Source: Aerolutibacter ruishenii | GTDB taxonomy: Bacteria > Pseudomonadota > Gammaproteobacteria > Xanthomonadales > Xanthomonadaceae | Direction of reading: 5' to 3' | Length of the DNA: 64,000 nucleotides | NCBI RefSeq assembly: GCF_007830115.1 | Contig: NZ_VLKP01000002.1 | Span: forward strand, 1 to 64,000 | Part shown: positions 1-64,000 of the stretch, piece by piece | Layout of the letters: each line of letters starts with the position of its first letter | How positions within the stretch are numbered: position 1 is the first letter of the stretch | The notes under the pieces: generated by a model | Told to the model about the DNA's origin: nothing | Databases searched by the model: none | The model's input: only the letters and a program-made list of their open reading frames with translations | Program-made: the position numbers and the translations under genes

Positions 1-333
1 CTGGAGGCCAACCAACCGCTCATGGTGGTCTACGTGATGAAAGAGCAGCTCAAGGCACTGTGGAACGCCCCAACGGCGCAAACGTGGCGTCGTGCATGGA
101 AACAGTGGCTACGCCATGCCCATGAAAGTGGCATCCCGGCCCTGATCCACTTCGCCAAGTGCCTGAGGCCTTATTGGCGCGGCATCGTCAGCCGGGTGCG
201 CTGGCCCATGCATACAGGCCTTCTGGAAGGCATCAACAACAGAATCAAGGTCATCAAGCGCATCGCCTACGGCTACCGCGATGACGCCTATTTCTTCCTG
301 AAGATCCGGGCTGCCTTCCCCGGACTTGGGTGA
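1..333 (+). CDS. ISL3-family transposase, C-terminal fragment
   Basis: The reading frame is open from the first base and stops with TGA at 331-333, so the protein is cut by the window edge. The visible 110 residues match the end of the ISL3 DDE transposase domain: a tryptophan-rich helix (WNAPTAQTWRRAWKQW) and the conserved closing segment LLEGINNRIKVIKRIAYGYRD, in which the catalytic glutamate of the DDE triad is expected. It would catalyse cut-and-paste transposition of its own element. GC content is lower than in the neighbouring polA, consistent with a mobile origin. Whether the full element is intact cannot be judged from this end. Confidence 0.85.
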   Translation: MEANQPLMVVYVMKEQLKALWNAPTAQTWRRAWKQWLRHAHESGIPALIHFAKCLRPYWRGIVSRVRWPMHTGLLEGINNRIKVIKRIAYGYRDDAYFFLKIRAAFPGLG

Positions 334-339
334 AGAACC
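1..339 (+). mobile_element. Right end of an ISL3-family insertion sequence (truncated by window edge)
   Basis: The first 333 bases encode the C-terminus of an ISL3-type DDE transposase. The bases just past its stop (to about 339) read, on the minus strand, as GGTTCTTCACCCAAG, which is a plausible terminal inverted repeat overlapping the end of the transposase gene, as in other ISL3 elements. The left end lies outside the window, so the repeat cannot be matched and the exact boundary is inferred. The AT-rich AATAAAAA at 340-347 could be the 8-base target duplication typical of the family. Confidence 0.6.
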
Positions 340-346
340 AATAAAA

Positions 347-377
347 AGCCCCGCAGGCAGGGGGGGCCGGCGGGGCT
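347..377 (-). terminator. Rho-independent terminator of polA
   Basis: An 8-bp perfect stem (AGCCCCGC at 347-354 with GCGGGGCT at 370-377) is followed on the minus strand by a T-run (complement of the A-run at 343-347). It lies about 200 bases past the polA stop and is oriented to end polA transcription. The presumed IS end abuts the T-run. Confidence 0.6.
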
Positions 378-379
378 GG

Positions 380-410
380 GGAGCAGGACCTGGGGAGGGG
401 TGCCTGCTCC
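380..410. repeat. 8-bp inverted repeat hairpin
   Basis: GGAGCAGG (380-387) pairs with CCTGCTCC (403-410). It lies directly beside the polA terminator hairpin and has no T-run on either side. It may be a second transcript-end structure; no function can be assigned. Nothing else recognisable was found in 411-578. Confidence 0.4.
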
Positions 411-578
411 GGGGATCACTCCAGGGGAGGGAGAGATCTGCGACAGGCGTTGCACCTGTCACGGTCTATATGACCACTTCCAACATGGATGGTTCGTGAA
501 GATTCGGGTTAAGGATTTGTTGGATTCAGGAAACATTCATTACGGGAAAACCATCACAAATGCCGGCATCTCCGCCGT

Positions 579-3401
579 TTAGTGCGCTTCGTCCCAGTTT
601 TGCCCGCTGCCGCTGTCCACCACCAGCGGAACCCGCAGTTCGGCGGCACCCGCCATGCGGCCGGAAACCTCCTCCAACAGCGTTGGCACAAAGTTCGCCT
701 CCACTTCGAACACCAGTTCGTCGTGGACCTGCAGCACCATCAACGCGCGCTCACGGTGGCCCGCCAGCCAGCCGTCGATGTCGATCATGGCGCGCTTGAT
801 GATGTCGGCCGCGGTGCCCTGCATCGGGGCGTTGATCGCCGCGCGCTCGGCGCCAGCGCGCAGGCCCTGGTTGCGGGCGTGGATGTTGTCCAGGTACAGG
901 CGGCGGCCGAACACGGTTTCCACGTAGCCGCGCTCGCGCGCTTGCTGCCGGGTGCGCTCCATGAACTCGCGCACGCCCGGGTAGCGGTCGAAGTACAGCG
1001 CGATGTAGTCCTGGGCTTCGCCACGGCCGATGCCCAGCTGCCGGGCCAGGCCGAACGCGCTCATGCCATACATCAGGCCGAAGTTGATCGCCTTGGCGGC
1101 GCGGCGCTCGTTGCCGCTGACCGCGTCGATGGCCTTGCCGAACACCTCCGCGGCGGTGGCGCGGTGGATGTCCGCGCCGGCGGCGAAGGCGCGCAGCAGG
1201 CCGGCGTCCTCCGACAGGTGGGCCATGATCCGCAATTCGATCTGCGAGTAGTCGCAGGCGACGATGCGGCGGCCCTCGGGGGCGACGAACGCGCGGCGGA
1301 TGCGGCGGCCGTCGTCGGTGCGGATCGGGATGTTCTGCAGGTTGGGGTCGCTGCTGGACAGGCGGCCGGTCGCGGCACCGGCCTGGTGGTAGCTGGTGTG
1401 CACGCGGCCGGTGTCGGGATTGACCATCTCCGGCAGCTTGTCGGTGTAGGTGCTGCGCAGCTTGGCCAGGCCGCGGTACTCGAGGATCACGCGCGGCAGC
1501 TCGTGCTGGTCGGCGATCGCCTCCAGCGCCTCCTCGTTGGTCGAGGGCGCGCCGCCGGGGGTCTTCACCAGCACCGGCAGCTTGAGTTCGTCGAACAGCA
1601 AGGCCCCCAGCTGCTTGGGCGAATCGAGGTTGAAGGTGCGGCCGGCCAGTTCGGTAGCCTTCTGCTGCGCGGCCAGCATGCGCCGGGACAGGTCGGCGGA
1701 CTGGCGCCGCAGTTCATCGCCATCGACCTTCATGCCAGTGGCTTCCATCCGCGTCAGCACCGGCACCAGCGGCATCTCGATCTCGCGGTACACGCGCTGC
1801 AGCATCGGTTCGGCGGCCAGCTTCGCCGCCAGCACACGGTGCAGGCGCAACGTGACGTCGGCGTCCTCGGCGGCATAGCGGCTGGCATCGTCGATGGCCA
1901 CCTGCGGGAACGGGATGGACTTGGCGCCCTTGCCCGCCACCTGCTCGTACGGGATGGTCTCGTATCCCAGGTAACGCCGGGCCAGCGAATCCATGTCGTG
2001 GCGGGTGGCGGTGGCGTTGTAGACGAAGCTCTCCAGCATGGTGTCGTCGGCGTAACCGGCCACGTCCACGCCGTGGCGGCGCAGCACGTGCAGGTCGTAC
2101 TTGCCGTGCTGGCCGAGCTTGCGCTTGCTGGCGTCGCTGAACAGTGGACGCAGCGCGTCCAGCACCGCGGCGCGGTCCAGTTGCGCCGGCACGCCCGGGT
2201 AGTCGTGGGCCAGCGGGATGTAGCAGGCCGCCCCTGGCGTCACGGCGAAGCTCATGCCGACCAGGTTGGCGCGCATCGCATCCAGCGAGTCGGTCTCGGT
2301 GTCGAAGGCAAATTCGTCGGCGGCGCGCAGCTTGGCGATCCACGCGCTGAGCTGCGCGTCGGTGAACACGGTCTCGTACTCGCCGGGCGCGGCGAGGGCC
2401 GGATCGAGCGCTTCGTCGTCGGCGCTGGAGCCACGCGCGTAGCCGGCCGCGGTGCTGCGCAGGCCGGTAGCGCCGCCGCCTGCGCGAGCTGACCCGCTTG
2501 CGCCCCCTGCGTCGCCGCCATCGCCGGCACCGCCCTCACCACTCGCGCCTTCCAGTTCCTTCAACGCCTGCTTGAAGCCATAGCGCGCGTACAACACCTT
2601 GAGGTCCTCTACGTGGCGCTCGCGCAGCGCGAGGTCGGTCGGTGCCTGCTCCAACTCGACGTCGGTGCGGATCGTGGCCAGCTCGCGGTTGAGCGGCAGC
2701 CGGTGCAGCACCGCGCGCAGGTTCTCGCCCAGCTTGCCCTTCACCTCGTCCGCATGGGCCATCACGCCGTCCAGCGTGCCGTACTCGTCCAGCCACTTGG
2801 CCGCGGTCTTGGGCCCGCATTTGTCCACGCCGATGATGTTGTCGACCTTGTCGCCCATCAGCGACAGGTAGTCGACGATCTGGTCGGCGCGCACGCCGAA
2901 CTTCTCGATCACCGCCTCGTCCGAATCGGTGCGGCTGCCGGTCATGGTGTTGACCAGCGCGATGTGCGGGCGCACCAGCTGGGCGAAGTCCTTGTCGCCG
3001 GTGGAGATGGTGACGTCGATGCCGTGCGTGGCCGCCTGCACCGCCAGCGTGCCGATCACGTCGTCGGCTTCCACGCCGGGCACGCGCAGGATCGGCATGC
3101 CCAGCGCCTCCACCACCTGCATCATCGGCTCGACCTGCGCGCGCAGGTCATCCGGCATGGGCGGGCGGTTGGCCTTGTACTGCGGGTCCAGGTCGTCGCG
3201 GAAGGTCTTGCCCGGCGCATCGACCACGAAGGCGACATAGTCGGGTTTGTCCTTGAGCGTGGCGCGCAGCATGTTGACCACGCCGAACAACGCGCCGGTG
3301 GGCTCGCCGGCATCGTTGCTCAGCGGCGGGAGCGCGTGGAACGCGCGGTACAGGTAGCTGGAGCCGTCGATCAGGACGAGGCGGGGGCGCGGTGCGTTCA
3401 T
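579..3401 (-). CDS. polA: DNA polymerase I
   Basis: A 940-residue family A DNA polymerase acting in Okazaki fragment maturation and repair synthesis. Domains in order: an N-terminal 5'-3' exonuclease/flap nuclease (about residues 5-285, with YLYRAFHALP and GVEADDVIGTLA), a glycine/alanine-rich linker (about 285-335), a 3'-5' exonuclease with its catalytic DTE intact (FAFDTETDSLD), and the polymerase domain with motif A DYSQIELRIMAH, motif B RRAAKAINFGLMYGMS and motif C VHDELVFEV. Length matches the family. The ATG at 3401 has no Shine-Dalgarno sequence; TAGAAT at 3408-3413 lies 6 bases upstream, which suggests a leaderless mRNA. The unusual part is the low-complexity linker. All key residues appear present. 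Confidence 0.98.
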   Translation of the reverse strand: MNAPRPRLVLIDGSSYLYRAFHALPPLSNDAGEPTGALFGVVNMLRATLKDKPDYVAFVVDAPGKTFRDDLDPQYKANRPPMPDDLRAQVEPMMQVVEALGMPILRVPGVEADDVIGTLAVQAATHGIDVTISTGDKDFAQLVRPHIALVNTMTGSRTDSDEAVIEKFGVRADQIVDYLSLMGDKVDNIIGVDKCGPKTAAKWLDEYGTLDGVMAHADEVKGKLGENLRAVLHRLPLNRELATIRTDVELEQAPTDLALRERHVEDLKVLYARYGFKQALKELEGASGEGGAGDGGDAGGASGSARAGGGATGLRSTAAGYARGSSADDEALDPALAAPGEYETVFTDAQLSAWIAKLRAADEFAFDTETDSLDAMRANLVGMSFAVTPGAACYIPLAHDYPGVPAQLDRAAVLDALRPLFSDASKRKLGQHGKYDLHVLRRHGVDVAGYADDTMLESFVYNATATRHDMDSLARRYLGYETIPYEQVAGKGAKSIPFPQVAIDDASRYAAEDADVTLRLHRVLAAKLAAEPMLQRVYREIEMPLVPVLTRMEATGMKVDGDELRRQSADLSRRMLAAQQKATELAGRTFNLDSPKQLGALLFDELKLPVLVKTPGGAPSTNEEALEAIADQHELPRVILEYRGLAKLRSTYTDKLPEMVNPDTGRVHTSYHQAGAATGRLSSSDPNLQNIPIRTDDGRRIRRAFVAPEGRRIVACDYSQIELRIMAHLSEDAGLLRAFAAGADIHRATAAEVFGKAIDAVSGNERRAAKAINFGLMYGMSAFGLARQLGIGRGEAQDYIALYFDRYPGVREFMERTRQQARERGYVETVFGRRLYLDNIHARNQGLRAGAERAAINAPMQGTAADIIKRAMIDIDGWLAGHRERALMVLQVHDELVFEVEANFVPTLLEEVSGRMAGAAELRVPLVVDSGSGQNWDEAH

Positions 3402-3424
3402 CCGGCGATTCTACGACGCCGCGT

Positions 3425-4411
3425 TCAGCGCTCCGTGGCCGCCGGCAACCCCAATCGGCTGCAGGCCGCCTGCCGGCGCGACTTGCCCGCCTTCACCTCG
3501 GCGCGCGTCTGGGCCAACGCACCGGCCCAGCGCGGATCGCGCCCGGGGTGGGCGTCCAGCACTGCCAGTGCTTCGCGACGACATCCCAGTTCGCCCAGCA
3601 CGCTGGCGAAGTTGTTGGCCAGCACGGCATCCTGCGGTGCCTGCGCCAGTCCGTCGCGGTAGAAGCGCGCCGCGTCTTCACGCTGGCCGGCGGCATGCCG
3701 CAGGTTGCCCATGGCCAGCAGCATCGACGGCTGGGTGGGCCACCGGCGATAGGCCGCTTCGTAGGCCGGCCGGGCCGCCGCCGCACCCGCCACCGCTTCG
3801 AAATCGGCCACGGCGGCCAGGTACGGCGCGACGTCCGGCTTGGCCGGCAGCTCACCCGGACGCAGCGCCACCAGGCCCCAACGCCCGCCCCAATCCCACG
3901 TACGCAGGAAGCTGCGCGCCGGCATCGCCAGCGCGCGCCGGGTACCGCTGTGCAGTATGATCCGGTTGCGCGCCGGGTCCGAACCCACCACCACCGCGTA
4001 GTGCCACCGGGGCACGCTGCGGGTCAGCAGGTTCTGCAGCACCAGCACCGGGCGACCGGCGTGCACTTCCTGCAGCAGCCCTTCCGGCGATGACGCCACC
4101 GGATAGGGGATGCGCCCGGCGCGGCGCATGGCCGCCCCGAGTTCCACCTGCAGGCTGCCCTCGCGGCCCGGCAGGTACACCTGGTCTACCAGGGCATCCG
4201 GTTCAACCGTGACGCCGCTGGCCCCGAGCACCATCGCCAGCGCGGCAGGGCCGCACTGGTACGCGTCCTGCGGATGGAAGGGCACCTGTTCCAGCAGCAC
4301 TGCCGGCGCGTCAGGCACGGCATCGGCCACCCGCAGCGCAGGCCCGATCGCGCAGCCTGACAGCGCGGCGGCGAGCAGGACGCCCGCGGCCGCCTTCATG
4401 CCAGCGGGCAT
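3425..4411 (-). CDS. PA2778-family lipoprotein cysteine peptidase (C39-like) with TPR region
   Basis: A 328-residue predicted lipoprotein: hydrophobic N-terminus with a lipobox LSGC (Cys20), then a peptidase C39-like domain with the catalytic cysteine in QCGPAALAMV (about residue 53) and the catalytic histidine in WHYAVVVG, then a C-terminal tetratricopeptide-like helical region containing MGNLRHAAGQREDAARFYRDGL. It resembles the bacteriocin-leader peptidase fold but lacks transporter domains. The start ATG overlaps the stop of the upstream PA2779-type gene in TGATG, so the two are translationally coupled, the usual pairing of these families. Substrate unknown. MKAAAG, four residues downstream, is an alternative start. 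Confidence 0.85.
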   Translation of the reverse strand: MPAGMKAAAGVLLAAALSGCAIGPALRVADAVPDAPAVLLEQVPFHPQDAYQCGPAALAMVLGASGVTVEPDALVDQVYLPGREGSLQVELGAAMRRAGRIPYPVASSPEGLLQEVHAGRPVLVLQNLLTRSVPRWHYAVVVGSDPARNRIILHSGTRRALAMPARSFLRTWDWGGRWGLVALRPGELPAKPDVAPYLAAVADFEAVAGAAAARPAYEAAYRRWPTQPSMLLAMGNLRHAAGQREDAARFYRDGLAQAPQDAVLANNFASVLGELGCRREALAVLDAHPGRDPRWAGALAQTRAEVKAGKSRRQAACSRLGLPAATER

Positions 4412-4785
4412 CAGGCGCGCTTGAAGATGTCGATCACGCCGACCAGTTCGAGGATCAGCAGCACGACGAAGACCACGCCGATCACCGCCAGCGCACCGCC
4501 ACCGGCCGGCAGCCGGTCGATCTGGCCCTGCACCTGCATCAACTCGGCATCGCTGAGCGAGGCCACGCGAGCCTCGGCATTGGCCGGGTCCACGCCCATC
4601 CGCTCCATGGCCTGGCGCACGTCGTCGCGGGCGAAGGCCTGCATTACCTGGGTTTCCGTGGCGGCGCGACGCTCGGCCGACAATGCCTGCTGGGTGCTGA
4701 TCACCGCCGCCTGGGCGGTGCTGGCGTAGCCGCCGGCCACCAGTGCGGCGACCAGGACCGGCGCGACAACGAACTTGCGGAACAT
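4411..4785 (-). CDS. PA2779-family small membrane protein
   Basis: A 124-residue protein with a signal-peptide-like N-terminus (FVVAPVLVAALVAGG to AQAA), a soluble middle rich in short helices (QQALSAERRAATETQVMQAF) and a C-terminal membrane segment (ALAVIGVVFVVLLILELVGV). This is the partner of the PA2778-type peptidase that follows it with a 1-base overlap. The ATG at 4785 is chosen over an upstream in-frame codon because GGAGAGG lies just ahead of it and the signal peptide begins there. The family has no established biochemical function; the fixed pairing suggests it is the peptidase's substrate or membrane partner (inference). Confidence 0.85.
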   Translation of the reverse strand: MFRKFVVAPVLVAALVAGGYASTAQAAVISTQQALSAERRAATETQVMQAFARDDVRQAMERMGVDPANAEARVASLSDAELMQVQGQIDRLPAGGGALAVIGVVFVVLLILELVGVIDIFKRA

Positions 4786-4944
4786 GGGGCCTCTCCTGTC
4801 ATGGGACGCACCCGTAATGCCACGCCCGGGGTGAAGCTCCCGAGAAATAGGCGCCCGCGACCCATCCCCCGCCTGGAGCGGCCATCCCGTTCCGATCCGC
4901 ACGCGACCGGGTATGCTGGAGTCCCGCCGCCACGGAATCCGGCC

Positions 4945-5244
4945 ATGCGCCTGCTGCCCATCGTCCTGCTTGCCGCCTGCCTTGTGGGCACGTCGGCCTG
5001 CGCCAGCCTAGACAACAGCGACCCGACGGCGGCGCTGGAAGGCGCCACCGTCACCACCCGCAGCGGCGAGAACGGCGACGTGATCGAGGAGCACCGCGTC
5101 GCCGGGCAGCTGAAGGTGGTGAAGATCACCCCGCTGCGCGGTGCCCCGTATTACCTGATTGACCGCGACGGCGACGGCCACCTCGACAGCAGCAAGGGCG
5201 AGGGGCCGGTGTCGCCGGTGTACTGGAAGCTGTTCGGCTGGTGA
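4945..5244 (+). CDS. DUF2782 family lipoprotein-like protein
   Basis: A 99-residue protein with a signal peptide ending near TSACAS; the cysteine may be lipidated. The core HRVAGQLKVVKITPLRG followed by PYYLIDRDGDG is the DUF2782 signature, a small periplasmic family often encoded near polA in gammaproteobacteria. The ATG at 4945 is chosen because the signal peptide begins there; the frame is open upstream but carries no protein-like sequence. Function unknown. It is convergent with the gene ending at 5260. Confidence 0.8.
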   Translation: MRLLPIVLLAACLVGTSACASLDNSDPTAALEGATVTTRSGENGDVIEEHRVAGQLKVVKITPLRGAPYYLIDRDGDGHLDSSKGEGPVSPVYWKLFGW

Positions 5245-5259
5245 GCCGGACAGCCGGGG

Positions 5260-5697
5260 TCACTTGACCTTGGCGTAGGTGCCCTTGAGCGCGACGCCCG
5301 CGACGAACGTGCCCGCGTGGCACTCGTAGTTCGTGCTGCTACGGAACTCGTTCTTCTTGTAATAGCTGACGATGTCCACCACCGCGTTGGCCCCGCGCGC
5401 CTTCGCGCTGTCCTGGAACGCGCGCAGCGCCGACAACGCCACCCAGCGGCAAGCCTCCTCGTCGGACTTGTTGGCGGCATTGGTCTTGCGGTTGGCCACG
5501 CCCTCGCCCATGCGGCTGGCCACGGCAACCTTCTGCCCGGCCAGGTGGAAGCTGACGCTGCCATCGATGCCCGCGGCCTTGGCGGCATCGGAGCTGACCA
5601 GTTCCTGCAACGACAGCTCCAGGCGCGTTTCGCGCGCGTCGGCCGTGGGGGCGAAGGCCAGCAGCGCGGCCAGCGTGGCAATGGTGATCCGGGTCAT
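5260..5697 (-). CDS. Small secreted protein of unknown function (often misnamed excinuclease subunit)
   Basis: A 145-residue protein with a cleavable signal peptide (MTRITIATLAALLAFAPTADA). The mature part contains GANAVVDIVSYYKKNEF and TNYECHAGTFVAGVALKG, which recalls the YbjQ-like pattern of alternating strands and a conserved GANAV turn. Similar Xanthomonadaceae proteins are labelled excinuclease ATPase subunit, but no nucleotide-binding motif or zinc finger is present, so that name is not supported. The start at 5697 follows an AAGGAG site. It lies upstream of the pigment operon's last gene region but has no visible tie to it. Confidence 0.75.
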   Translation of the reverse strand: MTRITIATLAALLAFAPTADARETRLELSLQELVSSDAAKAAGIDGSVSFHLAGQKVAVASRMGEGVANRKTNAANKSDEEACRWVALSALRAFQDSAKARGANAVVDIVSYYKKNEFRSSTNYECHAGTFVAGVALKGTYAKVK

Positions 5698-5761
5698 GCA
5701 ACGTACTCCTTGTCGAGATGAAGGCATCGGCGCATGCCGGTGCCGGGGTTTGCCGTGGGCG

Positions 5762-7003
5762 TCAGTCCTGCCAGCGGCGGAAAATCAGCGAAGTGTTGAT
5801 GCCGCCGAAGGCGAAGTTGTTGCTCATCACGTATTCGGTCTGCAGCGCGCGGCCGCCGCCGGTGATGTAATCCAACTCGCCGCAGCGCGGGTCGACCTGC
5901 TGCAGGTTGAGCGTGGGCGCGAACCAGCCGTCACGCATCATCTCGATGCTCATCCACGCTTCCAGCGCGCCACACGCGCCCAGGGTGTGGCCCATGTAAC
6001 TCTTGAGCGAGGAGAACGGCATGCGCGTGCCGAATACCTGCCGGGTCGCATTCGACTCGGCGATGTCGCCGTGGTCGGTAGCGGTGCCGTGGGCGTTGAC
6101 GTAGCCGATCGCCTCCGGCGGCAGGCCGGCATCGTCCAGCGCCAGGCGCATCGCGGTCGCCATCGTCTCCGCGCTGGGTTGGGTGACGTGCGCGCCGTCG
6201 CTGTTGGTGCCGTAGCCGACGACCTCGGCCAGGATCTTCGCGCCGCGCGCCTGCGCGTGCTCCAGGTCTTCCACGATCAGCGTGCACGCGCCCTCGCCCA
6301 GCACCAGGCCGTCGCGGTGGGCGTCGAACGGGCGCGGCGTCAGGTGCGGCTCGTTGTTGCGCACGCTGGTGGCGAACAGGGTGTCGAACACCGCCGAGGC
6401 GGTGGCGTCCATCTGCTCGGAGCCGCCGGCGAGCATGGCCACCTGCTTGCCGGCGCGCACCACTTCGTACGCGGCGCCAATGCCCATGCTGCCCGAGGTG
6501 CAGGCGCTGGAGGTGGTGATGACGCGACCGGTGAGCCCGAAGAACACGCCGATGTTCACCGGCGCGGTATGGCTCATCATCTTGATGTAGGTGGTGGCGT
6601 TGATGCCGGCGGTGGTGTGTTCGTTGAGCATGCGCCCGAAGTCGCCGATGGCCGCATGCGTGCCCGCGGAGGATCCGTTGGACACGCCGACGCGCCCACT
6701 GGTGAGCACCGGATCGCCGAGCAGGCCGGCGTCTTCCAGCGCGAGTTCGCTGGCGCGCACCGCCATCAGCGCCACGCGGCCCATGCTGCGCGTGGTCTTG
6801 CGGTTGTAGTGCGGCGGAAGTTCGAACGGTGCCGCCGGCGCGGCCAGCTTGGTGTTGAGGCCTTCGTAGACGTCCCACGCATCGATGCGCTGCACCGCGT
6901 TGCGGCACTCGCGCAGGCGCGCATGAATGCTGGCCCAGTCGTTGCCCAGTGGGCTGATGCCACCGGCCCCGGTGACGACCACGCGTCGTTGCAGCTGGCT
7001 CAT
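5762..7003 (-). CDS. Beta-ketoacyl-ACP synthase of the aryl polyene operon (ApeR-like)
   Basis: A 413-residue FabF-type condensing enzyme, the last gene of the pigment operon. The catalytic Cys-His-His triad is complete: [18 protein letters not shown] and [11 protein letters not shown], with a C-terminal FAFGGINTS loop. It extends the polyene or starts chain building by decarboxylative Claisen condensation with malonyl-ACP. Its ATG overlaps the stop of the upstream ketoreductase by 4 bases (ATGA, 7000-7003), so translation is coupled. Its place after lipoprotein, KS, dehydratase and KR matches the apeN-O-P-Q-R order, making it the ApeR equivalent. The start follows from the overlap and from [14 protein letters not shown] matching family N-termini. 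Confidence 0.93.
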
Positions 7004-7752
7004 CCGACCATGCCTCCGTTGACCGAGATCACCTGGCGGGTGATGTAGCCGGCGTCCTGCGAGAGCAGGAATGCGACCGTGGCGGCCACTTCCTCGGGGC
7101 GGCCGAGGCGGCTGGCGGGAATCAGTTTCATCGCGTGTTCGATGACCTCTTCGCCCAGCATCTCGGTATCGACCAGGCCGGGCGCCACGCAGTTGACGGT
7201 GATGCCGCGGCTGGCCAGTTCCAGCGCCAGCGCCTTGGTCGCGCCGATGATGCCGGCCTTGGCGGCGCTGTAGTTGGTCTGCCCGCGGTTGCCCACCAGC
7301 CCCGACACGGATGACAGCGTGACGATGCGGCCCGGCTTGCGCCGCCGCACCATCGGCATCACCAGCGGGTTGAGCACGTTGTAGAAACCGTCGAGGTTGG
7401 TGTGCACCACGCGGTCCCACTCCTCGCCGGTCATCGCCGGGAAGGCGGTATCGCAGGCGATGCCGGCGTTGCACACCACGCCGTAGTAGGCGCCGTGCGC
7501 TTCCACGTCGGCGGTCAGGACCTGTGCGGCGGCATCACGGTCGGCGATGTCGAAGCCGAGCACCCGTGCCTGGCGACCGAGCGCGCGCACCTGCGCGGCC
7601 ACGGCCTCGGCGTCCTCCGCGCGGCTGCGGTAGTGCACGACCACGTCGAAGCCGTCCTGTGCCGCACGCAACGCGATGGCGCGGCCAATGCCGCGGCTCG
7701 CGCCCGTGACCAGCACGGTCGTGTCCATCCCCATTCCACTGCCCCCACTCAT
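7000..7752 (-). CDS. 3-oxoacyl-ACP reductase, FabG type (ApeQ-like)
   Basis: A 250-residue short-chain dehydrogenase. The NADPH-binding motif TGASRGIG is at about residues 17-24, the conserved NAG follows, and the Ser-Tyr-Lys site is visible as SSVSG and YSAAK. The C-terminus ends GGMVG, as in FabG. It reduces the 3-keto intermediate in each round of polyene extension. The ATG overlaps the dehydratase stop (7749-7752), and its own stop overlaps the next KS start. An MGMDTTVLVTG start six residues in is possible, but the ATGA overlap favours the longer form. Confidence 0.94.
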   Translation of the reverse strand: MSGGSGMGMDTTVLVTGASRGIGRAIALRAAQDGFDVVVHYRSRAEDAEAVAAQVRALGRQARVLGFDIADRDAAAQVLTADVEAHGAYYGVVCNAGIACDTAFPAMTGEEWDRVVHTNLDGFYNVLNPLVMPMVRRRKPGRIVTLSSVSGLVGNRGQTNYSAAKAGIIGATKALALELASRGITVNCVAPGLVDTEMLGEEVIEHAMKLIPASRLGRPEEVAATVAFLLSQDAGYITRQVISVNGGMVG

Positions 7753-8210
7753 GCTTCGTTTTCCAGGTAGGCCATCGCGTCCGGTGGTTCGAACACCGAT
7801 ACGTTGGCCGTGGCCAGCTCCCGGCCTTCGGCCAGGATGCGGCAGGCGAAAACCCCCAGGCCATTTTCGCCCAATATCTCGCGGCGCGCCTCTACCCGCA
7901 GCCGCTGCCCGCTGTCGAAGGCGGGCACGGCGCTGTCGTAGCGGCGGGTGCCGAGCAGGAAGCCGACCGGCGGCGGCATGCCGCGCTCGCGCGCCTGGCA
8001 CCCGGCCCAGCAGGCCACCGCCTGCGCCATGTACTCCACGCCGACATAAGCGGGCACGCCGCCATCCACGTGGAAGGCGCTGTCGATGGGCACCGTGAGC
8101 TCGACGGCGACGGACTCCGCATCGCAGTCCAGCACGCGATCCAGCAGCAGCATCGCCCCACGGTGCGGGATCACCTGCTCGATGTCATGGATGGGAAACC
8201 CGTGCGCCAT
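7749..8210 (-). CDS. Hotdog-fold 3-hydroxyacyl-ACP dehydratase (ApeP-like)
   Basis: A 153-residue single hotdog protein. It begins IEQVIPHRGAMLLLDRV, the FabZ/FabA-like entry segment, and has the central helix GVEYMAQAVACWAGCQAR typical of the ApeP/XanG class, with PVGFLLGTRRYDS downstream. It would dehydrate 3-hydroxyacyl-ACP to the conjugated enoyl chain. In characterised systems ApeP works with ApeI; here the ApeI-like domain is fused to the AMP-ligase at 18042-19787. Its ATG shares one base with the preceding KS stop (TGATG at 8208-8212). Confidence 0.9.
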   Translation of the reverse strand: MAHGFPIHDIEQVIPHRGAMLLLDRVLDCDAESVAVELTVPIDSAFHVDGGVPAYVGVEYMAQAVACWAGCQARERGMPPPVGFLLGTRRYDSAVPAFDSGQRLRVEARREILGENGLGVFACRILAEGRELATANVSVFEPPDAMAYLENEA

Positions 8211-9400
8211 CAGCCTTCTCCCAGCAACAGCACGGCATTGCTGCCGCCGAATGCGAACGACTGGCTGAGCACGTAGCGCAACGGTGCCTGCGTGCGACGG
8301 CCAGGGACGACGAAATCGAGCGGGGGCAGTCCGGGATCAGCCGCGCCGTCCCACCAGTGCGGCGGCAGGTGGTTGCCCGGGTTGCGGGCCATCGCCAGCC
8401 AACACAACCCGGCTTCGATCGCACCGGCGGCACCGAGCGCGTGCCCGGTCAGTGGCTTGGTCGAACTCATGGGCACCGCCTCGCCCAGCGTGGCGAACAC
8501 CGCCCGGCTCTCCATGGCATCGTTCTGCGGCGTCGCGGTGCCGTGCAGGTTGACGTAGCCCACGTCGTCGGCACCGATGCCGCCGCGCGCCAGCGCCTGT
8601 GCGATCGCGGCGATGGCGCCGGTGCCCTGCGGTTCGGGCGCCGACATGTGGTGCGCGTCCGAGCTCTCGCCCCAGCCGGCCAGCCGCACCGGGCCGGGGC
8701 CACGGGTCAGCAGGAACAGTGCCGCGCCTTCGCCGATGTTGATCCCGTCGCGGTGGCGTGAGAACGGATTGCAGCGGCGCGCGGACACCGATTCCAGCGC
8801 ACTGAACCCGCCGATGGTGAACGCGCACAGCGAGTCCGCACCACCGGCGATGACCGCATCGACGATGCCGGCGCGCAACAGGCGGGCCGCCGAGGCCAGC
8901 GCCTTGGCACTGGACGAACACGCGGTCGAGATCGTCCACGCCGGACCGCGCGCGCCGGACTCGCGGGCGACGAAGCGCGATGGCGCGCCCATCTCCTGCT
9001 GCTCGTAGTGGAAGTCCGCCGGCCACTGTCCGTGTGCCAGCAGGTGCGGCAGCGCGCGCTCCGGCTCGCCGATGCCCGAGGTGCTGGTGCCGATCACCAC
9101 GGCCACCCGGTGCGCGCCATGGCGCTCGATGGCGGCGGCGGTTGCCTCGCGGATCTGGGCGAAGGCGGCGCGCAGCAGGGCGTTGTTGCGGCTGCGGAAG
9201 GGCATTTCGCAATCGGCGAGGTCGGGCAGCGCAGACTGCACCGCGCCCAGCGGCAACGGTCGCCCCGGCGTGTAGCCATCCGTGGTCGCCACGCCGCGCG
9301 CGGCGTCGGCGGCGAACAGCGCGCCGGCAACGGCCTGCTGGCCGCATCCCAGCGCACAGACGATGCCCAGTTCGTTCAAGTACACCGGCGGCGCGCTCAT
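8210..9400 (-). CDS. Beta-ketoacyl-ACP synthase of the aryl polyene operon (ApeO-like)
   Basis: A 396-residue condensing enzyme with a full triad: STACSSSAKA, NLHGTATPQND and KPLTGHALGAAGAIE. It is somewhat shorter than FabF and has the QSFAFGGSNA C-terminal loop. By position between the DUF3261 lipoprotein and the dehydratase it corresponds to ApeO, the elongating ketosynthase that pairs with a chain-length-factor-like partner (here the product of 21663-22502). ATGA overlap with the lipoprotein stop at 9397-9400 fixes the start. The KS/CLF pairing is known from type II aryl polyene synthases and inferred here. Confidence 0.93.
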   Translation of the reverse strand: MSAPPVYLNELGIVCALGCGQQAVAGALFAADAARGVATTDGYTPGRPLPLGAVQSALPDLADCEMPFRSRNNALLRAAFAQIREATAAAIERHGAHRVAVVIGTSTSGIGEPERALPHLLAHGQWPADFHYEQQEMGAPSRFVARESGARGPAWTISTACSSSAKALASAARLLRAGIVDAVIAGGADSLCAFTIGGFSALESVSARRCNPFSRHRDGINIGEGAALFLLTRGPGPVRLAGWGESSDAHHMSAPEPQGTGAIAAIAQALARGGIGADDVGYVNLHGTATPQNDAMESRAVFATLGEAVPMSSTKPLTGHALGAAGAIEAGLCWLAMARNPGNHLPPHWWDGAADPGLPPLDFVVPGRRTQAPLRYVLSQSFAFGGSNAVLLLGEG

Positions 9401-9975
9401 CGACGCCCGCCCTCGGCCGATTGCGATCCGGGCGTCGCGTCTTCACTGGCGATGGTGGCGATGTCCAGCCGATAGCCTTCGGCCAGGTTCTCCAGCCGCA
9501 GCCCGCCCGCTTCACCGCGGGCCACCGACAGCCACGCGCGCCCGTCGTGCATCAGCTGGCGGACGTCGCCGGCCTCGTGCAGGGTCCATCCTGGCGGCAA
9601 CGCGCGGCGGATCGCATCGACCGGCCACAGCGCGAACTGCAGGTCGTCCAGCACCCGTTCGGCACGCACCGCGGGCGGCAACCATGCGGCACGCTGTTGA
9701 CGCAGCGCCTGTCCGTCCCAGAACAGCCGCACACCGGCCTGCCCCATGGCCTGCACCACCAGCCGCACCTCGCCTGCCTCGACCTCCAGCAGCGCGTCCA
9801 TGTCGCGCGCCTGCGTGCCGAAGCTGAAATGCAGTTGCTGCTGGACCGCGACCTCCCGACCCAGCGAGGCCGGCGACAGCCGCAGCGGCGGCAGCTCGAT
9901 TGCTGGGCGCGGCGGTGCATGCGCGCACGCGGCCAGCACGAGCACGGCCAGCAGTGCGGCGATCAGGCGGCGCAC
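9397..9975 (-). CDS. DUF3261 lipoprotein of the aryl polyene operon (ApeN-like)
   Basis: A 192-residue lipoprotein starting with GTG at 9975 (MRRLIAALLAVLVLAAC); the lipobox LAAC places the lipidated Cys near residue 17. The mature part (ASLGREVAVQQQLHFSFG and similar) fits the DUF3261 family found in aryl polyene clusters. It probably helps pass the finished pigment lipid to the outer membrane together with the LolA-like and MMPL proteins (inference from family context). The start is chosen from the signal peptide; it overlaps the methyltransferase stop by 13 bases. The longer in-frame extension upstream is arginine/glycine-rich shadow sequence. Confidence 0.82.
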   Translation of the reverse strand: MRRLIAALLAVLVLAACAHAPPRPAIELPPLRLSPASLGREVAVQQQLHFSFGTQARDMDALLEVEAGEVRLVVQAMGQAGVRLFWDGQALRQQRAAWLPPAVRAERVLDDLQFALWPVDAIRRALPPGWTLHEAGDVRQLMHDGRAWLSVARGEAGGLRLENLAEGYRLDIATIASEDATPGSQSAEGGRR

Positions 9976-11057
9976 GCGGCGTCCTGCTGGCGCTTCACCA
10001 CCTTGGTCACGGTGTGGCTGATGCCCACGCCATCGACCTCCTCGGCCACCGCCAGTCCGGCGCGCTCGATGCACCGGTGCAGCACCGAGGAGTGGTACAT
10101 CTGGCTGTTGCCATTGGCAATGCAGGTGAAATACAGCGAGGTCTGCTGCAGGCAGAACGCGGCATTCTCGAAGCGCTGCCGGTCCCAGTACGTTTCCATG
10201 ATGTACAGCCGGGTCCGCGGCGTCATCACCCGCGCCGCCTTCTCCAGGACCATCACGATCTCGTCCTCGGAGAAACAGTCCAGGAACTGGCTCATCCAGA
10301 TCACGTCATGGCCGCCGGGCAGCGGCAGCTCCGGCCGCAGAATGTCGATGGGGTGTTCGGCCACCCGGTCGCCGAAGCCGCGCGCATCGACGTGCACGCG
10401 TGCCTGGGCCAGTTGCCCGGGCAGGTCGCACATGGTCACACGCACGTCGGGCGCATGGTTGGCGCAGGCGATGGCCCACTTGCCGGTGTTGGCGCCCACG
10501 TCGAGGATCGACGCCACCGGCTCGCTGAAGATCAGCGGCAGCACGCTCTGGAAGGAATTGTCCGAGTAGTAGTGGTCGAACCTGAACCAGCTTTCGCGGA
10601 TGTGGCCCGGCAACGTGGCCAGCGCCTCGTACACGGTCCGTGATCCGGGCGCGATTTCCTTCAGTCCGGCGGGTCGGCCCTCGACCAGGCTTTCCTGCAG
10701 GTGGAACAGGCCCTTGTAGTTGACGTCGTGGGTGAAGTCCATGTTCACCTGGGTCATCGGGTCGTTGAGCAGGTACCAGCCCAGCTTGCTGAGCACGAAG
10801 CGGTCCTGCTTCAGCACCAGGCTGCCGATGCCCAGTCCCGCTTCCGCCAGCACGCGTACGGCATACGTGGACAGCCCGACCCGCTCGACGATCTCCTCCA
10901 GCGCCAGCCCGTCGTCGCCCGCGGCCTCGATGGCGCGCAGCACGCCCAGGTCACGGAGCGCCTTGGAGGCCTGGAAGACGAACGGGCCGAAGGCGATGCG
11001 CTGTGCTTCCTGTTTCGCCTGCAGGGCGCTGTGTCGGTCTTGGTCGAAGTGGTTCAC
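9963..11057 (-). CDS. SAM-dependent methyltransferase of the aryl polyene operon (ApeB-like)
   Basis: A 364-residue class I methyltransferase with an N-terminal winged-helix dimerisation part (GLALEEIVERVGLSTYAVRVLAE) and a Rossmann domain with SAM motif SILDVGANTGKWAIACA and acidic loop VTMCDLPGQ. The layout matches the O-methyltransferase (plant COMT-like) family. In aryl polyenes it is expected to methylate the aryl head. The start is GTG at 11057, with only a weak ribosome site. A 150-base gap separates it from the MMPL gene upstream, the widest gap in an otherwise overlapping operon. Confidence 0.88.
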   Translation of the reverse strand: MNHFDQDRHSALQAKQEAQRIAFGPFVFQASKALRDLGVLRAIEAAGDDGLALEEIVERVGLSTYAVRVLAEAGLGIGSLVLKQDRFVLSKLGWYLLNDPMTQVNMDFTHDVNYKGLFHLQESLVEGRPAGLKEIAPGSRTVYEALATLPGHIRESWFRFDHYYSDNSFQSVLPLIFSEPVASILDVGANTGKWAIACANHAPDVRVTMCDLPGQLAQARVHVDARGFGDRVAEHPIDILRPELPLPGGHDVIWMSQFLDCFSEDEIVMVLEKAARVMTPRTRLYIMETYWDRQRFENAAFCLQQTSLYFTCIANGNSQMYHSSVLHRCIERAGLAVAEEVDGVGISHTVTKVVKRQQDAACAA

Positions 11058-11207
11058 GTGTCGGGTCCGAGGGTGGTGGAATGCCGGCAGGCCTTTGCGC
11101 GGCAGGTAGGGAGGCCGGCATGGCCGGCAGCGGCAGTCGGGGAATACGTGCCGGTCGCCCGGCGGATGTGGGTGCGGCGGACAGTGGCCGCGATGTGGCG
11201 GGAACGG
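11058..11207. other. Intercistronic gap in the pigment operon with an inverted repeat
   Basis: These 150 bases are the only sizeable gap in the 16.7-kb operon. ATGCCGGC (11081-11088) pairs with GCCGGCAT (11114-11121). There is no T-run, so it is more likely an mRNA-processing or stabilising hairpin than a terminator. No clear promoter is visible. Confidence 0.4.
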
Positions 11208-13541
11208 CTAGCCATGGCCCTGCTCCGCACGCGGCCGGAACAGCGGCGACAGCAGCCACACCAGGCCGATGCCCAGCAGCAGGGTCAGGCCGAAGGCGCG
11301 CAGCGCGGGCGTGGCCGACAACGCGAGCAGGCCAAACGACAGCCACGTGCTGGCCGCGCCGACGCACACCGCCAGCCAAGCGGAGGCATCGCCGCGGTGT
11401 TCGAGCAGGAAGATGCCGTAGTCGATGCCCATGCCGAGCAGCAACAGCAACGCGAGCACGTTGAACAACTGCAGTGGCAAGCCCAGCCAGCCCAGGGTGG
11501 CGACGGTGAGGACGCCGGCCAGCAGGGTAGGCACGGTGGCGCGCCACGCATCGCGGCGGTAGCGCATCGCCAGCGTCACCGCCACCAGCACCATGCCGGC
11601 CAGCAACAGCCAGCCCATCATCTGCCGGTAATGGCCAAGCAGCGCGGAGAACTCGGCGGTGCGGTTGACCCAGCGCACGCCGTCGAGGCCGTCCGCCTGG
11701 GCCTGTAGCGCGGCCAGTGCCGCGGAGCCACCCACCGCGTCGACCAGCACCACGCTGCCGACACCGTCGCCACTGCGGCCCAGCCAAAGGTGGCGCAGTG
11801 GCTGCGAGGCGGGCGCGGCCAGCCACGCCTGCAACGTCAGCGGTTGCGATGCGAAATCCGCGCGCACCAGACTTTCGCCGGTGGCGGCCGATACGCGCTC
11901 CAGCACCGCCCCTTCCACCCGTGCGCCCAGGCGCGCATCGGCGCCCTGCTGGCGCTGCGACGGCAACCAGTCGCTGATCGCGCGGTATCCATTGATCCCG
12001 CCCTGCGCGTGCAGCGCCGCCAGCCGCGTGGTCAACGCCTGTTCGCGTTGCAGCAGCGTCTCCGCGTCGGGCGCCCGCACCAGGAAGAACTGCGCCGGGC
12101 TGGGCAGGCCCAGCAGGCGGCTGATCTCCATCTGCTGATCGACCAGCGTCTTGGGCGAGGACTGCAGGTTGCGCAGGTCATCATCGCTGCGCAGCTGCCA
12201 CAACCCGCCGAGCGCCAGTGCACCGGCGATGACCGCCGCGATCGCCCACGCACGGGTGGCGTGCACACGCGGCCAGCGCGCCAGCCAACCGGCGATCGCC
12301 TTCGACAGCGGCGTGGCCGCCGGCGCGTCACGCTCCAACCACGGGAACCAGCAGACCACGGTGGCGAATGCGGCGGCCAGCCCCGTCACCGAGAACACCG
12401 CCATCTGCCGCAGTCCCGGGAACGGTGCCAGGCCCAGCGCGAGGTAGGCCAGTGCACTCGTCAGCCAGGCCAGGAACATGCCGGGCAACAGCCAGCGCAA
12501 CAGGCGCCATTGCGAGCGCCGTGGATGGCCCTGGCGAGAGGCGAACCAGTGGATGCCGTAATCCTCTGCCACGCCCACCAGGCTGGCACCGAACACCAGG
12601 GTGAGCAGATGCACCTGGCCGAACATCAGCGCTGTCACCGACAGCGCGGTGGCCACGCCCACCAGCAGCGACATCGCCACCAGCAGGATCGGCGTCAGCG
12701 AGCGGAAGGCCAGCCACACCAGCAGCAGCACCGCGGCCAGCGAACCCAGGCCGATGATGTTGACCTCGTGGCTGGCCCGCACGGCGGCGGTCTCGGCGTG
12801 CAGCGGAACGCCTGCGCGCAGCTCGCGCAGGCCCGGTGCCACGCGTTGCGCCGCGGCGCCGGCCTCATCCAGCGCAGCCTCGATCACGCGCTCGCCATCA
12901 AGGCGGAATGCCGAGCCGCGGGTCTCGAACTGCAACACCGCCCAGGCGCGGCCTTCGGCGTGCAGCAGGCCTTCGCCATCGAAGCGCAGCCCCGTGCCGG
13001 AGGCGCGCTCCTGCCACCACTGCGGCCAGAGGTTGAGCGGGTCGGCGCGCCAATCGGTCAGGCGCGGTGCGCCCATCGGGCCGTACAGTGCGGCCAGCGC
13101 TTCCTCGGCCAGCATGTCCGCGGATTGCGTGAGTAGCCGCTCGCGTTGCGCGGCGGTCAGCAGCCGATCGCGCCAAGGCGCGTAGAACGCGCGCGAAGCC
13201 TCGAACCAGCCGGCCATCGACGCACCCTCGGCGAACGGCAGCGGCTGCCGGCGTTCGGCCGCCTGCAACGCGGTGCGATATGCCGATGCGGCCGCCTGCG
13301 CCTGCGCCGCATCGGCTGCACCCAGCAGCACCACCATCTGCCGCGCGCTGGCATCGGCGATGCGCCGGGTGGCTTCCGCCAGCACCGGGTCGTGCGCATC
13401 CTGGGGCAACAGGGCAAGCACGTCGCTTTCCAGGCGCGATTCGCCCCAGAAGCGCAACTGGTGCGCACCCACCGCCAGCACCACGCCGAGCCACAGCCAG
13501 GCCAGCCAGCGCCAGCGACGGCGTGTGCGCGCCTCAGTCAA
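11208..13541 (-). CDS. MMPL/RND-family exporter of the aryl polyene operon (ApeM-like)
   Basis: A 777-residue inner-membrane protein with the MMPL plan: one N-terminal helix (LAWLWLGVVLAVGAH), a large periplasmic domain, a bundle of five to six helices (NIIGLGSLAAVLLLVWLAF onward, with GVAEDYGIHWF), a second N-terminal-type helix (AIAAVIAGALALGGLW), a second periplasmic loop and a second bundle containing GMGIDYGIFLLEH. The paired acidic motifs VAEDYGI and GIDYGIF are the proton-relay signature of the family. It probably moves the lipid-linked pigment across the inner membrane. The start appears to be TTG at 13541, overlapping the LolA-like stop by 8 bases; no ATG or GTG lies nearby in frame. 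Confidence 0.9.
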   Translation of the reverse strand: MTEARTRRRWRWLAWLWLGVVLAVGAHQLRFWGESRLESDVLALLPQDAHDPVLAEATRRIADASARQMVVLLGAADAAQAQAAASAYRTALQAAERRQPLPFAEGASMAGWFEASRAFYAPWRDRLLTAAQRERLLTQSADMLAEEALAALYGPMGAPRLTDWRADPLNLWPQWWQERASGTGLRFDGEGLLHAEGRAWAVLQFETRGSAFRLDGERVIEAALDEAGAAAQRVAPGLRELRAGVPLHAETAAVRASHEVNIIGLGSLAAVLLLVWLAFRSLTPILLVAMSLLVGVATALSVTALMFGQVHLLTLVFGASLVGVAEDYGIHWFASRQGHPRRSQWRLLRWLLPGMFLAWLTSALAYLALGLAPFPGLRQMAVFSVTGLAAAFATVVCWFPWLERDAPAATPLSKAIAGWLARWPRVHATRAWAIAAVIAGALALGGLWQLRSDDDLRNLQSSPKTLVDQQMEISRLLGLPSPAQFFLVRAPDAETLLQREQALTTRLAALHAQGGINGYRAISDWLPSQRQQGADARLGARVEGAVLERVSAATGESLVRADFASQPLTLQAWLAAPASQPLRHLWLGRSGDGVGSVVLVDAVGGSAALAALQAQADGLDGVRWVNRTAEFSALLGHYRQMMGWLLLAGMVLVAVTLAMRYRRDAWRATVPTLLAGVLTVATLGWLGLPLQLFNVLALLLLLGMGIDYGIFLLEHRGDASAWLAVCVGAASTWLSFGLLALSATPALRAFGLTLLLGIGLVWLLSPLFRPRAEQGHG

Positions 13542-14361
13542 AATGACGCGCCTCGTCCGCGGTCAGGCGCGCGGGCGCCTCCGCCAGGCCGGTGAACCGC
13601 AGTTGCGTGCGGTCTCCGCTGCGCTCGTCGATGTCCACGCTGCGCACGTAGCGGTCGCCCTGCAGCGTGACCCGCTGGAACGCCTGCGCCATTGCGCCGG
13701 GCCGCGGGCTCAGCACCAGCCGCCAGCCGTTGTCCGGCAGCAGGGTCGGCTGCACATCGAAGCGCGCGGCCAGCACCTGCAGGTCGCCGCTCATCAGCGC
13801 GAACATCATCGCGTTGACCTCGCGCAGCGCAGGCTGCTGGCGTGCATCGACCTCCACCCGCGAGCGGCCGTCGGCCTGGCGGGTGAGGATCCGGTCGCGC
13901 GTCAGCACCACCTCGGAAGGAAAGGGCTTGAGCGTGGACCACACCACCCCGCGGTCGCGCGCGATCAGGAAACGGCCCTGCGATCGCAGCGGGTTCCGGA
14001 AGCCCTGCAGGCGCTTTTCCTGGGTGAACTCGCCGCGCAGCACCGGCACCTGGGCGATACGGCGCTGGACCTGGGCGACCGCACCTGCGCTGGCCGCGGG
14101 CCCTGCGGCATTGGCGGCTCCGGCCGCTGCGACCGCCGCGGCGGTCGTGCGCACGCCGGACGTCGCCGTGGCCATCGATGCCGGGGCAAGGGTTGCCGCT
14201 GCCGTTGCGAGCGCAAGGGGCGCGACCGCGGCCACCAGCATGACGACAACGACCCGCATCGGACCGCGCGTGCGGGATATCGCATTCGGCGGGTGGCCGT
14301 TTCCTGGCGTGTCGGCGCGCTGTTCGCTTCGCGGCACCACGGCCTTGCGGGGCGGACTCAT
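13534..14361 (-). CDS. LolA-like outer-membrane lipoprotein carrier (ApeL-like)
   Basis: A predicted periplasmic LolA/LolA-like carrier. After a signal segment (MRVVVVMLVAAVAPLALATA) and an Ala-rich stretch comes the LolA fold: VLRGEFTQEKRLQGFRNPLRSQGRFL, then DRGVVWSTLKPFPSEVVLT. Such proteins ferry lipid-anchored cargo through the periplasm; here that cargo would be the aryl polyene lipid. The ATG at 14361 overlaps the thioesterase stop as ATGA, giving 275 residues, but the signal peptide begins at an internal ATG at 14259. The shorter form (241 residues) is a real alternative. Confidence 0.82.
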   Translation of the reverse strand: MSPPRKAVVPRSEQRADTPGNGHPPNAISRTRGPMRVVVVMLVAAVAPLALATAAATLAPASMATATSGVRTTAAAVAAAGAANAAGPAASAGAVAQVQRRIAQVPVLRGEFTQEKRLQGFRNPLRSQGRFLIARDRGVVWSTLKPFPSEVVLTRDRILTRQADGRSRVEVDARQQPALREVNAMMFALMSGDLQVLAARFDVQPTLLPDNGWRLVLSPRPGAMAQAFQRVTLQGDRYVRSVDIDERSGDRTQLRFTGLAEAPARLTADEARHFD

Positions 14362-14810
14362 GCCGGCTGCACCCCCAGCCGCTCCCAGAGCACCGGGGGG
14401 CACACGTAGAGCATCTCGCCCGACTCCGCGCCCACCGCGACCTGGATGGTGTGGGCGCGGGTCAACACCTCGCCGCTGGCGGCATCGCGGATCTCATAGT
14501 CCATCTTCAGCCGGTTCTCCCATTCGGTGATCCGCGCGCGCACCTTCAGCGGCTGGGCGAAACGCAGCGGGCGGATGTACTTCACCCGCGCGTCCACCAC
14601 CGGGAACAGGTAGCCGGACTCGGTCATCTGCGGGTAGTCGTAGTCGTGGCGCTGCAGCAGTGCGCAGCGCGCGATCTCGAAGTACTTGAAATAGTTGCCG
14701 TGCCAGACCACGTGCATCGGGTCACAGTCGTGGAATGCCGGCGCGAGGTCGATCTCGATCGCCAGCCGGTCGCTGGCCGGCACCCCGAAGTGAACATGCT
14801 CAACGTTCAT
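14358..14810 (-). CDS. Acyl-CoA/ACP thioesterase, 4-hydroxybenzoyl-CoA thioesterase type (ApeK-like)
   Basis: A 150-residue hotdog thioesterase. The catalytic loop is visible as FHDCDPMHVVWHGNYFKYFE, with Asp in the position used by the 4HBT class. It would release or edit aryl-polyenoyl or misloaded acyl chains from the ACP. The ATG at 14810 overlaps the ammonia-lyase stop by 11 bases, and its stop overlaps the LolA-like start by 4. The longer reading to 14864 is rejected because MNVEHVHFG begins the conserved part. Confidence 0.9.
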   Translation of the reverse strand: MNVEHVHFGVPASDRLAIEIDLAPAFHDCDPMHVVWHGNYFKYFEIARCALLQRHDYDYPQMTESGYLFPVVDARVKYIRPLRFAQPLKVRARITEWENRLKMDYEIRDAASGEVLTRAHTIQVAVGAESGEMLYVCPPVLWERLGVQPA

Positions 14811-16353
14811 ACAGGCTCCAGCGCTGCGCACGCACGTCGTCCAGCAGCGCGCGCAGCTCGCCATCCAGCGCGCGGTCCTCCTCCACCAGCGGGATGCGCG
14901 CCGCCAGATCGTCCAGCATCGCCGCAGGCGCGCCTTCGATCCGCGTGTCCGGTGCCACGCGCTGGCGCAACGCCACGCCCTGGCGCGCGGCCACCAGCAT
15001 CGCCGCCACCACCTGTTCGGTCAGCTCGATCACGCGCAGGCAGTCGCGCGCGGCAATCGTGCCCATGCTGACCTTGTCCTGGTTATGGCACTCGGTGGAG
15101 CGCGAGAACACCGACGCCGGCATGGTCTGCTTCAGCGCCTCGGCGGTCCACGCCGACACGCTGATCTGCAGCGCCTTCAACCCGTGGTTGATCGCCGCGC
15201 GCGGACCGCTGGCGGCCGACAGGTTGGCCGGCAGCCCATGGTTGAAGCGCGTGTCGACCAGCAGCGCCAGCTGGCGGTCGAGCAGGTCGGCGAGGTTGGC
15301 CACCGCGTTCTTCATCGCATCCATGGCGAAGGCGATGTGGCCGCCGTAGAAGTGGCCGCCGTGCAGGATCTGTTCGCGGTCGGGATCGACCAGCGGGTTG
15401 TCGTTTGCGCTGTTGAGTTCGGTCTCGATCAGCTGGCGCAGGAACGGCAGCGCGTCCTCCAGCACGCCGATCACGTGCGGCGCGCAGCGCAGCGAGTAGC
15501 GGTCCTGCAGGCGCTGTTCGTTGCGCGATGGACGGTCGCTGTGCAGATCCTCGCGCAGGCGCGTGGCGATGCGCGTCTGCCCCGGGTGCGGCTTGGCGGC
15601 GAACAGCACCTCGTCGAAGTGGTGCGCGTTGCCGGCGCTGGCCACCACGTTGTACGCGGTCAGGCGCGTGGCCAGCCGGCACAGGTACTCGGCGCGGTCG
15701 TAGGCCAGGCAGGCCAGCGCGGTCATCACCGCGGTGCCGTTCATGATCGCCAGGCCTTCCTTCGGACGCAGGCGCAACGGGGTGAGGCCGGCCTCGCGCA
15801 GCGCCTCCGCGGCGGGACGGCGCACGCCGTGGTGCAGCACCTCGCGCTCGCCGCACAGCACCGCGGCCACGTACGACAGCGGCGTCAGGTCGCCACTGGC
15901 GCCGACCGAACCTTCGGCCGGGATCAGCGGCAGGATGTCGTGCTGCAGCAGTGCGGCCAGGCCTTCCAGCAGCGGCAGGCTGACCCCGGACATGCCCACC
16001 GACAGCGAGGCCAGCCGCGCGACCAGCACCGCGCGCGTCTCCCCGGCATCGAGGAAACGGCCGAGGCCGCAACCGTGGTAGGTGAACAGGTGGTGCGGCA
16101 GCTCGGTGAGCAGCTCCGGCGGGATCACCACCGTGCACGAGTCGCCGTAGCCGGTGGTCACGCCGTAGACCACGCCGTCCTCGCGCAGCAGGCGATCAAG
16201 GAATTCGGCGCCACGGGTGATGCGCGCACGGAACGCGGGATCGGCCGAAAGCGCTGCGCCGCGCTGGCGGCGGGCGACGGCGACGACGTCCTCGATGCAC
16301 AGGCGGCCATCGCCGAACATCAGCGGCGTGGGGTCAGCGGGAAGCGGGGTCAT
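14800..16353 (-). CDS. MIO-type aromatic amino acid ammonia-lyase
   Basis: A 517-residue lyase of the HAL/PAL/TAL family, which removes ammonia from an aromatic amino acid to give an arylacrylate. The MIO-forming tripeptide is in GSVGASGDLTPLSY, and VYGVTTGYGDS supplies the catalytic tyrosine loop. NSANDNPLVD and YSLRCAPHVIG are also present. The late motif CHNQDKVSMGTIAAR resembles PAL/TAL rather than the QEDHVSM of histidase. The usual selectivity pair (SH in HAL, HL in TAL, FL in PAL) reads YH in LFTYHGCGLG, so the substrate is not clear. Similar genes in Xanthomonas pigment clusters are annotated as histidine ammonia-lyase. Its start overlaps the acyltransferase end by 20 bases. Confidence 0.9.
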   Translation of the reverse strand: MTPLPADPTPLMFGDGRLCIEDVVAVARRQRGAALSADPAFRARITRGAEFLDRLLREDGVVYGVTTGYGDSCTVVIPPELLTELPHHLFTYHGCGLGRFLDAGETRAVLVARLASLSVGMSGVSLPLLEGLAALLQHDILPLIPAEGSVGASGDLTPLSYVAAVLCGEREVLHHGVRRPAAEALREAGLTPLRLRPKEGLAIMNGTAVMTALACLAYDRAEYLCRLATRLTAYNVVASAGNAHHFDEVLFAAKPHPGQTRIATRLREDLHSDRPSRNEQRLQDRYSLRCAPHVIGVLEDALPFLRQLIETELNSANDNPLVDPDREQILHGGHFYGGHIAFAMDAMKNAVANLADLLDRQLALLVDTRFNHGLPANLSAASGPRAAINHGLKALQISVSAWTAEALKQTMPASVFSRSTECHNQDKVSMGTIAARDCLRVIELTEQVVAAMLVAARQGVALRQRVAPDTRIEGAPAAMLDDLAARIPLVEEDRALDGELRALLDDVRAQRWSLYER

Positions 16354-17284
16354 GCGGCACCTGGTCCCAGAACGGGAAGAAGTTGAACCAATCCAGCGGC
16401 GAGTGGCGCACCTGCGCCTCCAGCCAGCCGGCGAAATGGGCGACCTGCTCGGCCAGGGCGGCGTCGCGCGTACCGCGCGGCAGCACCACGCGGTCGCTGA
16501 AGCGCTCGAAGCGCAGGCGGTAGCCATCGCCCTCGTGGGTGCAGGCCATCGCGAACAGCGGGCAGCCCAGCGCCGCCGCCAGCACGTACGGCCCCACCGG
16601 GAACGGCGCCGGCCGGCCGAGAAAACCGGCGAACACGCTGCGCCCACCGTGCACCGGCACGCGATCGCCGGTGATGGCGACGAACTCGCCGGCAGCGACG
16701 CGCTCACCCAACCGGACCGCCATCGCCGCATCCAGCTCGGTCACTTGCAGCAACTCGACGCGGGTATCGGGATTCAGGCGCTTGAGCAGCCGATTGAAGT
16801 CGTTGGCGTGGGCGGTGTGCACCAGCGCGGTCAGGCGGAAGCCGGGCACCGTGTCCGCCAGCGCCTGGCACAGCTCCAGGCAGCCGATGTGGCCGGTGAC
16901 GATCACCCCGCCTTCGCCACGCGCGATCTGCTGCAGCATCACCTCGCGTTCGGCGCGCACGCGTGCCACCGGGTAGCGGCTGTGGGCGGCCAGCAGCTTG
17001 TCCAGCAGCGTTTCGGCGAAACAGGCGAAGTGGCGCAGGCTCAACCACCTGCCAGGCGCGCGCGGGAAGGGCGCGTGCGTGGCCTGCAGGCGCGCCAGGT
17101 ACTCGCGCGAGGCCTGTCGCGCGGTGCGGTTGAGCAGCCAGTGCACGAGCACCACCGGGTACAGGCACAGCCGGAACGGCCAGCGTCCCAGCCAGCGCTC
17201 CACCAGGCACAGGAAGCGGATCCCGACGACGAACGTGGATTCCTCGATCCCGGCCCAGTGCGGCGCACGCACCACGGCGCTCAT
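16334..17284 (-). CDS. LpxL/HtrB-type acyltransferase of the aryl polyene operon
   Basis: A 316-residue inner-membrane acyltransferase. An N-terminal membrane segment (FRLCLYPVVLVHWLL) precedes the LpxL-like domain, with GGVIVTGHIGCLELC where the catalytic His usually sits (the following HX4D acid position is Glu) and FVAITGDRVPVHGG further on. It probably attaches the polyenoyl chain to a lipid or sugar acceptor. In many aryl polyene clusters this domain is fused to the glycosyltransferase (ApeJ); here they are separate genes joined by a 4-base ATGA overlap at 17281-17284. Confidence 0.87.
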   Translation of the reverse strand: MSAVVRAPHWAGIEESTFVVGIRFLCLVERWLGRWPFRLCLYPVVLVHWLLNRTARQASREYLARLQATHAPFPRAPGRWLSLRHFACFAETLLDKLLAAHSRYPVARVRAEREVMLQQIARGEGGVIVTGHIGCLELCQALADTVPGFRLTALVHTAHANDFNRLLKRLNPDTRVELLQVTELDAAMAVRLGERVAAGEFVAITGDRVPVHGGRSVFAGFLGRPAPFPVGPYVLAAALGCPLFAMACTHEGDGYRLRFERFSDRVVLPRGTRDAALAEQVAHFAGWLEAQVRHSPLDWFNFFPFWDQVPHDPASR

Positions 17285-18045
17285 CGCCACTTCCTCGCCA
17301 GCAACCACGGCAGGCGGCGCAACATGCCGAAGAACAGCCGCGCGTGCATGCGGCTGATGCGCACGTTGTCGCCCCACACGTCGAAGTGCGACACGCCGTC
17401 GCTCGGGTAGCGCACCGGGGTGGGCACGTTGCGCACCGGCACGCCCTCCCAGCACAGGCGCACGATGATCTCCGGGTCGAAGTCCATGCGGCGGCCGATC
17501 GACGCGGTCCGCACCAGCGCCAGCACCGGCGCCAGCGGGTAGACGCGGAAGCCGCACATTGAGTCGCGGATCGCCAGCGACAGGGTGTTGATCCACACCC
17601 ATACGTGGGTCAGGTAGCGACCATACAGCCGGCCCCTGGGCACGCTGGCGTCGTACACCGGCGCGCCGTTGATGATGGCGGCCGGCTCCGCGGCGGCGGC
17701 GGCAAGGAAGCGCGGGATGTCACCCGGGTCATGCTGGCCGTCAGCGTCGATCTGCAGCACGTGGGTGGCGCCCAACCGCGCCGCTTCGTGGAAGCCGGCG
17801 ATCATCGCCCCGCCCTTGCCCTGGTTACGGTCCAGCCGCAGCAGGTGCACGCCCTCGCGGCGTGCCAGTTCGCGCAACACCGTGGCGCAGGACTCCCGCG
17901 AGCCATCGTCCACCAGCAGGCAGTCCTGTCCGCCCGCGCGCACGCCATCGACCATCGCGCCGATGGCGTGCTCGTGGTCGTACACCGGGATCACCACCAG
18001 CGGACGGAATGCCCCGGTCACTGCGCCGACGGGCAACGCGCTCAT
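17281..18045 (-). CDS. Family 2 glycosyltransferase of the aryl polyene operon
   Basis: A 254-residue GT-A fold enzyme: LVVIPVYDHEHAIGAMV at the N-terminus, a nucleotide-sugar site CLLVDDGSR, and the metal-binding region HVLQIDADGQHDPGDIP (DXD-like). There is no transmembrane tail, so it acts at the cytoplasmic face. It matches the N-terminal half of ApeJ-type fusions and may build the head group to which the pigment is attached. It starts with ATG overlapping the AMP-ligase stop (18042-18045) and ends inside the acyltransferase start. Confidence 0.88.
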   Translation of the reverse strand: MSALPVGAVTGAFRPLVVIPVYDHEHAIGAMVDGVRAGGQDCLLVDDGSRESCATVLRELARREGVHLLRLDRNQGKGGAMIAGFHEAARLGATHVLQIDADGQHDPGDIPRFLAAAAAEPAAIINGAPVYDASVPRGRLYGRYLTHVWVWINTLSLAIRDSMCGFRVYPLAPVLALVRTASIGRRMDFDPEIIVRLCWEGVPVRNVPTPVRYPSDGVSHFDVWGDNVRISRMHARLFFGMLRRLPWLLARKWR

Positions 18046-19787
18046 GCCGTCGCCTCCGCCGGGCCCAACACCACGCGGCCACTGGCGTGTGTCCCGAGCT
18101 CGGATTCATAGCGGAACGCCAGCACCGACTTCGCCTCCAGCCATTCCAGATGCAGGTGGATGCGCATGCCCGGCCGCGCCACGCGCTGGAATTTCAGCGC
18201 CTCGGTGCGCAGGAAGCGTGGCGGCAGCGCGAACGCTTCGCGCCCGAAGCGCACCGCCCAATCGAGCTGCGCCACGCCGGGCAGGATCGGCATCCGCGGG
18301 AAGTGGCCGTCGAAGACCAGCAGATCGGCATCCAGCGCGAGCTCAAGCTGCGCCTGCGTGGCGTCGCACCGCACCCACACCGGCGCCGGACGTTCCGGCC
18401 GGAACAGTGCACGCAGTGCGGCGTCGGTGGTCTTGCCCTGCGCGTTGCCGGGCAACGCATCGACAAAGCGCCAGCGGCGTGGGCGCGTCACCGCGTCCTG
18501 TCCATCGGCCAGCGCCTGGCCCAGCGATTGCGCCACTCGGCGACGTCCGTCCGCACGCAGGCGGGCCTGCCCCTCGCCCGTCAGCACCACCACCGCTGCG
18601 AGCTCGGCGCGCGGGCCCTCGACCAGCACGACGCGTGCTTCGGCGACCTCGGGCCGTTCGCCCAGCTGGCGCTCCAGTGCGGTCAGCGACACGCGGCGCT
18701 CTTCCACCTTGACGATGCGGTCGGCACGACCGAGCAGGCGGAAACCGGCCGTGCCGTCCGCCTCCACCCGGTCGGCGCTGCGCCACCACGCGGCATCGGG
18801 CAGGTGCGGCGACGCCACTTCCAGTTGGCCATCCGCAATGCGCCAGTCCACGCCGGGCAGCGGGGTCCACGCGGGCCCGTCGGTATCGTGCTGGCGCCAC
18901 GCGATGCCGCCGGTTTCGCTGCTGCCATAGATCTCGATCGGTGCGTGGCCCAGCATGGCATGCGCCGCGGTCGCCGCCTCCGCCGGCAACGCCCCGCCGG
19001 AGCTGAACACCGCACGCAGCCGGGTGCGCGCGCCGTTCCAGTCCAGTGCTTCGGGGATGCGCTTGAGGTGGGCAGGGCTGCTGACCAGCAGCGCCGGTGC
19101 GTCCATCGCCGCGGCGATTTCCTCGTGGAAGAACAGCCGCGGCGCGATCGCGCGGCCGGCCGCCAGCGGCCACAACACACGGAACAGCAGCCCGTAGATG
19201 TGCTGGTGCGACACCGTGCCGTGCACCACCGCCCCGTCAAGCCGCTCGCCGAACGTGGCCTGCAACGCTTCGACCTCGCGCACAAGCTGCGCCAGGCGTT
19301 TATCGATGGCCGCGGCTTCGCCGGTGGAGCCCGAGGTGTAGACCACCAGTCGCGTGGCCTGCTCGTCCAGCGGCATCCATGCGCTATCGGCATCACTGGC
19401 ACCCACCGCGTCCGCGGGCGGTGCCGTGCCAGTCAGAGCGGAGTTCGCCTGCGTGTGCAGCGCGATTGCCGCGCACGCCTCCGGGAAGTCGCCGGCGAAG
19501 CCATCGACCCCGGCTTCCAGTCGCGCCACGGTCACCGGCAGCGCGTCGGCGCACAGGCAGACCGTCTTGCCCGCATGCCAGGCACCGAACAGGGCCGCGG
19601 CGAAGGCCGCGGTATCGTCGAAGTGCAGCGCCCAGCGTTCGCCGCCGCGTGCGGTGAACGCATCGCGCCAGCGCGCCGCCTCGGCACGAAAGCCAACATG
19701 GTCCAGGCATGACCCCGCACCAAGCGCCACCACGCGCCCCGGCACGGGCCGCGCCGCCACTTCCGCCAGCGCGATCCACTCAGCCAT
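18042..19787 (-). CDS. Acyl-ACP synthetase fused to hotdog dehydratase (ApeH-ApeI fusion)
   Basis: A 581-residue bifunctional protein. Residues 1 to about 450 form an adenylating domain: phosphate-binding LVVYTSGSTG, motif YGSSETGGIAW, hinge region RLLGRADRIVKVEERRVS and the late lysine in PGNAQGKTTDAA. This part would activate the aryl starter acid and load it on an ACP. The last ~110 residues are a hotdog domain with LLVFDGHFPRMPILPGVAQL, the signature of ApeI-type 3-hydroxyacyl-ACP dehydratases. The fusion joins starter loading and dehydration in one polypeptide. Its ATG overlaps the upstream membrane-protein stop by 8 bases. Confidence 0.92.
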   Translation of the reverse strand: MAEWIALAEVAARPVPGRVVALGAGSCLDHVGFRAEAARWRDAFTARGGERWALHFDDTAAFAAALFGAWHAGKTVCLCADALPVTVARLEAGVDGFAGDFPEACAAIALHTQANSALTGTAPPADAVGASDADSAWMPLDEQATRLVVYTSGSTGEAAAIDKRLAQLVREVEALQATFGERLDGAVVHGTVSHQHIYGLLFRVLWPLAAGRAIAPRLFFHEEIAAAMDAPALLVSSPAHLKRIPEALDWNGARTRLRAVFSSGGALPAEAATAAHAMLGHAPIEIYGSSETGGIAWRQHDTDGPAWTPLPGVDWRIADGQLEVASPHLPDAAWWRSADRVEADGTAGFRLLGRADRIVKVEERRVSLTALERQLGERPEVAEARVVLVEGPRAELAAVVVLTGEGQARLRADGRRRVAQSLGQALADGQDAVTRPRRWRFVDALPGNAQGKTTDAALRALFRPERPAPVWVRCDATQAQLELALDADLLVFDGHFPRMPILPGVAQLDWAVRFGREAFALPPRFLRTEALKFQRVARPGMRIHLHLEWLEAKSVLAFRYESELGTHASGRVVLGPAEATA

Positions 19788-20328
19788 GCGCGCGCGCCTT
19801 CACCCGCTGCCGCACCAGCCATTCGACGGCGAACAGCGTGCCGATCAGCCCGTAGGCGACCAGGCCGTTGTACAGCGCCCACACGCGTTCGCTGGCCCAC
19901 AGCGCGGTGGCCAGCGCCAGGCTGCCGTTGAGCACGAAGAAGCCGCACCACACCTGGGTGACACGACGGGTATAGGCCACCGCCGCCGCGGGCAGGTCCG
20001 GCTGCTGCAGCCGTGCCAGGCGTTCGGCGACCGGCGCACCGAAGCGCAGACTGAGGCCGAACACCAGCAGCAGCACGCCGTTGACCAGCGCCGGGTACAG
20101 CTTCAATGGCAGGGCCGCATTGGCCAGCATGGCCCAGGCGGCCAGCAAACCGGTGCCCAGCGCCGCCCACAGCCAGTGCTTCTCGCGGGTCGCGAATGCG
20201 CGCAGCAGCGCCAGCGCGAACAGCAGCACCGCCAGCCAGCGCGGTTCGAAGCGGCCGAGCATGGCGTACACAGCCAACGGATACGCCAGCGACAACAGGA
20301 TGAACAGCAACATGCGCACCCGGCCCAC
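19780..20328 (-). CDS. COG4648-type membrane protein of the aryl polyene operon (ApeG-like)
   Basis: A 182-residue integral membrane protein with about six hydrophobic segments (for example MLLFILLSLAYPLAVYAM, WLAVLLFALALLRAF, GVLLLVFGLSLRFG, GLIGTLFAVEWLVRQ). It sits between the ACPs and the AMP-ligase in aryl polyene clusters; its biochemical role is unknown. The start is taken as GTG at 20328, preceded by AGGGGA; an ATG five codons later (20313) is possible. The C-terminus runs into the ligase start. Confidence 0.8.
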   Translation of the reverse strand: MGRVRMLLFILLSLAYPLAVYAMLGRFEPRWLAVLLFALALLRAFATREKHWLWAALGTGLLAAWAMLANAALPLKLYPALVNGVLLLVFGLSLRFGAPVAERLARLQQPDLPAAAVAYTRRVTQVWCGFFVLNGSLALATALWASERVWALYNGLVAYGLIGTLFAVEWLVRQRVKARAHG

Positions 20329-20351
20329 GGCGTCCCCTGGCCGCCGGCGGA

Positions 20352-20603
20352 TCAGGCGGCTTCGCGGATCAGGCCGTGCAGCACGTCCACGACGTCCTGC
20401 ACCGTGCGCACGGACTTGAACGCATCCGGCTGCAGGCGGCCACCGAGCAGGGGCTTGAGCTGCACGATCAGGTCGACCGCATCGATGCTGTCGATGTCCA
20501 GGTCGGTGTTGAGGTGTGCTTCGGGGGTGATCCGCACCGGATCGATCTCGAAGGTGTCCTGCAGGATGCCGCTGATGCGGTTGAAGAGTTCGTTCTTGGT
20601 CAT
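20352..20603 (-). CDS. Acyl carrier protein (ApeF-like)
   Basis: An 83-residue ACP with the phosphopantetheine serine in NTDLDIDSIDAVDLIV. Helix 1 is TKNELFNRISGILQDTF. It carries growing polyene intermediates by thioester. The ATG at 20603 is chosen because MTKNELF is the usual ACP start; the longer frame contains arginine-rich shadow sequence. It is the second of two tandem ACPs; the pair is typical of aryl polyene synthases, in which one ACP carries chain elongation and the other has an accessory role. Confidence 0.93.
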   Translation of the reverse strand: MTKNELFNRISGILQDTFEIDPVRITPEAHLNTDLDIDSIDAVDLIVQLKPLLGGRLQPDAFKSVRTVQDVVDVLHGLIREAA

Positions 20604-20622
20604 GGTGCCTGCTCCCCTGCGC

Positions 20623-20880
20623 TCATGCCGGCCGCGCGGAAACGAACCGGGCCAGCGCATCGACGCTGGCGAAATGCTGGCGGGTTTCCTGCGAATCGGC
20701 GGACAGGGTCACGCCGTAACGCTTCTGCAGCGCCAGGCCCAGTTCGAGCGCATCGATGGAATCCAGGCCCAGGCCCTCGCCGAACAGCGGCGCGGCGGCA
20801 TCGATGTCGTCCGGCGTCACGTCTTCCAGTGACAACGACGAAATGATCAATTGCTTGATCTCAAGCTCAAGTGGCTGCAC
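20623..20880 (-). CDS. Acyl carrier protein (ApeE-like)
   Basis: An 85-residue ACP with the attachment serine in EGLGLDSIDALELGLAL. The start is GTG at 20880, overlapping the end of the acyltransferase by 14 bases. The ATGs further in would delete helix 1, so GTG is preferred. It needs conversion to holo-form by a 4'-phosphopantetheinyl transferase; the only one seen in the window is at 41705-42310. Confidence 0.93.
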   Translation of the reverse strand: MQPLELEIKQLIISSLSLEDVTPDDIDAAAPLFGEGLGLDSIDALELGLALQKRYGVTLSADSQETRQHFASVDALARFVSARPA

Positions 20881-21670
20881 GCAGGTCCCCCGCCGCGAAA
20901 TACTGGGTCAGATGTTCGGTAAGTTGGCGCGCGGCCAAGGCCTCCCCCTGTGCCCCGCCCAGGAAAGGCGCGATTTCGAGGTCCGGCTGGACGTCCACCA
21001 CCACATGGAACCGGCGCGCCGGGACACGATACCACTTCTCGCCTTTGCCCAGCGTCATGGGCGTGCAGGTCAGGCGAACCGGGGTTACGTCCAGGCCGCC
21101 ACGCACGGCGATGTTGGCCGCCCCACGTTGCAGTTGCATGGACCCGTCGCGCCGGGTGCGGGTGCCCTCCGGAAAAACGACAAGGGTGCCCCCACGGCGC
21201 ACCGCCGCGATGCAGTCCTCGACCAGGCCCGCGCCATCGTCGTTGAACACATAGCCGGCCGCACGCACCGGGCCACGGGTGAACGGGTTGCGGGCCAGCG
21301 ACGACTTCACCACGCAATCGGCATTGGGCAACAGGGAGACCAGGAACACCACGTCGATCAGCGTCGGGTGGTTGGCCAGGATGAGCAGGCCCTCGCGCTG
21401 CAGGCGTTCCCTGCCGTGGACCTCGTAGGTCAGCACGCCCAGCACGCGCATCAGCTCGATGTGGAAAGCGAAGCTCTTCTGCACCAGCCGCCGGGCCCGG
21501 CGTCGGCGCCGCGCGGGATCGCGCACGGCAAGGTTGATCAGCGGAAACACCAGCACGCCCAGCAGCAGCCCACCCACGCCGAACGCGAGGAAGCTCAGGC
21601 CGGTGGCGACGATCCGCCACAGGCGGTTGAGCCGCCCGGAGGCGGGCAGCATCGCGGCAGCCTCAGCCAT
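20867..21670 (-). CDS. PlsC-like acyltransferase of the aryl polyene operon (ApeD-like)
   Basis: A 267-residue membrane-anchored 1-acyl-glycerol-3-phosphate acyltransferase-like protein. An N-terminal membrane helix (LSFLAFGVGGLLLGVLVF) is followed by the HX4D site in LANHPTLIDVVF, the glycine-rich acceptor-binding motif VVFPEGTRTRRDG and a late TPVRL segment. It probably transfers an acyl chain to the lipid anchor of the pigment. The ATG at 21670 overlaps the stop of the upstream KS-like gene by 8 bases; the longer frame to 22216 is only a shadow of that gene. Confidence 0.9.
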   Translation of the reverse strand: MAEAAAMLPASGRLNRLWRIVATGLSFLAFGVGGLLLGVLVFPLINLAVRDPARRRRRARRLVQKSFAFHIELMRVLGVLTYEVHGRERLQREGLLILANHPTLIDVVFLVSLLPNADCVVKSSLARNPFTRGPVRAAGYVFNDDGAGLVEDCIAAVRRGGTLVVFPEGTRTRRDGSMQLQRGAANIAVRGGLDVTPVRLTCTPMTLGKGEKWYRVPARRFHVVVDVQPDLEIAPFLGGAQGEALAARQLTEHLTQYFAAGDLRAAT

Positions 21671-22502
21671 GGCGCCGCCACCGCCAGCACAGACCGTCGG
21701 CCCGGTGCACATGCATGGGCTCGCCGGCCAACAGGAAGCGCAGTACTTCAAGGCCAGCGGGGAGCGCAGCGCCTGCAGTGGCGGGCTGTCCGGTCGCCGT
21801 AGGCACGCCCGCGATGGCGTGGGGCGAGGTGCCGGAGGCGCGCTCGTCCTCACCCACCCCAGCGCTCTCGGGAGTTCCTGGTCCGCCGACGTGGTCCACG
21901 TCCTCCGTCCACCCCAGCGCAAGCCGCGTGCCCTCGCCGTCCGCGCGGACGCGCCAGCTCCATGCATGGAACGGGTCCGGCTCGTCCACGAAGCCGGCAT
22001 AGGCTTCCGGCATGCTGGCGTCGTATACCACCACCAGCACTTCCGGCGCGCCATCGGCCAGCAGGCCGGCCGCCTCCACCAGCGCCGCCTCGGCGGTGGC
22101 CTGGCCGGCGGCAAGCGCCAGGTAGTTGCCGCGCTCGCCACGCACGATGGAATACAGCGCGGCGATGGCGTTGTGCACCGACAGGCCAAACTGGGTCGGC
22201 GACATCGGCTCGCCACGGGTCATCTGCTCCAGCAGCACGAACGAGCGCTGCACGTCGCCATGGCGCGAGGCGAACACCAGCGGCACGCCGGCCGCCTCCG
22301 CCTGGCTGCACCACCACGCGACCTGCACCGCCATCCGGCCCAGCCGGTCGATGCGGCGGCGCTGCATGGCCGGCACTTCCGCCAGCGCCGGGGTATCGTC
22401 ACCTGATGGCACGACCGGCGCCTTCGACCACGCCTGCCATGTTTCGCGCTCGTGCAGGCCGGGGGCCCACGCCGCCCAGTCCGCCACGGTGAATTCGATC
22501 AT
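21663..22502 (-). CDS. Beta-ketoacyl synthase-like chain-length factor (ApeC-like)
   Basis: A 279-residue protein of the KS N-terminal-like family (PF13723 type) and the first gene of the pigment operon. Recognisable pieces are VPLVFASRHGDVQRSFVLLE, MSPTQFGLSVHNAIAALYS and NYLALAAGQATAEAALVEA. The position of the KS cysteine carries no nucleophile (NYLALAAGQATAE), as expected for a chain-length factor that heterodimerises with an active KS such as the 8210-9400 product. Residues about 199-247 form a Gly/Pro/Thr-rich insertion before the terminal strand. The ATG at 22502 is chosen over an upstream in-frame codon; a -10-like TAGAAT lies at 22533-22538. Confidence 0.85.
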   Translation of the reverse strand: MIEFTVADWAAWAPGLHERETWQAWSKAPVVPSGDDTPALAEVPAMQRRRIDRLGRMAVQVAWWCSQAEAAGVPLVFASRHGDVQRSFVLLEQMTRGEPMSPTQFGLSVHNAIAALYSIVRGERGNYLALAAGQATAEAALVEAAGLLADGAPEVLVVVYDASMPEAYAGFVDEPDPFHAWSWRVRADGEGTRLALGWTEDVDHVGGPGTPESAGVGEDERASGTSPHAIAGVPTATGQPATAGAALPAGLEVLRFLLAGEPMHVHRADGLCWRWRRHG

Positions 22503-22532
22503 GCCCCTGTCATCCGCCAACGCCCCGCGCAC

Positions 22533-22538
22533 ATTCTA
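22533..22538 (-). promoter_or_regulatory. Putative -10 element of the aryl polyene operon
   Basis: TAGAAT on the minus strand, 30 bases before the first gene of the operon, in the 92-base gap after uvrD. No good -35 is seen at 16-18 bases. It is the only promoter-like sequence ahead of the 18 overlapping genes. Confidence 0.4.
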
Positions 22539-22594
22539 GCGTCCGGCACCCGCGTGAACCTGAGCAGGGCGATGGGTAAATGTCGCGCTGCCCA

Positions 22595-24784
22595 TCAAGC
22601 CGGTTGCAGGTTGGCGTACGCCAGCACCAGCCACTTGCTGCCGGCGTCATCGAAATTGACCTGCACCCGCGCGTGGGCACCGCTGCCCTCGTAGTCGACC
22701 ACGGTGCCCGTGCCGAAACTGGGGTGGCGCACCTGCGCGCCCAGCTTGACCGGCGGCGCCTCCAGCGACGCATGCCCGCGCCCACCGGCAGGGAACGCGC
22801 GCGGCGCGCTGCCATGCACCGGCCGCGACACCTGCACCTTGGGCCGCACCTCGTGCAGCAGGTGCGACGGGATCTCGCGCAGGAAGCGCGACGGCATGCC
22901 GTACATGTCCTGGCCGTGCAGGCGCCGGCTTTCGGCATAGCTGAGCACCAGCTTCTGCCGTGCGCGGGTGATGCCCACGTAGGCCAGCCGCCGCTCCTCC
23001 TCCAGCCGGCCGGATTCCTCGCTGGACTTGGCGCTGGGAAACAGCCCCTCCTCCATGCCGCCGAGGAACACCAGGGGGAACTCCAGGCCCTTGGCGCTGT
23101 GCAGGGTCATCAGCTGCACGCCTTCCTCGCCGGCCTGGGCCTGGCCTTCGCCGGCCTCCAGCTGCGCGTAGCTGAGGAAGGCGATCAGTTCAGGCATCGC
23201 CGCATCCACCTCGTCGTCGCCGCGGGTGAAGCGCGAGGCCACCGACACCAGTTCATCGAGGTTGTCCACGCGCGAGTCGAGCTGGCCGCGCGACTCGTTG
23301 AAGTAGTGGTCACGCAGGCCGGAACGGATCAGTGCGTGGTCGATCTTCTCCGGCAGGGTCATGTGCTGTACGTCGGTGTCGATCGCATCGAGCAGGGTGA
23401 GGAAGCCGCCCAGTGCGTTGCGTGCACGCGCGGTCATGCCGCCTTCGTCGACGATGCGGCGCGCGGCGTCCCACAGTGCCACGGCATCAGCGCGCGCGCG
23501 GCGTCGCACTTCGTCCAGCGTCTTCTCGCCGATACCGCGCGCCGGGGTGTTGACCGCGCGCTCGAACGCCGCGTCGTCGCTGCGGTTGGCGATCAGGCGC
23601 AGGTAGGCGAGCGTGTCCTTGATTTCGGCGCGTTCGAAGAAGCGCATGCCGCCGTACACGCGGAACGGCACCTGCTCGGCCAGCAGCAGCTCTTCGAACG
23701 CGCGCGACTGTGCATTGCTGCGGTAGAGCACGGCGCAATCACCGTAGCTGCCGCCGTCGCGCACCCATTGGCGGATGCGTTCGACCACGAAGCGCGCCTC
23801 GTCCATCTCGTTGTACGCGGCGTACAGGTCGATCGGCTCGCCCTCGCCGGTATCGGTCCACAGTTTCTTGCCGAGACGATCGGGGTTGTGCGCGATCACC
23901 GCGTTGGCGGCATTGAGGATGTTGGCGCTGGAGCGGTAGTTCTGCTCCAGGCGGATGGTCTGCGCACCGCCGAAATCCTTGAGGAAGCGCTGCACGTTCT
24001 CCACCTTGGCGCCGCGCCAGCCGTAGATGGCCTGGTCGTCGTCGCCGACCACGAACACGTGCCCCGTGTCGCCCGCGAGCACGCGCACGAACGCGTACTG
24101 GATGGCGTTGGTGTCCTGGAACTCGTCGACCAGGATCTCGCTGAAGCGGTGCCGGTAGTGCGCCAGCAGGGCCGGGTTGTCGCGCAGCAGCTCGTGCGCG
24201 CGCAGCAGCAGCTCGGCGAAGTCGACCAGGCCGGCGCGTTCGCAGCGCTCCTGGTAGGCCTCGTAGGCGCGGCGCATCACGTCGGCCCACGGGTCGTTGC
24301 TGGCCTGGATGTGCTGCGGGCGACGGCCCTCGTCCTTCTGCGCGTTGATCCACCACGCGATCTGCCGCGGCGGGAATCGCACGTCGTCCAGCTCGAGCTG
24401 CTGCACCACACGCTTGACCAGGCGCAGCTGGTCGTCGCTGTCCAGCACCTGGAAGCCTTCGGGCAGCTTGGCGTCCTGCCAGTGCAGGCGCAGCAAGCGG
24501 TGCGCGAGGCCGTGGAACGTGCCAACCCACATGCCGCGCGCGCCGTGGCGCAGCTGCGCATCCAGGCGGTGGCGCATCTCGCCTGCGGCCTTGTTGGTGA
24601 AGGTCACCGCGAGGATGCCGTGCGTGGGCACGCCGTGGACTTCGTTCAGCCAGGCGATTCGGTGGGTGAGCACGCGGGTCTTGCCGGAGCCGGCGCCGGC
24701 CAGCACCAGGTAGTGGCCGGGCGCCGCGGACACGGCCTCGCGTTGCGCCGGGTTCAGCGCGTCAAGCAGGTGGGAGACATCCAT
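22595..24784 (-). CDS. uvrD: DNA helicase II (UvrD)
   Basis: A 729-residue superfamily 1A 3'-5' helicase for nucleotide excision and mismatch repair. Walker A is LAGAGSGKTRVLTHR, followed by AVTFTNKAAGEM (Ia), VDEFQDTNAIQYAF (Walker B, II), VVGDDDQAIYGWRGA (III), RLEQNYRSSANIL (IV), QLMTLHSAKGLEFPLVF (V) and EERRLAYVGITRARQKL (VI). The Tudor-like C-terminal tail (GAQVRHPSFGTGTVVDYEG) is also present. The ATG at 24784 has no Shine-Dalgarno site and TAGAAT lies 6 bases upstream (24791-24796), suggesting a leaderless transcript. Length and motifs are normal. Confidence 0.98.
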   Translation of the reverse strand: MDVSHLLDALNPAQREAVSAAPGHYLVLAGAGSGKTRVLTHRIAWLNEVHGVPTHGILAVTFTNKAAGEMRHRLDAQLRHGARGMWVGTFHGLAHRLLRLHWQDAKLPEGFQVLDSDDQLRLVKRVVQQLELDDVRFPPRQIAWWINAQKDEGRRPQHIQASNDPWADVMRRAYEAYQERCERAGLVDFAELLLRAHELLRDNPALLAHYRHRFSEILVDEFQDTNAIQYAFVRVLAGDTGHVFVVGDDDQAIYGWRGAKVENVQRFLKDFGGAQTIRLEQNYRSSANILNAANAVIAHNPDRLGKKLWTDTGEGEPIDLYAAYNEMDEARFVVERIRQWVRDGGSYGDCAVLYRSNAQSRAFEELLLAEQVPFRVYGGMRFFERAEIKDTLAYLRLIANRSDDAAFERAVNTPARGIGEKTLDEVRRRARADAVALWDAARRIVDEGGMTARARNALGGFLTLLDAIDTDVQHMTLPEKIDHALIRSGLRDHYFNESRGQLDSRVDNLDELVSVASRFTRGDDEVDAAMPELIAFLSYAQLEAGEGQAQAGEEGVQLMTLHSAKGLEFPLVFLGGMEEGLFPSAKSSEESGRLEEERRLAYVGITRARQKLVLSYAESRRLHGQDMYGMPSRFLREIPSHLLHEVRPKVQVSRPVHGSAPRAFPAGGRGHASLEAPPVKLGAQVRHPSFGTGTVVDYEGSGAHARVQVNFDDAGSKWLVLAYANLQPA

Positions 24785-24841
24785 CGCACCATTCTACCGG
24801 GCGCGGTGGTCCACCAGCCGAATGCGGCGCCATGCAGCCCA

Positions 24842-24862
24842 CATGCCGCAAGCTGCGGCATG
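24842..24862. repeat. 9-bp stem hairpin between uvrD and yqhA
   Basis: CATGCCGCA (24842-24850), loop AGC, TGCGGCATG (24854-24862). It lies just past the end of the yqhA-like gene on the minus strand. No T-run follows, so termination is uncertain. Confidence 0.45.
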
Positions 24863-24881
24863 CTTCCGGCTCGGCGGTGGC

Positions 24882-25472
24882 TCAGTGGTGCGCTTCGTGC
24901 TCGCGCTTGGCCGAAACACCGGTCATCAGCTTGTCGGTGTAGGCGATGCCGATCGCCGACAGGATGAACACGCAGTGGATGATGGTCTGCCACATCACCC
25001 CGGTGGCACTGGCCTTGGTGCACAGCACGCCGGCCTCGACCGCACCGCACATCGGCAGGCCCAGCTGCCCGGCCTCGATGAAGGTCTTGAGCAGGTGGAT
25101 CGAGGAGATGCCGATGATCGCCATCGCCAGCTTCACCTTGAGCACGCTGGCGTTGACATGGCTCAGCCACTCCGGCTGGTCCGGATGGCCTTCCAGACGC
25201 AGGCGGGACACAAAGGTTTCGTAGCCGCCGACGATCACCATCACCAGCAGGTTGGAGATCATGACCACGTCGATCAGGCCGAGCACGATCAGCATGATGC
25301 CCTGCTCGGTGAGCGAGGTGGCACTCCGGATCAGGAGCCACAGTTCATGCAGGAACAGGTACACATATACGCCCTGCGCCGCGATCAGGCCCAGGTACAG
25401 CGGCAACTGCAGCCAGCGCGAGCTGAAGATCAGGGCGGGCAAGGGGTTGAGCGTGGGGCGCGGCTGGGACAT
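24882..25472 (-). CDS. yqhA: YqhA/UPF0114 family membrane protein
   Basis: A 196-residue inner-membrane protein with about four transmembrane segments ([75 protein letters not shown]). The stretch [20 protein letters not shown] and the [11 protein letters not shown] region are characteristic of UPF0114. A loop carrying two cysteines ([15 protein letters not shown]) lengthens it slightly relative to the E. coli protein. Function unknown. Confidence 0.9.
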
Positions 25473-25601
25473 GGGGGCGGTTCGGGGCGTGAAAGGCGCC
25501 TAGGGTAACGGTCGGCCCGGCCTTCGCCAACGGACACCACGGCTCGGCCGGCCATGGCCTCAGCGCGTACACTCGCCGTTCCCCCCGCCCGGAGCCACGC
25601 C

Positions 25602-26291
25602 ATGATCGATCTGTACTACTGGCCCACGCCCAACGGCCACAAGATCACGATCTTCCTCGAGGAGGCCGGCCTGCCCTACACCGTGCACCCGGTGGACATC
25701 GGCGCCGGCGACCAGTTCAAGCCGGAGTTCCTCGCGTTTTCGCCCAACAACAAGATGCCGGCGATCATCGACCGTGCGCCCGCCGACGGCGGCGCGCCGA
25801 TCAGCGTGTTCGAATCCGGCGCGATCCTGCAGTACCTGGCGGGTAAGACCGGGCGCTTCCTGCCCGCCGATGCCCGCGCACGCATCGAAGCCAACGAGTG
25901 GCTGTTCTGGCAGATGGCCGGACTGGGGCCGATGACCGGCCAGTACGGGCACTTCCATGTCTACGCCCCGGAGCCCATCGCCTACGCCAGGGACCGCTAC
26001 CGCAACGAGGTCCTGCGCCTGCTCGGTGTGCTCGACCGCCGCCTGCAGGGCCGCGCGTTCGTGGCCGGCGACGAGTACACCATCGCCGACATGGCCATCC
26101 ACCCGTGGGTCAACGCCTACGACAAGGCGCCGCTGGACCTGTCCGGGTTCCCCGATCTCATCCGCTGGCACGCCGCGGTCGCCGCGCGCCCCGCCGTGCA
26201 ACGCGCCTACGCGCTGGGCGAGCAGTACGGCGCGCAACGCGAAATGACCCCCGAAATGCGCAAGCACCTGTTCGGAACCCCGACCCCGTAA
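25602..26291 (+). CDS. yfcG: YfcG-type glutathione S-transferase / disulfide-bond oxidoreductase
   Basis: A 229-residue Nu-class GST. The thioredoxin-like domain begins IDLYYWPTPNGHKITIFLEE, with the Thr/Asn active-site residues (TPNG) of YfcG, which reduces disulfides using glutathione; SPNNKMPAI holds the cis-proline and FESGAILQYL the glutathione carboxylate contact. The all-helical C-terminal domain has WLFWQMAGLGPMTGQ. ATG 25602 follows GGAG; the upstream in-frame ATG is not used by family members. Three bases separate it from the next gene, so the two are probably co-transcribed. Confidence 0.9.
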   Translation: MIDLYYWPTPNGHKITIFLEEAGLPYTVHPVDIGAGDQFKPEFLAFSPNNKMPAIIDRAPADGGAPISVFESGAILQYLAGKTGRFLPADARARIEANEWLFWQMAGLGPMTGQYGHFHVYAPEPIAYARDRYRNEVLRLLGVLDRRLQGRAFVAGDEYTIADMAIHPWVNAYDKAPLDLSGFPDLIRWHAAVAARPAVQRAYALGEQYGAQREMTPEMRKHLFGTPTP

Positions 26292-28565
<2,274 letters not shown>

Positions 28566-28572
28566 TGCAACA

Positions 28573-28601
28573 CGCCGCCGGGGCGCCCCGCCCCGGCGGC
28601 G
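28573..28601 (+). terminator. Long GC-rich hairpin after the DPP-IV gene
   Basis: CGCCGCCGGGG (28573-28583) pairs perfectly with CCCCGGCGGCG (28591-28601). It begins 8 bases past the stop codon. No T-run follows, so it may stabilise the 3' end rather than end transcription. Confidence 0.5.
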
Positions 28602-28715
28602 AGCACGCGCAGGCGGTGACGGGTGACTTCCGGCGGTCGCGACCGTGACCTTCGGCCGATGACCCCCTCTGCCTCCAACGGCGATGCTGGGGCCTTTCCG
28701 CCCGGGGCCACCCAC

Positions 28716-30545
28716 ATGACCAAGCCGCTCGCCCTTGCCATCGCCGTAGCGCTGCTCGCTCCGGTGCCGGCCTTCGCCACGGCCGCACAACTCGCGCCAG
28801 CCGCCCTCACCGCCACTGCCGCAGCCAACGCACCTGCCGCCAAACCCGCCCCGGCCTGGGTGGCACGCAGCAACGAGTACACCGCGATCCTGCTCAAGGC
28901 ACAGGGCGAATTCATGCCCGAGCAGCTGTCGTTCTTCGGCATCCCCGGCTACGACGACAAGGCCTTCGATTTCGGCCCCGAGAACGGCAAGCGCTTCCGC
29001 GCCGCCACCGCCAAGGCCCGCACCGAGCTGTCGACCAAGCTGCAACTGGAGCGCGATCCCAACGTCCGCCAGGACCTGGAGATCCTGATCAAGGCAGCCG
29101 ATGACGCGATCGAGGCCAGCGAAGTCAACGAGCGCCTGACCCGGCCGTGGGCCGACGTCGGCCAAGCCGTGTTCCAGGGCATGCAGGGCCTGCTCAGCGA
29201 CCAGACCCCGCCGGCACGGCGCGCGATGGCGCTAAAGCGCCTGCAACACTACGTCGGCCAGGTGTCCGGCAGCATGCCGCTGGCCACCCAGGCCCGCCAG
29301 CGCTACGACGAGCGCCCCGACCCCACGCTGTTGCAGCCCACCCAGCTGTCGGTGCAGCAGTCCATCGACAACCTGCCCGCCTACCTCAAGGGCATCCGCG
29401 CGCTGTTCGCCAAATACAAGGTCGAAGGCGCCGACGCCGCACTCGATGCACTGGACCAGCAGCTGACCGACTACGCCGCGTGGTCGAAGGCCAGCGTGCT
29501 GCCCACCGCACGCACCACCTACCAACTGCCCGACGAGCTGTACGCGCTGTCGCTGAAGAACGTCGGCATCGACATCGACCCGCGCGTGCTGATCGAGCGT
29601 GCGCAGCTGGAGTTCATGGAAACCCGCAACGCCATGCAGCAGATCGCACCGCTGGTGGCGAAGGAAAAGGGCTTCGCCGCCACCGACACCATCGGCGTGA
29701 TCAAGGCGCTCAAGCACCCGCAGCTGGCCAACGACCAGATCGAGCCGTACTACCGCAACACGGTGATGCCGGAGCTCGACCGCCTGATCGCCAAGCATGA
29801 CGTTGTGTCCCTGCCGCAACGGCCGATGCAGATGCGCCTGGGCAGCGAGGCCGAGAACGCCGCGCAACCCGCACCGCACTTCCTGCCCGCGCCGCTGGTC
29901 GGCAACACCGGCCAGCAGGGCACCTTCGTGCTGCCGCTGGGCAACCCCAACGCCGGTGCCGACGGCGCCTACGACGACTTCAACTACCCCGCTGGCGCGT
30001 GGACGCTGACCGCGCACGAAGGCCGCCCCGGCCACGAGCTGCAGTTCACCGCCATGGTCGAGCGCGGCGTGTCGCTGGCGCGCACCTTGTACGCGTTCAA
30101 CTCGGTCAACGTCGAAGGCTGGGCGCTGTACGCCGAAGCCGAGATGGTCCCGTACGAGCCGCTGGACGGTCAGCTGATCGCGCTGCAGTTCCGCCTGCTG
30201 CGCGCCGCGCGTGCCATGCTCGACCCGATGCTCAACCTGGGCCTCACCGATCGCGACACCGCGTTCAAGGTGCTGACCGAGCAGGTCGGCTTCAGCAAGG
30301 CGATGGCGCGGCAGGAAGTAGACCGCTACACGGTCAAGGCACCGGGCCAAGCCGGCAGCTACTTCTACGGCTACGCGCGGATCATGCAGCTGCGCGCCGA
30401 GACCGAAGTCGCGCTGGGCGACCGCTTCGACCGCAAGGCCTTCAACGACTTCCTGCTGGACCAGGGCCTGCTGCCGCCGGACCAGCTGGCCAAGGCGGTG
30501 CGCGAGGTGTTCGTGCCGTCGCAGAAGGCCACGCCGCGGCGCTGA
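28716..30545 (+). CDS. DUF885 family secreted putative metallopeptidase (copy 1)
   Basis: A 609-residue exported protein: signal peptide (LALAIAVALLAPVPAFATAA), an Ala-rich spacer, then the DUF885 domain. A zinc-site-like motif TAHEGRPGHELQ (HEXXPGH type) is followed by VNVEGWALYAEAEM, the glutamate-bearing second motif, resembling M2/M3-like gluzincins. Activity has not been shown for most members. The ATG at 28716 is chosen for the signal peptide; the frame upstream is not protein-like. A second DUF885 gene with the same two motifs lies at 46566-48368. Confidence 0.85.
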   Translation: MTKPLALAIAVALLAPVPAFATAAQLAPAALTATAAANAPAAKPAPAWVARSNEYTAILLKAQGEFMPEQLSFFGIPGYDDKAFDFGPENGKRFRAATAKARTELSTKLQLERDPNVRQDLEILIKAADDAIEASEVNERLTRPWADVGQAVFQGMQGLLSDQTPPARRAMALKRLQHYVGQVSGSMPLATQARQRYDERPDPTLLQPTQLSVQQSIDNLPAYLKGIRALFAKYKVEGADAALDALDQQLTDYAAWSKASVLPTARTTYQLPDELYALSLKNVGIDIDPRVLIERAQLEFMETRNAMQQIAPLVAKEKGFAATDTIGVIKALKHPQLANDQIEPYYRNTVMPELDRLIAKHDVVSLPQRPMQMRLGSEAENAAQPAPHFLPAPLVGNTGQQGTFVLPLGNPNAGADGAYDDFNYPAGAWTLTAHEGRPGHELQFTAMVERGVSLARTLYAFNSVNVEGWALYAEAEMVPYEPLDGQLIALQFRLLRAARAMLDPMLNLGLTDRDTAFKVLTEQVGFSKAMARQEVDRYTVKAPGQAGSYFYGYARIMQLRAETEVALGDRFDRKAFNDFLLDQGLLPPDQLAKAVREVFVPSQKATPRR

Positions 30546-30561
30546 TCGCCCGGATGATGGT

Positions 30562-30588
30562 GCCGGCGTCCACTCAGCGGGCGCCGGC
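30562..30588 (+). terminator. Hairpin downstream of DUF885 copy 1
   Basis: GCCGGCG (30562-30568) pairs with CGCCGGC (30582-30588), 17 bases past the stop. No T-run. The rest of 30589-30828 holds only a possible -10 (TATACT, 30755-30760) for the following glycosyltransferase. Confidence 0.4.
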
Positions 30589-30828
30589 CACGCACGACCG
30601 GCCGGTGAGCGGCAGAAGTGCGGGCGTGATGGCGCCGCCCCGTGCCTCCACCGCCAATACGCCCCGCCACACTTCACACCTGCCGGCACATTCCAGCCTG
30701 AATGGACGCGCCTGCCCGCGCGGGTGTCTGGCTTCCCCATCACGCGCCACTGCCTATACTTCCGACCAATGTCGGCCCTACGGCACAGTACGCAGGGCAT
30801 CCGTCGCTCCCCCACGCCGGAACCCCGC

Positions 30829-31638
30829 ATGCTCGATCGCCACAACGTCGCCGTCGTCATCCCCGCCCTCAACGAATCGCTGCGCATCCGCGGCGTGGTC
30901 GAATCGGCACTGGGCGAATGCGCGCACGTGATCGTGGTCGATGACGGTTCCGACGACGGCACTGCCGCCTGCATCGCCGACCTGCCGGTCACCGTACTGC
31001 GCCACCCCACGCGGCGCGGCAAGGGCGCCAGCCTGCGCACCGGCTTCGCAGAAGCGTTGCAGCGTGGACTGCGCGGCGTGGTGACCATGGATGGCGACGG
31101 CCAGCATCGTGCCGAGGACATCCCGCGCCTGCTCGACGCCGCCAACCGCTACCCCGGCCACCTGGTGATCGGCGCGCGGCTGCGCAAGCGCGCGCAGGCG
31201 CCGCTGTACCGCAAGCTGGCCAACCGCTTTGGCGACTGGGGCATCGCCTGGGGCACCGGCTACCAGATAGCCGACACCCAGAGCGGCCAGCGCTTCTACC
31301 CCGCCGAGGTGTGCGCGCTGCGCGACATCCCCGGCGAGGGCTTCGTGTTCGAGGCGCAGGTGCTGATCTCCGCCGCGCGCCAGCTCGGCACGCACGTGGT
31401 ATCGGTGCCGATCGAGTCGCGCTACCAGCAGGCCGACGGCAACGAGCAGTTCCGCGCCAGCCATTTCCGTCCGCTGCAGGATCTGGGCCGCATCACCAGC
31501 CACGTGGTGGCGCAGGTGCTGCGCCGCGGCGGCATGTGGTCGGTGTACCGCAGCATCCGCGCCCACCCGCCGCTGATTGATGACCCCAACGGCGAGTTCG
31601 CTTCGATGATGGCCACGCAGCACACGCCTGCTCCCTGA
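30829..31638 (+). CDS. Family 2 glycosyltransferase
   Basis: A 269-residue GT-A enzyme: NVAVVIPALNESLRIRG, donor site VIVVDDGSDDGTAA, then RRGKGASLRTGF and VVTMDGDGQHRAEDIP (metal-binding). It resembles polyprenyl-phosphate glycosyltransferases of cell-envelope glycan synthesis but lacks their C-terminal membrane helices; the acceptor is unknown. An in-frame ATG at 30769, 8 bases after TATACT, fits the leaderless pattern seen elsewhere in the window and would add 20 residues, but the added sequence has no family resemblance. The shorter start is kept. Confidence 0.8.
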   Translation: MLDRHNVAVVIPALNESLRIRGVVESALGECAHVIVVDDGSDDGTAACIADLPVTVLRHPTRRGKGASLRTGFAEALQRGLRGVVTMDGDGQHRAEDIPRLLDAANRYPGHLVIGARLRKRAQAPLYRKLANRFGDWGIAWGTGYQIADTQSGQRFYPAEVCALRDIPGEGFVFEAQVLISAARQLGTHVVSVPIESRYQQADGNEQFRASHFRPLQDLGRITSHVVAQVLRRGGMWSVYRSIRAHPPLIDDPNGEFASMMATQHTPAP

Positions 31639-31643
31639 GCGTT

Positions 31644-31671
31644 CCGTCCTGGCATCGCACCGCCAGGACGG
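31644..31671 (+). terminator. Hairpin between convergent glycosyltransferase and lipoprotein genes
   Basis: CCGTCCTGGC (31644-31653) pairs with GCCAGGACGG (31662-31671). It lies 5 bases past the glycosyltransferase stop and could serve both convergent genes. No T-run. Confidence 0.5.
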
Positions 31672-31706
31672 TCGCGCGCAAGCGACAGCGCGTCGCCCTT
31701 TGCCGG

Positions 31707-32129
31707 CTATTCCTCGATGACGTAGATCGCCACGCCCGCCGCCTGGCGCTGCGTGGTCGGGATGCCCATGCTGCCGTAGACACCCACGTGGCTGCGGTGC
31801 ACGCCGGTGCCCACGCCGACCGACACCGGTGGCGCGACGCTGCCCACGCCCAGCAGCAGCACGCCGTTGGCGCCCAGCTTGGCGGCCTCGCGGCGCAGGC
31901 GCAGGATGGCGGCATCGGTCTGCCCCGACGTGCCGAAACCGATCGCGCTGGAGGACTCCAGCCGCGCGATCTCCTGGAACCGCCTCGGTGCCACGTGGTA
32001 GACCTTGACCTGCTCGACCGCGACCGCCGGGCGCGGCGGCGCAAGCATCACCCGGTGGGTGCTGGCGCATCCCCCCACCAGCAGCAGGGTGGACAGGGCG
32101 AAGGCGGGCAACAGGCGGCGCGGCAGCAT
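31707..32129 (-). CDS. Small lipoprotein of unknown function
   Basis: A 140-residue predicted lipoprotein: signal LLPAFALSTLLLVGGC with the lipidated Cys at about residue 21. The mature part has QVKVYHVAPRRFQEIARLE and an AAKLGANGVLLLGVG segment, which recalls the strand-helix-strand of YbjQ-like domains. No catalytic motif. The divergent neighbour is xanB2. Function not assigned. Confidence 0.75.
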   Translation of the reverse strand: MLPRRLLPAFALSTLLLVGGCASTHRVMLAPPRPAVAVEQVKVYHVAPRRFQEIARLESSSAIGFGTSGQTDAAILRLRREAAKLGANGVLLLGVGSVAPPVSVGVGTGVHRSHVGVYGSMGIPTTQRQAAGVAIYVIEE

Positions 32130-32259
32130 GGCGGCAAGGCTCGGTGGGCTTTGCTGAACATACTCCGCGCACGCGGCTGAACCGGATCCCGCTGGCGCGA
32201 AACGACGGCGGGTCCGTGTGGCCGGCCGGCCGGGCGCTTCGGCCCGGTATCATGCCGCC

Positions 32260-33309
32260 ATGACCTCGCCACACCCGACCGCTGGCCGTCCGCCCGTGGC
32301 CGACACCCCCTCCCCGCTGCCCACGCCGACCCCGCGCTGGACCGTGGACTACACCGACGCCGACCTCGACGCATTGCTGGCCCGCGACGACACCCTCGCC
32401 GTGTTCGGCTTCGGGGCCGATGCGCCACGCCACGGGGATCCGCGCTATCTGCGCGTGTCGTTGCAGCCGCACGGCGCGGCGCCGCTGGAAGTGTGGCGCG
32501 TGGCCGGCCCGGTATCGCACGGCCGCGACGGCGGCATTGCCTGGTCCGAGGACGGCGCGCTGCAGTTCGGCGCCATCGAACTGGATGAGCCGCCGGGTGA
32601 AGAGGACAGCGACATCGAGCGCACCGCCGAGGCCATCTACCGGCGGCTGCCGGCCTTCCTCGCCGCGCGCGGCTACCCGCACCTGCTGCGGATGTGGAAC
32701 TACCTCGACGGCATCACCAGCGGCCACGGCGACGACGAGCGCTACCGCCGCTTCTGCGTCGGCCGCGCGCGCGCGCTCGGCACCGTCGACCCGGGCACCC
32801 TGCCCGCCGCCACCGCCATCGGCCGCGTGGACGGCGAGCGCCGGATGCAGGTGTACTGGCTGGCGGCGCGCACGCCCGGCACGCCGCTGGAGAACCCGCG
32901 CCAGGTCAGCGCCTGGCGCTACCCACGCCAGTACGGTCCGCAGCCGCCCGGCTTCGCCCGCGCCATGCTGCCGCCGGACGGCAGCGCGATGCCGCTGATG
33001 CTGTCGGGCACCGCGGCCATCGTCGGCCACGAGTCGCAGCACCGCGATTCGGTCGAAGCGCAACTGGACGAGGTGCTGGTCAACCTCGACCACCTGGTCG
33101 ACCGCGCGCGCCAGCAGCGCCCGGAGCTGCCCGAGACCTTCGGTCCCGGCACGCGGCTGAAGGTGTACGTGCGCGACGCCGCCGAGTTGCCGCATGTCGC
33201 CCAAGCGCTGGCCACGCGCCTGCCGCCGTCGGTGTCGCGCATCGTGCTGCACGGCGCGGTATGCCGCCGCGAACTGCGTGTGGAGATCGACGGCGTGCAC
33301 GGCCACTGA
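32260..33309 (+). CDS. xanB2: XanB2-type chorismatase (3-/4-hydroxybenzoate synthase)
   Basis: A 349-residue enzyme of the FkbO/Hyg5/XanB2 chorismatase family, which cleaves chorismate; the XanB2 subclass yields 3-hydroxybenzoate (xanthomonadin starter) and 4-hydroxybenzoate (ubiquinone precursor). Family landmarks: LAVFGFGADAPRHGDPRYLR at the N-terminus, PHLLRMWNYLDGITSG, RFCVGRARAL, YWLAARTPGTPLENPRQVSA, and MLSGTAAIVGHESQHR, the segment carrying acid and substrate residues. ATG 32260 lies 6 bases after TATCAT (32248-32253) with no Shine-Dalgarno. It stands alone, 10 kb from the pigment operon. The 3-HBA product is inferred from pathway context. Confidence 0.9.
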   Translation: MTSPHPTAGRPPVADTPSPLPTPTPRWTVDYTDADLDALLARDDTLAVFGFGADAPRHGDPRYLRVSLQPHGAAPLEVWRVAGPVSHGRDGGIAWSEDGALQFGAIELDEPPGEEDSDIERTAEAIYRRLPAFLAARGYPHLLRMWNYLDGITSGHGDDERYRRFCVGRARALGTVDPGTLPAATAIGRVDGERRMQVYWLAARTPGTPLENPRQVSAWRYPRQYGPQPPGFARAMLPPDGSAMPLMLSGTAAIVGHESQHRDSVEAQLDEVLVNLDHLVDRARQQRPELPETFGPGTRLKVYVRDAAELPHVAQALATRLPPSVSRIVLHGAVCRRELRVEIDGVHGH

Positions 33310-33396
33310 GCCGCGTTCCCCAAAACCGCCACAGCCCGTGCCGATGCGGCATGATCACGCCATCGGCGCACGCGCCTTCGTCAAGGAGACTTCCGG

Positions 33397-33645
33397 ATGG
33401 GATTGATCAGCCTGCTGTGGGGCATCGTGGCGATGCTGTGGATGATCGTCGCGCTCATTCCGCTGCTGGGATGGGGCAACTGGTTCCTGATTCCGTTCGC
33501 GGCCATCGGCGCGATCATTGCCGCGCTCGGCGTCCTGCTGACCGCGCCGGGCCAGCGCGGCCGGGCGAAAGCCGGGCTGGTGCTCAACGGGCTGGTGATC
33601 GTGGTCGGCATCGTCCGCCTGGGGATCGGCGGCGGCGTGATCTGA
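33397..33645 (+). CDS. Small membrane protein
   Basis: An 82-residue protein of mostly hydrophobic sequence: helices LISLLWGIVAMLWMIVALIP, FLIPFAAIGAIIAALGVLL and GLVLNGLVIVVGIVRLGIG. A strong AAGGAG site precedes the ATG, so it is almost certainly translated. The short polar loop TAPGQRGRAKAG separates the last two helices, as in DUF4190-like proteins. Function unknown. Confidence 0.75.
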   Translation: MGLISLLWGIVAMLWMIVALIPLLGWGNWFLIPFAAIGAIIAALGVLLTAPGQRGRAKAGLVLNGLVIVVGIVRLGIGGGVI

Positions 33646-33701
33646 GCACGGCAGGCTCCCGGGCGGCCACGTCCGGCCCGCCCGGCGCCCATGCACGCCA
33701 C

Positions 33702-33740
33702 GATGATCGCCCCGGCCGCCACGCGACCGGGGCGATCATC
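33702..33740. terminator. 14-bp stem bidirectional hairpin
   Basis: GATGATCGCCCCGG (33702-33715) pairs perfectly with CCGGGGCGATCATC (33727-33740), loop 11 bases. It lies between two convergent genes and is probably a shared terminator, although no T-run is present on either side. Confidence 0.6.
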
Positions 33741-33752
33741 CACCCACGGGGA

Positions 33753-34079
33753 TCAGGCCTTCTTCGCCCAGGCGCTGCACCAGCCCTTGGCGGCCACCGT
33801 GTTCTGCGGGAACAGGGTGCACGGCCCGTATGCCTGGCCCTTGGCGCCCTTGTACAGGGTGCAGTTGGCGCAGTTGCTGCCGGCCTTGAACACCGGGTGC
33901 TTCACCGCGGCCGCGTTCTCGGTGTAGGCCAGGGCCTTGGCCTGCGGGTTGGCGAGGGTCAGCTTGGGCAGTGCGGCGGGGGCGGCCTCGGCAGGCAGCG
34001 CCTTCAGCACCAGCGGAATGGCCGCGGCAGCGGCGGAATAGGCGAGGAAACGGCGACGACCGGGGTTGCTGAGATCCAT
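33753..34079 (-). CDS. High-potential iron-sulfur protein (HiPIP), Tat-exported
   Basis: A 108-residue protein with a twin-arginine signal (RRRFLAYSAAAAAIPLVL) and a mature part carrying the four cysteines of a [4Fe-4S] HiPIP: CANCTLYKG, PCTLFP and GWCSAW. It is a periplasmic one-electron carrier, probably delivering electrons to terminal oxidases or reductases. The Tat route fits cofactor insertion before export. Length and cysteine spacing are normal for the family. Confidence 0.92.
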   Translation of the reverse strand: MDLSNPGRRRFLAYSAAAAAIPLVLKALPAEAAPAALPKLTLANPQAKALAYTENAAAVKHPVFKAGSNCANCTLYKGAKGQAYGPCTLFPQNTVAAKGWCSAWAKKA

Positions 34080-34142
34080 GGCTGGGAACAGAGAGTGGCT
34101 AGGATGGCCTTACTTTAACCATCGGCCAGATGGGCGCATTGA

Positions 34143-35180
<1,038 letters not shown>

Positions 35181-35193
35181 TGCAAGCGGCACC

Positions 35194-35217
35194 CGTCCCC
35201 GCGTCGCCGCGGGGACG
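35194..35217 (+). terminator. GC hairpin after hemB
   Basis: CGTCCCCGCG (35194-35203) pairs with CGCGGGGACG (35208-35217), 13 bases past the stop and just before the convergent gene. No T-run; likely a transcript end structure. Confidence 0.5.
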
Positions 35218-35232
35218 ATGGCGCCATGCCAC

Positions 35233-36129
35233 TTACCCGGCACACCCGCGCTTGCCCGTCCCTGCCGGCGCCTTCATCCGGTACAGATCCAGCCCGCCGG
35301 CGCGCGGCGCGCGCGCACTGCCGCTCACCAGCAGCTCACCGGGCTTGTTCCACTCCACCACTGGCCCGAGCGTGGTCGCGGTATCGGTGTTGAACGACAG
35401 CTTCAAGGGCGCGATGCCCGCATAGCGCTGGCCATCGCACTGCGCCAGCTGCAACTGGACCGGTTTCGCCGTCGCGTCGGCCGAACGCGCGAACACGATC
35501 GCCTCGCCGTCGCCCAGCCACGCGCCATCGAACTCGTCGTCGCGGGTGTTCACGCCGGGCACCGGCTTGACGTCGCCGAAGGCCTTGCCATCCCAGCGCG
35601 CGAAGAACAGGTCGTGGCGGCCGGCGCCGCCGTGCCCGTTGCTGGCGAACATCAGCAGTGCGACGTCCCGGCCAAGGGTCGGCGCCCACTCATCGCCAGC
35701 GGTGTTGACCCCCGCACCGAGGTTCTCCGGCTTGCCGTGGCCGCCGCCGCGCACCGCGACCCGGTACAGGTCGTCACCGCCTTGTCCGCCTTTGCGGTTG
35801 CTGGAGAAGTACAGCCAGCGCCCATCGGCGCTGAACATCGGGTCGAACTCCTTGGCCCTGGTGTTGAGCGCCAGCGGCGCGGGGTCCTGCCAGCGGCCGT
35901 CCTTGCGCGTGGCCTGCCACAGGTCGCCGCTGCCGGGGCCGCCTTCGCGGTCGGGGCTGCCCCAGACGATGCGTTGGCCATCGGGGCTGACCGTGCCGTG
36001 CATCTCGCTGGCCCTGGTCGAGACCACGCCCATGCCTTCGATGCCGAATTCGGCCAGTGCGTACGCGGCGCCGCCAAGCAGCAACAGCGGGAGTAGACTG
36101 AAACCAGCGAAGGCCGGGTTGCGCTTCAT
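35233..36129 (-). CDS. PD40/TolB-like beta-propeller protein
   Basis: A 298-residue exported or membrane-anchored protein with one N-terminal hydrophobic segment ([20 protein letters not shown]). Several WD40-like PD40 repeats follow, each with the SPDG-type turn: [46 protein letters not shown]. Such propellers act as periplasmic binding or scaffold modules; partner unknown. ATG at 36129 follows AGGAG. A terminal cysteine (KRGCAG) is present. Divergent from aroE. Confidence 0.82.
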
Positions 36130-36176
36130 CGTGCGTCTCCTGGGTACGTGTCACGCACTCTAGCGAGGGAATTGCC

Positions 36177-37037
36177 ATGTCGAATCCGAACGCCGTTGCA
36201 AAACGTTTCGCGGTCATCGGCCATCCGGTTGCCCACTCCTTGTCACCGCGCATCCACGCCGCGTTCGGACGACAGACCGGTATTCCGCTGGAGTACACCG
36301 CGATCGACGCGGCGCCGGAGGACTTCGACGCGGCCCTGGCCGCCTTTGCCGCCGAAGGTGGCGTGGGCGCCAACGTGACCCTGCCGCACAAGGAACACGC
36401 GGCCAGCATCTGCAACCACCTGACCGAGCGCGCGCGACGCGCGGGTGCGGTCAACACCCTGGTCCGCACCGCCACCGGCTGGGACGGCGACAACACCGAC
36501 GGCGCCGGCCTGGTCCGCGACCTGACCGAGCGCCACAGCCGCGACCTGCGCGGGCGCAAGGTGCTGCTGATCGGCGCAGGCGGCGCGGCACGCGGCGTGG
36601 CCCCGACCCTGCTTGAAGCGGGCATCGCCAGCCTGTATATCGTCAACCGCACCGCCAGCCGGGTGGATGCGCTGGCCGATGCGCTGGGCGACCCGCAGCG
36701 CGTGCACCCGCGCTACTTCGACGACATCGGCGCGCTGGGCAACTTCGACCTGATCATCAACGCCACCTCCGCCGCACGCGGTGGCGGCCTGCCGCCGTTG
36801 CCCAGCACCTTGCTGGCGCCACGCTGCGATGCGGTTGACCTGAGCTATGGCGAAGTCGCCATTCCGTTCCTGGCGTGGGCGCGTGCCTCTGGTGCCCACC
36901 TGGTGATCGACGGACTGGGCATGCTGGTCGAGCAGGCGGCGGAAAGCTTCCAGCGCTGGCATGGCGTTCGCCCGTACACCGACGAGGTCTACGCTGCGTT
37001 GCGCGAACGCGATGATTCGTTGATTACCGCTGACTAA
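36177..37037 (+). CDS. aroE: Shikimate dehydrogenase
   Basis: A 286-residue NADP-dependent enzyme of the shikimate pathway, leading to chorismate, the substrate of XanB2. The substrate site includes [13 protein letters not shown] and the catalytic lysine in [10 protein letters not shown]; catalytic Asp is in GDNTDGAGL. The nucleotide site is [13 protein letters not shown] with NRTASR recognising NADP. ATG at 36177 follows GAGGG. Length is normal. Confidence 0.97.
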
Positions 37038-37132
37038 GACAGCCATGGATGGCAGTGCGCGCTGCGGCGCGTGCTGCACCACGCTCTCCATCACGCGCCC
37101 TTCCCGGGCATGCCGCATGGCAAGCCGGCGGG

Positions 37133-37152
37133 CCCGCCGTGCGCACGGCGGG
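37133..37152. terminator. 20-bp perfect palindrome between aroE and yrdA
   Basis: CCCGCCGTGCGCACGGCGGG is perfectly self-complementary and lies between two convergent genes (stops at 37037 and 37175). As RNA it forms a stem of at least 7 bp on either strand. Probably a shared terminator; no T-run. Confidence 0.5.
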
Positions 37153-37174
37153 ATCCCGCGCAAGCGTCGTCGCG

Positions 37175-37738
37175 TCAGCGCACGATAACCGAGGAGGCGC
37201 CGTCGCCCATGCCCAGGTAGCGGTCCTTCAAGCGAACATAGTGGCCGGCGCTGTACTGCAGGTTTTCCAGCTCGCGCTCGCTCAGCTTGCGCGCGAACCG
37301 CGCCGGACTCCCCAGCCACAGCTCGCCCTCGCCCACCACCTTGCCCGGCGACACCACCGCGCCGGCGCCGACGAAGCCGAAACGCTGCACGTGGCAGCCG
37401 TCCAGCAGCCGGGCGCCCATGCCGATCAGCGCGAACTCGTCGATGGTGCAGGCATGGACGATAGCGCCATGGCCAATGGTCACGTCATTGGCGATCAGCG
37501 TCGGCAGCCCACCCGGGCGGGTGTACGGCCCCTCGTGGGTGACGTGGACGATGGTGCCGTCCTGCACGTTGGTGCGCGCGCCGATGCGGATATGGTTCAC
37601 GTCGCCACGGATCACGCAGCCGGGCCAGATCGATGCGTCGTCGCCCAGCACCACATCGCCGATCACGGTGGCCGCGGGATCGACGTACACGCGCTCGCCG
37701 ACGACGGGGAAATGCTCGAGGTAGGGGCGCATGGTCAT
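37175..37738 (-). CDS. yrdA: Gamma-carbonic anhydrase family protein (YrdA-like)
   Basis: A 187-residue left-handed beta-helix protein of hexapeptide repeats (VIGDVVLGDDASIWPGCVIRGD and on). Three metal-ligand histidines of the gamma-CA fold are visible: VHVTHEG and TIGHGAIVHAC. Carbonic anhydrase activity is uncertain in this subfamily. TAAAAT at 37745-37750 lies 6 bases before the ATG and no Shine-Dalgarno is present, another candidate leaderless gene. Confidence 0.93.
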   Translation of the reverse strand: MTMRPYLEHFPVVGERVYVDPAATVIGDVVLGDDASIWPGCVIRGDVNHIRIGARTNVQDGTIVHVTHEGPYTRPGGLPTLIANDVTIGHGAIVHACTIDEFALIGMGARLLDGCHVQRFGFVGAGAVVSPGKVVGEGELWLGSPARFARKLSERELENLQYSAGHYVRLKDRYLGMGDGASSVIVR

Positions 37739-37812
37739 GGCGGGATTTTACGCCCGGGCGGGGAACGGGTGCCGCCGCGCCCGGTGCGGACGATCGGACT
37801 ACACTCGCCCGT

Positions 37813-39249
37813 ATGGACATAACCGCCGACACCACGCCCCAGGAACTGGCCGCCACGCGCGAGCGCCTGCGAGTGGCGTGGCAGGCCCACAAGCCCGACC
37901 TGGCCCAGCGCCGCCGCGACCTGTCGCGCCTGCGCGACGCCTTCCGCGCCGCGGTGCCGGCGATGGACGCGGCGATCCGCGCGGACTTCGGCCACCGCTC
38001 CAAGCACGAGAACCTGATCTCCGAGGCCATGGTGACGCTGACCGAGATCGACCATGCGCTGCGCCACCTGCGCCGCTGGACGCGTCCGCAGCGTGTCGCG
38101 GTGGGCTGGAAGCTGTGGCCGGCTAGCGCCGAGTTGCGCCACGAGCCGGTCGGCGTCGTCGGCATCATCGCGCCGTGGAACTACCCGGTGAACCTGGCGC
38201 TGGTGCCGCTGGTCTCGGCGATTGCCGCGGGCAACCACGTGTACCTCAAGCCGTCCGAACACACGCCGCGCACCAGCGCATGGCTGCGCCAGTTGTTGGC
38301 CGACGTGTTCCCCACCGACCGCGTGGCCGTGGCCCTGGGCGACTCGGAGGTGGGTGCCGCCTTCGCCGCGCTGCCCTTCGACCACCTGCTGTTCACCGGC
38401 TCGACCGCAGTGGGGCGCAAGGTGATGGCCACGGCCGCGCCCAACCTGACGCCGGTGACGCTTGAACTGGGCGGCAAGGCACCTGCGGTGGTCTGCGCCG
38501 ACTTCCCGATCGGTACCGCCGCCGCGCGCATCGCCACCGGCAAGTGGTTCAACGCCGGGCAGACCTGCATCGGCGTCGATTACGTGCTGGTCGATGCCGC
38601 GCGCCGTGACGCACTGGTGCACGCGCTGGTGCATGAGCTGCGCCAACGCTACGGCCCCGACTTCGTCCATACCGATGCCTACACCCGGGTCATCAACGAA
38701 AGCCAGTTCCGCCGGCTGCAGGGATACCTGGCCGATGCGCGCGAGCGCGGCCATACGGTCATCGAGCCCTTCGCCGACGCCGCGCACCGGCATGCGGCGC
38801 TGATCGAGGACGAACACCTGTTCCCACCGGCGCTGGTGATCGAGCCGGCGGCGGACAGCGACGTCATGCGCCACGAGATCTTCGGACCGATCCTGCCGGT
38901 GCTGTCGTACCAGAACCTGGACGAGGCCATCGCGCGCATCAACGCGCTGGAGCGGCCGCTCGCGCTGTACCCGTTCAGCAACGACCAGCGCCGCATCGAC
39001 CATATCCTGGCCAACGCGCTCGCGGGCGGCGTCACCGTCAACGACACGCTGCTGCACTTCGGCGCGCACAGCCTGCCATTCGGCGGCATCGGCGCCAGCG
39101 GCATCGGCGCGATCCACGGCCGGCATGGTTTCGAGACATTCAGCAAGGCGCTGCCGGTACTGCGCCAGCGTCGCTTCGCTGCCAGTGACTGGCTCAAGCC
39201 GCCGTACCGTGGCCCCATCGACCGGATGATCCGCTGGCTGTCGAAATAG
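37813..39249 (+). CDS. Aldehyde dehydrogenase, coniferyl-aldehyde dehydrogenase type
   Basis: A 478-residue NAD(P)-dependent aldehyde dehydrogenase. Catalytic residues are present: Asn in GIIAPWNYPVNL, Glu in TLELGGKAPAVV, Cys in NAGQTCIGVDYV; the FTGSTAVGRKVM motif binds cofactor. The closing segment SGIGAIHGRHGFETFS resembles the CalB-type and fatty-aldehyde dehydrogenases. The physiological aldehyde is not known. ATG 37813 is 7 bases after TACACT (37800-37805), without a Shine-Dalgarno. Confidence 0.9.
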   Translation: MDITADTTPQELAATRERLRVAWQAHKPDLAQRRRDLSRLRDAFRAAVPAMDAAIRADFGHRSKHENLISEAMVTLTEIDHALRHLRRWTRPQRVAVGWKLWPASAELRHEPVGVVGIIAPWNYPVNLALVPLVSAIAAGNHVYLKPSEHTPRTSAWLRQLLADVFPTDRVAVALGDSEVGAAFAALPFDHLLFTGSTAVGRKVMATAAPNLTPVTLELGGKAPAVVCADFPIGTAAARIATGKWFNAGQTCIGVDYVLVDAARRDALVHALVHELRQRYGPDFVHTDAYTRVINESQFRRLQGYLADARERGHTVIEPFADAAHRHAALIEDEHLFPPALVIEPAADSDVMRHEIFGPILPVLSYQNLDEAIARINALERPLALYPFSNDQRRIDHILANALAGGVTVNDTLLHFGAHSLPFGGIGASGIGAIHGRHGFETFSKALPVLRQRRFAASDWLKPPYRGPIDRMIRWLSK

Positions 39250-39252
39250 ACG

Positions 39253-39284
39253 GCCCGTCACACGCTACCGTCACGCAGACGGGC
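39253..39284. terminator. Weak hairpin between convergent genes
   Basis: GCCCGTC (39253-39259) pairs with GACGGGC (39278-39284) in the gap between the aldehyde dehydrogenase and threonine aldolase stops. The 18-base loop makes it weak. Confidence 0.3.
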
Positions 39285-39342
39285 ACCGACGCCGCGTTCG
39301 TCTGCCTGCTTCAACAGCGCGCCCGCCTGGCGATGAACGCGC

Positions 39343-40368
39343 TCATTCACTGAACGAACGCAACGCTTCGATCGTCCGCTCCACGCCCACGTCGTCCACG
39401 TCGCGGTGCAGCACCAGGCGCACGCGCGGCGTGTAGCCCACCGACACCCGCACTCCGGCAGCCTCCATGTGCGCGCGGAAGCCGTCCGTGCCGCCCGCGA
39501 CCACGTCGATGAACACCATGTTGGTGTGCTGCGCCGCCAACCGCACCGCCGACATGCCCTCCAGCGCGGCTGCCAGCCGCGCCGCGCGCGCGTGGTCATC
39601 GGCCAGCGCGGCCGCGTGGTGGTCCAGCGCATGCAGGCCGGCCGCCGCAAGGATGCCAGCCTGGCGCATGCCGCCACCGGCGACCTTGCGCCAGCGGCGC
39701 GCCTGCGCGATCAGCGCCTGCGAGCCCAGCAGCACCGAGCCCACCGGCGCGCCAAGCCCCTTGGACAGGCACACCGACACGCTGTCGAAGTGGCGGACGA
39801 TGGCGCGCGGCGGCAACCCCAGTGCGACGGCCGCATTGAACAAGCGCGCGCCGTCCAGGTGCAGCGACAGGCCGCGCCGGTCGCACAGTGCGCGCGCCGC
39901 GGCGAGGTAGTCCATCGGCAGCACGCGCCCGTGCCAGGTGTTTTCCAGGCACAGCAGCCGCGTCCGCGCGAAATGCGGATCATCGGGCTTGATCGCCTGC
40001 TCCACGGCGTCCACCGGCAGGCTGCCGTCGGCGGCCTGCACCAGCGGCTGCGGCTGGATCGAACCCAGCACCGCCGCGCCGCCGCCTTCGTAGCGGTAGG
40101 TATGCGCGTCCATGCCGACGATGTACTCGTCGCCGCGCTCGCAATGCGCCAGCAACGCCAGCAGGTTGGACTGCGTGCCGCTGGGTACGAACAGCCCCGC
40201 CTCAAAGCCGAGCTCGACAGCCAGCCGGGCCTGCAAGGCATTGACCGTCGGGTCCTCGCCGTACACATCGTCGCCCACCTCGGCGCGGGCCATCGCCTCG
40301 CGCATGGCGGGCGTGGGCCGGGTCACGGTATCGCTGCGCAGGTCGATGACGGGCAAGGAGGTGGACAT
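39343..40368 (-). CDS. ltaE: Low-specificity L-threonine aldolase
   Basis: A 341-residue PLP enzyme cleaving L-(allo-)threonine to glycine and acetaldehyde. N-terminal [19 protein letters not shown] and [13 protein letters not shown] are hallmarks; the PLP lysine is in [15 protein letters not shown] and [12 protein letters not shown] is the Asp region. The ATG at 40368 (MSTSLPV) is preferred over a TTG four codons upstream. Fold-type I residues are complete. Confidence 0.95.
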
Positions 40369-40430
40369 GGCAGGGGCCAACCGCGGATGGAAAATTCCAT
40401 CATGCCATCGCCCCCGACTAGACTGTGCCG

Positions 40431-41201
40431 ATGAAAATCGCCAGCTGGAACGTCAACTCCCTCAATGTCCGCCTGCCGCACCTGGAGCAGTGGCTGGGGG
40501 CCTTCGCGCCGGACATCGTCGGCCTGCAGGAGACCAAGCTGGAAGACAGCCGCTTCCCCGACACGGCGCTGGTCGGTGCCGGCTACCGCAGCGTGTTCGC
40601 GGGGCAGAAGACCTACAACGGCGTGGCCATCCTCTCGCGCGAGCCGGCGCAGGACGTGCAGGTCGGCATCCCCGGCTTCGACGACGAGCAGAAGCGGGTG
40701 ATCGCCGCGACCGTCGGCGGGGTGCGCATCGTCAACCTGTACGTGGTCAACGGCCAGGACGTGGGCACCGACAAATACGCCTACAAGCTGCGCTGGCTGG
40801 AGGCGGTGCACGACTGGATCGGGCAGGAGCTGCAGCGCCATCCGGAGCTGGTGGTGCTGGGCGATTTCAACATCGCCCCCGACGACCGCGACGTGCACGA
40901 CCCCGCGGTGTGGAACGACGAGCACATCCTCACCTCCACCGCCGAGCGCGACGGCCTGCGCCGGCTGTGCGCGCTGGGCCTGCACGATGCGTTCCGCCTG
41001 CACAGCCACGAAGCCGGCCTCTTCAGCTGGTGGGATTACCGCCAGGCCGCGTTCCGTCGCAACCTGGGGCTACGCATCGACCTGACGCTGGTCTCGGATG
41101 CACTGCGCGCGCGCTGCGTGGCGGCCGGCATCGACCGCGAACCGCGTACCTGGGACCGCCCCAGCGACCACGCGCCCGCCTGGGTGGAACTGGGCGCGTG
41201 A
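40431..41201 (+). CDS. xth: Exodeoxyribonuclease III (AP endonuclease)
   Basis: A 256-residue enzyme of the EEP family for base-excision repair. Conserved motifs: [27 protein letters not shown] (catalytic Glu), [29 protein letters not shown] (Asp/Asn) and [12 protein letters not shown] (Asp-His). ATG at 40431 is chosen over an upstream GTG; TAGACT at 40419-40424 lies 6 bases before it. Convergent with the next gene, 1 base apart. Confidence 0.96.
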
Positions 41202-41202
41202 A

Positions 41203-41475
41203 TCAGCGCACGCGCCCGCGGCGGAACAGGTTGACGATGCCCAGCAGGACGATCGCGCCGACCAGCGACAACAGCAGGCCGGTGACGGAGAAATTGCCGT
41301 CGTTGATGTCGCCGCCGCCCAGGCCCAGCATCCCGCCCAGCCAGCCGCCGATGAACGCGCCGACGATGCCGACGATGACGTTGAGGAAGATGCCCTGTTG
41401 GCCGTCGGTCTTCATGACCATGCTGGCCAGCCAACCGATGATGCCGCCGACGATCAGCCAGATGATGATGCCCAT
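41203..41475 (-). CDS. GlsB/YeaQ/YmgE family stress-associated membrane protein
   Basis: A 90-residue protein with three membrane segments: [40 protein letters not shown] and [20 protein letters not shown]. The glycine-rich spacing is that of the transglycosylase-associated protein family. It is induced by envelope or acid stress in other bacteria; molecular role unknown. A GGAG-type ribosome site precedes the ATG. A 229-base gap to the next gene carries only the promoter of the downstream transferase. Confidence 0.93.
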
Positions 41476-41704
41476 GGTGCGTTTCTCCTTGTGATGGTGG
41501 AAATGGTGGTGCGGGGTGGATCACATCCCGCGCCGTTGTGGTGGGCGCAGTGTCAGGCGCGGCACGTGATGGCGATGTCTGCAAAATCAGCAACTTGCGT
41601 GATGAGAAAGTGAGGACACGCCTACCGTTCATCATCGTGGCGACGGCGTGCAGGCCGCGCCGTCGAGCCCCGGCTTCGCGCATGGCGTGCGTACACTGGC
41701 GCGC

Positions 41705-42310
41705 ATGAACCCGCCGACGCCGCAGCCGCTGTCCGACCTGGCCACGACCGCGCCGCACGCGGCATGGCTGCCGCGCGACCGCACGCAAACGGCGCAGGCA
41801 CAAGCCGGCGCATGGTTGGCGAAAACCCTGTCGCGGCCACCGGCGCAGGTCGCCTTCGAACGCGATGCACACGGTCGCCCGCATCTGCACCCACCGCTGC
41901 AGGCCCTGGACTGCAACTGGAGCCACAGCGGCGAGGGACTGCTGGTGGCGGTGGGCGAAGGCATGCGCGTGGGCGTCGACCTTGAATGGGAGCGCCCGCG
42001 ACCGCGCGCGCTCGCGCTGGCGGAGCGCTTCTTCGCGCCGCAGGAACTGCAATGGCTGCTGGCGCAACCGGAACCCGGACGCGAGCGGCAGTTCCTGCGC
42101 CTGTGGTGCGCCAAGGAGGCGGTATTGAAGGCGCACGGCCACGGCCTGTCCTTCGGCCTGCACCGGCTGGTCTTTGCCGAAGGCGACGCTGGCCTGCGCC
42201 TGCACGAATGCGATGCCGCACTCGGCGACGCCAATGCCTGGACCGTGCGCGAACTCGTTCCCGCCCCGGGCTACCTCGGCGCACTCGCATGGCGACCCCA
42301 CGCCGGGTAG
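41705..42310 (+). CDS. 4'-phosphopantetheinyl transferase (Sfp type)
   Basis: A 201-residue enzyme that transfers phosphopantetheine from CoA to carrier-protein serines. Key motifs: [27 protein letters not shown] (Mg-binding Asp/Glu) and [18 protein letters not shown] (WxxKEA). As the only Sfp-type enzyme in the window it is the obvious candidate to activate the two pigment ACPs, a role shown for its relatives in Xanthomonas; here that is inference. ATG 41705 lies 8 bases after TACACT (41691-41696). Confidence 0.92.
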
Positions 42311-42389
42311 GGCACGTGGCGCGACCCTCGCGGGCCACGCGCACCGCTGGTTAGCGCCCCATACCCGCTGCGGTCATACTGCGCACCGC

Positions 42390-43052
42390 ATGAACACCCC
42401 CGACCTGCCCGCCGACCTGCGCCCCATGCTGGAGTCCGGCCTCGTCCGCCTCGGCCTGGACCCGGCACTGGCCACCCCGCTGCTGGCCTACCTGGGCCTG
42501 CTGGTGCGCTGGAACAAGACCTACAACCTCACCGCCGTGCGCGACCCGCACGAGATGGTGACCAAGCACCTGCTCGACTCGCTGGCGATGCACCCCTACG
42601 TCGATGCCATCGCCGCGCGCGGCGGCGCGCTGGCCGACCTGGGCACCGGCGCCGGCCTGCCCGGCATCCCGCTGGCCATCGTCAAGCCGGGCCTGCGCGT
42701 GACCCTGGTGGAAAGCAACGGCAAGAAAGCGCGCTTCATGCGCGAAGCCGTGCGCCAGCTGGGGCTGAAGGACGTGCGCGTGGCCGAATCGCGGATCGAG
42801 GCCCTGGCCGAGCCGGGAGCCTATGACGCCATCACCGCCCGTGCCCTGGCGACGTTGCCGCTGATCATCGAACTCGGCGGCCACCTGCTCGGGCCCGATG
42901 GCGAGCTGCTGGCGATGAAAGGCGTGCACCCGGTTGACGAAATCGCCGGCCTGCCTGCGGGCTGGGCGGTACGCGCCTCGCACCCGCTCGTGGTGCCCGG
43001 ACTGGTGGGCGAGCGGCACCTGGTGGTGGTTGGGCGCGCGTCCATCGGCTGA
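42390..43052 (+). CDS. rsmG: 16S rRNA (guanine-N7)-methyltransferase RsmG (GidB)
   Basis: A 220-residue SAM methyltransferase for G527 of 16S rRNA. Family signature: [35 protein letters not shown], then [20 protein letters not shown] (SAM motif) and [17 protein letters not shown], and [12 protein letters not shown]. Its position before parA-parB is the common origin-proximal order. The start at 42390 is set by homology; CATACT lies 9 bases upstream. Confidence 0.96.
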
Positions 43053-43312
43053 CCCCCACGCCGCAGCCTCGCGGAGGATGGGGATCCCGGCCACCGCCCC
43101 TCGAGGCCCCCCGTGGCCCTTGTGATGTGTACCGCCCCACCGCCCCGGTGTGGCGCCTTGCGGCGCAGCACGCCACACGCGCGCCCCACGCGCGGCCCGC
43201 ACCGCCAAAACCATCACGTTTTCGCCCGCTCGGCAGCGCCCTGCGGCAGCGTGCATAATCATCTGTCCGGCCCCGCGCCGGACCCTTTCCGTCACTGACC
43301 AGGACGAGCCGC
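43053..43312. other. 260-base gap before parA
   Basis: A GC-rich gap. TGCATAAT at 43252-43259 looks like an extended -10 for parA, without a convincing -35. No parS palindrome (TGTTTCACGTGAAACA-like) is visible here. No ORF is credible. Confidence 0.35.
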
Positions 43313-44128
43313 ATGGCCCGCATCATCGCCGTCGCCAACCAGAAGGGCGGGGTCGGCAAGACCACCACCGCCGTCAACCTGGCCGCCGCCCTGGCCAGGA
43401 CGCCCAAGCGCGTGCTGCTCGTCGACCTGGACGCGCAGGGCAACGCCACCATGGGCAGCGGCATCGACAAGCGCGAGATCGACGTGTCCATCTGCGACGT
43501 GCTGCTGGGCGAGGCCGATGCGGCCAGCATCCTCAAGCGCACCGCCGAGGACTTCGACCTGCTGCCGGCCAACATCGAGCTGACGGCCGCCGAGATCACC
43601 CTCATGAACGAGGACGGCCGCGAGCAGCGCCTGAAGACCGCGCTCGCGCCGCTGCGCGCCAACTACGACTTCATCCTGATCGACTGTCCGCCGGCGCTGT
43701 CGCTGCTCACGCTCAACGCGCTGACCGCCGCCGACTCGGTGATCGTGCCGATGCAGTGCGAGTACTACGCGCTGGAAGGCATCAGCGCCCTGCTCGACAC
43801 CATCAACGCACTCAAGGCCCGGCTCAACCCGGCGCTGGAAGTCGAGGGCGTGCTGCGCACCATGTTCGACGTGCGCAACAACCTGGCCAACGCGGTCTCG
43901 GCCGAGCTGACCAACCACTTCGGCAACAAGGTGTTCCGCACCATCGTGCCGCGCAACGTGCGCCTGGCCGAAGCGCCCAGCCACGGCCAGAGCATCGTCG
44001 GTTACGACCAGGCCAGCCGCGGCGGCATCGCCTACCTGGGCCTGGCCGGCGAAGTGCTGCGTCGCCAGCGCGAGCGCGAGCAGGCCGCCAAGGCCGCGTC
44101 GGCCGCTGGCCGGGAGGTCGCGGCATGA
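43313..44128 (+). CDS. parA: Chromosome partitioning ATPase ParA (Soj)
   Basis: A 271-residue ParA/MinD-type ATPase. Deviant Walker A is NQKGGVGKTTTAVNLA, with LLVDLDAQGNATMG and FILIDCPPALSLLTLNA (Walker B region). It moves ParB-parS complexes during origin segregation. The stop overlaps the parB start as ATGA. Upstream rsmG gives the standard gidB-parAB order; no mnmG is visible next to it. Confidence 0.97.
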   Translation: MARIIAVANQKGGVGKTTTAVNLAAALARTPKRVLLVDLDAQGNATMGSGIDKREIDVSICDVLLGEADAASILKRTAEDFDLLPANIELTAAEITLMNEDGREQRLKTALAPLRANYDFILIDCPPALSLLTLNALTAADSVIVPMQCEYYALEGISALLDTINALKARLNPALEVEGVLRTMFDVRNNLANAVSAELTNHFGNKVFRTIVPRNVRLAEAPSHGQSIVGYDQASRGGIAYLGLAGEVLRRQREREQAAKAASAAGREVAA

Positions 44129-45051
44129 GCAACGCCAAGGGGGGCGGCAGCGCCAAGAAGCGCGGGCTGGGCCGCGGACTGGCCGCCCTGCTGGGCCCCG
44201 AGGCCGCCGCCGAAGCCCCCGCGCTGGAAGCCGTACCCGGCGACGTGCTGCGCACCCTGCCGGTGGACGCGCTGCAGGCCGGCAAGTACCAGCCGCGCAA
44301 GGTGTGGGACGAGGACAAGCTGGCCGAGCTGGCGGAGTCGATCAAGGCGCAGGGCGTGATCCAGCCCATCGTCGTGCGCGACCTGGGTGGCAAGACCTAC
44401 GAGATCATCGCAGGCGAGCGCCGCTGGCGCGCCAGCAAGCTGGCCGGGCTGGCCGAGATCCCGGTGGTGATCCGCGAGGTGGACGACCGCACCGTGGTCG
44501 CCATGGCACTGATCGAGAACATCCAGCGCGAGGACCTCAACCCGCTGGAGGAGGCCAACGCGCTGCAACGCCTCATCGACGAGTTCGACCTGACCCACGC
44601 CCAGGCCGCCGAGGCCGTGGGCCGCTCGCGCGTGGCCGTGTCCAACCTGCTGCGCCTGCTGGAACTGTCGCCGGAGATCCGCGTGCTGGTGGAAACCCGC
44701 GCGCTGGACATGGGCCACGCCCGCGCCCTGCTGTCGCTGACCCCGCAGGCCGCGATTGCCCTGGCCCGGCAGGCCGCCGAGGCCGGCTGGTCGGTGCGCG
44801 AGGTCGAGCACCGCGTGCAGCAGCTGACCGCGGGCATGATCCCGACCAGCAGCAGCGCCCGGGCCAAGCCGGTCAAGGCCAAGCCGCAGGCCGACATCGC
44901 CGCGCTGGAGCGCGAACTGTCCGAGTCGCTCGGCACCAGGGTCAACGTACTGCATGGGCGCGGCGGCAAGGGCCGGCTGGTGATTCATTACACCGACCTG
45001 GACTCGCTGGAAGGCGTGCTGGAAAAGCTGCGCGGTCCGGTCGAGGCCTGA
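44125..45051 (+). CDS. parB: Chromosome partitioning protein ParB (Spo0J)
   Basis: A 308-residue CTPase/DNA-binding protein: LGRGLAALLG (ParA-interaction segment), VDALQAGKYQPRK, VRDLGGKTYEIIAGERRWRA (CTP pocket with GERRWR), VAMALIENIQREDLNPLEEA and the helix-turn-helix LTHAQAAEAVGRSRVAVSNLL; the C-terminal dimerisation domain follows. It loads at parS and spreads to organise the origin. Length and motifs are complete. Confidence 0.97.
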   Translation: MSNAKGGGSAKKRGLGRGLAALLGPEAAAEAPALEAVPGDVLRTLPVDALQAGKYQPRKVWDEDKLAELAESIKAQGVIQPIVVRDLGGKTYEIIAGERRWRASKLAGLAEIPVVIREVDDRTVVAMALIENIQREDLNPLEEANALQRLIDEFDLTHAQAAEAVGRSRVAVSNLLRLLELSPEIRVLVETRALDMGHARALLSLTPQAAIALARQAAEAGWSVREVEHRVQQLTAGMIPTSSSARAKPVKAKPQADIAALERELSESLGTRVNVLHGRGGKGRLVIHYTDLDSLEGVLEKLRGPVEA

Positions 45052-45165
45052 AGCCCGGCCCCGGCCCAGCTTGCCTTTCCGGCCGGCCCGGCTCGACCGC
45101 GCCGGTAACGATAATCGTCGACAATAGCGCGCAACCCACTGCCCCGTATCGCCCACGCCCCGCCG

Positions 45166-45909
45166 ATGCCGCCTGCCAGCCCCCAACTTTCCGTCGTGGT
45201 CCCGGTGTTCAACGAGCGCGACAACGTCGCGCCGCTGGTGCACGAAATTACCGCGGCCCTGCGGGGGCGCGCCCCGGCCGACGGTGGCGACTTCGAGATC
45301 GTCTATGTCGATGACCATTCGAAGGACGACACGCTGGCCGTGTTGCAGCAACTCAAGACCGAGGTTCCGGAACTGCGCGTGGTGCACCACGTCATCCAGA
45401 GCGGGCAGAGCACCGCGATCCGCAACGGGGTGAAGGCCGCGCGTGGCGCGTGGATCGCCACGCTGGACGGCGACGGCCAGAACGACCCGGCCGACATCCC
45501 CAAGCTGATCGCCGAGCGCGCCAAGGCCACGCCTGAGGTCAAGCTGTTCGCCGGCTGGCGCGTCAACCGCCAGGACAGCGGCAGCAAGCGCTGGGCGTCG
45601 AAGTGGGCCAACGCGATCCGCAGCCGCATGCTGCGTGATGCCACGCCCGACACCGGTTGCGGCATCAAGCTGTTCGAGCGCGAGGCGTTCCTCGACCTGC
45701 CGCACTTCAACCACATGCACCGCTACCTGCCGGCGCTGATGCAGCGCGCGGGCTGGAAGACGGTGAGCGTGCCGGTGCACCACCGCCATCGCACCGCGGG
45801 CGTGTCCAAGTACAACAACCTCAACCGCGCGCTGGTCGGCATCAGCGACCTGCGTGGCGTGGCGTGGCTGATCAAGCGCGGCAAGGTCACGCGCGTGCAG
45901 GAGCTCTGA
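45166..45909 (+). CDS. Polyprenyl-phosphate-type family 2 glycosyltransferase
   Basis: A 247-residue enzyme like dolichol/undecaprenyl-phosphate mannosyl- or glucosyltransferases: LSVVVPVFNERDNVAPLVHE, IVYVDDHSKDDTLAVL (donor site), WIATLDGDGQNDPADIP (metal) and FNHMHRYLPALMQRAGW with VPVHHRHRTAGVSKYN. It lacks the two C-terminal membrane helices. It is followed after 2 bases by a LABN-domain membrane protein, its usual partner, so the pair probably supplies a lipid-linked sugar for envelope modification. Confidence 0.88.
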   Translation: MPPASPQLSVVVPVFNERDNVAPLVHEITAALRGRAPADGGDFEIVYVDDHSKDDTLAVLQQLKTEVPELRVVHHVIQSGQSTAIRNGVKAARGAWIATLDGDGQNDPADIPKLIAERAKATPEVKLFAGWRVNRQDSGSKRWASKWANAIRSRMLRDATPDTGCGIKLFEREAFLDLPHFNHMHRYLPALMQRAGWKTVSVPVHHRHRTAGVSKYNNLNRALVGISDLRGVAWLIKRGKVTRVQEL

Positions 45910-45911
45910 GC

Positions 45912-46268
45912 ATGCCGGTGGACGCTCTCGCGGTGGACTTCATGAACACGCCGATCGCGTGGCTGGAGTGGACCGGGCTGCACATGTCGCCGTGGAAGCT
46001 GATCGGGTTGACCGGCGCGCTGATGTTCGGTGGACGCTGGGTGGTGCAGTTTCTTGCCTCGCGAAGGCATGGCAAGCCGGTGATCCCGCGGCTGTTCTGG
46101 TACATGAGCCTGGTGGGCAGCGCGATGACGCTGAGCTACTTCGTGTTCTCGCAGAAGCAGGATTCGGTGGGGGTTATCCAGAACCTGTTTCCGGCGTTTA
46201 CTGCTGCCTACAGCTTGTACCTGGATATCCGGCATCGCGGTTGGAAGCGCGATCGCGCCAGTCACTGA
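45912..46268 (+). CDS. Lipid A biosynthesis N-terminal (LABN) domain membrane protein
   Basis: A 118-residue protein with three membrane segments: LIGLTGALMFGGRWVVQFLA, LFWYMSLVGSAMTLSYFVF and NLFPAFTAAYSLYLDIRH. This is the LABN domain (PF07578), named from LpxB fusions but often encoded alone beside a polyprenyl-phosphate glycosyltransferase. Its exact action is unknown. No GT-C type transferase (ArnT/GT83) follows in this window, which such pairs often have. An ATG ten codons in is an alternative start. Confidence 0.87.
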   Translation: MPVDALAVDFMNTPIAWLEWTGLHMSPWKLIGLTGALMFGGRWVVQFLASRRHGKPVIPRLFWYMSLVGSAMTLSYFVFSQKQDSVGVIQNLFPAFTAAYSLYLDIRHRGWKRDRASH

Positions 46269-46284
46269 TCAAATCAGGGACTTC

Positions 46285-46477
46285 GGACGGGGCCGCTGAG
46301 CCCAGGGGGCATTGCTCCTCGGCTCCATCGGCACATCCTGTGCCGAGTCGCCGCCGCGGGCCAGTCCGGCCCGGCGCAGCGCGCCGGGCGTTCGATCGGG
46401 CCACGCGGCAGTGCCGCGTAAGCGGCCCGCCCTCACCCATGGCCCGCTCTCCGCAATGCCCCATGGACTCACCGTCC
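46285..46477. other. Hairpin-dense intergenic element
   Basis: Outer arms GGACGG (46285-46290) with CCGTCC (46472-46477) and GGGGCATTGC (46306-46315) with GCAATGCCCC (46453-46462) enclose four tight hairpins: TCGGCACA/TGTGCCGA (46328-46346, loop TCC), GGGCC/GGCCC (46358-46372), CCGGCGC/GCGCCGG (46371-46387, sharing two bases with the previous one) and ACGCGGCA/TGCCGCGT (46403-46419). Such order suggests a structured RNA or a REP/MITE-like element. No coding potential. Confidence 0.5.
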
Positions 46478-46565
46478 CTCAGCTCGTTTGGGTGACCAAA
46501 CCCCACGAAAGAGCAAATGCGGGACTACCCCCGAGGTGCGAAGATCGGCCTTTCGCCACTGCTGG

Positions 46566-48368
46566 ATGCCGCGCCTCGTGAAGCCTCTGCTGCCCACTCT
46601 TCTCGCTCTCCACCTGGCGGTTGCGCCGATCGCCGTGTCCACCGCCGCCACGCCAGCGCCCACAGCCTCGGCCTCGGCATCGGCATCGGCGGCGGATACC
46701 CGCTTCGAGGCGATCTACACCAGGGAATGGACCTGGCGCCAGCAGGAAATGGGCGACGCTGACGAGGACAGCGACACCTCCGGCGGCAACACGCGCCTGC
46801 CGTCGGTGGACGCGACCAGCCAGCAGGCACGATTGAAGGTGTGGAACGACGTGCTGCACCAGCTCGACACCATCGACGCTGGCAAACTCTCCGCCGAGAA
46901 CCGCATCAACCTCGCCGTGTATCGCGCGCAGGTGCAGAACCTCGCGGCCGAGGTGCGGCTGGGCGGCTACGAGATGCCGTTCAATTCGGACTCCTCGTTC
47001 TGGTCCAACCTCGGCTTCATGGCGCGCACCACCTTCAAGTCCACGAAGGACGCCGAGGCCTACATCGCGCGGCTCAACGACGTGCCGCGCCACTTCGACC
47101 AGCAGATCACCAACATGCGCGCCGGGCTGGCCCGCGGCTTCAGCGTGCCGCGCGCGGTGCTGGACGGCCGTGACGTGTCCATCGCGGGCGTCGCCGAACT
47201 CAAGGACCCCGAGCAGGCATCGCTGTACGCACCCTTTCGCAAGTTGCCGGCCAACATTCCCGCCGCCGACCAGGCGCGCCTGCGCGCGGCCGCGCGCACC
47301 GCCATCCAGGACCGCGTGGTCCCGGCGTTCGGCACGCTGCTCACCTTCTTCCGCAACGAATACGTGCCGAAGGCGCGTACCACGCTGGGCGCCTCGCAGA
47401 TGCCCGGCGGCGCGGAGTACTACCGCCAGCAGATCCGCGAATACACCACGCTGGACCTCTCGCCCGACGAGGTGCATGCCATCGGCCAACAGGAAGTCGC
47501 GCGCATCCAGGCGCAGATGGACGCGATCATCCGCGAAGTCGGCTTCAAGGCGCCGGAAGGCCAGGCCACCTTCCCCGCGTTCCTGCACTTCCTGCGCACC
47601 GATCCGCAGTTCTACGTGACCACCCCGCAGGCGCTGCTGGAGCGCGCGGCGTGGATCGCCAAGCGCGTGGACGGCGAAGTCGGCAAGGTGATCGGCACCC
47701 TGCCGCGCGGCCGCTTCACCATCATCCCGGTGCCCGACGACATCGCCCCGTTCTGGACCGCCGGTCGCGGCGGCAACGGCACCTACTGGGTCAACACCTA
47801 CAACCTGCCCTCGCGCCCGCTGTACAACCTGCCGGCGCTGACCCTGCACGAGGCCTCGCCCGGCCATGCGCTGCAGGGCGCATTGGCCGCGGAGCAGACC
47901 GGCCAGCCCGATTTCCGTCGCAAGTCCTACATCTCCGCGTACGGCGAGGGCTGGGCGCTGTACACCGAGAAGCTCGGCCAGGAGATGGGTATCTACCAGA
48001 CCCCGTACGAGGAGTTCGGTCGGCTGACCTACGAGATGTGGCGCGCGGCGCGCCTGGTGATCGACACCGGCATCCACGCCAAGGGCTGGACCCGTGAGCA
48101 GGCGCTGGCCTACCTGCGCGACCGCACCGCGCTGAGCGAGCACGAGGTCACCACCGAGGTCGACCGCTACATCTCCTGGCCGGGCCAGGCGCTGAGCTAC
48201 AAGCTGGGCGAGATCGCCATCGTCAAGCTGCGCGCCGAGGCCGAGCGCGAACTGGGCACGAAGTTCGACGTGAAGGCCTTCCACGACGCCATCCTGCGCC
48301 AGGGCTCACTGCCGCTGCCGGTGCTGGAGACCGAGGTTCGCCGCTGGATTGCCGAGGCCAAGGCCTGA
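46566..48368 (+). CDS. DUF885 family secreted putative metallopeptidase (copy 2)
   Basis: A 600-residue exported protein. Signal peptide LLPTLLALHLAVAPIAVSTA, an Ala/Ser-rich spacer, then the DUF885 domain with ALTLHEASPGHALQGALA (HEXXPGH) and YGEGWALYTEKLGQEMG. The closing part SEHEVTTEVDRYISWPGQALSYKLG matches the family end. It has the same two motifs as the copy at 28716-30545, although the rest of the sequence differs clearly, so it is an older paralog rather than a recent duplication. ATG 46566 is chosen for the signal peptide; no ribosome site is evident. Confidence 0.85.
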   Translation: MPRLVKPLLPTLLALHLAVAPIAVSTAATPAPTASASASASAADTRFEAIYTREWTWRQQEMGDADEDSDTSGGNTRLPSVDATSQQARLKVWNDVLHQLDTIDAGKLSAENRINLAVYRAQVQNLAAEVRLGGYEMPFNSDSSFWSNLGFMARTTFKSTKDAEAYIARLNDVPRHFDQQITNMRAGLARGFSVPRAVLDGRDVSIAGVAELKDPEQASLYAPFRKLPANIPAADQARLRAAARTAIQDRVVPAFGTLLTFFRNEYVPKARTTLGASQMPGGAEYYRQQIREYTTLDLSPDEVHAIGQQEVARIQAQMDAIIREVGFKAPEGQATFPAFLHFLRTDPQFYVTTPQALLERAAWIAKRVDGEVGKVIGTLPRGRFTIIPVPDDIAPFWTAGRGGNGTYWVNTYNLPSRPLYNLPALTLHEASPGHALQGALAAEQTGQPDFRRKSYISAYGEGWALYTEKLGQEMGIYQTPYEEFGRLTYEMWRAARLVIDTGIHAKGWTREQALAYLRDRTALSEHEVTTEVDRYISWPGQALSYKLGEIAIVKLRAEAERELGTKFDVKAFHDAILRQGSLPLPVLETEVRRWIAEAKA

Positions 48369-48538
48369 ATCACCTCACCGCCGGATGAGGTCCGGTGCCA
48401 CCCGGGCGTGCGTAGAGCGGGCAGGATTGCCCGCGCCCGGCGCTTAAGGCATGGATGCCGTCGCGCCGGCGGAGCACCCCCGGGTGGCGCCGGGCCGACC
48501 CGCCACGCCCCAGCAGCCAACCCCGCCCGTCCCCAAAG

Positions 48539-48567
48539 TTGCCCACAGACAAGGCTTCTGGAATAAT
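48539..48567 (+). promoter_or_regulatory. Sigma-70-type promoter of rpmB-rpmG
   Basis: TTGCCC (48539-48544), a 17-base spacer, then AATAAT (48562-48567). Transcription would start near 48574, leaving a leader of about 200 bases before rpmB. Confidence 0.6.
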
Positions 48568-48610
48568 GTGCGGCTCACTGTGTCCAGCCTGTCCACAAGG
48601 CAAGCACGGC

Positions 48611-48647
48611 GGAACCCCGGAAGCGCGATTCCGGCCCGCCCGGTTCC
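48611..48647 (+). promoter_or_regulatory. Nested hairpin in the rpmB leader
   Basis: Outer stem GGAACC (48611-48616) with GGTTCC (48642-48647); inner stem CCGGAA (48617-48622) with TTCCGG (48629-48634), loop GCGCGA, and a 7-base bulge on the 3' side. A candidate cis-regulatory element for L28/L33 expression. Confidence 0.45.
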
Positions 48648-48775
48648 AGTGGCCGCTCCGCCCGCACGGGGGGCAGGATCCCACCCGTATCGCGCGCCGC
48701 CCGCGGATGTCCACGGCCGGCAGGGCCGCCCGCCTCCCTGGCCAAGGGAAGCACCAACTACCTTTCGAGGTGCGT

Positions 48776-49012
48776 ATGTCCCGAGTTTGCCAAGTAACCG
48801 GCAAGCGCACTGTGACCGGCAACAACGTGTCACATGCGATGAACAAGACCCGCCGCCGTTTCCTCCCGAACCTGCATGAGCGCAAGTTCTGGGTTGCCAG
48901 CGAAAACCGCTGGGTGAAGCTGCGTGTTTCCACTGCTGCCCTGCGCACCATCGACAAGAACGGCATCGATTCCGTTCTGGCCGACCTGCGTGCCCGCGGC
49001 GAAAAGATCTGA
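48776..49012 (+). CDS. rpmB: 50S ribosomal protein L28
   Basis: A 78-residue L28: [39 protein letters not shown] and [20 protein letters not shown] are all canonical. Only one cysteine remains at the N-terminus, so it is probably a zinc-free form. ATG at 48776 follows GAGGTG; the longer upstream frame is not used. It forms an operon with rpmG 13 bases downstream. Confidence 0.98.
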
Positions 49013-49025
49013 GGAGGACTGACCC

Positions 49026-49190
49026 ATGGCTTCCAAGCGTGACAAGATCCGCCTGATCTCGTCGGCCGGCACCGGCCACTTCTACACCACCGACAAGAAC
49101 AAGAAGAACACCCCCGGCAAGATGGAGATCAAGAAGTACGATCCCGTCGTGCGCAAGCACGTGCCGTACAAGGAAGGCAAGATCAAGTAA
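49026..49190 (+). CDS. rpmG: 50S ribosomal protein L33
   Basis: A 54-residue L33 found directly from the sequence: it starts [20 protein letters not shown] and ends VPYKEGKIK. It has no cysteines, so it is the zinc-independent (C-minus) type, which matches the L28 beside it. GAGGA lies ahead of the ATG. A strong terminator follows. Confidence 0.97.
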
Positions 49191-49216
49191 GCCTTCCGGC
49201 TTGTCGGATGCAATCA

Positions 49217-49244
49217 CGAAAGCCCGCCACCCGGCGGGCTTTCG
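49217..49244 (+). terminator. Rho-independent terminator of rpmB-rpmG
   Basis: A 12-bp perfect stem, CGAAAGCCCGCC (49217-49228) with GGCGGGCTTTCG (49233-49244), loop ACCC, followed by CGTTTCC. Its A/T pairs at the base let it work in both directions, for the convergent GGDEF gene as well. Confidence 0.85.
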
Positions 49245-49304
49245 CGTTTCCTGGGGTAGACCATCGCGCTCTACGTCACCGTCACGGCCAGCCCGCCTGC
49301 GGGC

Positions 49305-50708
49305 CTATTTCAACGGTGCAGCGGCCTTCATCACCCGGTCGCGCCCGGCCGCCTTCGCCGCATAGAGCGCGGCGTCGGCACGACCCACCAGCGCGTCGGC
49401 GGCCTCTTCACGCCCGGCGGCCGCGGTGCCGATGCTGACCGTCACGGCACGGCCCGGCCAACTCCACACGCGGAAGTACTGCACGATGCGCTCGGCCACG
49501 CGCACGGCTTCTGCCGCCTCTGTATCGGGCAGCAGGACGGCAAACTCCTCGCCACCGTAACGGGCGGGCACGTCGCCCGGACGCAATGCGCTGCTTAGCA
49601 GCTGCGCGGTCTGACGCAGCACCTCATCACCCGCCAGGTGCCCGTACGTGTCGTTGTAGTCCTTGAACCGGTCAAGGTCGAGCATCAACAGGGCGAAACT
49701 GCGGTCGGCATGGCGCCGGCCTTGGACCAGGCCGGCAATCGCCCCGTCAAAGGCGCGGCGGTTGGGCAGGCCGGTCAGCGCATCGGTGTGACTCTCGTCG
49801 CGCAGCGCCACCACGTTCGCCCGCTCCCGCTCCAGGCGGTCCAGCAACAGGGCCACCCACCAGATCAGCCCGGCCAGCGCACCCGCGCTCAGCAGCGCCA
49901 AGGCGGAAACCACGGTCGCCTGGGTCCACGCCAGCCAGTCACCCGCCACCCGGGCGAACAGACCCAGCAGGCTGGGCAACAACAGTGCCGGCAGCAACAA
50001 CCGGCGCGCCACCAGCCCGCCCAGGCTGGGCGCATGCACCACCCGCATCAGCCCCTTGGGCGGCAGGCTGGCCAGCCATCCCAGCCCGGCCAGCAGGAAC
50101 AGCAGGGCCGTGTGGATCGCTACCGGGGTCACGTCCGAGCGCTCGGACCGGAGCCCCCCCTGGAAGCCGAACGACGCCAGCGCGAACATCGCGATGGCCA
50201 GCACCAGCAGTGCCACCACCTGCTGCACCCGCCACCACGGGCTGCGGTCCGGCAACACGCCCAACAGGCCCAACAGGGCGAAGCCGATGGCGGTAAGTTC
50301 GGACATCCGCCCCGCAATGCGGCCGATGGCCAGCGCTTCCGGGTCGGGATACCAGTAGTCACTGGGCAACGACAGATCCGACGCATCGGCCAGAAGGCTG
50401 GTGACGCCGATCATGCCGACCACGGCCGACACCAGGCGGCACAGGCCGGGCACGGGGACGACGCTGCGGCGATTGAGCAACGCCAGCCCGGCCAGCATGA
50501 ACGCCAGCGCCGCCACCGGCTTCATCGAGTTGGCGCCCGGCAACACGGTGCGCAGCGCCACCACGTCGAACTGCCACCCCAACAGCACGACCGCCGCCGC
50601 CAACATCAGCCCCACCCCGGCACGGCGGACGAACGTACGTCCCCACGGCTCCGACAGTGACGGGATTCCAGCCGTGGCGGGCAAGGGCTTGCGCGGTGAG
50701 GGGTTCAT
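49305..50708 (-). CDS. Membrane diguanylate cyclase (GGDEF)
   Basis: A 467-residue protein. The N-terminal half has about seven to eight membrane segments (AGVGLMLAAAVVLLGW, ALAFMLAGLALLNRR, LTAIGFALLGLLGVLP, VVALLVLAIAMFALASFGF and others) forming a sensory module. A GGDEF domain follows (about residues 300-460): DALTGLPNRRAFDGAIAGL, MLDLDRFKDYNDTYGHLAGD and active-site ARYGGEEFAVLLPD (GGEEF). It makes cyclic di-GMP. A possible inhibitory RxxD site is not obvious. The ATG at 50708 is preferred to a TTG seven codons upstream. It is divergent from crbS. Confidence 0.92.
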   Translation of the reverse strand: MNPSPRKPLPATAGIPSLSEPWGRTFVRRAGVGLMLAAAVVLLGWQFDVVALRTVLPGANSMKPVAALAFMLAGLALLNRRSVVPVPGLCRLVSAVVGMIGVTSLLADASDLSLPSDYWYPDPEALAIGRIAGRMSELTAIGFALLGLLGVLPDRSPWWRVQQVVALLVLAIAMFALASFGFQGGLRSERSDVTPVAIHTALLFLLAGLGWLASLPPKGLMRVVHAPSLGGLVARRLLLPALLLPSLLGLFARVAGDWLAWTQATVVSALALLSAGALAGLIWWVALLLDRLERERANVVALRDESHTDALTGLPNRRAFDGAIAGLVQGRRHADRSFALLMLDLDRFKDYNDTYGHLAGDEVLRQTAQLLSSALRPGDVPARYGGEEFAVLLPDTEAAEAVRVAERIVQYFRVWSWPGRAVTVSIGTAAAGREEAADALVGRADAALYAAKAAGRDRVMKAAAPLK

Positions 50709-50790
50709 CGGGCGCAGATGATATGCCAACGCGCGACCGCCGCGCCGTCCCCGTACACTCGCAGAACCGGGTGTTTGGAGGCGTGCACGA

Positions 50791-53700
50791 GTGATTCCTG
50801 GCTGGTTGCTGCTGCTGGTATCGGTGGCCTACGTGGGCGTGCTGTTCATCGTCGCCTACTACGGCGACCAGAGCGACACCACGCCGCGGGCGAAGTGGCT
50901 GCGGCCGGTGGTGTACTCGCTGGCGCTGGCGGTGTACTGCTCGTCGTGGACGTTCTACGGCGCGGTCGGCACCGCGGCCCGTACCGGGCTGGGTTTCCTG
51001 CCGATCTACCTCGGGCCGCTGCTGCTGCTGGTGTTCAGCTGGCGCATCCTCGAGCGGCTGGTGCTGATCTCCGGCGAGAACCGCATCGTCTCCATCGCCG
51101 ACTTCCTGTCCTCGCGCTATGGCCGCGCGCCCGGACTGGCCGCGCTGGTGGCGGCGGTGGCGCTGACCGCCGCCGTCCCTTACGTCGCGCTGCAGTTCAA
51201 GGCCGTGGCGATGAGCGTGCAGGTACTGGCCGGCACGCCGGCCGAGCCGGGCGTGCTGGGCGACCCGGCGTTCTACATCGCGCTGCTGCTGGCGGTGTTC
51301 TCGATCCTGTTCGGCACCCGGCAGATCGACGCCACCGAGCACCACCATGGCATGGTGCTGGCGGTGGCGCTGGAGTCGCTGGTCAAGCTGCTGGCGTTCG
51401 TGGCCATCGGCGTGTTCGCGCTGGTGCACCTGCCCGGCAACGGCGGCCTGCTGGAGCGCGTGGCCGACGCCACCCGCGTGGTGGTGACGCCGGGCCTGCC
51501 CACCGGCTTCGTCGCGCAGACCCTGCTCGCGTTCGTCGCGATCCTGTGCCTGCCACGCCAGTTCCACGTTGCGGTGGTCGAGTGCCAGGACCCCAACGAC
51601 GTGCGCGCCGCACGCTGGATGTTCGGCGGCTACCTGGTGCTGTTCTCGCTGCTGGTGGTGCCGATCACGCTGGCCGGGCAGTCGATCCTCGCCGGCTCGG
51701 GCGTCTCGCCGGACACCTACGTGCTGGCGCTGCCGCTGGCGCTCGGCCATGACACGCTGGCGCTGATGGCCTACGTGGGCGGCTTCTCCGCCGCGACCGG
51801 CATGGTGATCGTGTCCAGCGTGGCCCTGGCGACGATGGTCAGCAACGACCTGGTGATGCCGTTGCTGTTGCGCAGCCAGACGCTGCGCCAGGGCCCCGGC
51901 ATCGACCGCCAGGTGCTGTGGGTACGGCGCATCACCATCCTCGCGCTGGCGATGATGGCCTACGGCTACCACCGCGGCTCCGCCGGTGCGAACACGCTGG
52001 CGCAGCACGGCCTGCTCGCCTTCGCGGCGGTGGCGCAGTTCGCGCCAGCGCTGATCGGCGGCCTGTACTGGCGCGGCGCCAGCCGCCCGGGCGCGCTGGC
52101 GGGCGTGCTCGCCGGCACGCTGGTGTGGGTGTACACGCTGCTGTTGCCGGCGTTGGCGCAGGGCGGCTGGATCGCCGGCGACTGGATCGACACCGGGCCG
52201 CTGGGCATCCAGTCGCTGCGCCCGGAGCAACTGTTCGGCCTGGGCGGTTGGGACCGCCTCACCCACGGCACATTCTGGTCGCTGCTGTTCAACATCGCCG
52301 CATTCGTCCTTGTATCGGTGCGCCAGCGGCCGCGCCTGCAGGACCAGTTGGCGGCCGCGCCTTTCCTCGACCCCTACGTGCAGCGTCCGCCACTCGGCCC
52401 CGGCGGCTGGGCCGGCAGCGTGCGCAGCGGCGAACTGCTCGCCCTGGCCGAACGCATCGTCGGCGAACGCCACGCACGTCGCTCGTTCGAGGACTATGCG
52501 GCGCAGCAGTACGACACCTGGAACCCCGACCGTCCCGCCGACCGTGCGCTGGCGCAGTTCACCGAGCGCCTGCTCGCCTCCGCCATTGGCGCCGCCTCCG
52601 CACGCCTCACCCTGACCACCGCGCTGCGCGGCTCGGGCATGGAACTGGGCGAAGTGGTCGCCGTGCTGGACGAGGCCAACGAGGAACTGCGCTTCAACCG
52701 GCAGGTGCTGTCCACCACGCTGGACAACATCAGCCAGGGCGTGAGCGTGGTCGACCGCGACATGCGCCTGGTGGCCTGGAACAAGCGCTACCAGGAGCTG
52801 CTCGACTACCCCGACGGCATGCTCTACGTCGGCCGCCCGGTCGCCGACCTGATCCGCTGGAATGCCGAACGCGGCGAGCTCGGTCCGGGCGCCATCGAGG
52901 ACAAGGTGCGCCGTCGCATGGACCACATGCGCGCCGGCACCCCGCACATCTTCGAACGCGTGCGCGCCAATGGCCAGGTGATCGAGATGCGCGGCCGTCC
53001 GCTGCCCGGCGGTGGCTACGTGACCAGCTACAGCGACGTCACCGACTACAAGCGCGCCGAACAGCAACTGCGCGAGGTCAACGAGACGCTGGAGCAACGC
53101 GTGGACCTGCGCACGCGCGAGGCCGAGGCGGCGCAGCAGTCCAAGACCCGGTTCCTGGCCGCGGTCAGCCATGACGTGCTGCAGCCGCTCAACGCCGCGC
53201 GCCTGTTCACCACCGCGCTGCGCGAGAGCCCCGACGGCACCGAACAGCAGCACCTCGCCGAGCGCATCGACGCCTCGCTGCGCGCCGCCGAGGACCTGCT
53301 CGATGGCCTGCTGGACATCTCGCGCCTGGATGCCGGCGTGCTCAAGCCGGAGATCACCGACTTCGATGCCGGCGAACTGCTGCGCGAACTGGCCGCGCAG
53401 TATGCCCCCACCGCCGCCGGCCGCGGCCTGCAACTGCGCGTGCGTGCGCCGATGAGTCCGTTGCCGGTGCGCAGCGACCGCCGCCTGCTGCGCCGCGCGC
53501 TGCAGAACTTCCTCGCCAACGCGTTGCGCTACACCCGCGAAGGCGGCGTACTGATGACCGCTCGCCAGCGCGATGGCGGCCGTATCGAGCTGCAGGTATG
53601 GGATACCGGCCCTGGCATCTCCGTGCACCACCTGGAACAGATCTTCGACGAGTTCCGCCGCTTCGACCAGCCCGGCGTGGGCGGCGAGCGTGGCCTTGGA

Positions 53701-54282
53701 CTGGGCCTGTCGATCTGCCAGCGCATCGCGCGCACGCTCGACCACCCGCTGTCGGTGCGTTCACGCGTCGGCATGGGCAGTGTGTTCACCATCACCGTGC
53801 CGCTGGCGCCGGCGCTGCAGGCACCCAAGCCCGCGCCGCCGGAGGGCAACGTCATCGCCGATTCACTGGCCGGGTTGCGCGTGCTGTGCGTGGACAACGA
53901 CCGTGAAATCCTCGACGGCATGCGCACCCTGCTGGAACGCTGGCGGGTGACCGTGCTTACCGCCGCGAGTGCCGACGACGCGATGGCGATGCTCGACGAG
54001 CGGCCGCACGTGCTGCTGGTGGACTACCACCTGCATGACCGGCTCGACGGCCTGGGCGTGATCGACGCCCTGCGCGAGCGCCTCGGTGCCCGGCTGCCGG
54101 CCGCACTGGTGACCGGGGACGGCAGTGACGCGATCAAGCTGGCCGCGCGCGAACGCGGCTGCCCGGTGCTGACCAAACCGCTCAAGCCGGCTTCGCTGCG
54201 CGCGTTCCTCGCCGCGCAGCGGCAGCCTCAACCGCGGACCAGCTCCAGCACCGTCGCCGGCCCGACACCGTCCTCGCCATAG
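50791..54282 (+). CDS. crbS: Hybrid sensor kinase with SLC5 transporter-like domain (CrbS/MxtR type)
   Basis: A 1163-residue protein. Residues 1 to about 520 form a sodium:solute symporter (SLC5) domain of about 13 helices (WLLLLVSVAYVGVLFIVAYY, GFLPIYLGPLLLLVFSWRIL, and so on). A PAS domain (TLDNISQGVSVVDRDMRLVAWN) follows, then a HisKA/HATPase core with phosphorylated His794 in AAVSHDVLQPLNAARL and G-box ERGLGLGLSICQRI, and a receiver with Asp1078 in LLVDYHLHD. In Vibrio and Pseudomonas such kinases control acetyl-CoA synthetase through a LuxR-type regulator; both partners lie 3-6 kb away here. The start is GTG after GGAGG. Its end overlaps the opposite gene by 55 bases. Confidence 0.9.
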   Translation: MIPGWLLLLVSVAYVGVLFIVAYYGDQSDTTPRAKWLRPVVYSLALAVYCSSWTFYGAVGTAARTGLGFLPIYLGPLLLLVFSWRILERLVLISGENRIVSIADFLSSRYGRAPGLAALVAAVALTAAVPYVALQFKAVAMSVQVLAGTPAEPGVLGDPAFYIALLLAVFSILFGTRQIDATEHHHGMVLAVALESLVKLLAFVAIGVFALVHLPGNGGLLERVADATRVVVTPGLPTGFVAQTLLAFVAILCLPRQFHVAVVECQDPNDVRAARWMFGGYLVLFSLLVVPITLAGQSILAGSGVSPDTYVLALPLALGHDTLALMAYVGGFSAATGMVIVSSVALATMVSNDLVMPLLLRSQTLRQGPGIDRQVLWVRRITILALAMMAYGYHRGSAGANTLAQHGLLAFAAVAQFAPALIGGLYWRGASRPGALAGVLAGTLVWVYTLLLPALAQGGWIAGDWIDTGPLGIQSLRPEQLFGLGGWDRLTHGTFWSLLFNIAAFVLVSVRQRPRLQDQLAAAPFLDPYVQRPPLGPGGWAGSVRSGELLALAERIVGERHARRSFEDYAAQQYDTWNPDRPADRALAQFTERLLASAIGAASARLTLTTALRGSGMELGEVVAVLDEANEELRFNRQVLSTTLDNISQGVSVVDRDMRLVAWNKRYQELLDYPDGMLYVGRPVADLIRWNAERGELGPGAIEDKVRRRMDHMRAGTPHIFERVRANGQVIEMRGRPLPGGGYVTSYSDVTDYKRAEQQLREVNETLEQRVDLRTREAEAAQQSKTRFLAAVSHDVLQPLNAARLFTTALRESPDGTEQQHLAERIDASLRAAEDLLDGLLDISRLDAGVLKPEITDFDAGELLRELAAQYAPTAAGRGLQLRVRAPMSPLPVRSDRRLLRRALQNFLANALRYTREGGVLMTARQRDGGRIELQVWDTGPGISVHHLEQIFDEFRRFDQPGVGGERGLGLGLSICQRIARTLDHPLSVRSRVGMGSVFTITVPLAPALQAPKPAPPEGNVIADSLAGLRVLCVDNDREILDGMRTLLERWRVTVLTAASADDAMAMLDERPHVLLVDYHLHDRLDGLGVIDALRERLGARLPAALVTGDGSDAIKLAARERGCPVLTKPLKPASLRAFLAAQRQPQPRTSSSTVAGPTPSSP

Positions 54283-56000
54283 GCGCGCACGCGGTCGCGG
54301 CCGCTGGCCTTGGCCTGGTACATGGCGACGTCGGCGTGGGCGAACATCGCCTCGAACGCGTAACCGGATCGGCCCGAGGTGGTGCAACCGAAGCTGGCGG
54401 TGACCGGCTGGCCGATGACGGACGTGTCGATGGCCGCCAGGTGCTCGCGGCAGCGCTGGGCGATACGCCGCGCCGCATCCACGTCACTGCCGCAGGACAG
54501 GAGGGCGAATTCCTCGCCACCGAGGCGCGCGCATATGTCGCCTTCGCGGCAAGCCGCCTGCAGCGCCACCGCGACCTGCTGCAGCACCCAGTCGCCCACT
54601 GCATGGCCGTGGGAGTCGTTGATGCGCTTGAAGTGGTCCAGGTCGAGCAGCACCATCGACGCATCACGCCCGGCGCTGGCGCAGCGCTGCAGCAGTGCCT
54701 CGCCGGTCTGGCGGAAGTGGCGACGGTTGCTGATGCCGGTGAGCCCGTCCACCTGGGCTTGGCGCCGGAACTTCACCTGCACGCGCTTGACCTTGTAGGC
54801 CCAGTAGGCGATGGCGGCCATCACCATCGCCAGTAGCACCAACAGCAACTGGTTGTTGCGTGTGGCCGCCTCGCTGACCTCCTGCTGCAGCGTCAGCACC
54901 TCGTTCTGCTTCTGCAGCAGTTCAATGGCCTGGTTCTTCTGCTGCAACTCGTGGCGGCTCAGCTGGAAGGCGAACTCCCGTGCCTTGATCTCGTCAAGAC
55001 GCGCCTTGTCGGCTTCAGCGTAATTTCGGTACTCACGGAGCGCGACCCTCAAGTCGCCGCGCTTGAGGGCTGTTTCAAACAGCACTTTGTACGCGGTCAC
55101 CAGTGGCTGCGAGAAAGCATCCCGCTCCCCCAATTCCAGCACCGTGCGGGCATCCAGTTCCGCACCCGCCAAGTCGCCTGTGGCTTGGCGATACTCGGCA
55201 AGCAGGCTATGAATTTCGCCGATCAGTCTCGGAAAGCCCGTTGCCTCCACTTCGGACAGATGGGCTTCGAGCAGTCCAATGGCTTCATTGTTCTTGCCCT
55301 CCGCTGCCCATAGCCGCGCCAGGTAACCACGGAGCAGCCCCGTGGCAATAGGCTCCTTTTGCGCGACGCAGTCGCTGATCGCGAAATTGATATCCTGCTC
55401 ACTATTCGCGCCGGACCCAAGCTTCCACTCCGCCTCTATTTTCTTCTCGCGGGCCACACATCGGGTCCGTGGCGTGGTTTGAATAGCCAGAAGGTGCTTC
55501 GCATGGTGCAGCGTGAGCGAATGCTGTCCATATTCGGTGTACAGAACTGCGGCGACGAGGGAGCCCAGGTGGCGCTCGTCGGCCTCTGGAACCTGATCCT
55601 GCATGGCCAGGGCTGCTTCCAGGTAGCGCAAGCCCAATGAGAACTCCCGCGTAATCGCGGCGGTGTTGGCGGCCAGCAGCGCGGCCCGGAACTTGAGTGT
55701 TGGGTCGTCGGTACGCTTATGGATATCGATGGCGTCGGTGATGGCGGTCCGGTAGTCGCCGGTAAGCACCTTCTGGTACGTCTTCAGGAACCGGATTTGC
55801 AGCTTCTGCTTCGGCGTCGCCTCTGGCTCGAATCTGTCCAGACCGTCCAGCGCATTGGCAAATGCCTGTGGATCACGGGTACGAACCGACTCAGCCTGCT
55901 TCAGGGCGTTCTCGATATCAGCAGCCTGTGCTGGCCAAGCTGCCAATACCCCAGCCCCCAGGACAACGGCGATCAGCACGTCACGGATCGATTTGCACAT
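54228..56000 (-). CDS. TPR-containing exported diguanylate cyclase (GGDEF)
   Basis: A 590-residue protein: signal peptide (DVLIAVVLGAGVLAAWPAQA), a periplasmic region of tetratricopeptide-like helices (GLLRGYLARLWAAEGKNNEAIGLLEAH and others), a coiled coil with QKNQAIELLQKQNEVLTLQQ, one membrane helix (NQLLLVLLAMVMAAIAYWAY) and a cytoplasmic GGDEF domain with QVDGLTGISNRRHFRQ, LDLDHFKRINDSHGHAVGD and ARLGGEEFALL (GGEEF). It would couple a periplasmic signal to cyclic di-GMP. GC is lower than in its neighbours (about 53-58 percent in 55381-55500). ATG 56000 follows GAGGA. It is 82 bases after the borosin precursor and may share its transcript. Confidence 0.9.
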   Translation of the reverse strand: MCKSIRDVLIAVVLGAGVLAAWPAQAADIENALKQAESVRTRDPQAFANALDGLDRFEPEATPKQKLQIRFLKTYQKVLTGDYRTAITDAIDIHKRTDDPTLKFRAALLAANTAAITREFSLGLRYLEAALAMQDQVPEADERHLGSLVAAVLYTEYGQHSLTLHHAKHLLAIQTTPRTRCVAREKKIEAEWKLGSGANSEQDINFAISDCVAQKEPIATGLLRGYLARLWAAEGKNNEAIGLLEAHLSEVEATGFPRLIGEIHSLLAEYRQATGDLAGAELDARTVLELGERDAFSQPLVTAYKVLFETALKRGDLRVALREYRNYAEADKARLDEIKAREFAFQLSRHELQQKNQAIELLQKQNEVLTLQQEVSEAATRNNQLLLVLLAMVMAAIAYWAYKVKRVQVKFRRQAQVDGLTGISNRRHFRQTGEALLQRCASAGRDASMVLLDLDHFKRINDSHGHAVGDWVLQQVAVALQAACREGDICARLGGEEFALLSCGSDVDAARRIAQRCREHLAAIDTSVIGQPVTASFGCTTSGRSGYAFEAMFAHADVAMYQAKASGRDRVRAYGEDGVGPATVLELVRG

Positions 56001-56082
56001 CACGGTTCCTCTCGAGCCCACCGTTGGCGCAATGCTGGCCGCGCTCGGGACATCCGAGGCGCGGCTGGGCCAACGAGCCTGG

Positions 56083-56367
56083 TTACTTCAGCGCCGGCTC
56101 TTCGTCCGGCTTCTCCTCGCCTTCGTCGGTATGGTCATCGCCGGGAGGACTCTTTTCGTCGCCGTCCGGGCTAACGACAAAACTGAAACAGAACATCGGC
56201 GAGTTCGCATCCAGGGCGTGCACCAGTCCCTTGGCATCGCGCCGCAACAGCGCCTCGCGCGAAGGCTCGTCAACTTCCGCATCCATCACGGCCTGGGTGT
56301 AGTCCGCATCGGACAGCAGTGCCGGGTGCCGCCCCATGCTTTCAAGAAACTGCACGACATTCGACAT
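56083..56367 (-). CDS. Split-borosin precursor peptide (candidate RiPP)
   Basis: A 94-residue protein with no signal peptide. Residues 1 to about 55 are helical (VVQFLESMGRHPALLSDADY, then a VMDAEV helix and ALLRRDAKGLVHAL), the layout of the borosin-binding domain of split borosins such as SonA. Residues 56-67 (SPMFCFSFVVSP) are hydrophobic and are the likely core for backbone N-methylation. Residues 68-94 are an acidic Pro/Asp/Glu-rich tail. The ATG at 56367 follows AAGGAG with 7-base spacing; a TTG two codons upstream is rejected. It lies 2 bases after the methyltransferase stop. Methylation has not been shown here; assignment is by domain layout and genetic linkage. Confidence 0.8.
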   Translation of the reverse strand: MSNVVQFLESMGRHPALLSDADYTQAVMDAEVDEPSREALLRRDAKGLVHALDANSPMFCFSFVVSPDGDEKSPPGDDHTDEGEEKPDEEPALK

Positions 56368-56369
56368 CC

Positions 56370-57221
56370 TCAAACTCCTTCTTCCAGTGGTAACGAAGCG
56401 ATAATCGGGGTAGCGGCCATATCGGCGCGCTCAACCGCCTCAATCCGCGCCAGCATGTCAGGATCAGGTTGCAGCATCGCGGCCGGGGGCAGCACCAGTG
56501 TGCTGTGCATGTGCAACTGCGCATCGGGCAGGTCGCGCAACTTCACCCGCTCCATCCGCGGCTCGCTGATCGGCAGGGTGGCGGCCTCGTAAACGATGAC
56601 CTCGTGGTAGGCCGGGTAATCCTCGATCAGGCGCTCGACCAGCAGTCGGCGGAGGGCTGGCCCTGTGGCGAAGCGGGTACAGCTGCGGTCGCCGGCGATG
56701 CCGATCTGCCAGAGCACCAGATACGCCGCAGGATCGATCCGGCGGCGGTAGAACATGAACTGGCTGGCCTCGTAGTGTTGGCATCCGTAGCGACCCGGAT
56801 CGATGCCAAGATCGGCATACAGGCAGTCCTCGGCCGAGACGCCGGGCTCCATGTGTGCAAGGAAGCCTTCACGTCGGGCTTGGGCGATGGCGTCATGCGC
56901 CACCTGAGCGAACACGCCGGGATGACCATAGAACGCACCGCAGACCTGTTTGCCAGCGCGGACCTCGACCAGCATGGCGTCGACCATTTCGCGGTAGGTC
57001 TGGCGGCGTGACTTGCCCACGGCATAGTACGGCTGCAGGCTGTGCACCTCCTGGTGCATCTGCTTCAGCCAGAGTTCCACCAACGGGTCGGACACAGCCG
57101 CGAACACCACATCGGATTGCTCGATGTGACTTCGGGCGCGCGGCCCGATATGGGCACCCAGCATCATCCCCAGACCAACGCAGACGAGGCGGCCAGGCTT
57201 GTCTCCTGCAGGCGTCCCCAC
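56370..57221 (-). CDS. Borosin alpha-N-methyltransferase (tetrapyrrole-methylase fold, split type)
   Basis: A 283-residue SAM enzyme that methylates backbone amides of a partner peptide. GRLVCVGLGMMLGAHIG starts the TP-methylase fold; PYYAVGKSRRQTYREMV and CGAFYGHPGVFAQVAHDAI follow, then ARREGFLAHMEPGVSAEDCL, YADLGIDPG and YEASQFMFY. Tyr66, Arg72, Tyr76 and Tyr98, numbered from the GTG start, fall where the catalytic residues of the fungal borosin enzyme OphMA lie. The start is GTG at 57221, preceded by AAGGAG at 8 bases, rather than the distal TTG. It resembles SonM of Shewanella and is not fused to a peptide, hence the split type. Confidence 0.92.
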   Translation of the reverse strand: MGTPAGDKPGRLVCVGLGMMLGAHIGPRARSHIEQSDVVFAAVSDPLVELWLKQMHQEVHSLQPYYAVGKSRRQTYREMVDAMLVEVRAGKQVCGAFYGHPGVFAQVAHDAIAQARREGFLAHMEPGVSAEDCLYADLGIDPGRYGCQHYEASQFMFYRRRIDPAAYLVLWQIGIAGDRSCTRFATGPALRRLLVERLIEDYPAYHEVIVYEAATLPISEPRMERVKLRDLPDAQLHMHSTLVLPPAAMLQPDPDMLARIEAVERADMAATPIIASLPLEEGV

Positions 57222-57253
57222 GCGCTGCTCTCCTTGGATTAGGTATCCAATAG

Positions 57254-57281
57254 ACAATACCGCGCCCACGGCAAAATGCAA
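57254..57281 (-). promoter_or_regulatory. Putative promoter of the borosin operon
   Basis: On the minus strand TTGCAT (57276-57281), a 16-base spacer, then TATTGT (57254-57259). The start of transcription would be near 57247, about 25 bases before the GTG start. It separates the borosin genes from crbR. Confidence 0.5.
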
Positions 57282-57314
57282 AACAGGTCACATTTCAGGC
57301 GGCAGGCGCCGCCG

Positions 57315-57989
57315 TCAGTCGCCCTCTTCCGGCGGCGGCACGATCGCCCCCGGGTCCAGCGCCAGCCGCCCGGCGATCAGCACGGCCTGGGTGCGGTTGT
57401 TGGCCCCCAGCTTGCGCAGGATGGCGGTGACGTGGGCCTTGACCGTGGCCTCGGACACGCCCAGCTCGTAGCCGATCTGCTTGTTGAGCAGGCCGCTGCC
57501 GAGCATCTGCAGCACGCGGAACTGCTGCGGGGTCAGGTCGCGCAGGCGGTTGGCCGCGTCGTGCTCGTCGGCCGCCGCGGCGGGCGCGCTCAGCGCGGAA
57601 GCCGGGGCCCAGCGGTCGCCGTCCAGTACGGTGGCGATCGCCTGGCCCAGGGTCGCCGCATCGGCCGACTTGGGAATGAAGCCAATGGCGCCATGGTCCA
57701 GCGCGCGGCGCATCACCGCTGGCTCCTCGCGGGCGGAGACCACCACGATGGGCAGCTGCGGGTACAGCGCGCGCAGGTGCACCAGCGCGCTGAAACCCTG
57801 TGCGCCGGGCATGTTGAGGTCCAGCAGCAGCAGGTCGGCGTCGGGATACGACTCGACCAGCGCGTACAGCGCGTCCACGCTGTCGGCCTCGTGCAGTCCG
57901 GCGTTGGGCAGCACGCGCGCCACGGCGCCGCGCAGCGCCTCGCGGAACAGGGGGTGGTCGTCGGCAATGAGCAGGGTGGCCATGGCCAT
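57315..57989 (-). CDS. crbR: LuxR-family response regulator (CrbR/ErdR type)
   Basis: A 224-residue NarL/LuxR regulator. Receiver: TLLIADDHPLFREAL (acidic pocket) and phospho-acceptor in LLLLDLNMPGAQGF, with conserved lysine in GFIPKSADA. DNA-binding: LTPQQFRVLQMLGSGLLNKQIGYELGVSEATVKAHV. It follows acs after 3 bases on the same strand, and together with CrbS makes the acetate-switch pair that activates acs in other gammaproteobacteria. It is the obvious ligand of the palindrome at 60054-60100 (inference). Confidence 0.88.
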   Translation of the reverse strand: MAMATLLIADDHPLFREALRGAVARVLPNAGLHEADSVDALYALVESYPDADLLLLDLNMPGAQGFSALVHLRALYPQLPIVVVSAREEPAVMRRALDHGAIGFIPKSADAATLGQAIATVLDGDRWAPASALSAPAAAADEHDAANRLRDLTPQQFRVLQMLGSGLLNKQIGYELGVSEATVKAHVTAILRKLGANNRTQAVLIAGRLALDPGAIVPPPEEGD

Positions 57990-57992
57990 ACC

Positions 57993-59945
<1,953 letters not shown>

Positions 59946-60053
59946 GGCGCACTCCCGTTGAAGGTGGCACTTAGGCATTGGCGCGGCGCCACGGTGGCGG
60001 CGCGTTACCCAAGTGTGCCGCAAGCACCACCCGCAACAGGGACGTGGCGCGTT

Positions 60054-60100
60054 TAGACCATGGTCTTAAAGTCGCGCATTCACACCGGTTTCCTAGACCA
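60054..60100. promoter_or_regulatory. Candidate operator with repeated half-site between acs and porin
   Basis: A 12-base palindrome AGACCATGGTCT (60055-60066) overlaps TAGACCA (60054-60060), and the same TAGACCA recurs at 60094-60100, 40 bases further on and so on the same helix face. It lies in the 236-base divergent region, the natural target for CrbR control of acs. Confidence 0.5.
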
Positions 60101-60181
60101 ATGGCGAATGGTTGTGCAGCGCGATAGCCAAGCAGGCTGGCCGCGCCCGTGCAGACCGCACGGCTGTCCTTGGGAGGGAAC

Positions 60182-61555
60182 ATGTCCATTCGCAGTAGTT
60201 CGCACGGTCTGCCGGCAACGCCACGCAAGCGCGCGCTCGCCGCCGCATTGGTGGTCGCGCTCGGCGTGCCGGGCCTTGCCTTCGCGCAGAGCGCAAAGGA
60301 GCAGGCACTTGAAGCCCGCGTGGCCGAGCTGGAGAAGATGGTGCAGCAGCTGGTGTCCCAGCAGCAGCAACAGCAGGCCCAGATCGGCGAGGTGAAAACC
60401 GCGCAGGCCACGCAACCGGCGGTACCGGCCGGCAAGCGTCCGATCCAGTCCACGACGATCACGCCGGGCGCGGTGCCCGGCACCACGTTCAAGTTCGGCG
60501 GCTTCGTCAAGGCCGACTTCCTCGCCACCCAGACCGGTGACGGCCAGTTGGCCGATGACGCCACCGGCCGCTCGCTGTACCTGCCGGGGCAGACGCCGGT
60601 GCATGGCGCCGGCGGCAGCGGCGAGAGCTCCGGCGTGGACTACAACGCCCACGCCAAGTTCTCGCGCTTCAATCTGGGCGTGGACCACGTCGCCGAGAAC
60701 GGTGACAAGGCCGGCGCGCTGTTCGAGATGGACTTCTTCGGCAACGCGCTGGGCAACCAGACCGCCACCAATACCTACGGCGTGACCCTGCGCCACGCGT
60801 ACATGTACTGGAACAACTGGCTGGCCGGCCAGACCTGGTCCAACTTCATGGACGCGGCCTCGATCCCCGAAGCGGTGGATTTCGTCGGCCCCACCGATGG
60901 CGTGCTCTTCGTGCGCCAGGCACAGGTGCGCTACACCAAGGGTGGCCTGAGCGTCTCGCTGGAAAACCCGGAAACCACCCTGGTCAACGGCGCCTCCTCC
61001 GACCGCGGCACCATGCCCGACCTGACCGTGCGTTACGGCTGGAAGGGTGACTGGGGCACGTTCGGCATGGCCGGCCTGGTACGCCAGCTCAAGATCGACC
61101 GCCCCGGCTTCGACGACAGCGAGATCGGTGGCGGCGTGACCGTGGGCGGCAAATGGGTCATGGGCGGCAACGACGCGCTGCATTACCAGCTCACCGGCGG
61201 CGAAGGCATCGCCCGCTACGTGGGCCTGGGCATCGTCGGCGATGCATCGGCCGATGCCAGCGACGGCAGCCTGGACGCCACCGGCGTGCTTGCCGGCTAC
61301 GTCGGCTGGCGCCATGCGTTCACGCCCAAGCTGCGCACCAACCTGATCTACGCCCGCAGTGACTATGACCACGAAGCGTCGATCACCGGCCCGCTGGTGA
61401 CCAAGAGCGTGCAGAGCCTGCGCACCAACCTGTTCTACAGCCCGATGCCCAAGGTCGACGTGGGCGCCGAGCTGATGTACGGCGTGCGCGAAATCGAGGA
61501 CGGCCGCAAGGGCGATATCCGCCGCGTGCAGTTCACCACCAAGTACAGCTTCTGA
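60182..61555 (+). CDS. DcaP-like outer-membrane porin
   Basis: A 457-residue outer-membrane protein. Signal peptide (RALAAALVVALGVPGLAFAQ), a short coiled coil with a Gln run (AELEKMVQQLVSQQQQQQAQ, residues about 45-65) for trimerisation, then FKFGGFVKADFLATQTGDG and a 16-strand-like barrel (SRFNLGVDHV, GVTLRHAYMYWNNWLAGQTW) ending in KYSF with the terminal phenylalanine needed for assembly. DcaP porins pass dicarboxylates and related acids, which fits a place beside acs. ATG 60182 follows GGGAGG. The MHS transporter follows after 14 bases. Confidence 0.92.
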   Translation: MSIRSSSHGLPATPRKRALAAALVVALGVPGLAFAQSAKEQALEARVAELEKMVQQLVSQQQQQQAQIGEVKTAQATQPAVPAGKRPIQSTTITPGAVPGTTFKFGGFVKADFLATQTGDGQLADDATGRSLYLPGQTPVHGAGGSGESSGVDYNAHAKFSRFNLGVDHVAENGDKAGALFEMDFFGNALGNQTATNTYGVTLRHAYMYWNNWLAGQTWSNFMDAASIPEAVDFVGPTDGVLFVRQAQVRYTKGGLSVSLENPETTLVNGASSDRGTMPDLTVRYGWKGDWGTFGMAGLVRQLKIDRPGFDDSEIGGGVTVGGKWVMGGNDALHYQLTGGEGIARYVGLGIVGDASADASDGSLDATGVLAGYVGWRHAFTPKLRTNLIYARSDYDHEASITGPLVTKSVQSLRTNLFYSPMPKVDVGAELMYGVREIEDGRKGDIRRVQFTTKYSF

Positions 61556-61569
61556 GCGAGGCCCAGCAC

Positions 61570-63231
61570 ATGTCCAGCATTACCGCGCCCCATGCAGCAT
61601 CGGGCGAACTGACCAAAAGCCACAAGAAGGTCATCTTCGCCTCCAGCCTCGGCACCGTGTTCGAGTGGTACGACTTCTACCTGTACGGATCGCTCGCGGC
61701 GATCATCGCCAAGCAGTTCTTCAGCGGCGTCAACGAGACCACCGGCTTCATCTTCGCGCTGCTGGCCTTCGCCGCCGGCTTCGCGGTGCGTCCGTTCGGC
61801 GCACTGGTGTTCGGCCGCCTCGGCGACATGATCGGCCGCAAGTACACGTTCCTGGTCACCATCGTCATCATGGGCTTCTCCACCTTCCTGGTGGGCGTGT
61901 TGCCCAGCTACGCCAGCATCGGCATCACCGCGCCGGTCATCCTGATCGTGTTGCGGTTGCTGCAGGGCCTGGCCCTGGGTGGCGAGTACGGTGGCGCGGC
62001 GACCTACGTCGCCGAGCATGCGCCCGACGGCAAGCGTGGCCTGTACACCAGCTTCATCCAGACCACCGCGACCATCGGTCTGCTGCTGTCGCTGATCGTG
62101 ATCCTGGGCGTTCGCGAGTCGATCGGCGTCGAGGCCTTCGAGGCCTGGGGCTGGCGCATTCCGTTCCTGGTGTCGATCGTGCTGCTGGGCGTGTCGGTGT
62201 GGATCCGCATGCAGCTGTCCGAGTCGCCGCTGTTCCAGCAGATGAAGAACGAGGGCAAGCTGTCGAAGGCGCCGCTGACCGAGAGCTTCTTCTCCAAGAA
62301 CGGCCGCATCGTGCTGCTGGCCCTGCTCGGCGCCACCGCCGGCCAGGCCGTGGTCTGGTACGCCGGCCAGTTCTACGCGATGTACTTCCTCAGCCAGTCG
62401 CTGAAGGTCGACAGCACCACCACGTGGCTGCTGATCGGCGGCGCGCTGCTCCTGGGCACGCCGTTCTTCGTGTTCTTCGGCTGGCTTTCGGACAAGATCG
62501 GCCGCAAGAAGATCGTGATGGCCGGCTGCCTGATCGCCGCGCTGACCTACTTCCCGCTGTTCAAGGCGCTGACCCACTACGCCAACCCGGCCATCGAGGA
62601 AGCCAGCATCAGCGCGCCGGCCAAGGTCATCGCCGACCCGGCCACCTGCTCGTTCCAGTTCGACCCGATCGGCAAGAAGGTGTTCAACAGCTCGTGCGAC
62701 ATCGCCGCCTCGGCGTTGGCCAAGGCGGGCGTGCCGTACACGGTGGAAGCGGCCCCGGCCGGCACCGTGGCCAAGGTGATGGTCGGCTCGGTCGAGACCC
62801 CCAGCTATGAAGGCAAGGGCCTGGACAAGGCGGCAGCCAAGGCCGCGGCGGACAAGTTCCTCGGCGAGCTGAAGCCGGTGCTGAAGGAGGCCGGTTATCC
62901 GGAGAAGGCCGACCCGGCGCGCATCAACAAGCCGATGGTGCTGCTGATCCTGACCATCCTGGTGATCTACGTGACCATGGTGTACGGCCCGATCGCGGCG
63001 TGGCTGGTGGAACTGTTCCCGACCCGCATCCGCTACACCTCGATGTCGCTGCCGTACCACATCGGCAACGGCTGGTTCGGCGGCTTCCTGCCCACCATCG
63101 CCTTCGCCCTGGTTGCGGCCACCGGCAACATCTACTACGGCCTGTGGTACCCGATCGTGATCGCGCTGATGACCTTCGTGATCGGCTCGCTGTTCCTGCG
63201 CGAGACCAAGGACGTGGACATCCGCGACTGA
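61570..63231 (+). CDS. MHS-family MFS transporter with long inserted loop
   Basis: A 553-residue metabolite:proton symporter (ProP/KgtP relatives). Twelve membrane helices are split by the motif FGRLGDMIGRKYTFLVT (between helices 2 and 3) and WLSDKIGRKKIVMAG. TVFEWYDFYLYGSLAAI at the N-terminus is characteristic. Residues about 335-450, after helix 8, form an extra hydrophilic region with two cysteines (ATCSFQFD and NSSCDIAA), absent from ProP. Proximity to acs and the porin suggests uptake of an organic acid, perhaps acetate-linked (inference). Confidence 0.92.
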   Translation: MSSITAPHAASGELTKSHKKVIFASSLGTVFEWYDFYLYGSLAAIIAKQFFSGVNETTGFIFALLAFAAGFAVRPFGALVFGRLGDMIGRKYTFLVTIVIMGFSTFLVGVLPSYASIGITAPVILIVLRLLQGLALGGEYGGAATYVAEHAPDGKRGLYTSFIQTTATIGLLLSLIVILGVRESIGVEAFEAWGWRIPFLVSIVLLGVSVWIRMQLSESPLFQQMKNEGKLSKAPLTESFFSKNGRIVLLALLGATAGQAVVWYAGQFYAMYFLSQSLKVDSTTTWLLIGGALLLGTPFFVFFGWLSDKIGRKKIVMAGCLIAALTYFPLFKALTHYANPAIEEASISAPAKVIADPATCSFQFDPIGKKVFNSSCDIAASALAKAGVPYTVEAAPAGTVAKVMVGSVETPSYEGKGLDKAAAKAAADKFLGELKPVLKEAGYPEKADPARINKPMVLLILTILVIYVTMVYGPIAAWLVELFPTRIRYTSMSLPYHIGNGWFGGFLPTIAFALVAATGNIYYGLWYPIVIALMTFVIGSLFLRETKDVDIRD

Positions 63232-63257
63232 TCATCGCGCAATGTGCTGCAAGCACG

Positions 63258-63290
63258 ACGCCGGCCCTCGGGCCGGCGTTGTTCTTTCCG
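63258..63290 (+). terminator. Rho-independent terminator of the porin-transporter operon
   Basis: ACGCCGGCCC (63258-63267), loop TC, GGGCCGGCGT (63270-63279), then TGTTCTTTCC. A 10-bp stem and U-rich tail make this the clearest terminator of the plus strand in this end of the window. Confidence 0.85.
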
Positions 63291-63334
63291 GGTCCGTCCG
63301 CATTGCGCCGAACGCGCCTGCAGAACGGCGCTGC

Positions 63335-63745
63335 CTATTGCGGCGGTGCCGCCAACTCGCGCGCATCAAGTACGCCATCGCGGTTGCTGTCCTGCCGGCG
63401 GAAGGCCTCGGCCAGCCGCTGGCGGTGCTCGGCGAGGCTGACCTCGCGCCCGCGGCCGCCGGGCAGTTCATCCGCGGTAAGGCGGTCGTCCCGGTTGCGA
63501 TCCATCTGCGCGAACGCATAACCCATCCATGCCTGGTATTCGGCCAGCGACACGCGGCCATTGCCGTCGGTGTCCATGCGCGCCAGGTAATCGCGCGTGG
63601 CGGCGACCTGCGCCCCGGCGACGCTCGACCATGCCAACGCCAGCACTGCGGCCGGCAACAGCCGGGCGCGCGCTGCGACCGACGGGCGGCGGGTAGCACC
63701 AGGGCCGGGGCTTGTGTTTCGGAAAGCCTTCACCAGGGCCTTCAT
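63335..63745 (-). CDS. Secreted EF-hand calcium-binding protein
   Basis: A 136-residue exported protein: signal segment LLPAAVLALAWSSVAGAQ, then EF-hand loops DTDGNGRVSLAEY, DRNRDDRLTADE and DSNRDGVLDARE, each with Asp at positions 1, 3 and 5 or close equivalents. It probably binds calcium in the periplasm. The ATG at 63745 (MKALVKAF) is taken; eight codons upstream another ATG is possible. Function beyond calcium binding is not known. Confidence 0.85.
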   Translation of the reverse strand: MKALVKAFRNTSPGPGATRRPSVAARARLLPAAVLALAWSSVAGAQVAATRDYLARMDTDGNGRVSLAEYQAWMGYAFAQMDRNRDDRLTADELPGGRGREVSLAEHRQRLAEAFRRQDSNRDGVLDARELAAPPQ

Positions 63746-63871
63746 GGGGTTGGGTGGGGCCCCGATCATGCCACCGTGCCGGCGGCGCCCGCATGAACGA
63801 CAGCCCATGACCGTGCGCCCGTGCCATGCGCCGATGGCACGACGGCCGCGGACAGCCGGTAAGCTGCCGCC

Positions 63872-64000
63872 ATGCCCGAACTGCCCGAAGTCGAGACCAC
63901 CCGCCGCGGCCTGGCCCCGCATCTCGAAGGCCGCCGCGTGACCGGAGTGGTGCTGCGCCGGCCCGACCTGCGCTGGCCCATCCCGTACGACATCGTCGAC
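63872..64000 (+). CDS. mutM: Formamidopyrimidine-DNA glycosylase, N-terminal fragment
   Basis: The first 43 residues of Fpg/Mut[21 protein letters not shown] with the catalytic Pro1 and Glu2, then the strand [18 protein letters not shown]. It excises oxidised purines in base-excision repair. Truncated by the window end. TAAGCT at 63860-63865 lies 6 bases before the ATG, as in other genes of this window without a Shine-Dalgarno. Confidence 0.95.

Follow-up and report, generated by a model that had tools for sequence, protein, structure and literature searches.

What is encoded by two adjacent genes of Aerolutibacter ruishenii, and what might their product be for? The original prediction took these genes, which lie in a window of 64,000 nucleotides (the whole stretch of DNA that was analysed), to be a split borosin, in which a methyltransferase N-methylates backbone amides of a precursor encoded by a separate gene. 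We examined whether this identification holds, whether the locus is complete as described, and what function its conservation and variation imply.

An enzyme and precursor of the split-borosin type

The two genes and the parts of the precursor are as follows.

56370 to 57221, minus strand: borosin alpha-N-methyltransferase of the SonM/OphMA type
56083 to 56367, minus strand: split-borosin precursor, 94 amino acids, from alignment, a profile match to SonA and a fold match (Z of 6.2 over 51 residues)
56206 to 56367, minus strand: borosin-binding domain (leader), residues 1-54, from predicted helices and the SonA/OphMA/LigAB fold
56161 to 56202, minus strand: probable core, residues 56-69, SPMFCFSFVVSPDG, from the core rule described below and a four-fold repeat in the precursor of a relative (L040)
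56086 to 56160, minus strand: acidic C-terminal tail, residues 70-94, with no secondary structure and low pLDDT

Both open reading frames were recovered on the minus strand where they had been placed. The enzyme frame runs from a GTG at 57221 to a TGA at 56370 (283 amino acids), with AAGGAGAG located 5' of the start codon. The precursor frame starts 2 bases past the enzyme stop with its own ribosome-binding site (AAGGAG 5' of the ATG at 56367) and ends with a stop at 56083.

The enzyme matches TP_methylase in Pfam (E of 2.8e-19) and, among PDB sequences, SonM (2.4e-77), dbOphMA (6.3e-51) and OphMA (3.1e-49), which upholds its description as a TP-methylase-fold enzyme that follows SonM. Tyr66, Arg72 and Tyr76 correspond to SonM Y58, R67 and Y71, which PMC8429565 names as stabilising the deprotonated amide. 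Tyr98 aligns to SonM position 93, so that the catalytic positions assigned to all four residues are supported. The lock residues F99, W166 and E146 are retained, and SonM Q178 is replaced by Arg. A type IV split borosin is expected to have a discrete TP-methylase-fold enzyme homologous to SonM/OphMA, equivalents of SonM Y58, R67 and Y71, and a separate precursor gene adjoining that of the enzyme. Each of these is found here, the last with the 2-base gap.

Searched as a single sequence, the precursor has no Pfam or NCBIfam match and only chance matches in the PDB (E of 1.6 or worse). A profile of the precursor and 33 homologues (34 sequences) yields a weak PDB match to SonA (E of 0.0046). The precursor profile also aligns with sister-group precursors (hhalign probability of 96.7), and these in turn match SonA at 7.5e-15. 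The predicted model has helices at residues 3-13, 20-29, 34-41 and 45-51, and no secondary structure beyond residue 51. Foldseek produced nothing significant with this model (best E of 1.7). With VIA-align, the best 20 of 36 matches were all SonA, OphMA/dbOphMA or LigAB (Z of 5.1-6.2 over 50-59 residues), and the next unrelated match reached a Z of only 2.6. These profile and fold results are in line with the SonA-like domain that had been claimed for the small protein, and the outcome named in advance as refuting, a failure to match the borosin-binding domain in a profile search, did not occur. Judging from the profiles and the predicted model, the window precursor carries a borosin-binding domain as its leader.

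A model of this domain matches 98 of 395 genomes of the family, and the methyltransferase is present in 98 of these 98. The dN/dS of the window precursor relative to those of two relatives is about 0.24 and 0.31. Because of both observations, the matches are not attributed to chance, and the ratios are evidence that purifying selection acts on the precursor.

According to the rule used to locate cores, 87 of 90 class I precursors have a hydrophobic stretch that closes in Pro and acidic residues. The three precursors without a core under this rule were left out, and in a small number of rows, L056 and L174 among them, the stretch picked by the rule is doubtful. A Cys occurs within nine residues before the core Pro in 68 of the 87 cores, mostly at -4 or -5. 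Cys accounts for 7.2% of core residues, 0.34% of leader residues and 0.35% of tail residues, and the tails of relatives' precursors are 37% Asp plus Glu. The L040 precursor (from genome G022) has four such cores in tandem.

Thus, sequence, catalytic residues, gene arrangement and leader-domain fold all agree with the split-borosin reading, and we assign the pair to type IV on the basis of sequence and modelling. N-methylation of the window core by its enzyme is inferred from homology to SonM-SonA.

A conserved third gene encodes a putative diguanylate cyclase

The original prediction described the locus as enzyme plus precursor. The pair stands, but the locus is not complete without a conserved third gene that had been overlooked.

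54228 to 56000, minus strand: TPR-TM-GGDEF diguanylate cyclase, 590 amino acids, the proposed receptor
54876 to 55928, minus strand: TPR-like sensor region, residues 25-375, with Cys181 and Cys211, from an AlphaFold model
54291 to 54758, minus strand: GGDEF catalytic domain, residues 415-570 (Pfam PF00990)

This gene lies directly downstream of the precursor gene on the same strand. Its product consists of a signal-peptide-like N-terminus, a helical-repeat domain, one transmembrane (TM) segment at approximately residues 384-402, and a GGDEF domain, in this order. The features expected of a diguanylate cyclase are present, namely a GGDEF domain match (E of 9.9e-41) with GGEEF and RxxD motifs, and GGEEF is found in 48 of 48 unfused relatives. 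In Pfam searches, GGDEF alone was matched, and no TPR model. AlphaFold predicts the helical domain to be a TPR-like superhelix (pLDDT of 90) with a long final helix toward the membrane. The sensor domain is predicted to be periplasmic, given a signal-peptide-like start in 47 of the 48 unfused cyclases and a TM segment after the sensor region in most.

Cys181 and Cys211 are present in 115 of 115 sensor homologues (one of 13 fusions has no sensor match) and are on neighbouring helices in the model. This placement would suit a periplasmic disulfide, which is an inference made without a measured distance. Direct thiol pairing of the core Cys with these residues was considered and rejected, because the pair is invariant even where cores have no Cys; a structural role for the pair is more likely.

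The source genome has 27 GGDEF matches, from which, using the gene number, we estimate a chance of about 1% that a GGDEF gene occupies a given neighbouring place. The cassette is flanked by acs and by genes for a LuxR-type response regulator and a symporter-type sensor kinase. We take the regulator and kinase to be crbR and crbS, and presumably the flank resembles an acetate-switch locus. This flank is common to only 5 of 67 loci from named genomes, and is therefore considered to lie outside the unit.

Linkage of enzyme, precursor and cyclase

The enzyme is found in 132 of the 395 family genomes. Its split form occurs in 103 genomes (105 matches), other forms in 34, and both in 5. The sensor region, searched alone, is also found in 103 genomes at an E value of 1e-20 or better, and 101 of these have the split enzyme. 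The exceptions are G163 and G192, with a sensor and no enzyme, and G022 and G043, with an enzyme and no sensor. Fisher's test of this co-occurrence gives 1.8e-89, a value that is overstated because the genomes are related. Among 123 sensor matches, 111 are within 6 kb of the enzyme, all 111 on the same strand, and 96 have a precursor match within 400 bases upstream. Ten of the 27 sensor matches that have no precursor match belong to one genus (g28). Precursors inspected in this genus (L064 and L089) keep the core, and their leader region is degenerate and was overlooked by the model.

Named genomes were scanned with a pattern that favours enzymes near that of the window, and 67 loci were obtained. 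They come from Lysobacter, Luteimonas, Pseudoxanthomonas, Vulcaniibacterium, Dyella, Tahibacter, Steroidobacter, Peristeroidobacter, Povalibacter, Rheinheimera, Shewanella, Alkalimonas, Neiella, Colwellia, Alteromonas, Aestuariibacter, Aliiglaciecola, Pleionea, Aliikangiella and several MAGs. A TPR-GGDEF gene resides downstream of the enzyme on the same strand in 66 of the 67 loci; the remaining locus (L155) stops at a contig edge. For 12 of these 66 loci, no match to the precursor model precedes the first cyclase, and a small open reading frame with a like core or acidic tail was recognised by eye. When protein families were counted over 68 loci (stop-to-stop open reading frames of at least 120 amino acids, flanks of up to 6 kb), only the enzyme and the cyclase were general, at 67 of 68 each. 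The next family, an acetyltransferase, occurs in 16 of 68.

The genus of Shewanella salipaludis (L174) has the enzyme in 83 of 97 genomes. Sensor and GGDEF domains are encoded beside the enzyme in 21 of 21 loci examined from this set, SonA-like ones included, with the two domains in separate frames in L224 and L232 and no precursor match in L228 and L229. The precursors of L220-L222 are closely SonA-like (56 of 60 compared residues in L220, counted by eye), although S. oneidensis was not identified by name.

In a class-wide sample, the enzyme is present in 9 of 369 genomes, including the source genome. Distant enzymes are mostly without a cyclase, which is found at L129 and L130 and not at L131 or L133-L136; L132 has a weak TPR match only. 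A midpoint-rooted tree of 113 enzymes places the cyclase-linked rows in one group of 105, which also takes in L155 and L131, the latter at the end of a very long branch. The SonA-like rows are united in a single clade, to which the group containing the window enzyme is sister. TPR cyclases also occur without an enzyme or recognised precursor (L137, L138 and L142-L146).

Precursor and cyclase can form pairs of their own. Twelve named loci have two cyclases, and a precursor match precedes each cyclase in four of these (L168, L176, L193 and L210). For L171 and L175, the second precursor was located by motif, and the other six each contain at least one cyclase for which no precursor was recognised. 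Two precursor-cyclase pairs are likewise seen in L062 and L066, and such pairs also reside on contigs that have no enzyme match (L139, L140 and L141). In a sister clade, the enzyme is fused to the cytoplasmic end of a TPR-GGDEF cyclase; the fused rows lie in a tree clade of 14 with L130. In all 13 fused loci examined (L071-L080 and L084-L086), a SonA-like precursor is upstream of the TPR-GGDEF-methyltransferase gene. According to its legend, Figure 1 of PMC11395268 already shows a GGDEF-bearing borosin, so the GGDEF fusion is probably not new. The presence of the third gene in the window favours a role in signalling over a free-standing natural product.

Exchange of a block among close relatives

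55022 to 57308, no strand assigned: hypervariable block comprising the enzyme, the precursor and the TPR half of the cyclase, from flank breakpoints against L149 and from dS

Compared with Lysobacter daejeonensis GH1-9 (L031/L149), which is of the same genus, the flanks of the window cassette have approximately 86% nucleotide identity that ends at 57308 and resumes at 55022, inside the cyclase gene. Values of dS in the flanks are 0.26 for acs, 0.31 for crbR, 0.37 for crbS and 0.23 for the transporter. Within the block, they are 1.43 for the enzyme, 1.42 for the precursor and 1.76-1.77 for the TPR part, and they return to 0.51-0.52 in the TM-GGDEF part. A porin at 60149 is also diverged as a protein (58%), with a dS of 0.43. 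The occurrence of saturated synonymous sites beside well-conserved ones implies replacement by a distant allele, and not merely fast protein change.

The block has a different nearest relative from its surroundings. Against L052, which is of another genus, dS is 0.70 for the enzyme, 0.80 for the precursor and 1.15 for the TPR part, and the window TPR region is 79% identical to that of L052 versus 56% to that of L149. The window acs, crbR, crbS and GGDEF proteins are nearer to those of L149, and the GGDEF part is 83% identical to that of L149 versus 67% to that of L052. By these measures, relationships are crossed, with the block nearer L052 and the flanks and GGDEF part nearer L149.

The same block is found in other pairs of relatives. 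In L179/L182 of the Luteimonas group, dS is 0.09 and 0.25 for the enzyme, 2.03 for the TPR part and 0.55 for the GGDEF part. The Pseudoxanthomonas pairs L167/L178 and L170/L178 have the block with the enzyme included. In Rheinheimera, L171/L210 have an enzyme dS of 0.43 in the 5' half and 1.43 in the 3' half; their first cyclase has a saturated TPR part and a GGDEF dS of 0.45, and the TPR part of the second has a dS of only 0.92. L175/L176 have the block without the enzyme, and L168/L176, a comparison with a MAG, have the block as well. Rheinheimera rows with L184 were not used, as they probably compare unlike cyclase copies. Over seven pairs of relatives, precursor-TPR exchange is seen in all that were profiled, and part or all of the enzyme is included in five. 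More broadly, among 119 pairs with at least 78% identity in both flanks, 107 have a lower identity in the TPR part than in the GGDEF part; the pairs lack independence, and in some of them unlike copies are compared.

As far as sequence comparison can establish, the precursor and TPR half, mostly along with the enzyme in whole or in part, are exchanged as one block between close relatives. Exchange of the sensor half together with the peptide gene suggests that the peptides are signals with a dedicated receptor. In the L179/L182 and L175/L176 swaps, in which the enzyme is not exchanged, the core is little altered and the leader domain is much altered. Because the core barely changes, recognition of the core alone is unsupported.

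Proposed function and alternative explanations

We propose that the three genes form a cassette in which the methylated product is the ligand of the linked sensor and sets c-di-GMP. Methylation, release, export, binding and output are all inferred, and we hold the proposal to have slightly better than an even chance of being correct. The SonM-type enzyme would bind the borosin-binding domain of the precursor and N-methylate backbone amides of the short hydrophobic core, as judged from homology to SonM-SonA. The product, which might be the released core or the whole modified protein, would then get to the periplasm, with both release and export being inferred. As no protease or exporter gene is generally conserved in the 68 loci, housekeeping factors or passive permeability of the N-methylated peptide would have to account for this step. 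Once there, the product would bind the periplasmic TPR-like domain and alter GGDEF output, and hence c-di-GMP. The exchange of blocks, although its meaning is inferred, would fit alleles with differing signal specificities.

Once enzyme and GGDEF distances are accounted for, distances among cores and among TPR regions show no covariation (partial r of 0.05, with 52 of 300 permutations as high). In assembling the sensor set, duplicates were removed (117 to 103) and cyclases with no precursor match were excluded. With so low a correlation, core-receptor covariation was rejected as evidence. Because long-range core-TPR covariation is absent, and because the leader changes more than the core in swaps, it is possible that the ligand is the modified precursor in its entirety, or that the leader is important in another way.

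The locus could instead make an ordinary split-borosin natural product, that is, a secreted bioactive peptide whose production is coupled by the cyclase to surface life or biofilm, with no binding between the two. SonM methylates SonA, and bioactive peptides derive from fungal borosins, as stated in PMC8429565 and PMC11285071. Moreover, in the L040 locus, which has no TPR cyclase, genes for a C39-peptidase ABC exporter and an HlyD protein come after those for the four-core precursor and the methyltransferase, an arrangement suggesting that cores of this kind can be exported. However, different families conserve the core motif (hydrophobic-Cys-x-hydrophobic followed by Pro-acidic), and a mere co-regulator would not explain why the precursor is swapped along with the sensor half of the cyclase. 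We regard this explanation as unlikely, although it cannot be dismissed. As a general export route, a double-glycine leader with a C39 exporter was rejected, since G[GA] is present in 40 of 90 class I precursors and absent in the window. The source genome has a single borderline C39 match (E of 4.8e-4).

A second alternative dispenses with secretion, such that the precursor protein, with its borosin-binding domain and methylated core, or the enzyme-precursor complex acts in the cytoplasm on the GGDEF side or on cyclase assembly. No generally conserved protease or exporter was found in the 68 loci (open reading frames of at least 120 amino acids, flanks of up to 6 kb), and the sister-clade enzymes are fused to the cytoplasmic end of the cyclase. 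Also, TPR distances are tracked better by the borosin-binding domain (partial r of 0.24, with no permutation test) than by the core. Cytoplasmic control does not account for a precursor whose partner in the variable block is the TPR half and not the GGDEF half, nor for a TPR half that is predicted to be periplasmic. It thus appears a shade less plausible than a natural product.

The genes might also travel together as passengers without functional contact, with the block as a neutral recombination hot spot. Cyclases without an enzyme and enzymes without a cyclase do exist (G163 and G192, and G022, G043, L131 and L133-L136, respectively), and dS varies by gene in any case: a second GGDEF gene of the window, used as a control against L149, has a dS of 0.78, versus 0.23-0.37 for acs, crbR, crbS and the transporter. 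However, that gene is even across its halves (0.81 and 0.75), whereas the cassette cyclase is uneven (1.76 and 0.51). In addition, enzyme and cyclase stay linked in genera ranging from Lysobacter to Shewanella, Rheinheimera, Steroidobacter and Alteromonas, whereas none of their other neighbours is constant, and several loci have precursor-cyclase pairs or an enzyme-cyclase fusion. Passenger linkage is therefore improbable. Least credible of all is a non-methylating pair, in which an inactive enzyme or precursor serves only as a binding partner: no methylation has been measured and the lock residue SonM Q178 is replaced, but the catalytic and other lock residues are intact, the precursor is under apparent purifying selection, and the enzyme is of the same family as SonM, which PMC8429565 reports to be active in vitro.

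Comparison with known systems

The window locus resembles SonM-SonA of Shewanella oneidensis (PMC8429565) in its separate enzyme, adjacent precursor with a borosin-binding domain, and catalytic residues. It differs in that the SonA core is at the C-terminus, whereas the window core has Cys and Pro and is followed by an acidic tail. The window locus is a new split-borosin member with a core class unlike that of SonA. The SonA-like loci of the Shewanella genus set also bear a TPR-GGDEF gene, as does the window. The words diguanylate, cyclase and tetratricopeptide were not found in the main text of PMC8429565. The GGDEF borosin of PMC11395268 is like the 13 fusions described above, whereas the window cyclase is a separate gene. 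The Figure 1 legend of that paper, the part on which this comparison rests, mentions no TPR, receptor or variable block, and the type of borosin that has the GGDEF domain cannot be discerned from it.

In comQXPA and agr pherotype loci, the modifying enzyme and the peptide precursor, together with the sensor half of the receptor, make up one variable unit, and the output half is conserved. The window matches this layout, with enzyme, precursor and sensor half variable and with the output half and flanks conserved. The present system differs in its GGDEF output, in having backbone N-methylation as the modification, and in that the enzyme is sometimes outside the block; secretion and sensing are inferred.

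The sensor model shares a general TPR-like superhelix shape with the peptide-pheromone receptors Rap, NprR and AimR of the RRNPP group (Z of 18-24), but unrelated and eukaryotic TPR proteins match equally well or better (Z of up to 27). RRNPP receptors are cytoplasmic, and have an HTH or phosphatase output. The window sensor departs from this pattern: its start is signal-peptide-like, it is predicted to be periplasmic and anchored in the membrane by a TM helix, and its output domain is GGDEF.

In the open-access papers searched, we found no report of the cyclase link, precursor-cyclase pairing or the pherotype-like block, nor of a peptide pheromone combined with tetratricopeptide and diguanylate cyclase, although the surveys Imani 2022 and Lee 2024 may report the link.

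Implications

According to the discussion in PMC8429565, no type IV pathway has yet been tied to a final natural product. Should the linked cyclase prove to be the receptor, experiments could directly address what this widespread family of peptides does, also in S. oneidensis, for which a strain, purified enzyme and structures exist. A broader and more tentative hypothesis, to which we give somewhat less than an even chance, is that gammaproteobacterial split borosins of type IV, among them those of the SonA type, are pheromones and not antibiotics. The N-methylated product of each precursor would be read by the periplasmic TPR-like domain of its own membrane cyclase, with exchange of the precursor-sensor block creating pherotypes such that c-di-GMP responds to kin only. 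With the cyclase as receptor, these loci would also represent a Gram-negative peptide signal with a backbone-methylated ribosomal peptide as ligand, c-di-GMP as output, and pherotypes.

Genes flanking the cassette

The split-borosin cassette (methyltransferase, precursor and TPR-TM-GGDEF cyclase genes) lies among the following window genes:

50791-54282 and 57315-60023, cassette flanks: sodium-symporter-type sensor kinase, LuxR response regulator, acetyl-CoA synthetase
60149-61555, DcaP-like porin

The flanks resemble an acetate-switch (Crb) locus, and this kinase, regulator and synthetase arrangement is common to 5 of the 67 named loci scanned. The DcaP-like porin shares only 58% protein identity with that of the same-genus genome, Lysobacter daejeonensis GH1-9, at a dS of 0.43. 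Judged from sequence, its protein appears to be changing rapidly, in a mode unlike that of the cassette.

Variation among related loci

A GNAT acetyltransferase gene lies directly upstream of the methyltransferase gene in 16 of 68 loci (L161 and 15 others). It is possibly a second tailoring enzyme, or an unrelated enzyme.

L161:5394-5951, GNAT acetyltransferase (Acetyltransf_3, 2.1e-20)

The invariant cysteine pair of the cassette cyclase also occurs in TPR-GGDEF proteins of loci L137, L138 and L142-L146, where neither a methyltransferase gene nor a recognizable precursor gene adjoins the TPR-GGDEF gene. These proteins could be either relatives with another sensed cue or relics.

In precursors of the Luteimonas group (L172, L179, L182, L183 and L185), the borosin-binding domain is shortened or degenerate, and the core and acidic tail are intact. 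At L040:6850-11976 (genome G022), a borosin precursor with four tandem cores is followed by a methyltransferase and then by a C39-peptidase ABC exporter and an HlyD protein; the TPR-GGDEF gene is absent from this locus, which is perhaps an exported, multi-core borosin variant. The methyltransferases of L081-L083 (g6 genomes), at ~450-510 amino acids, carry a C-terminal extension that is LigA-like by eye. On such visual inspection, they look like a further fused borosin form within the same family.
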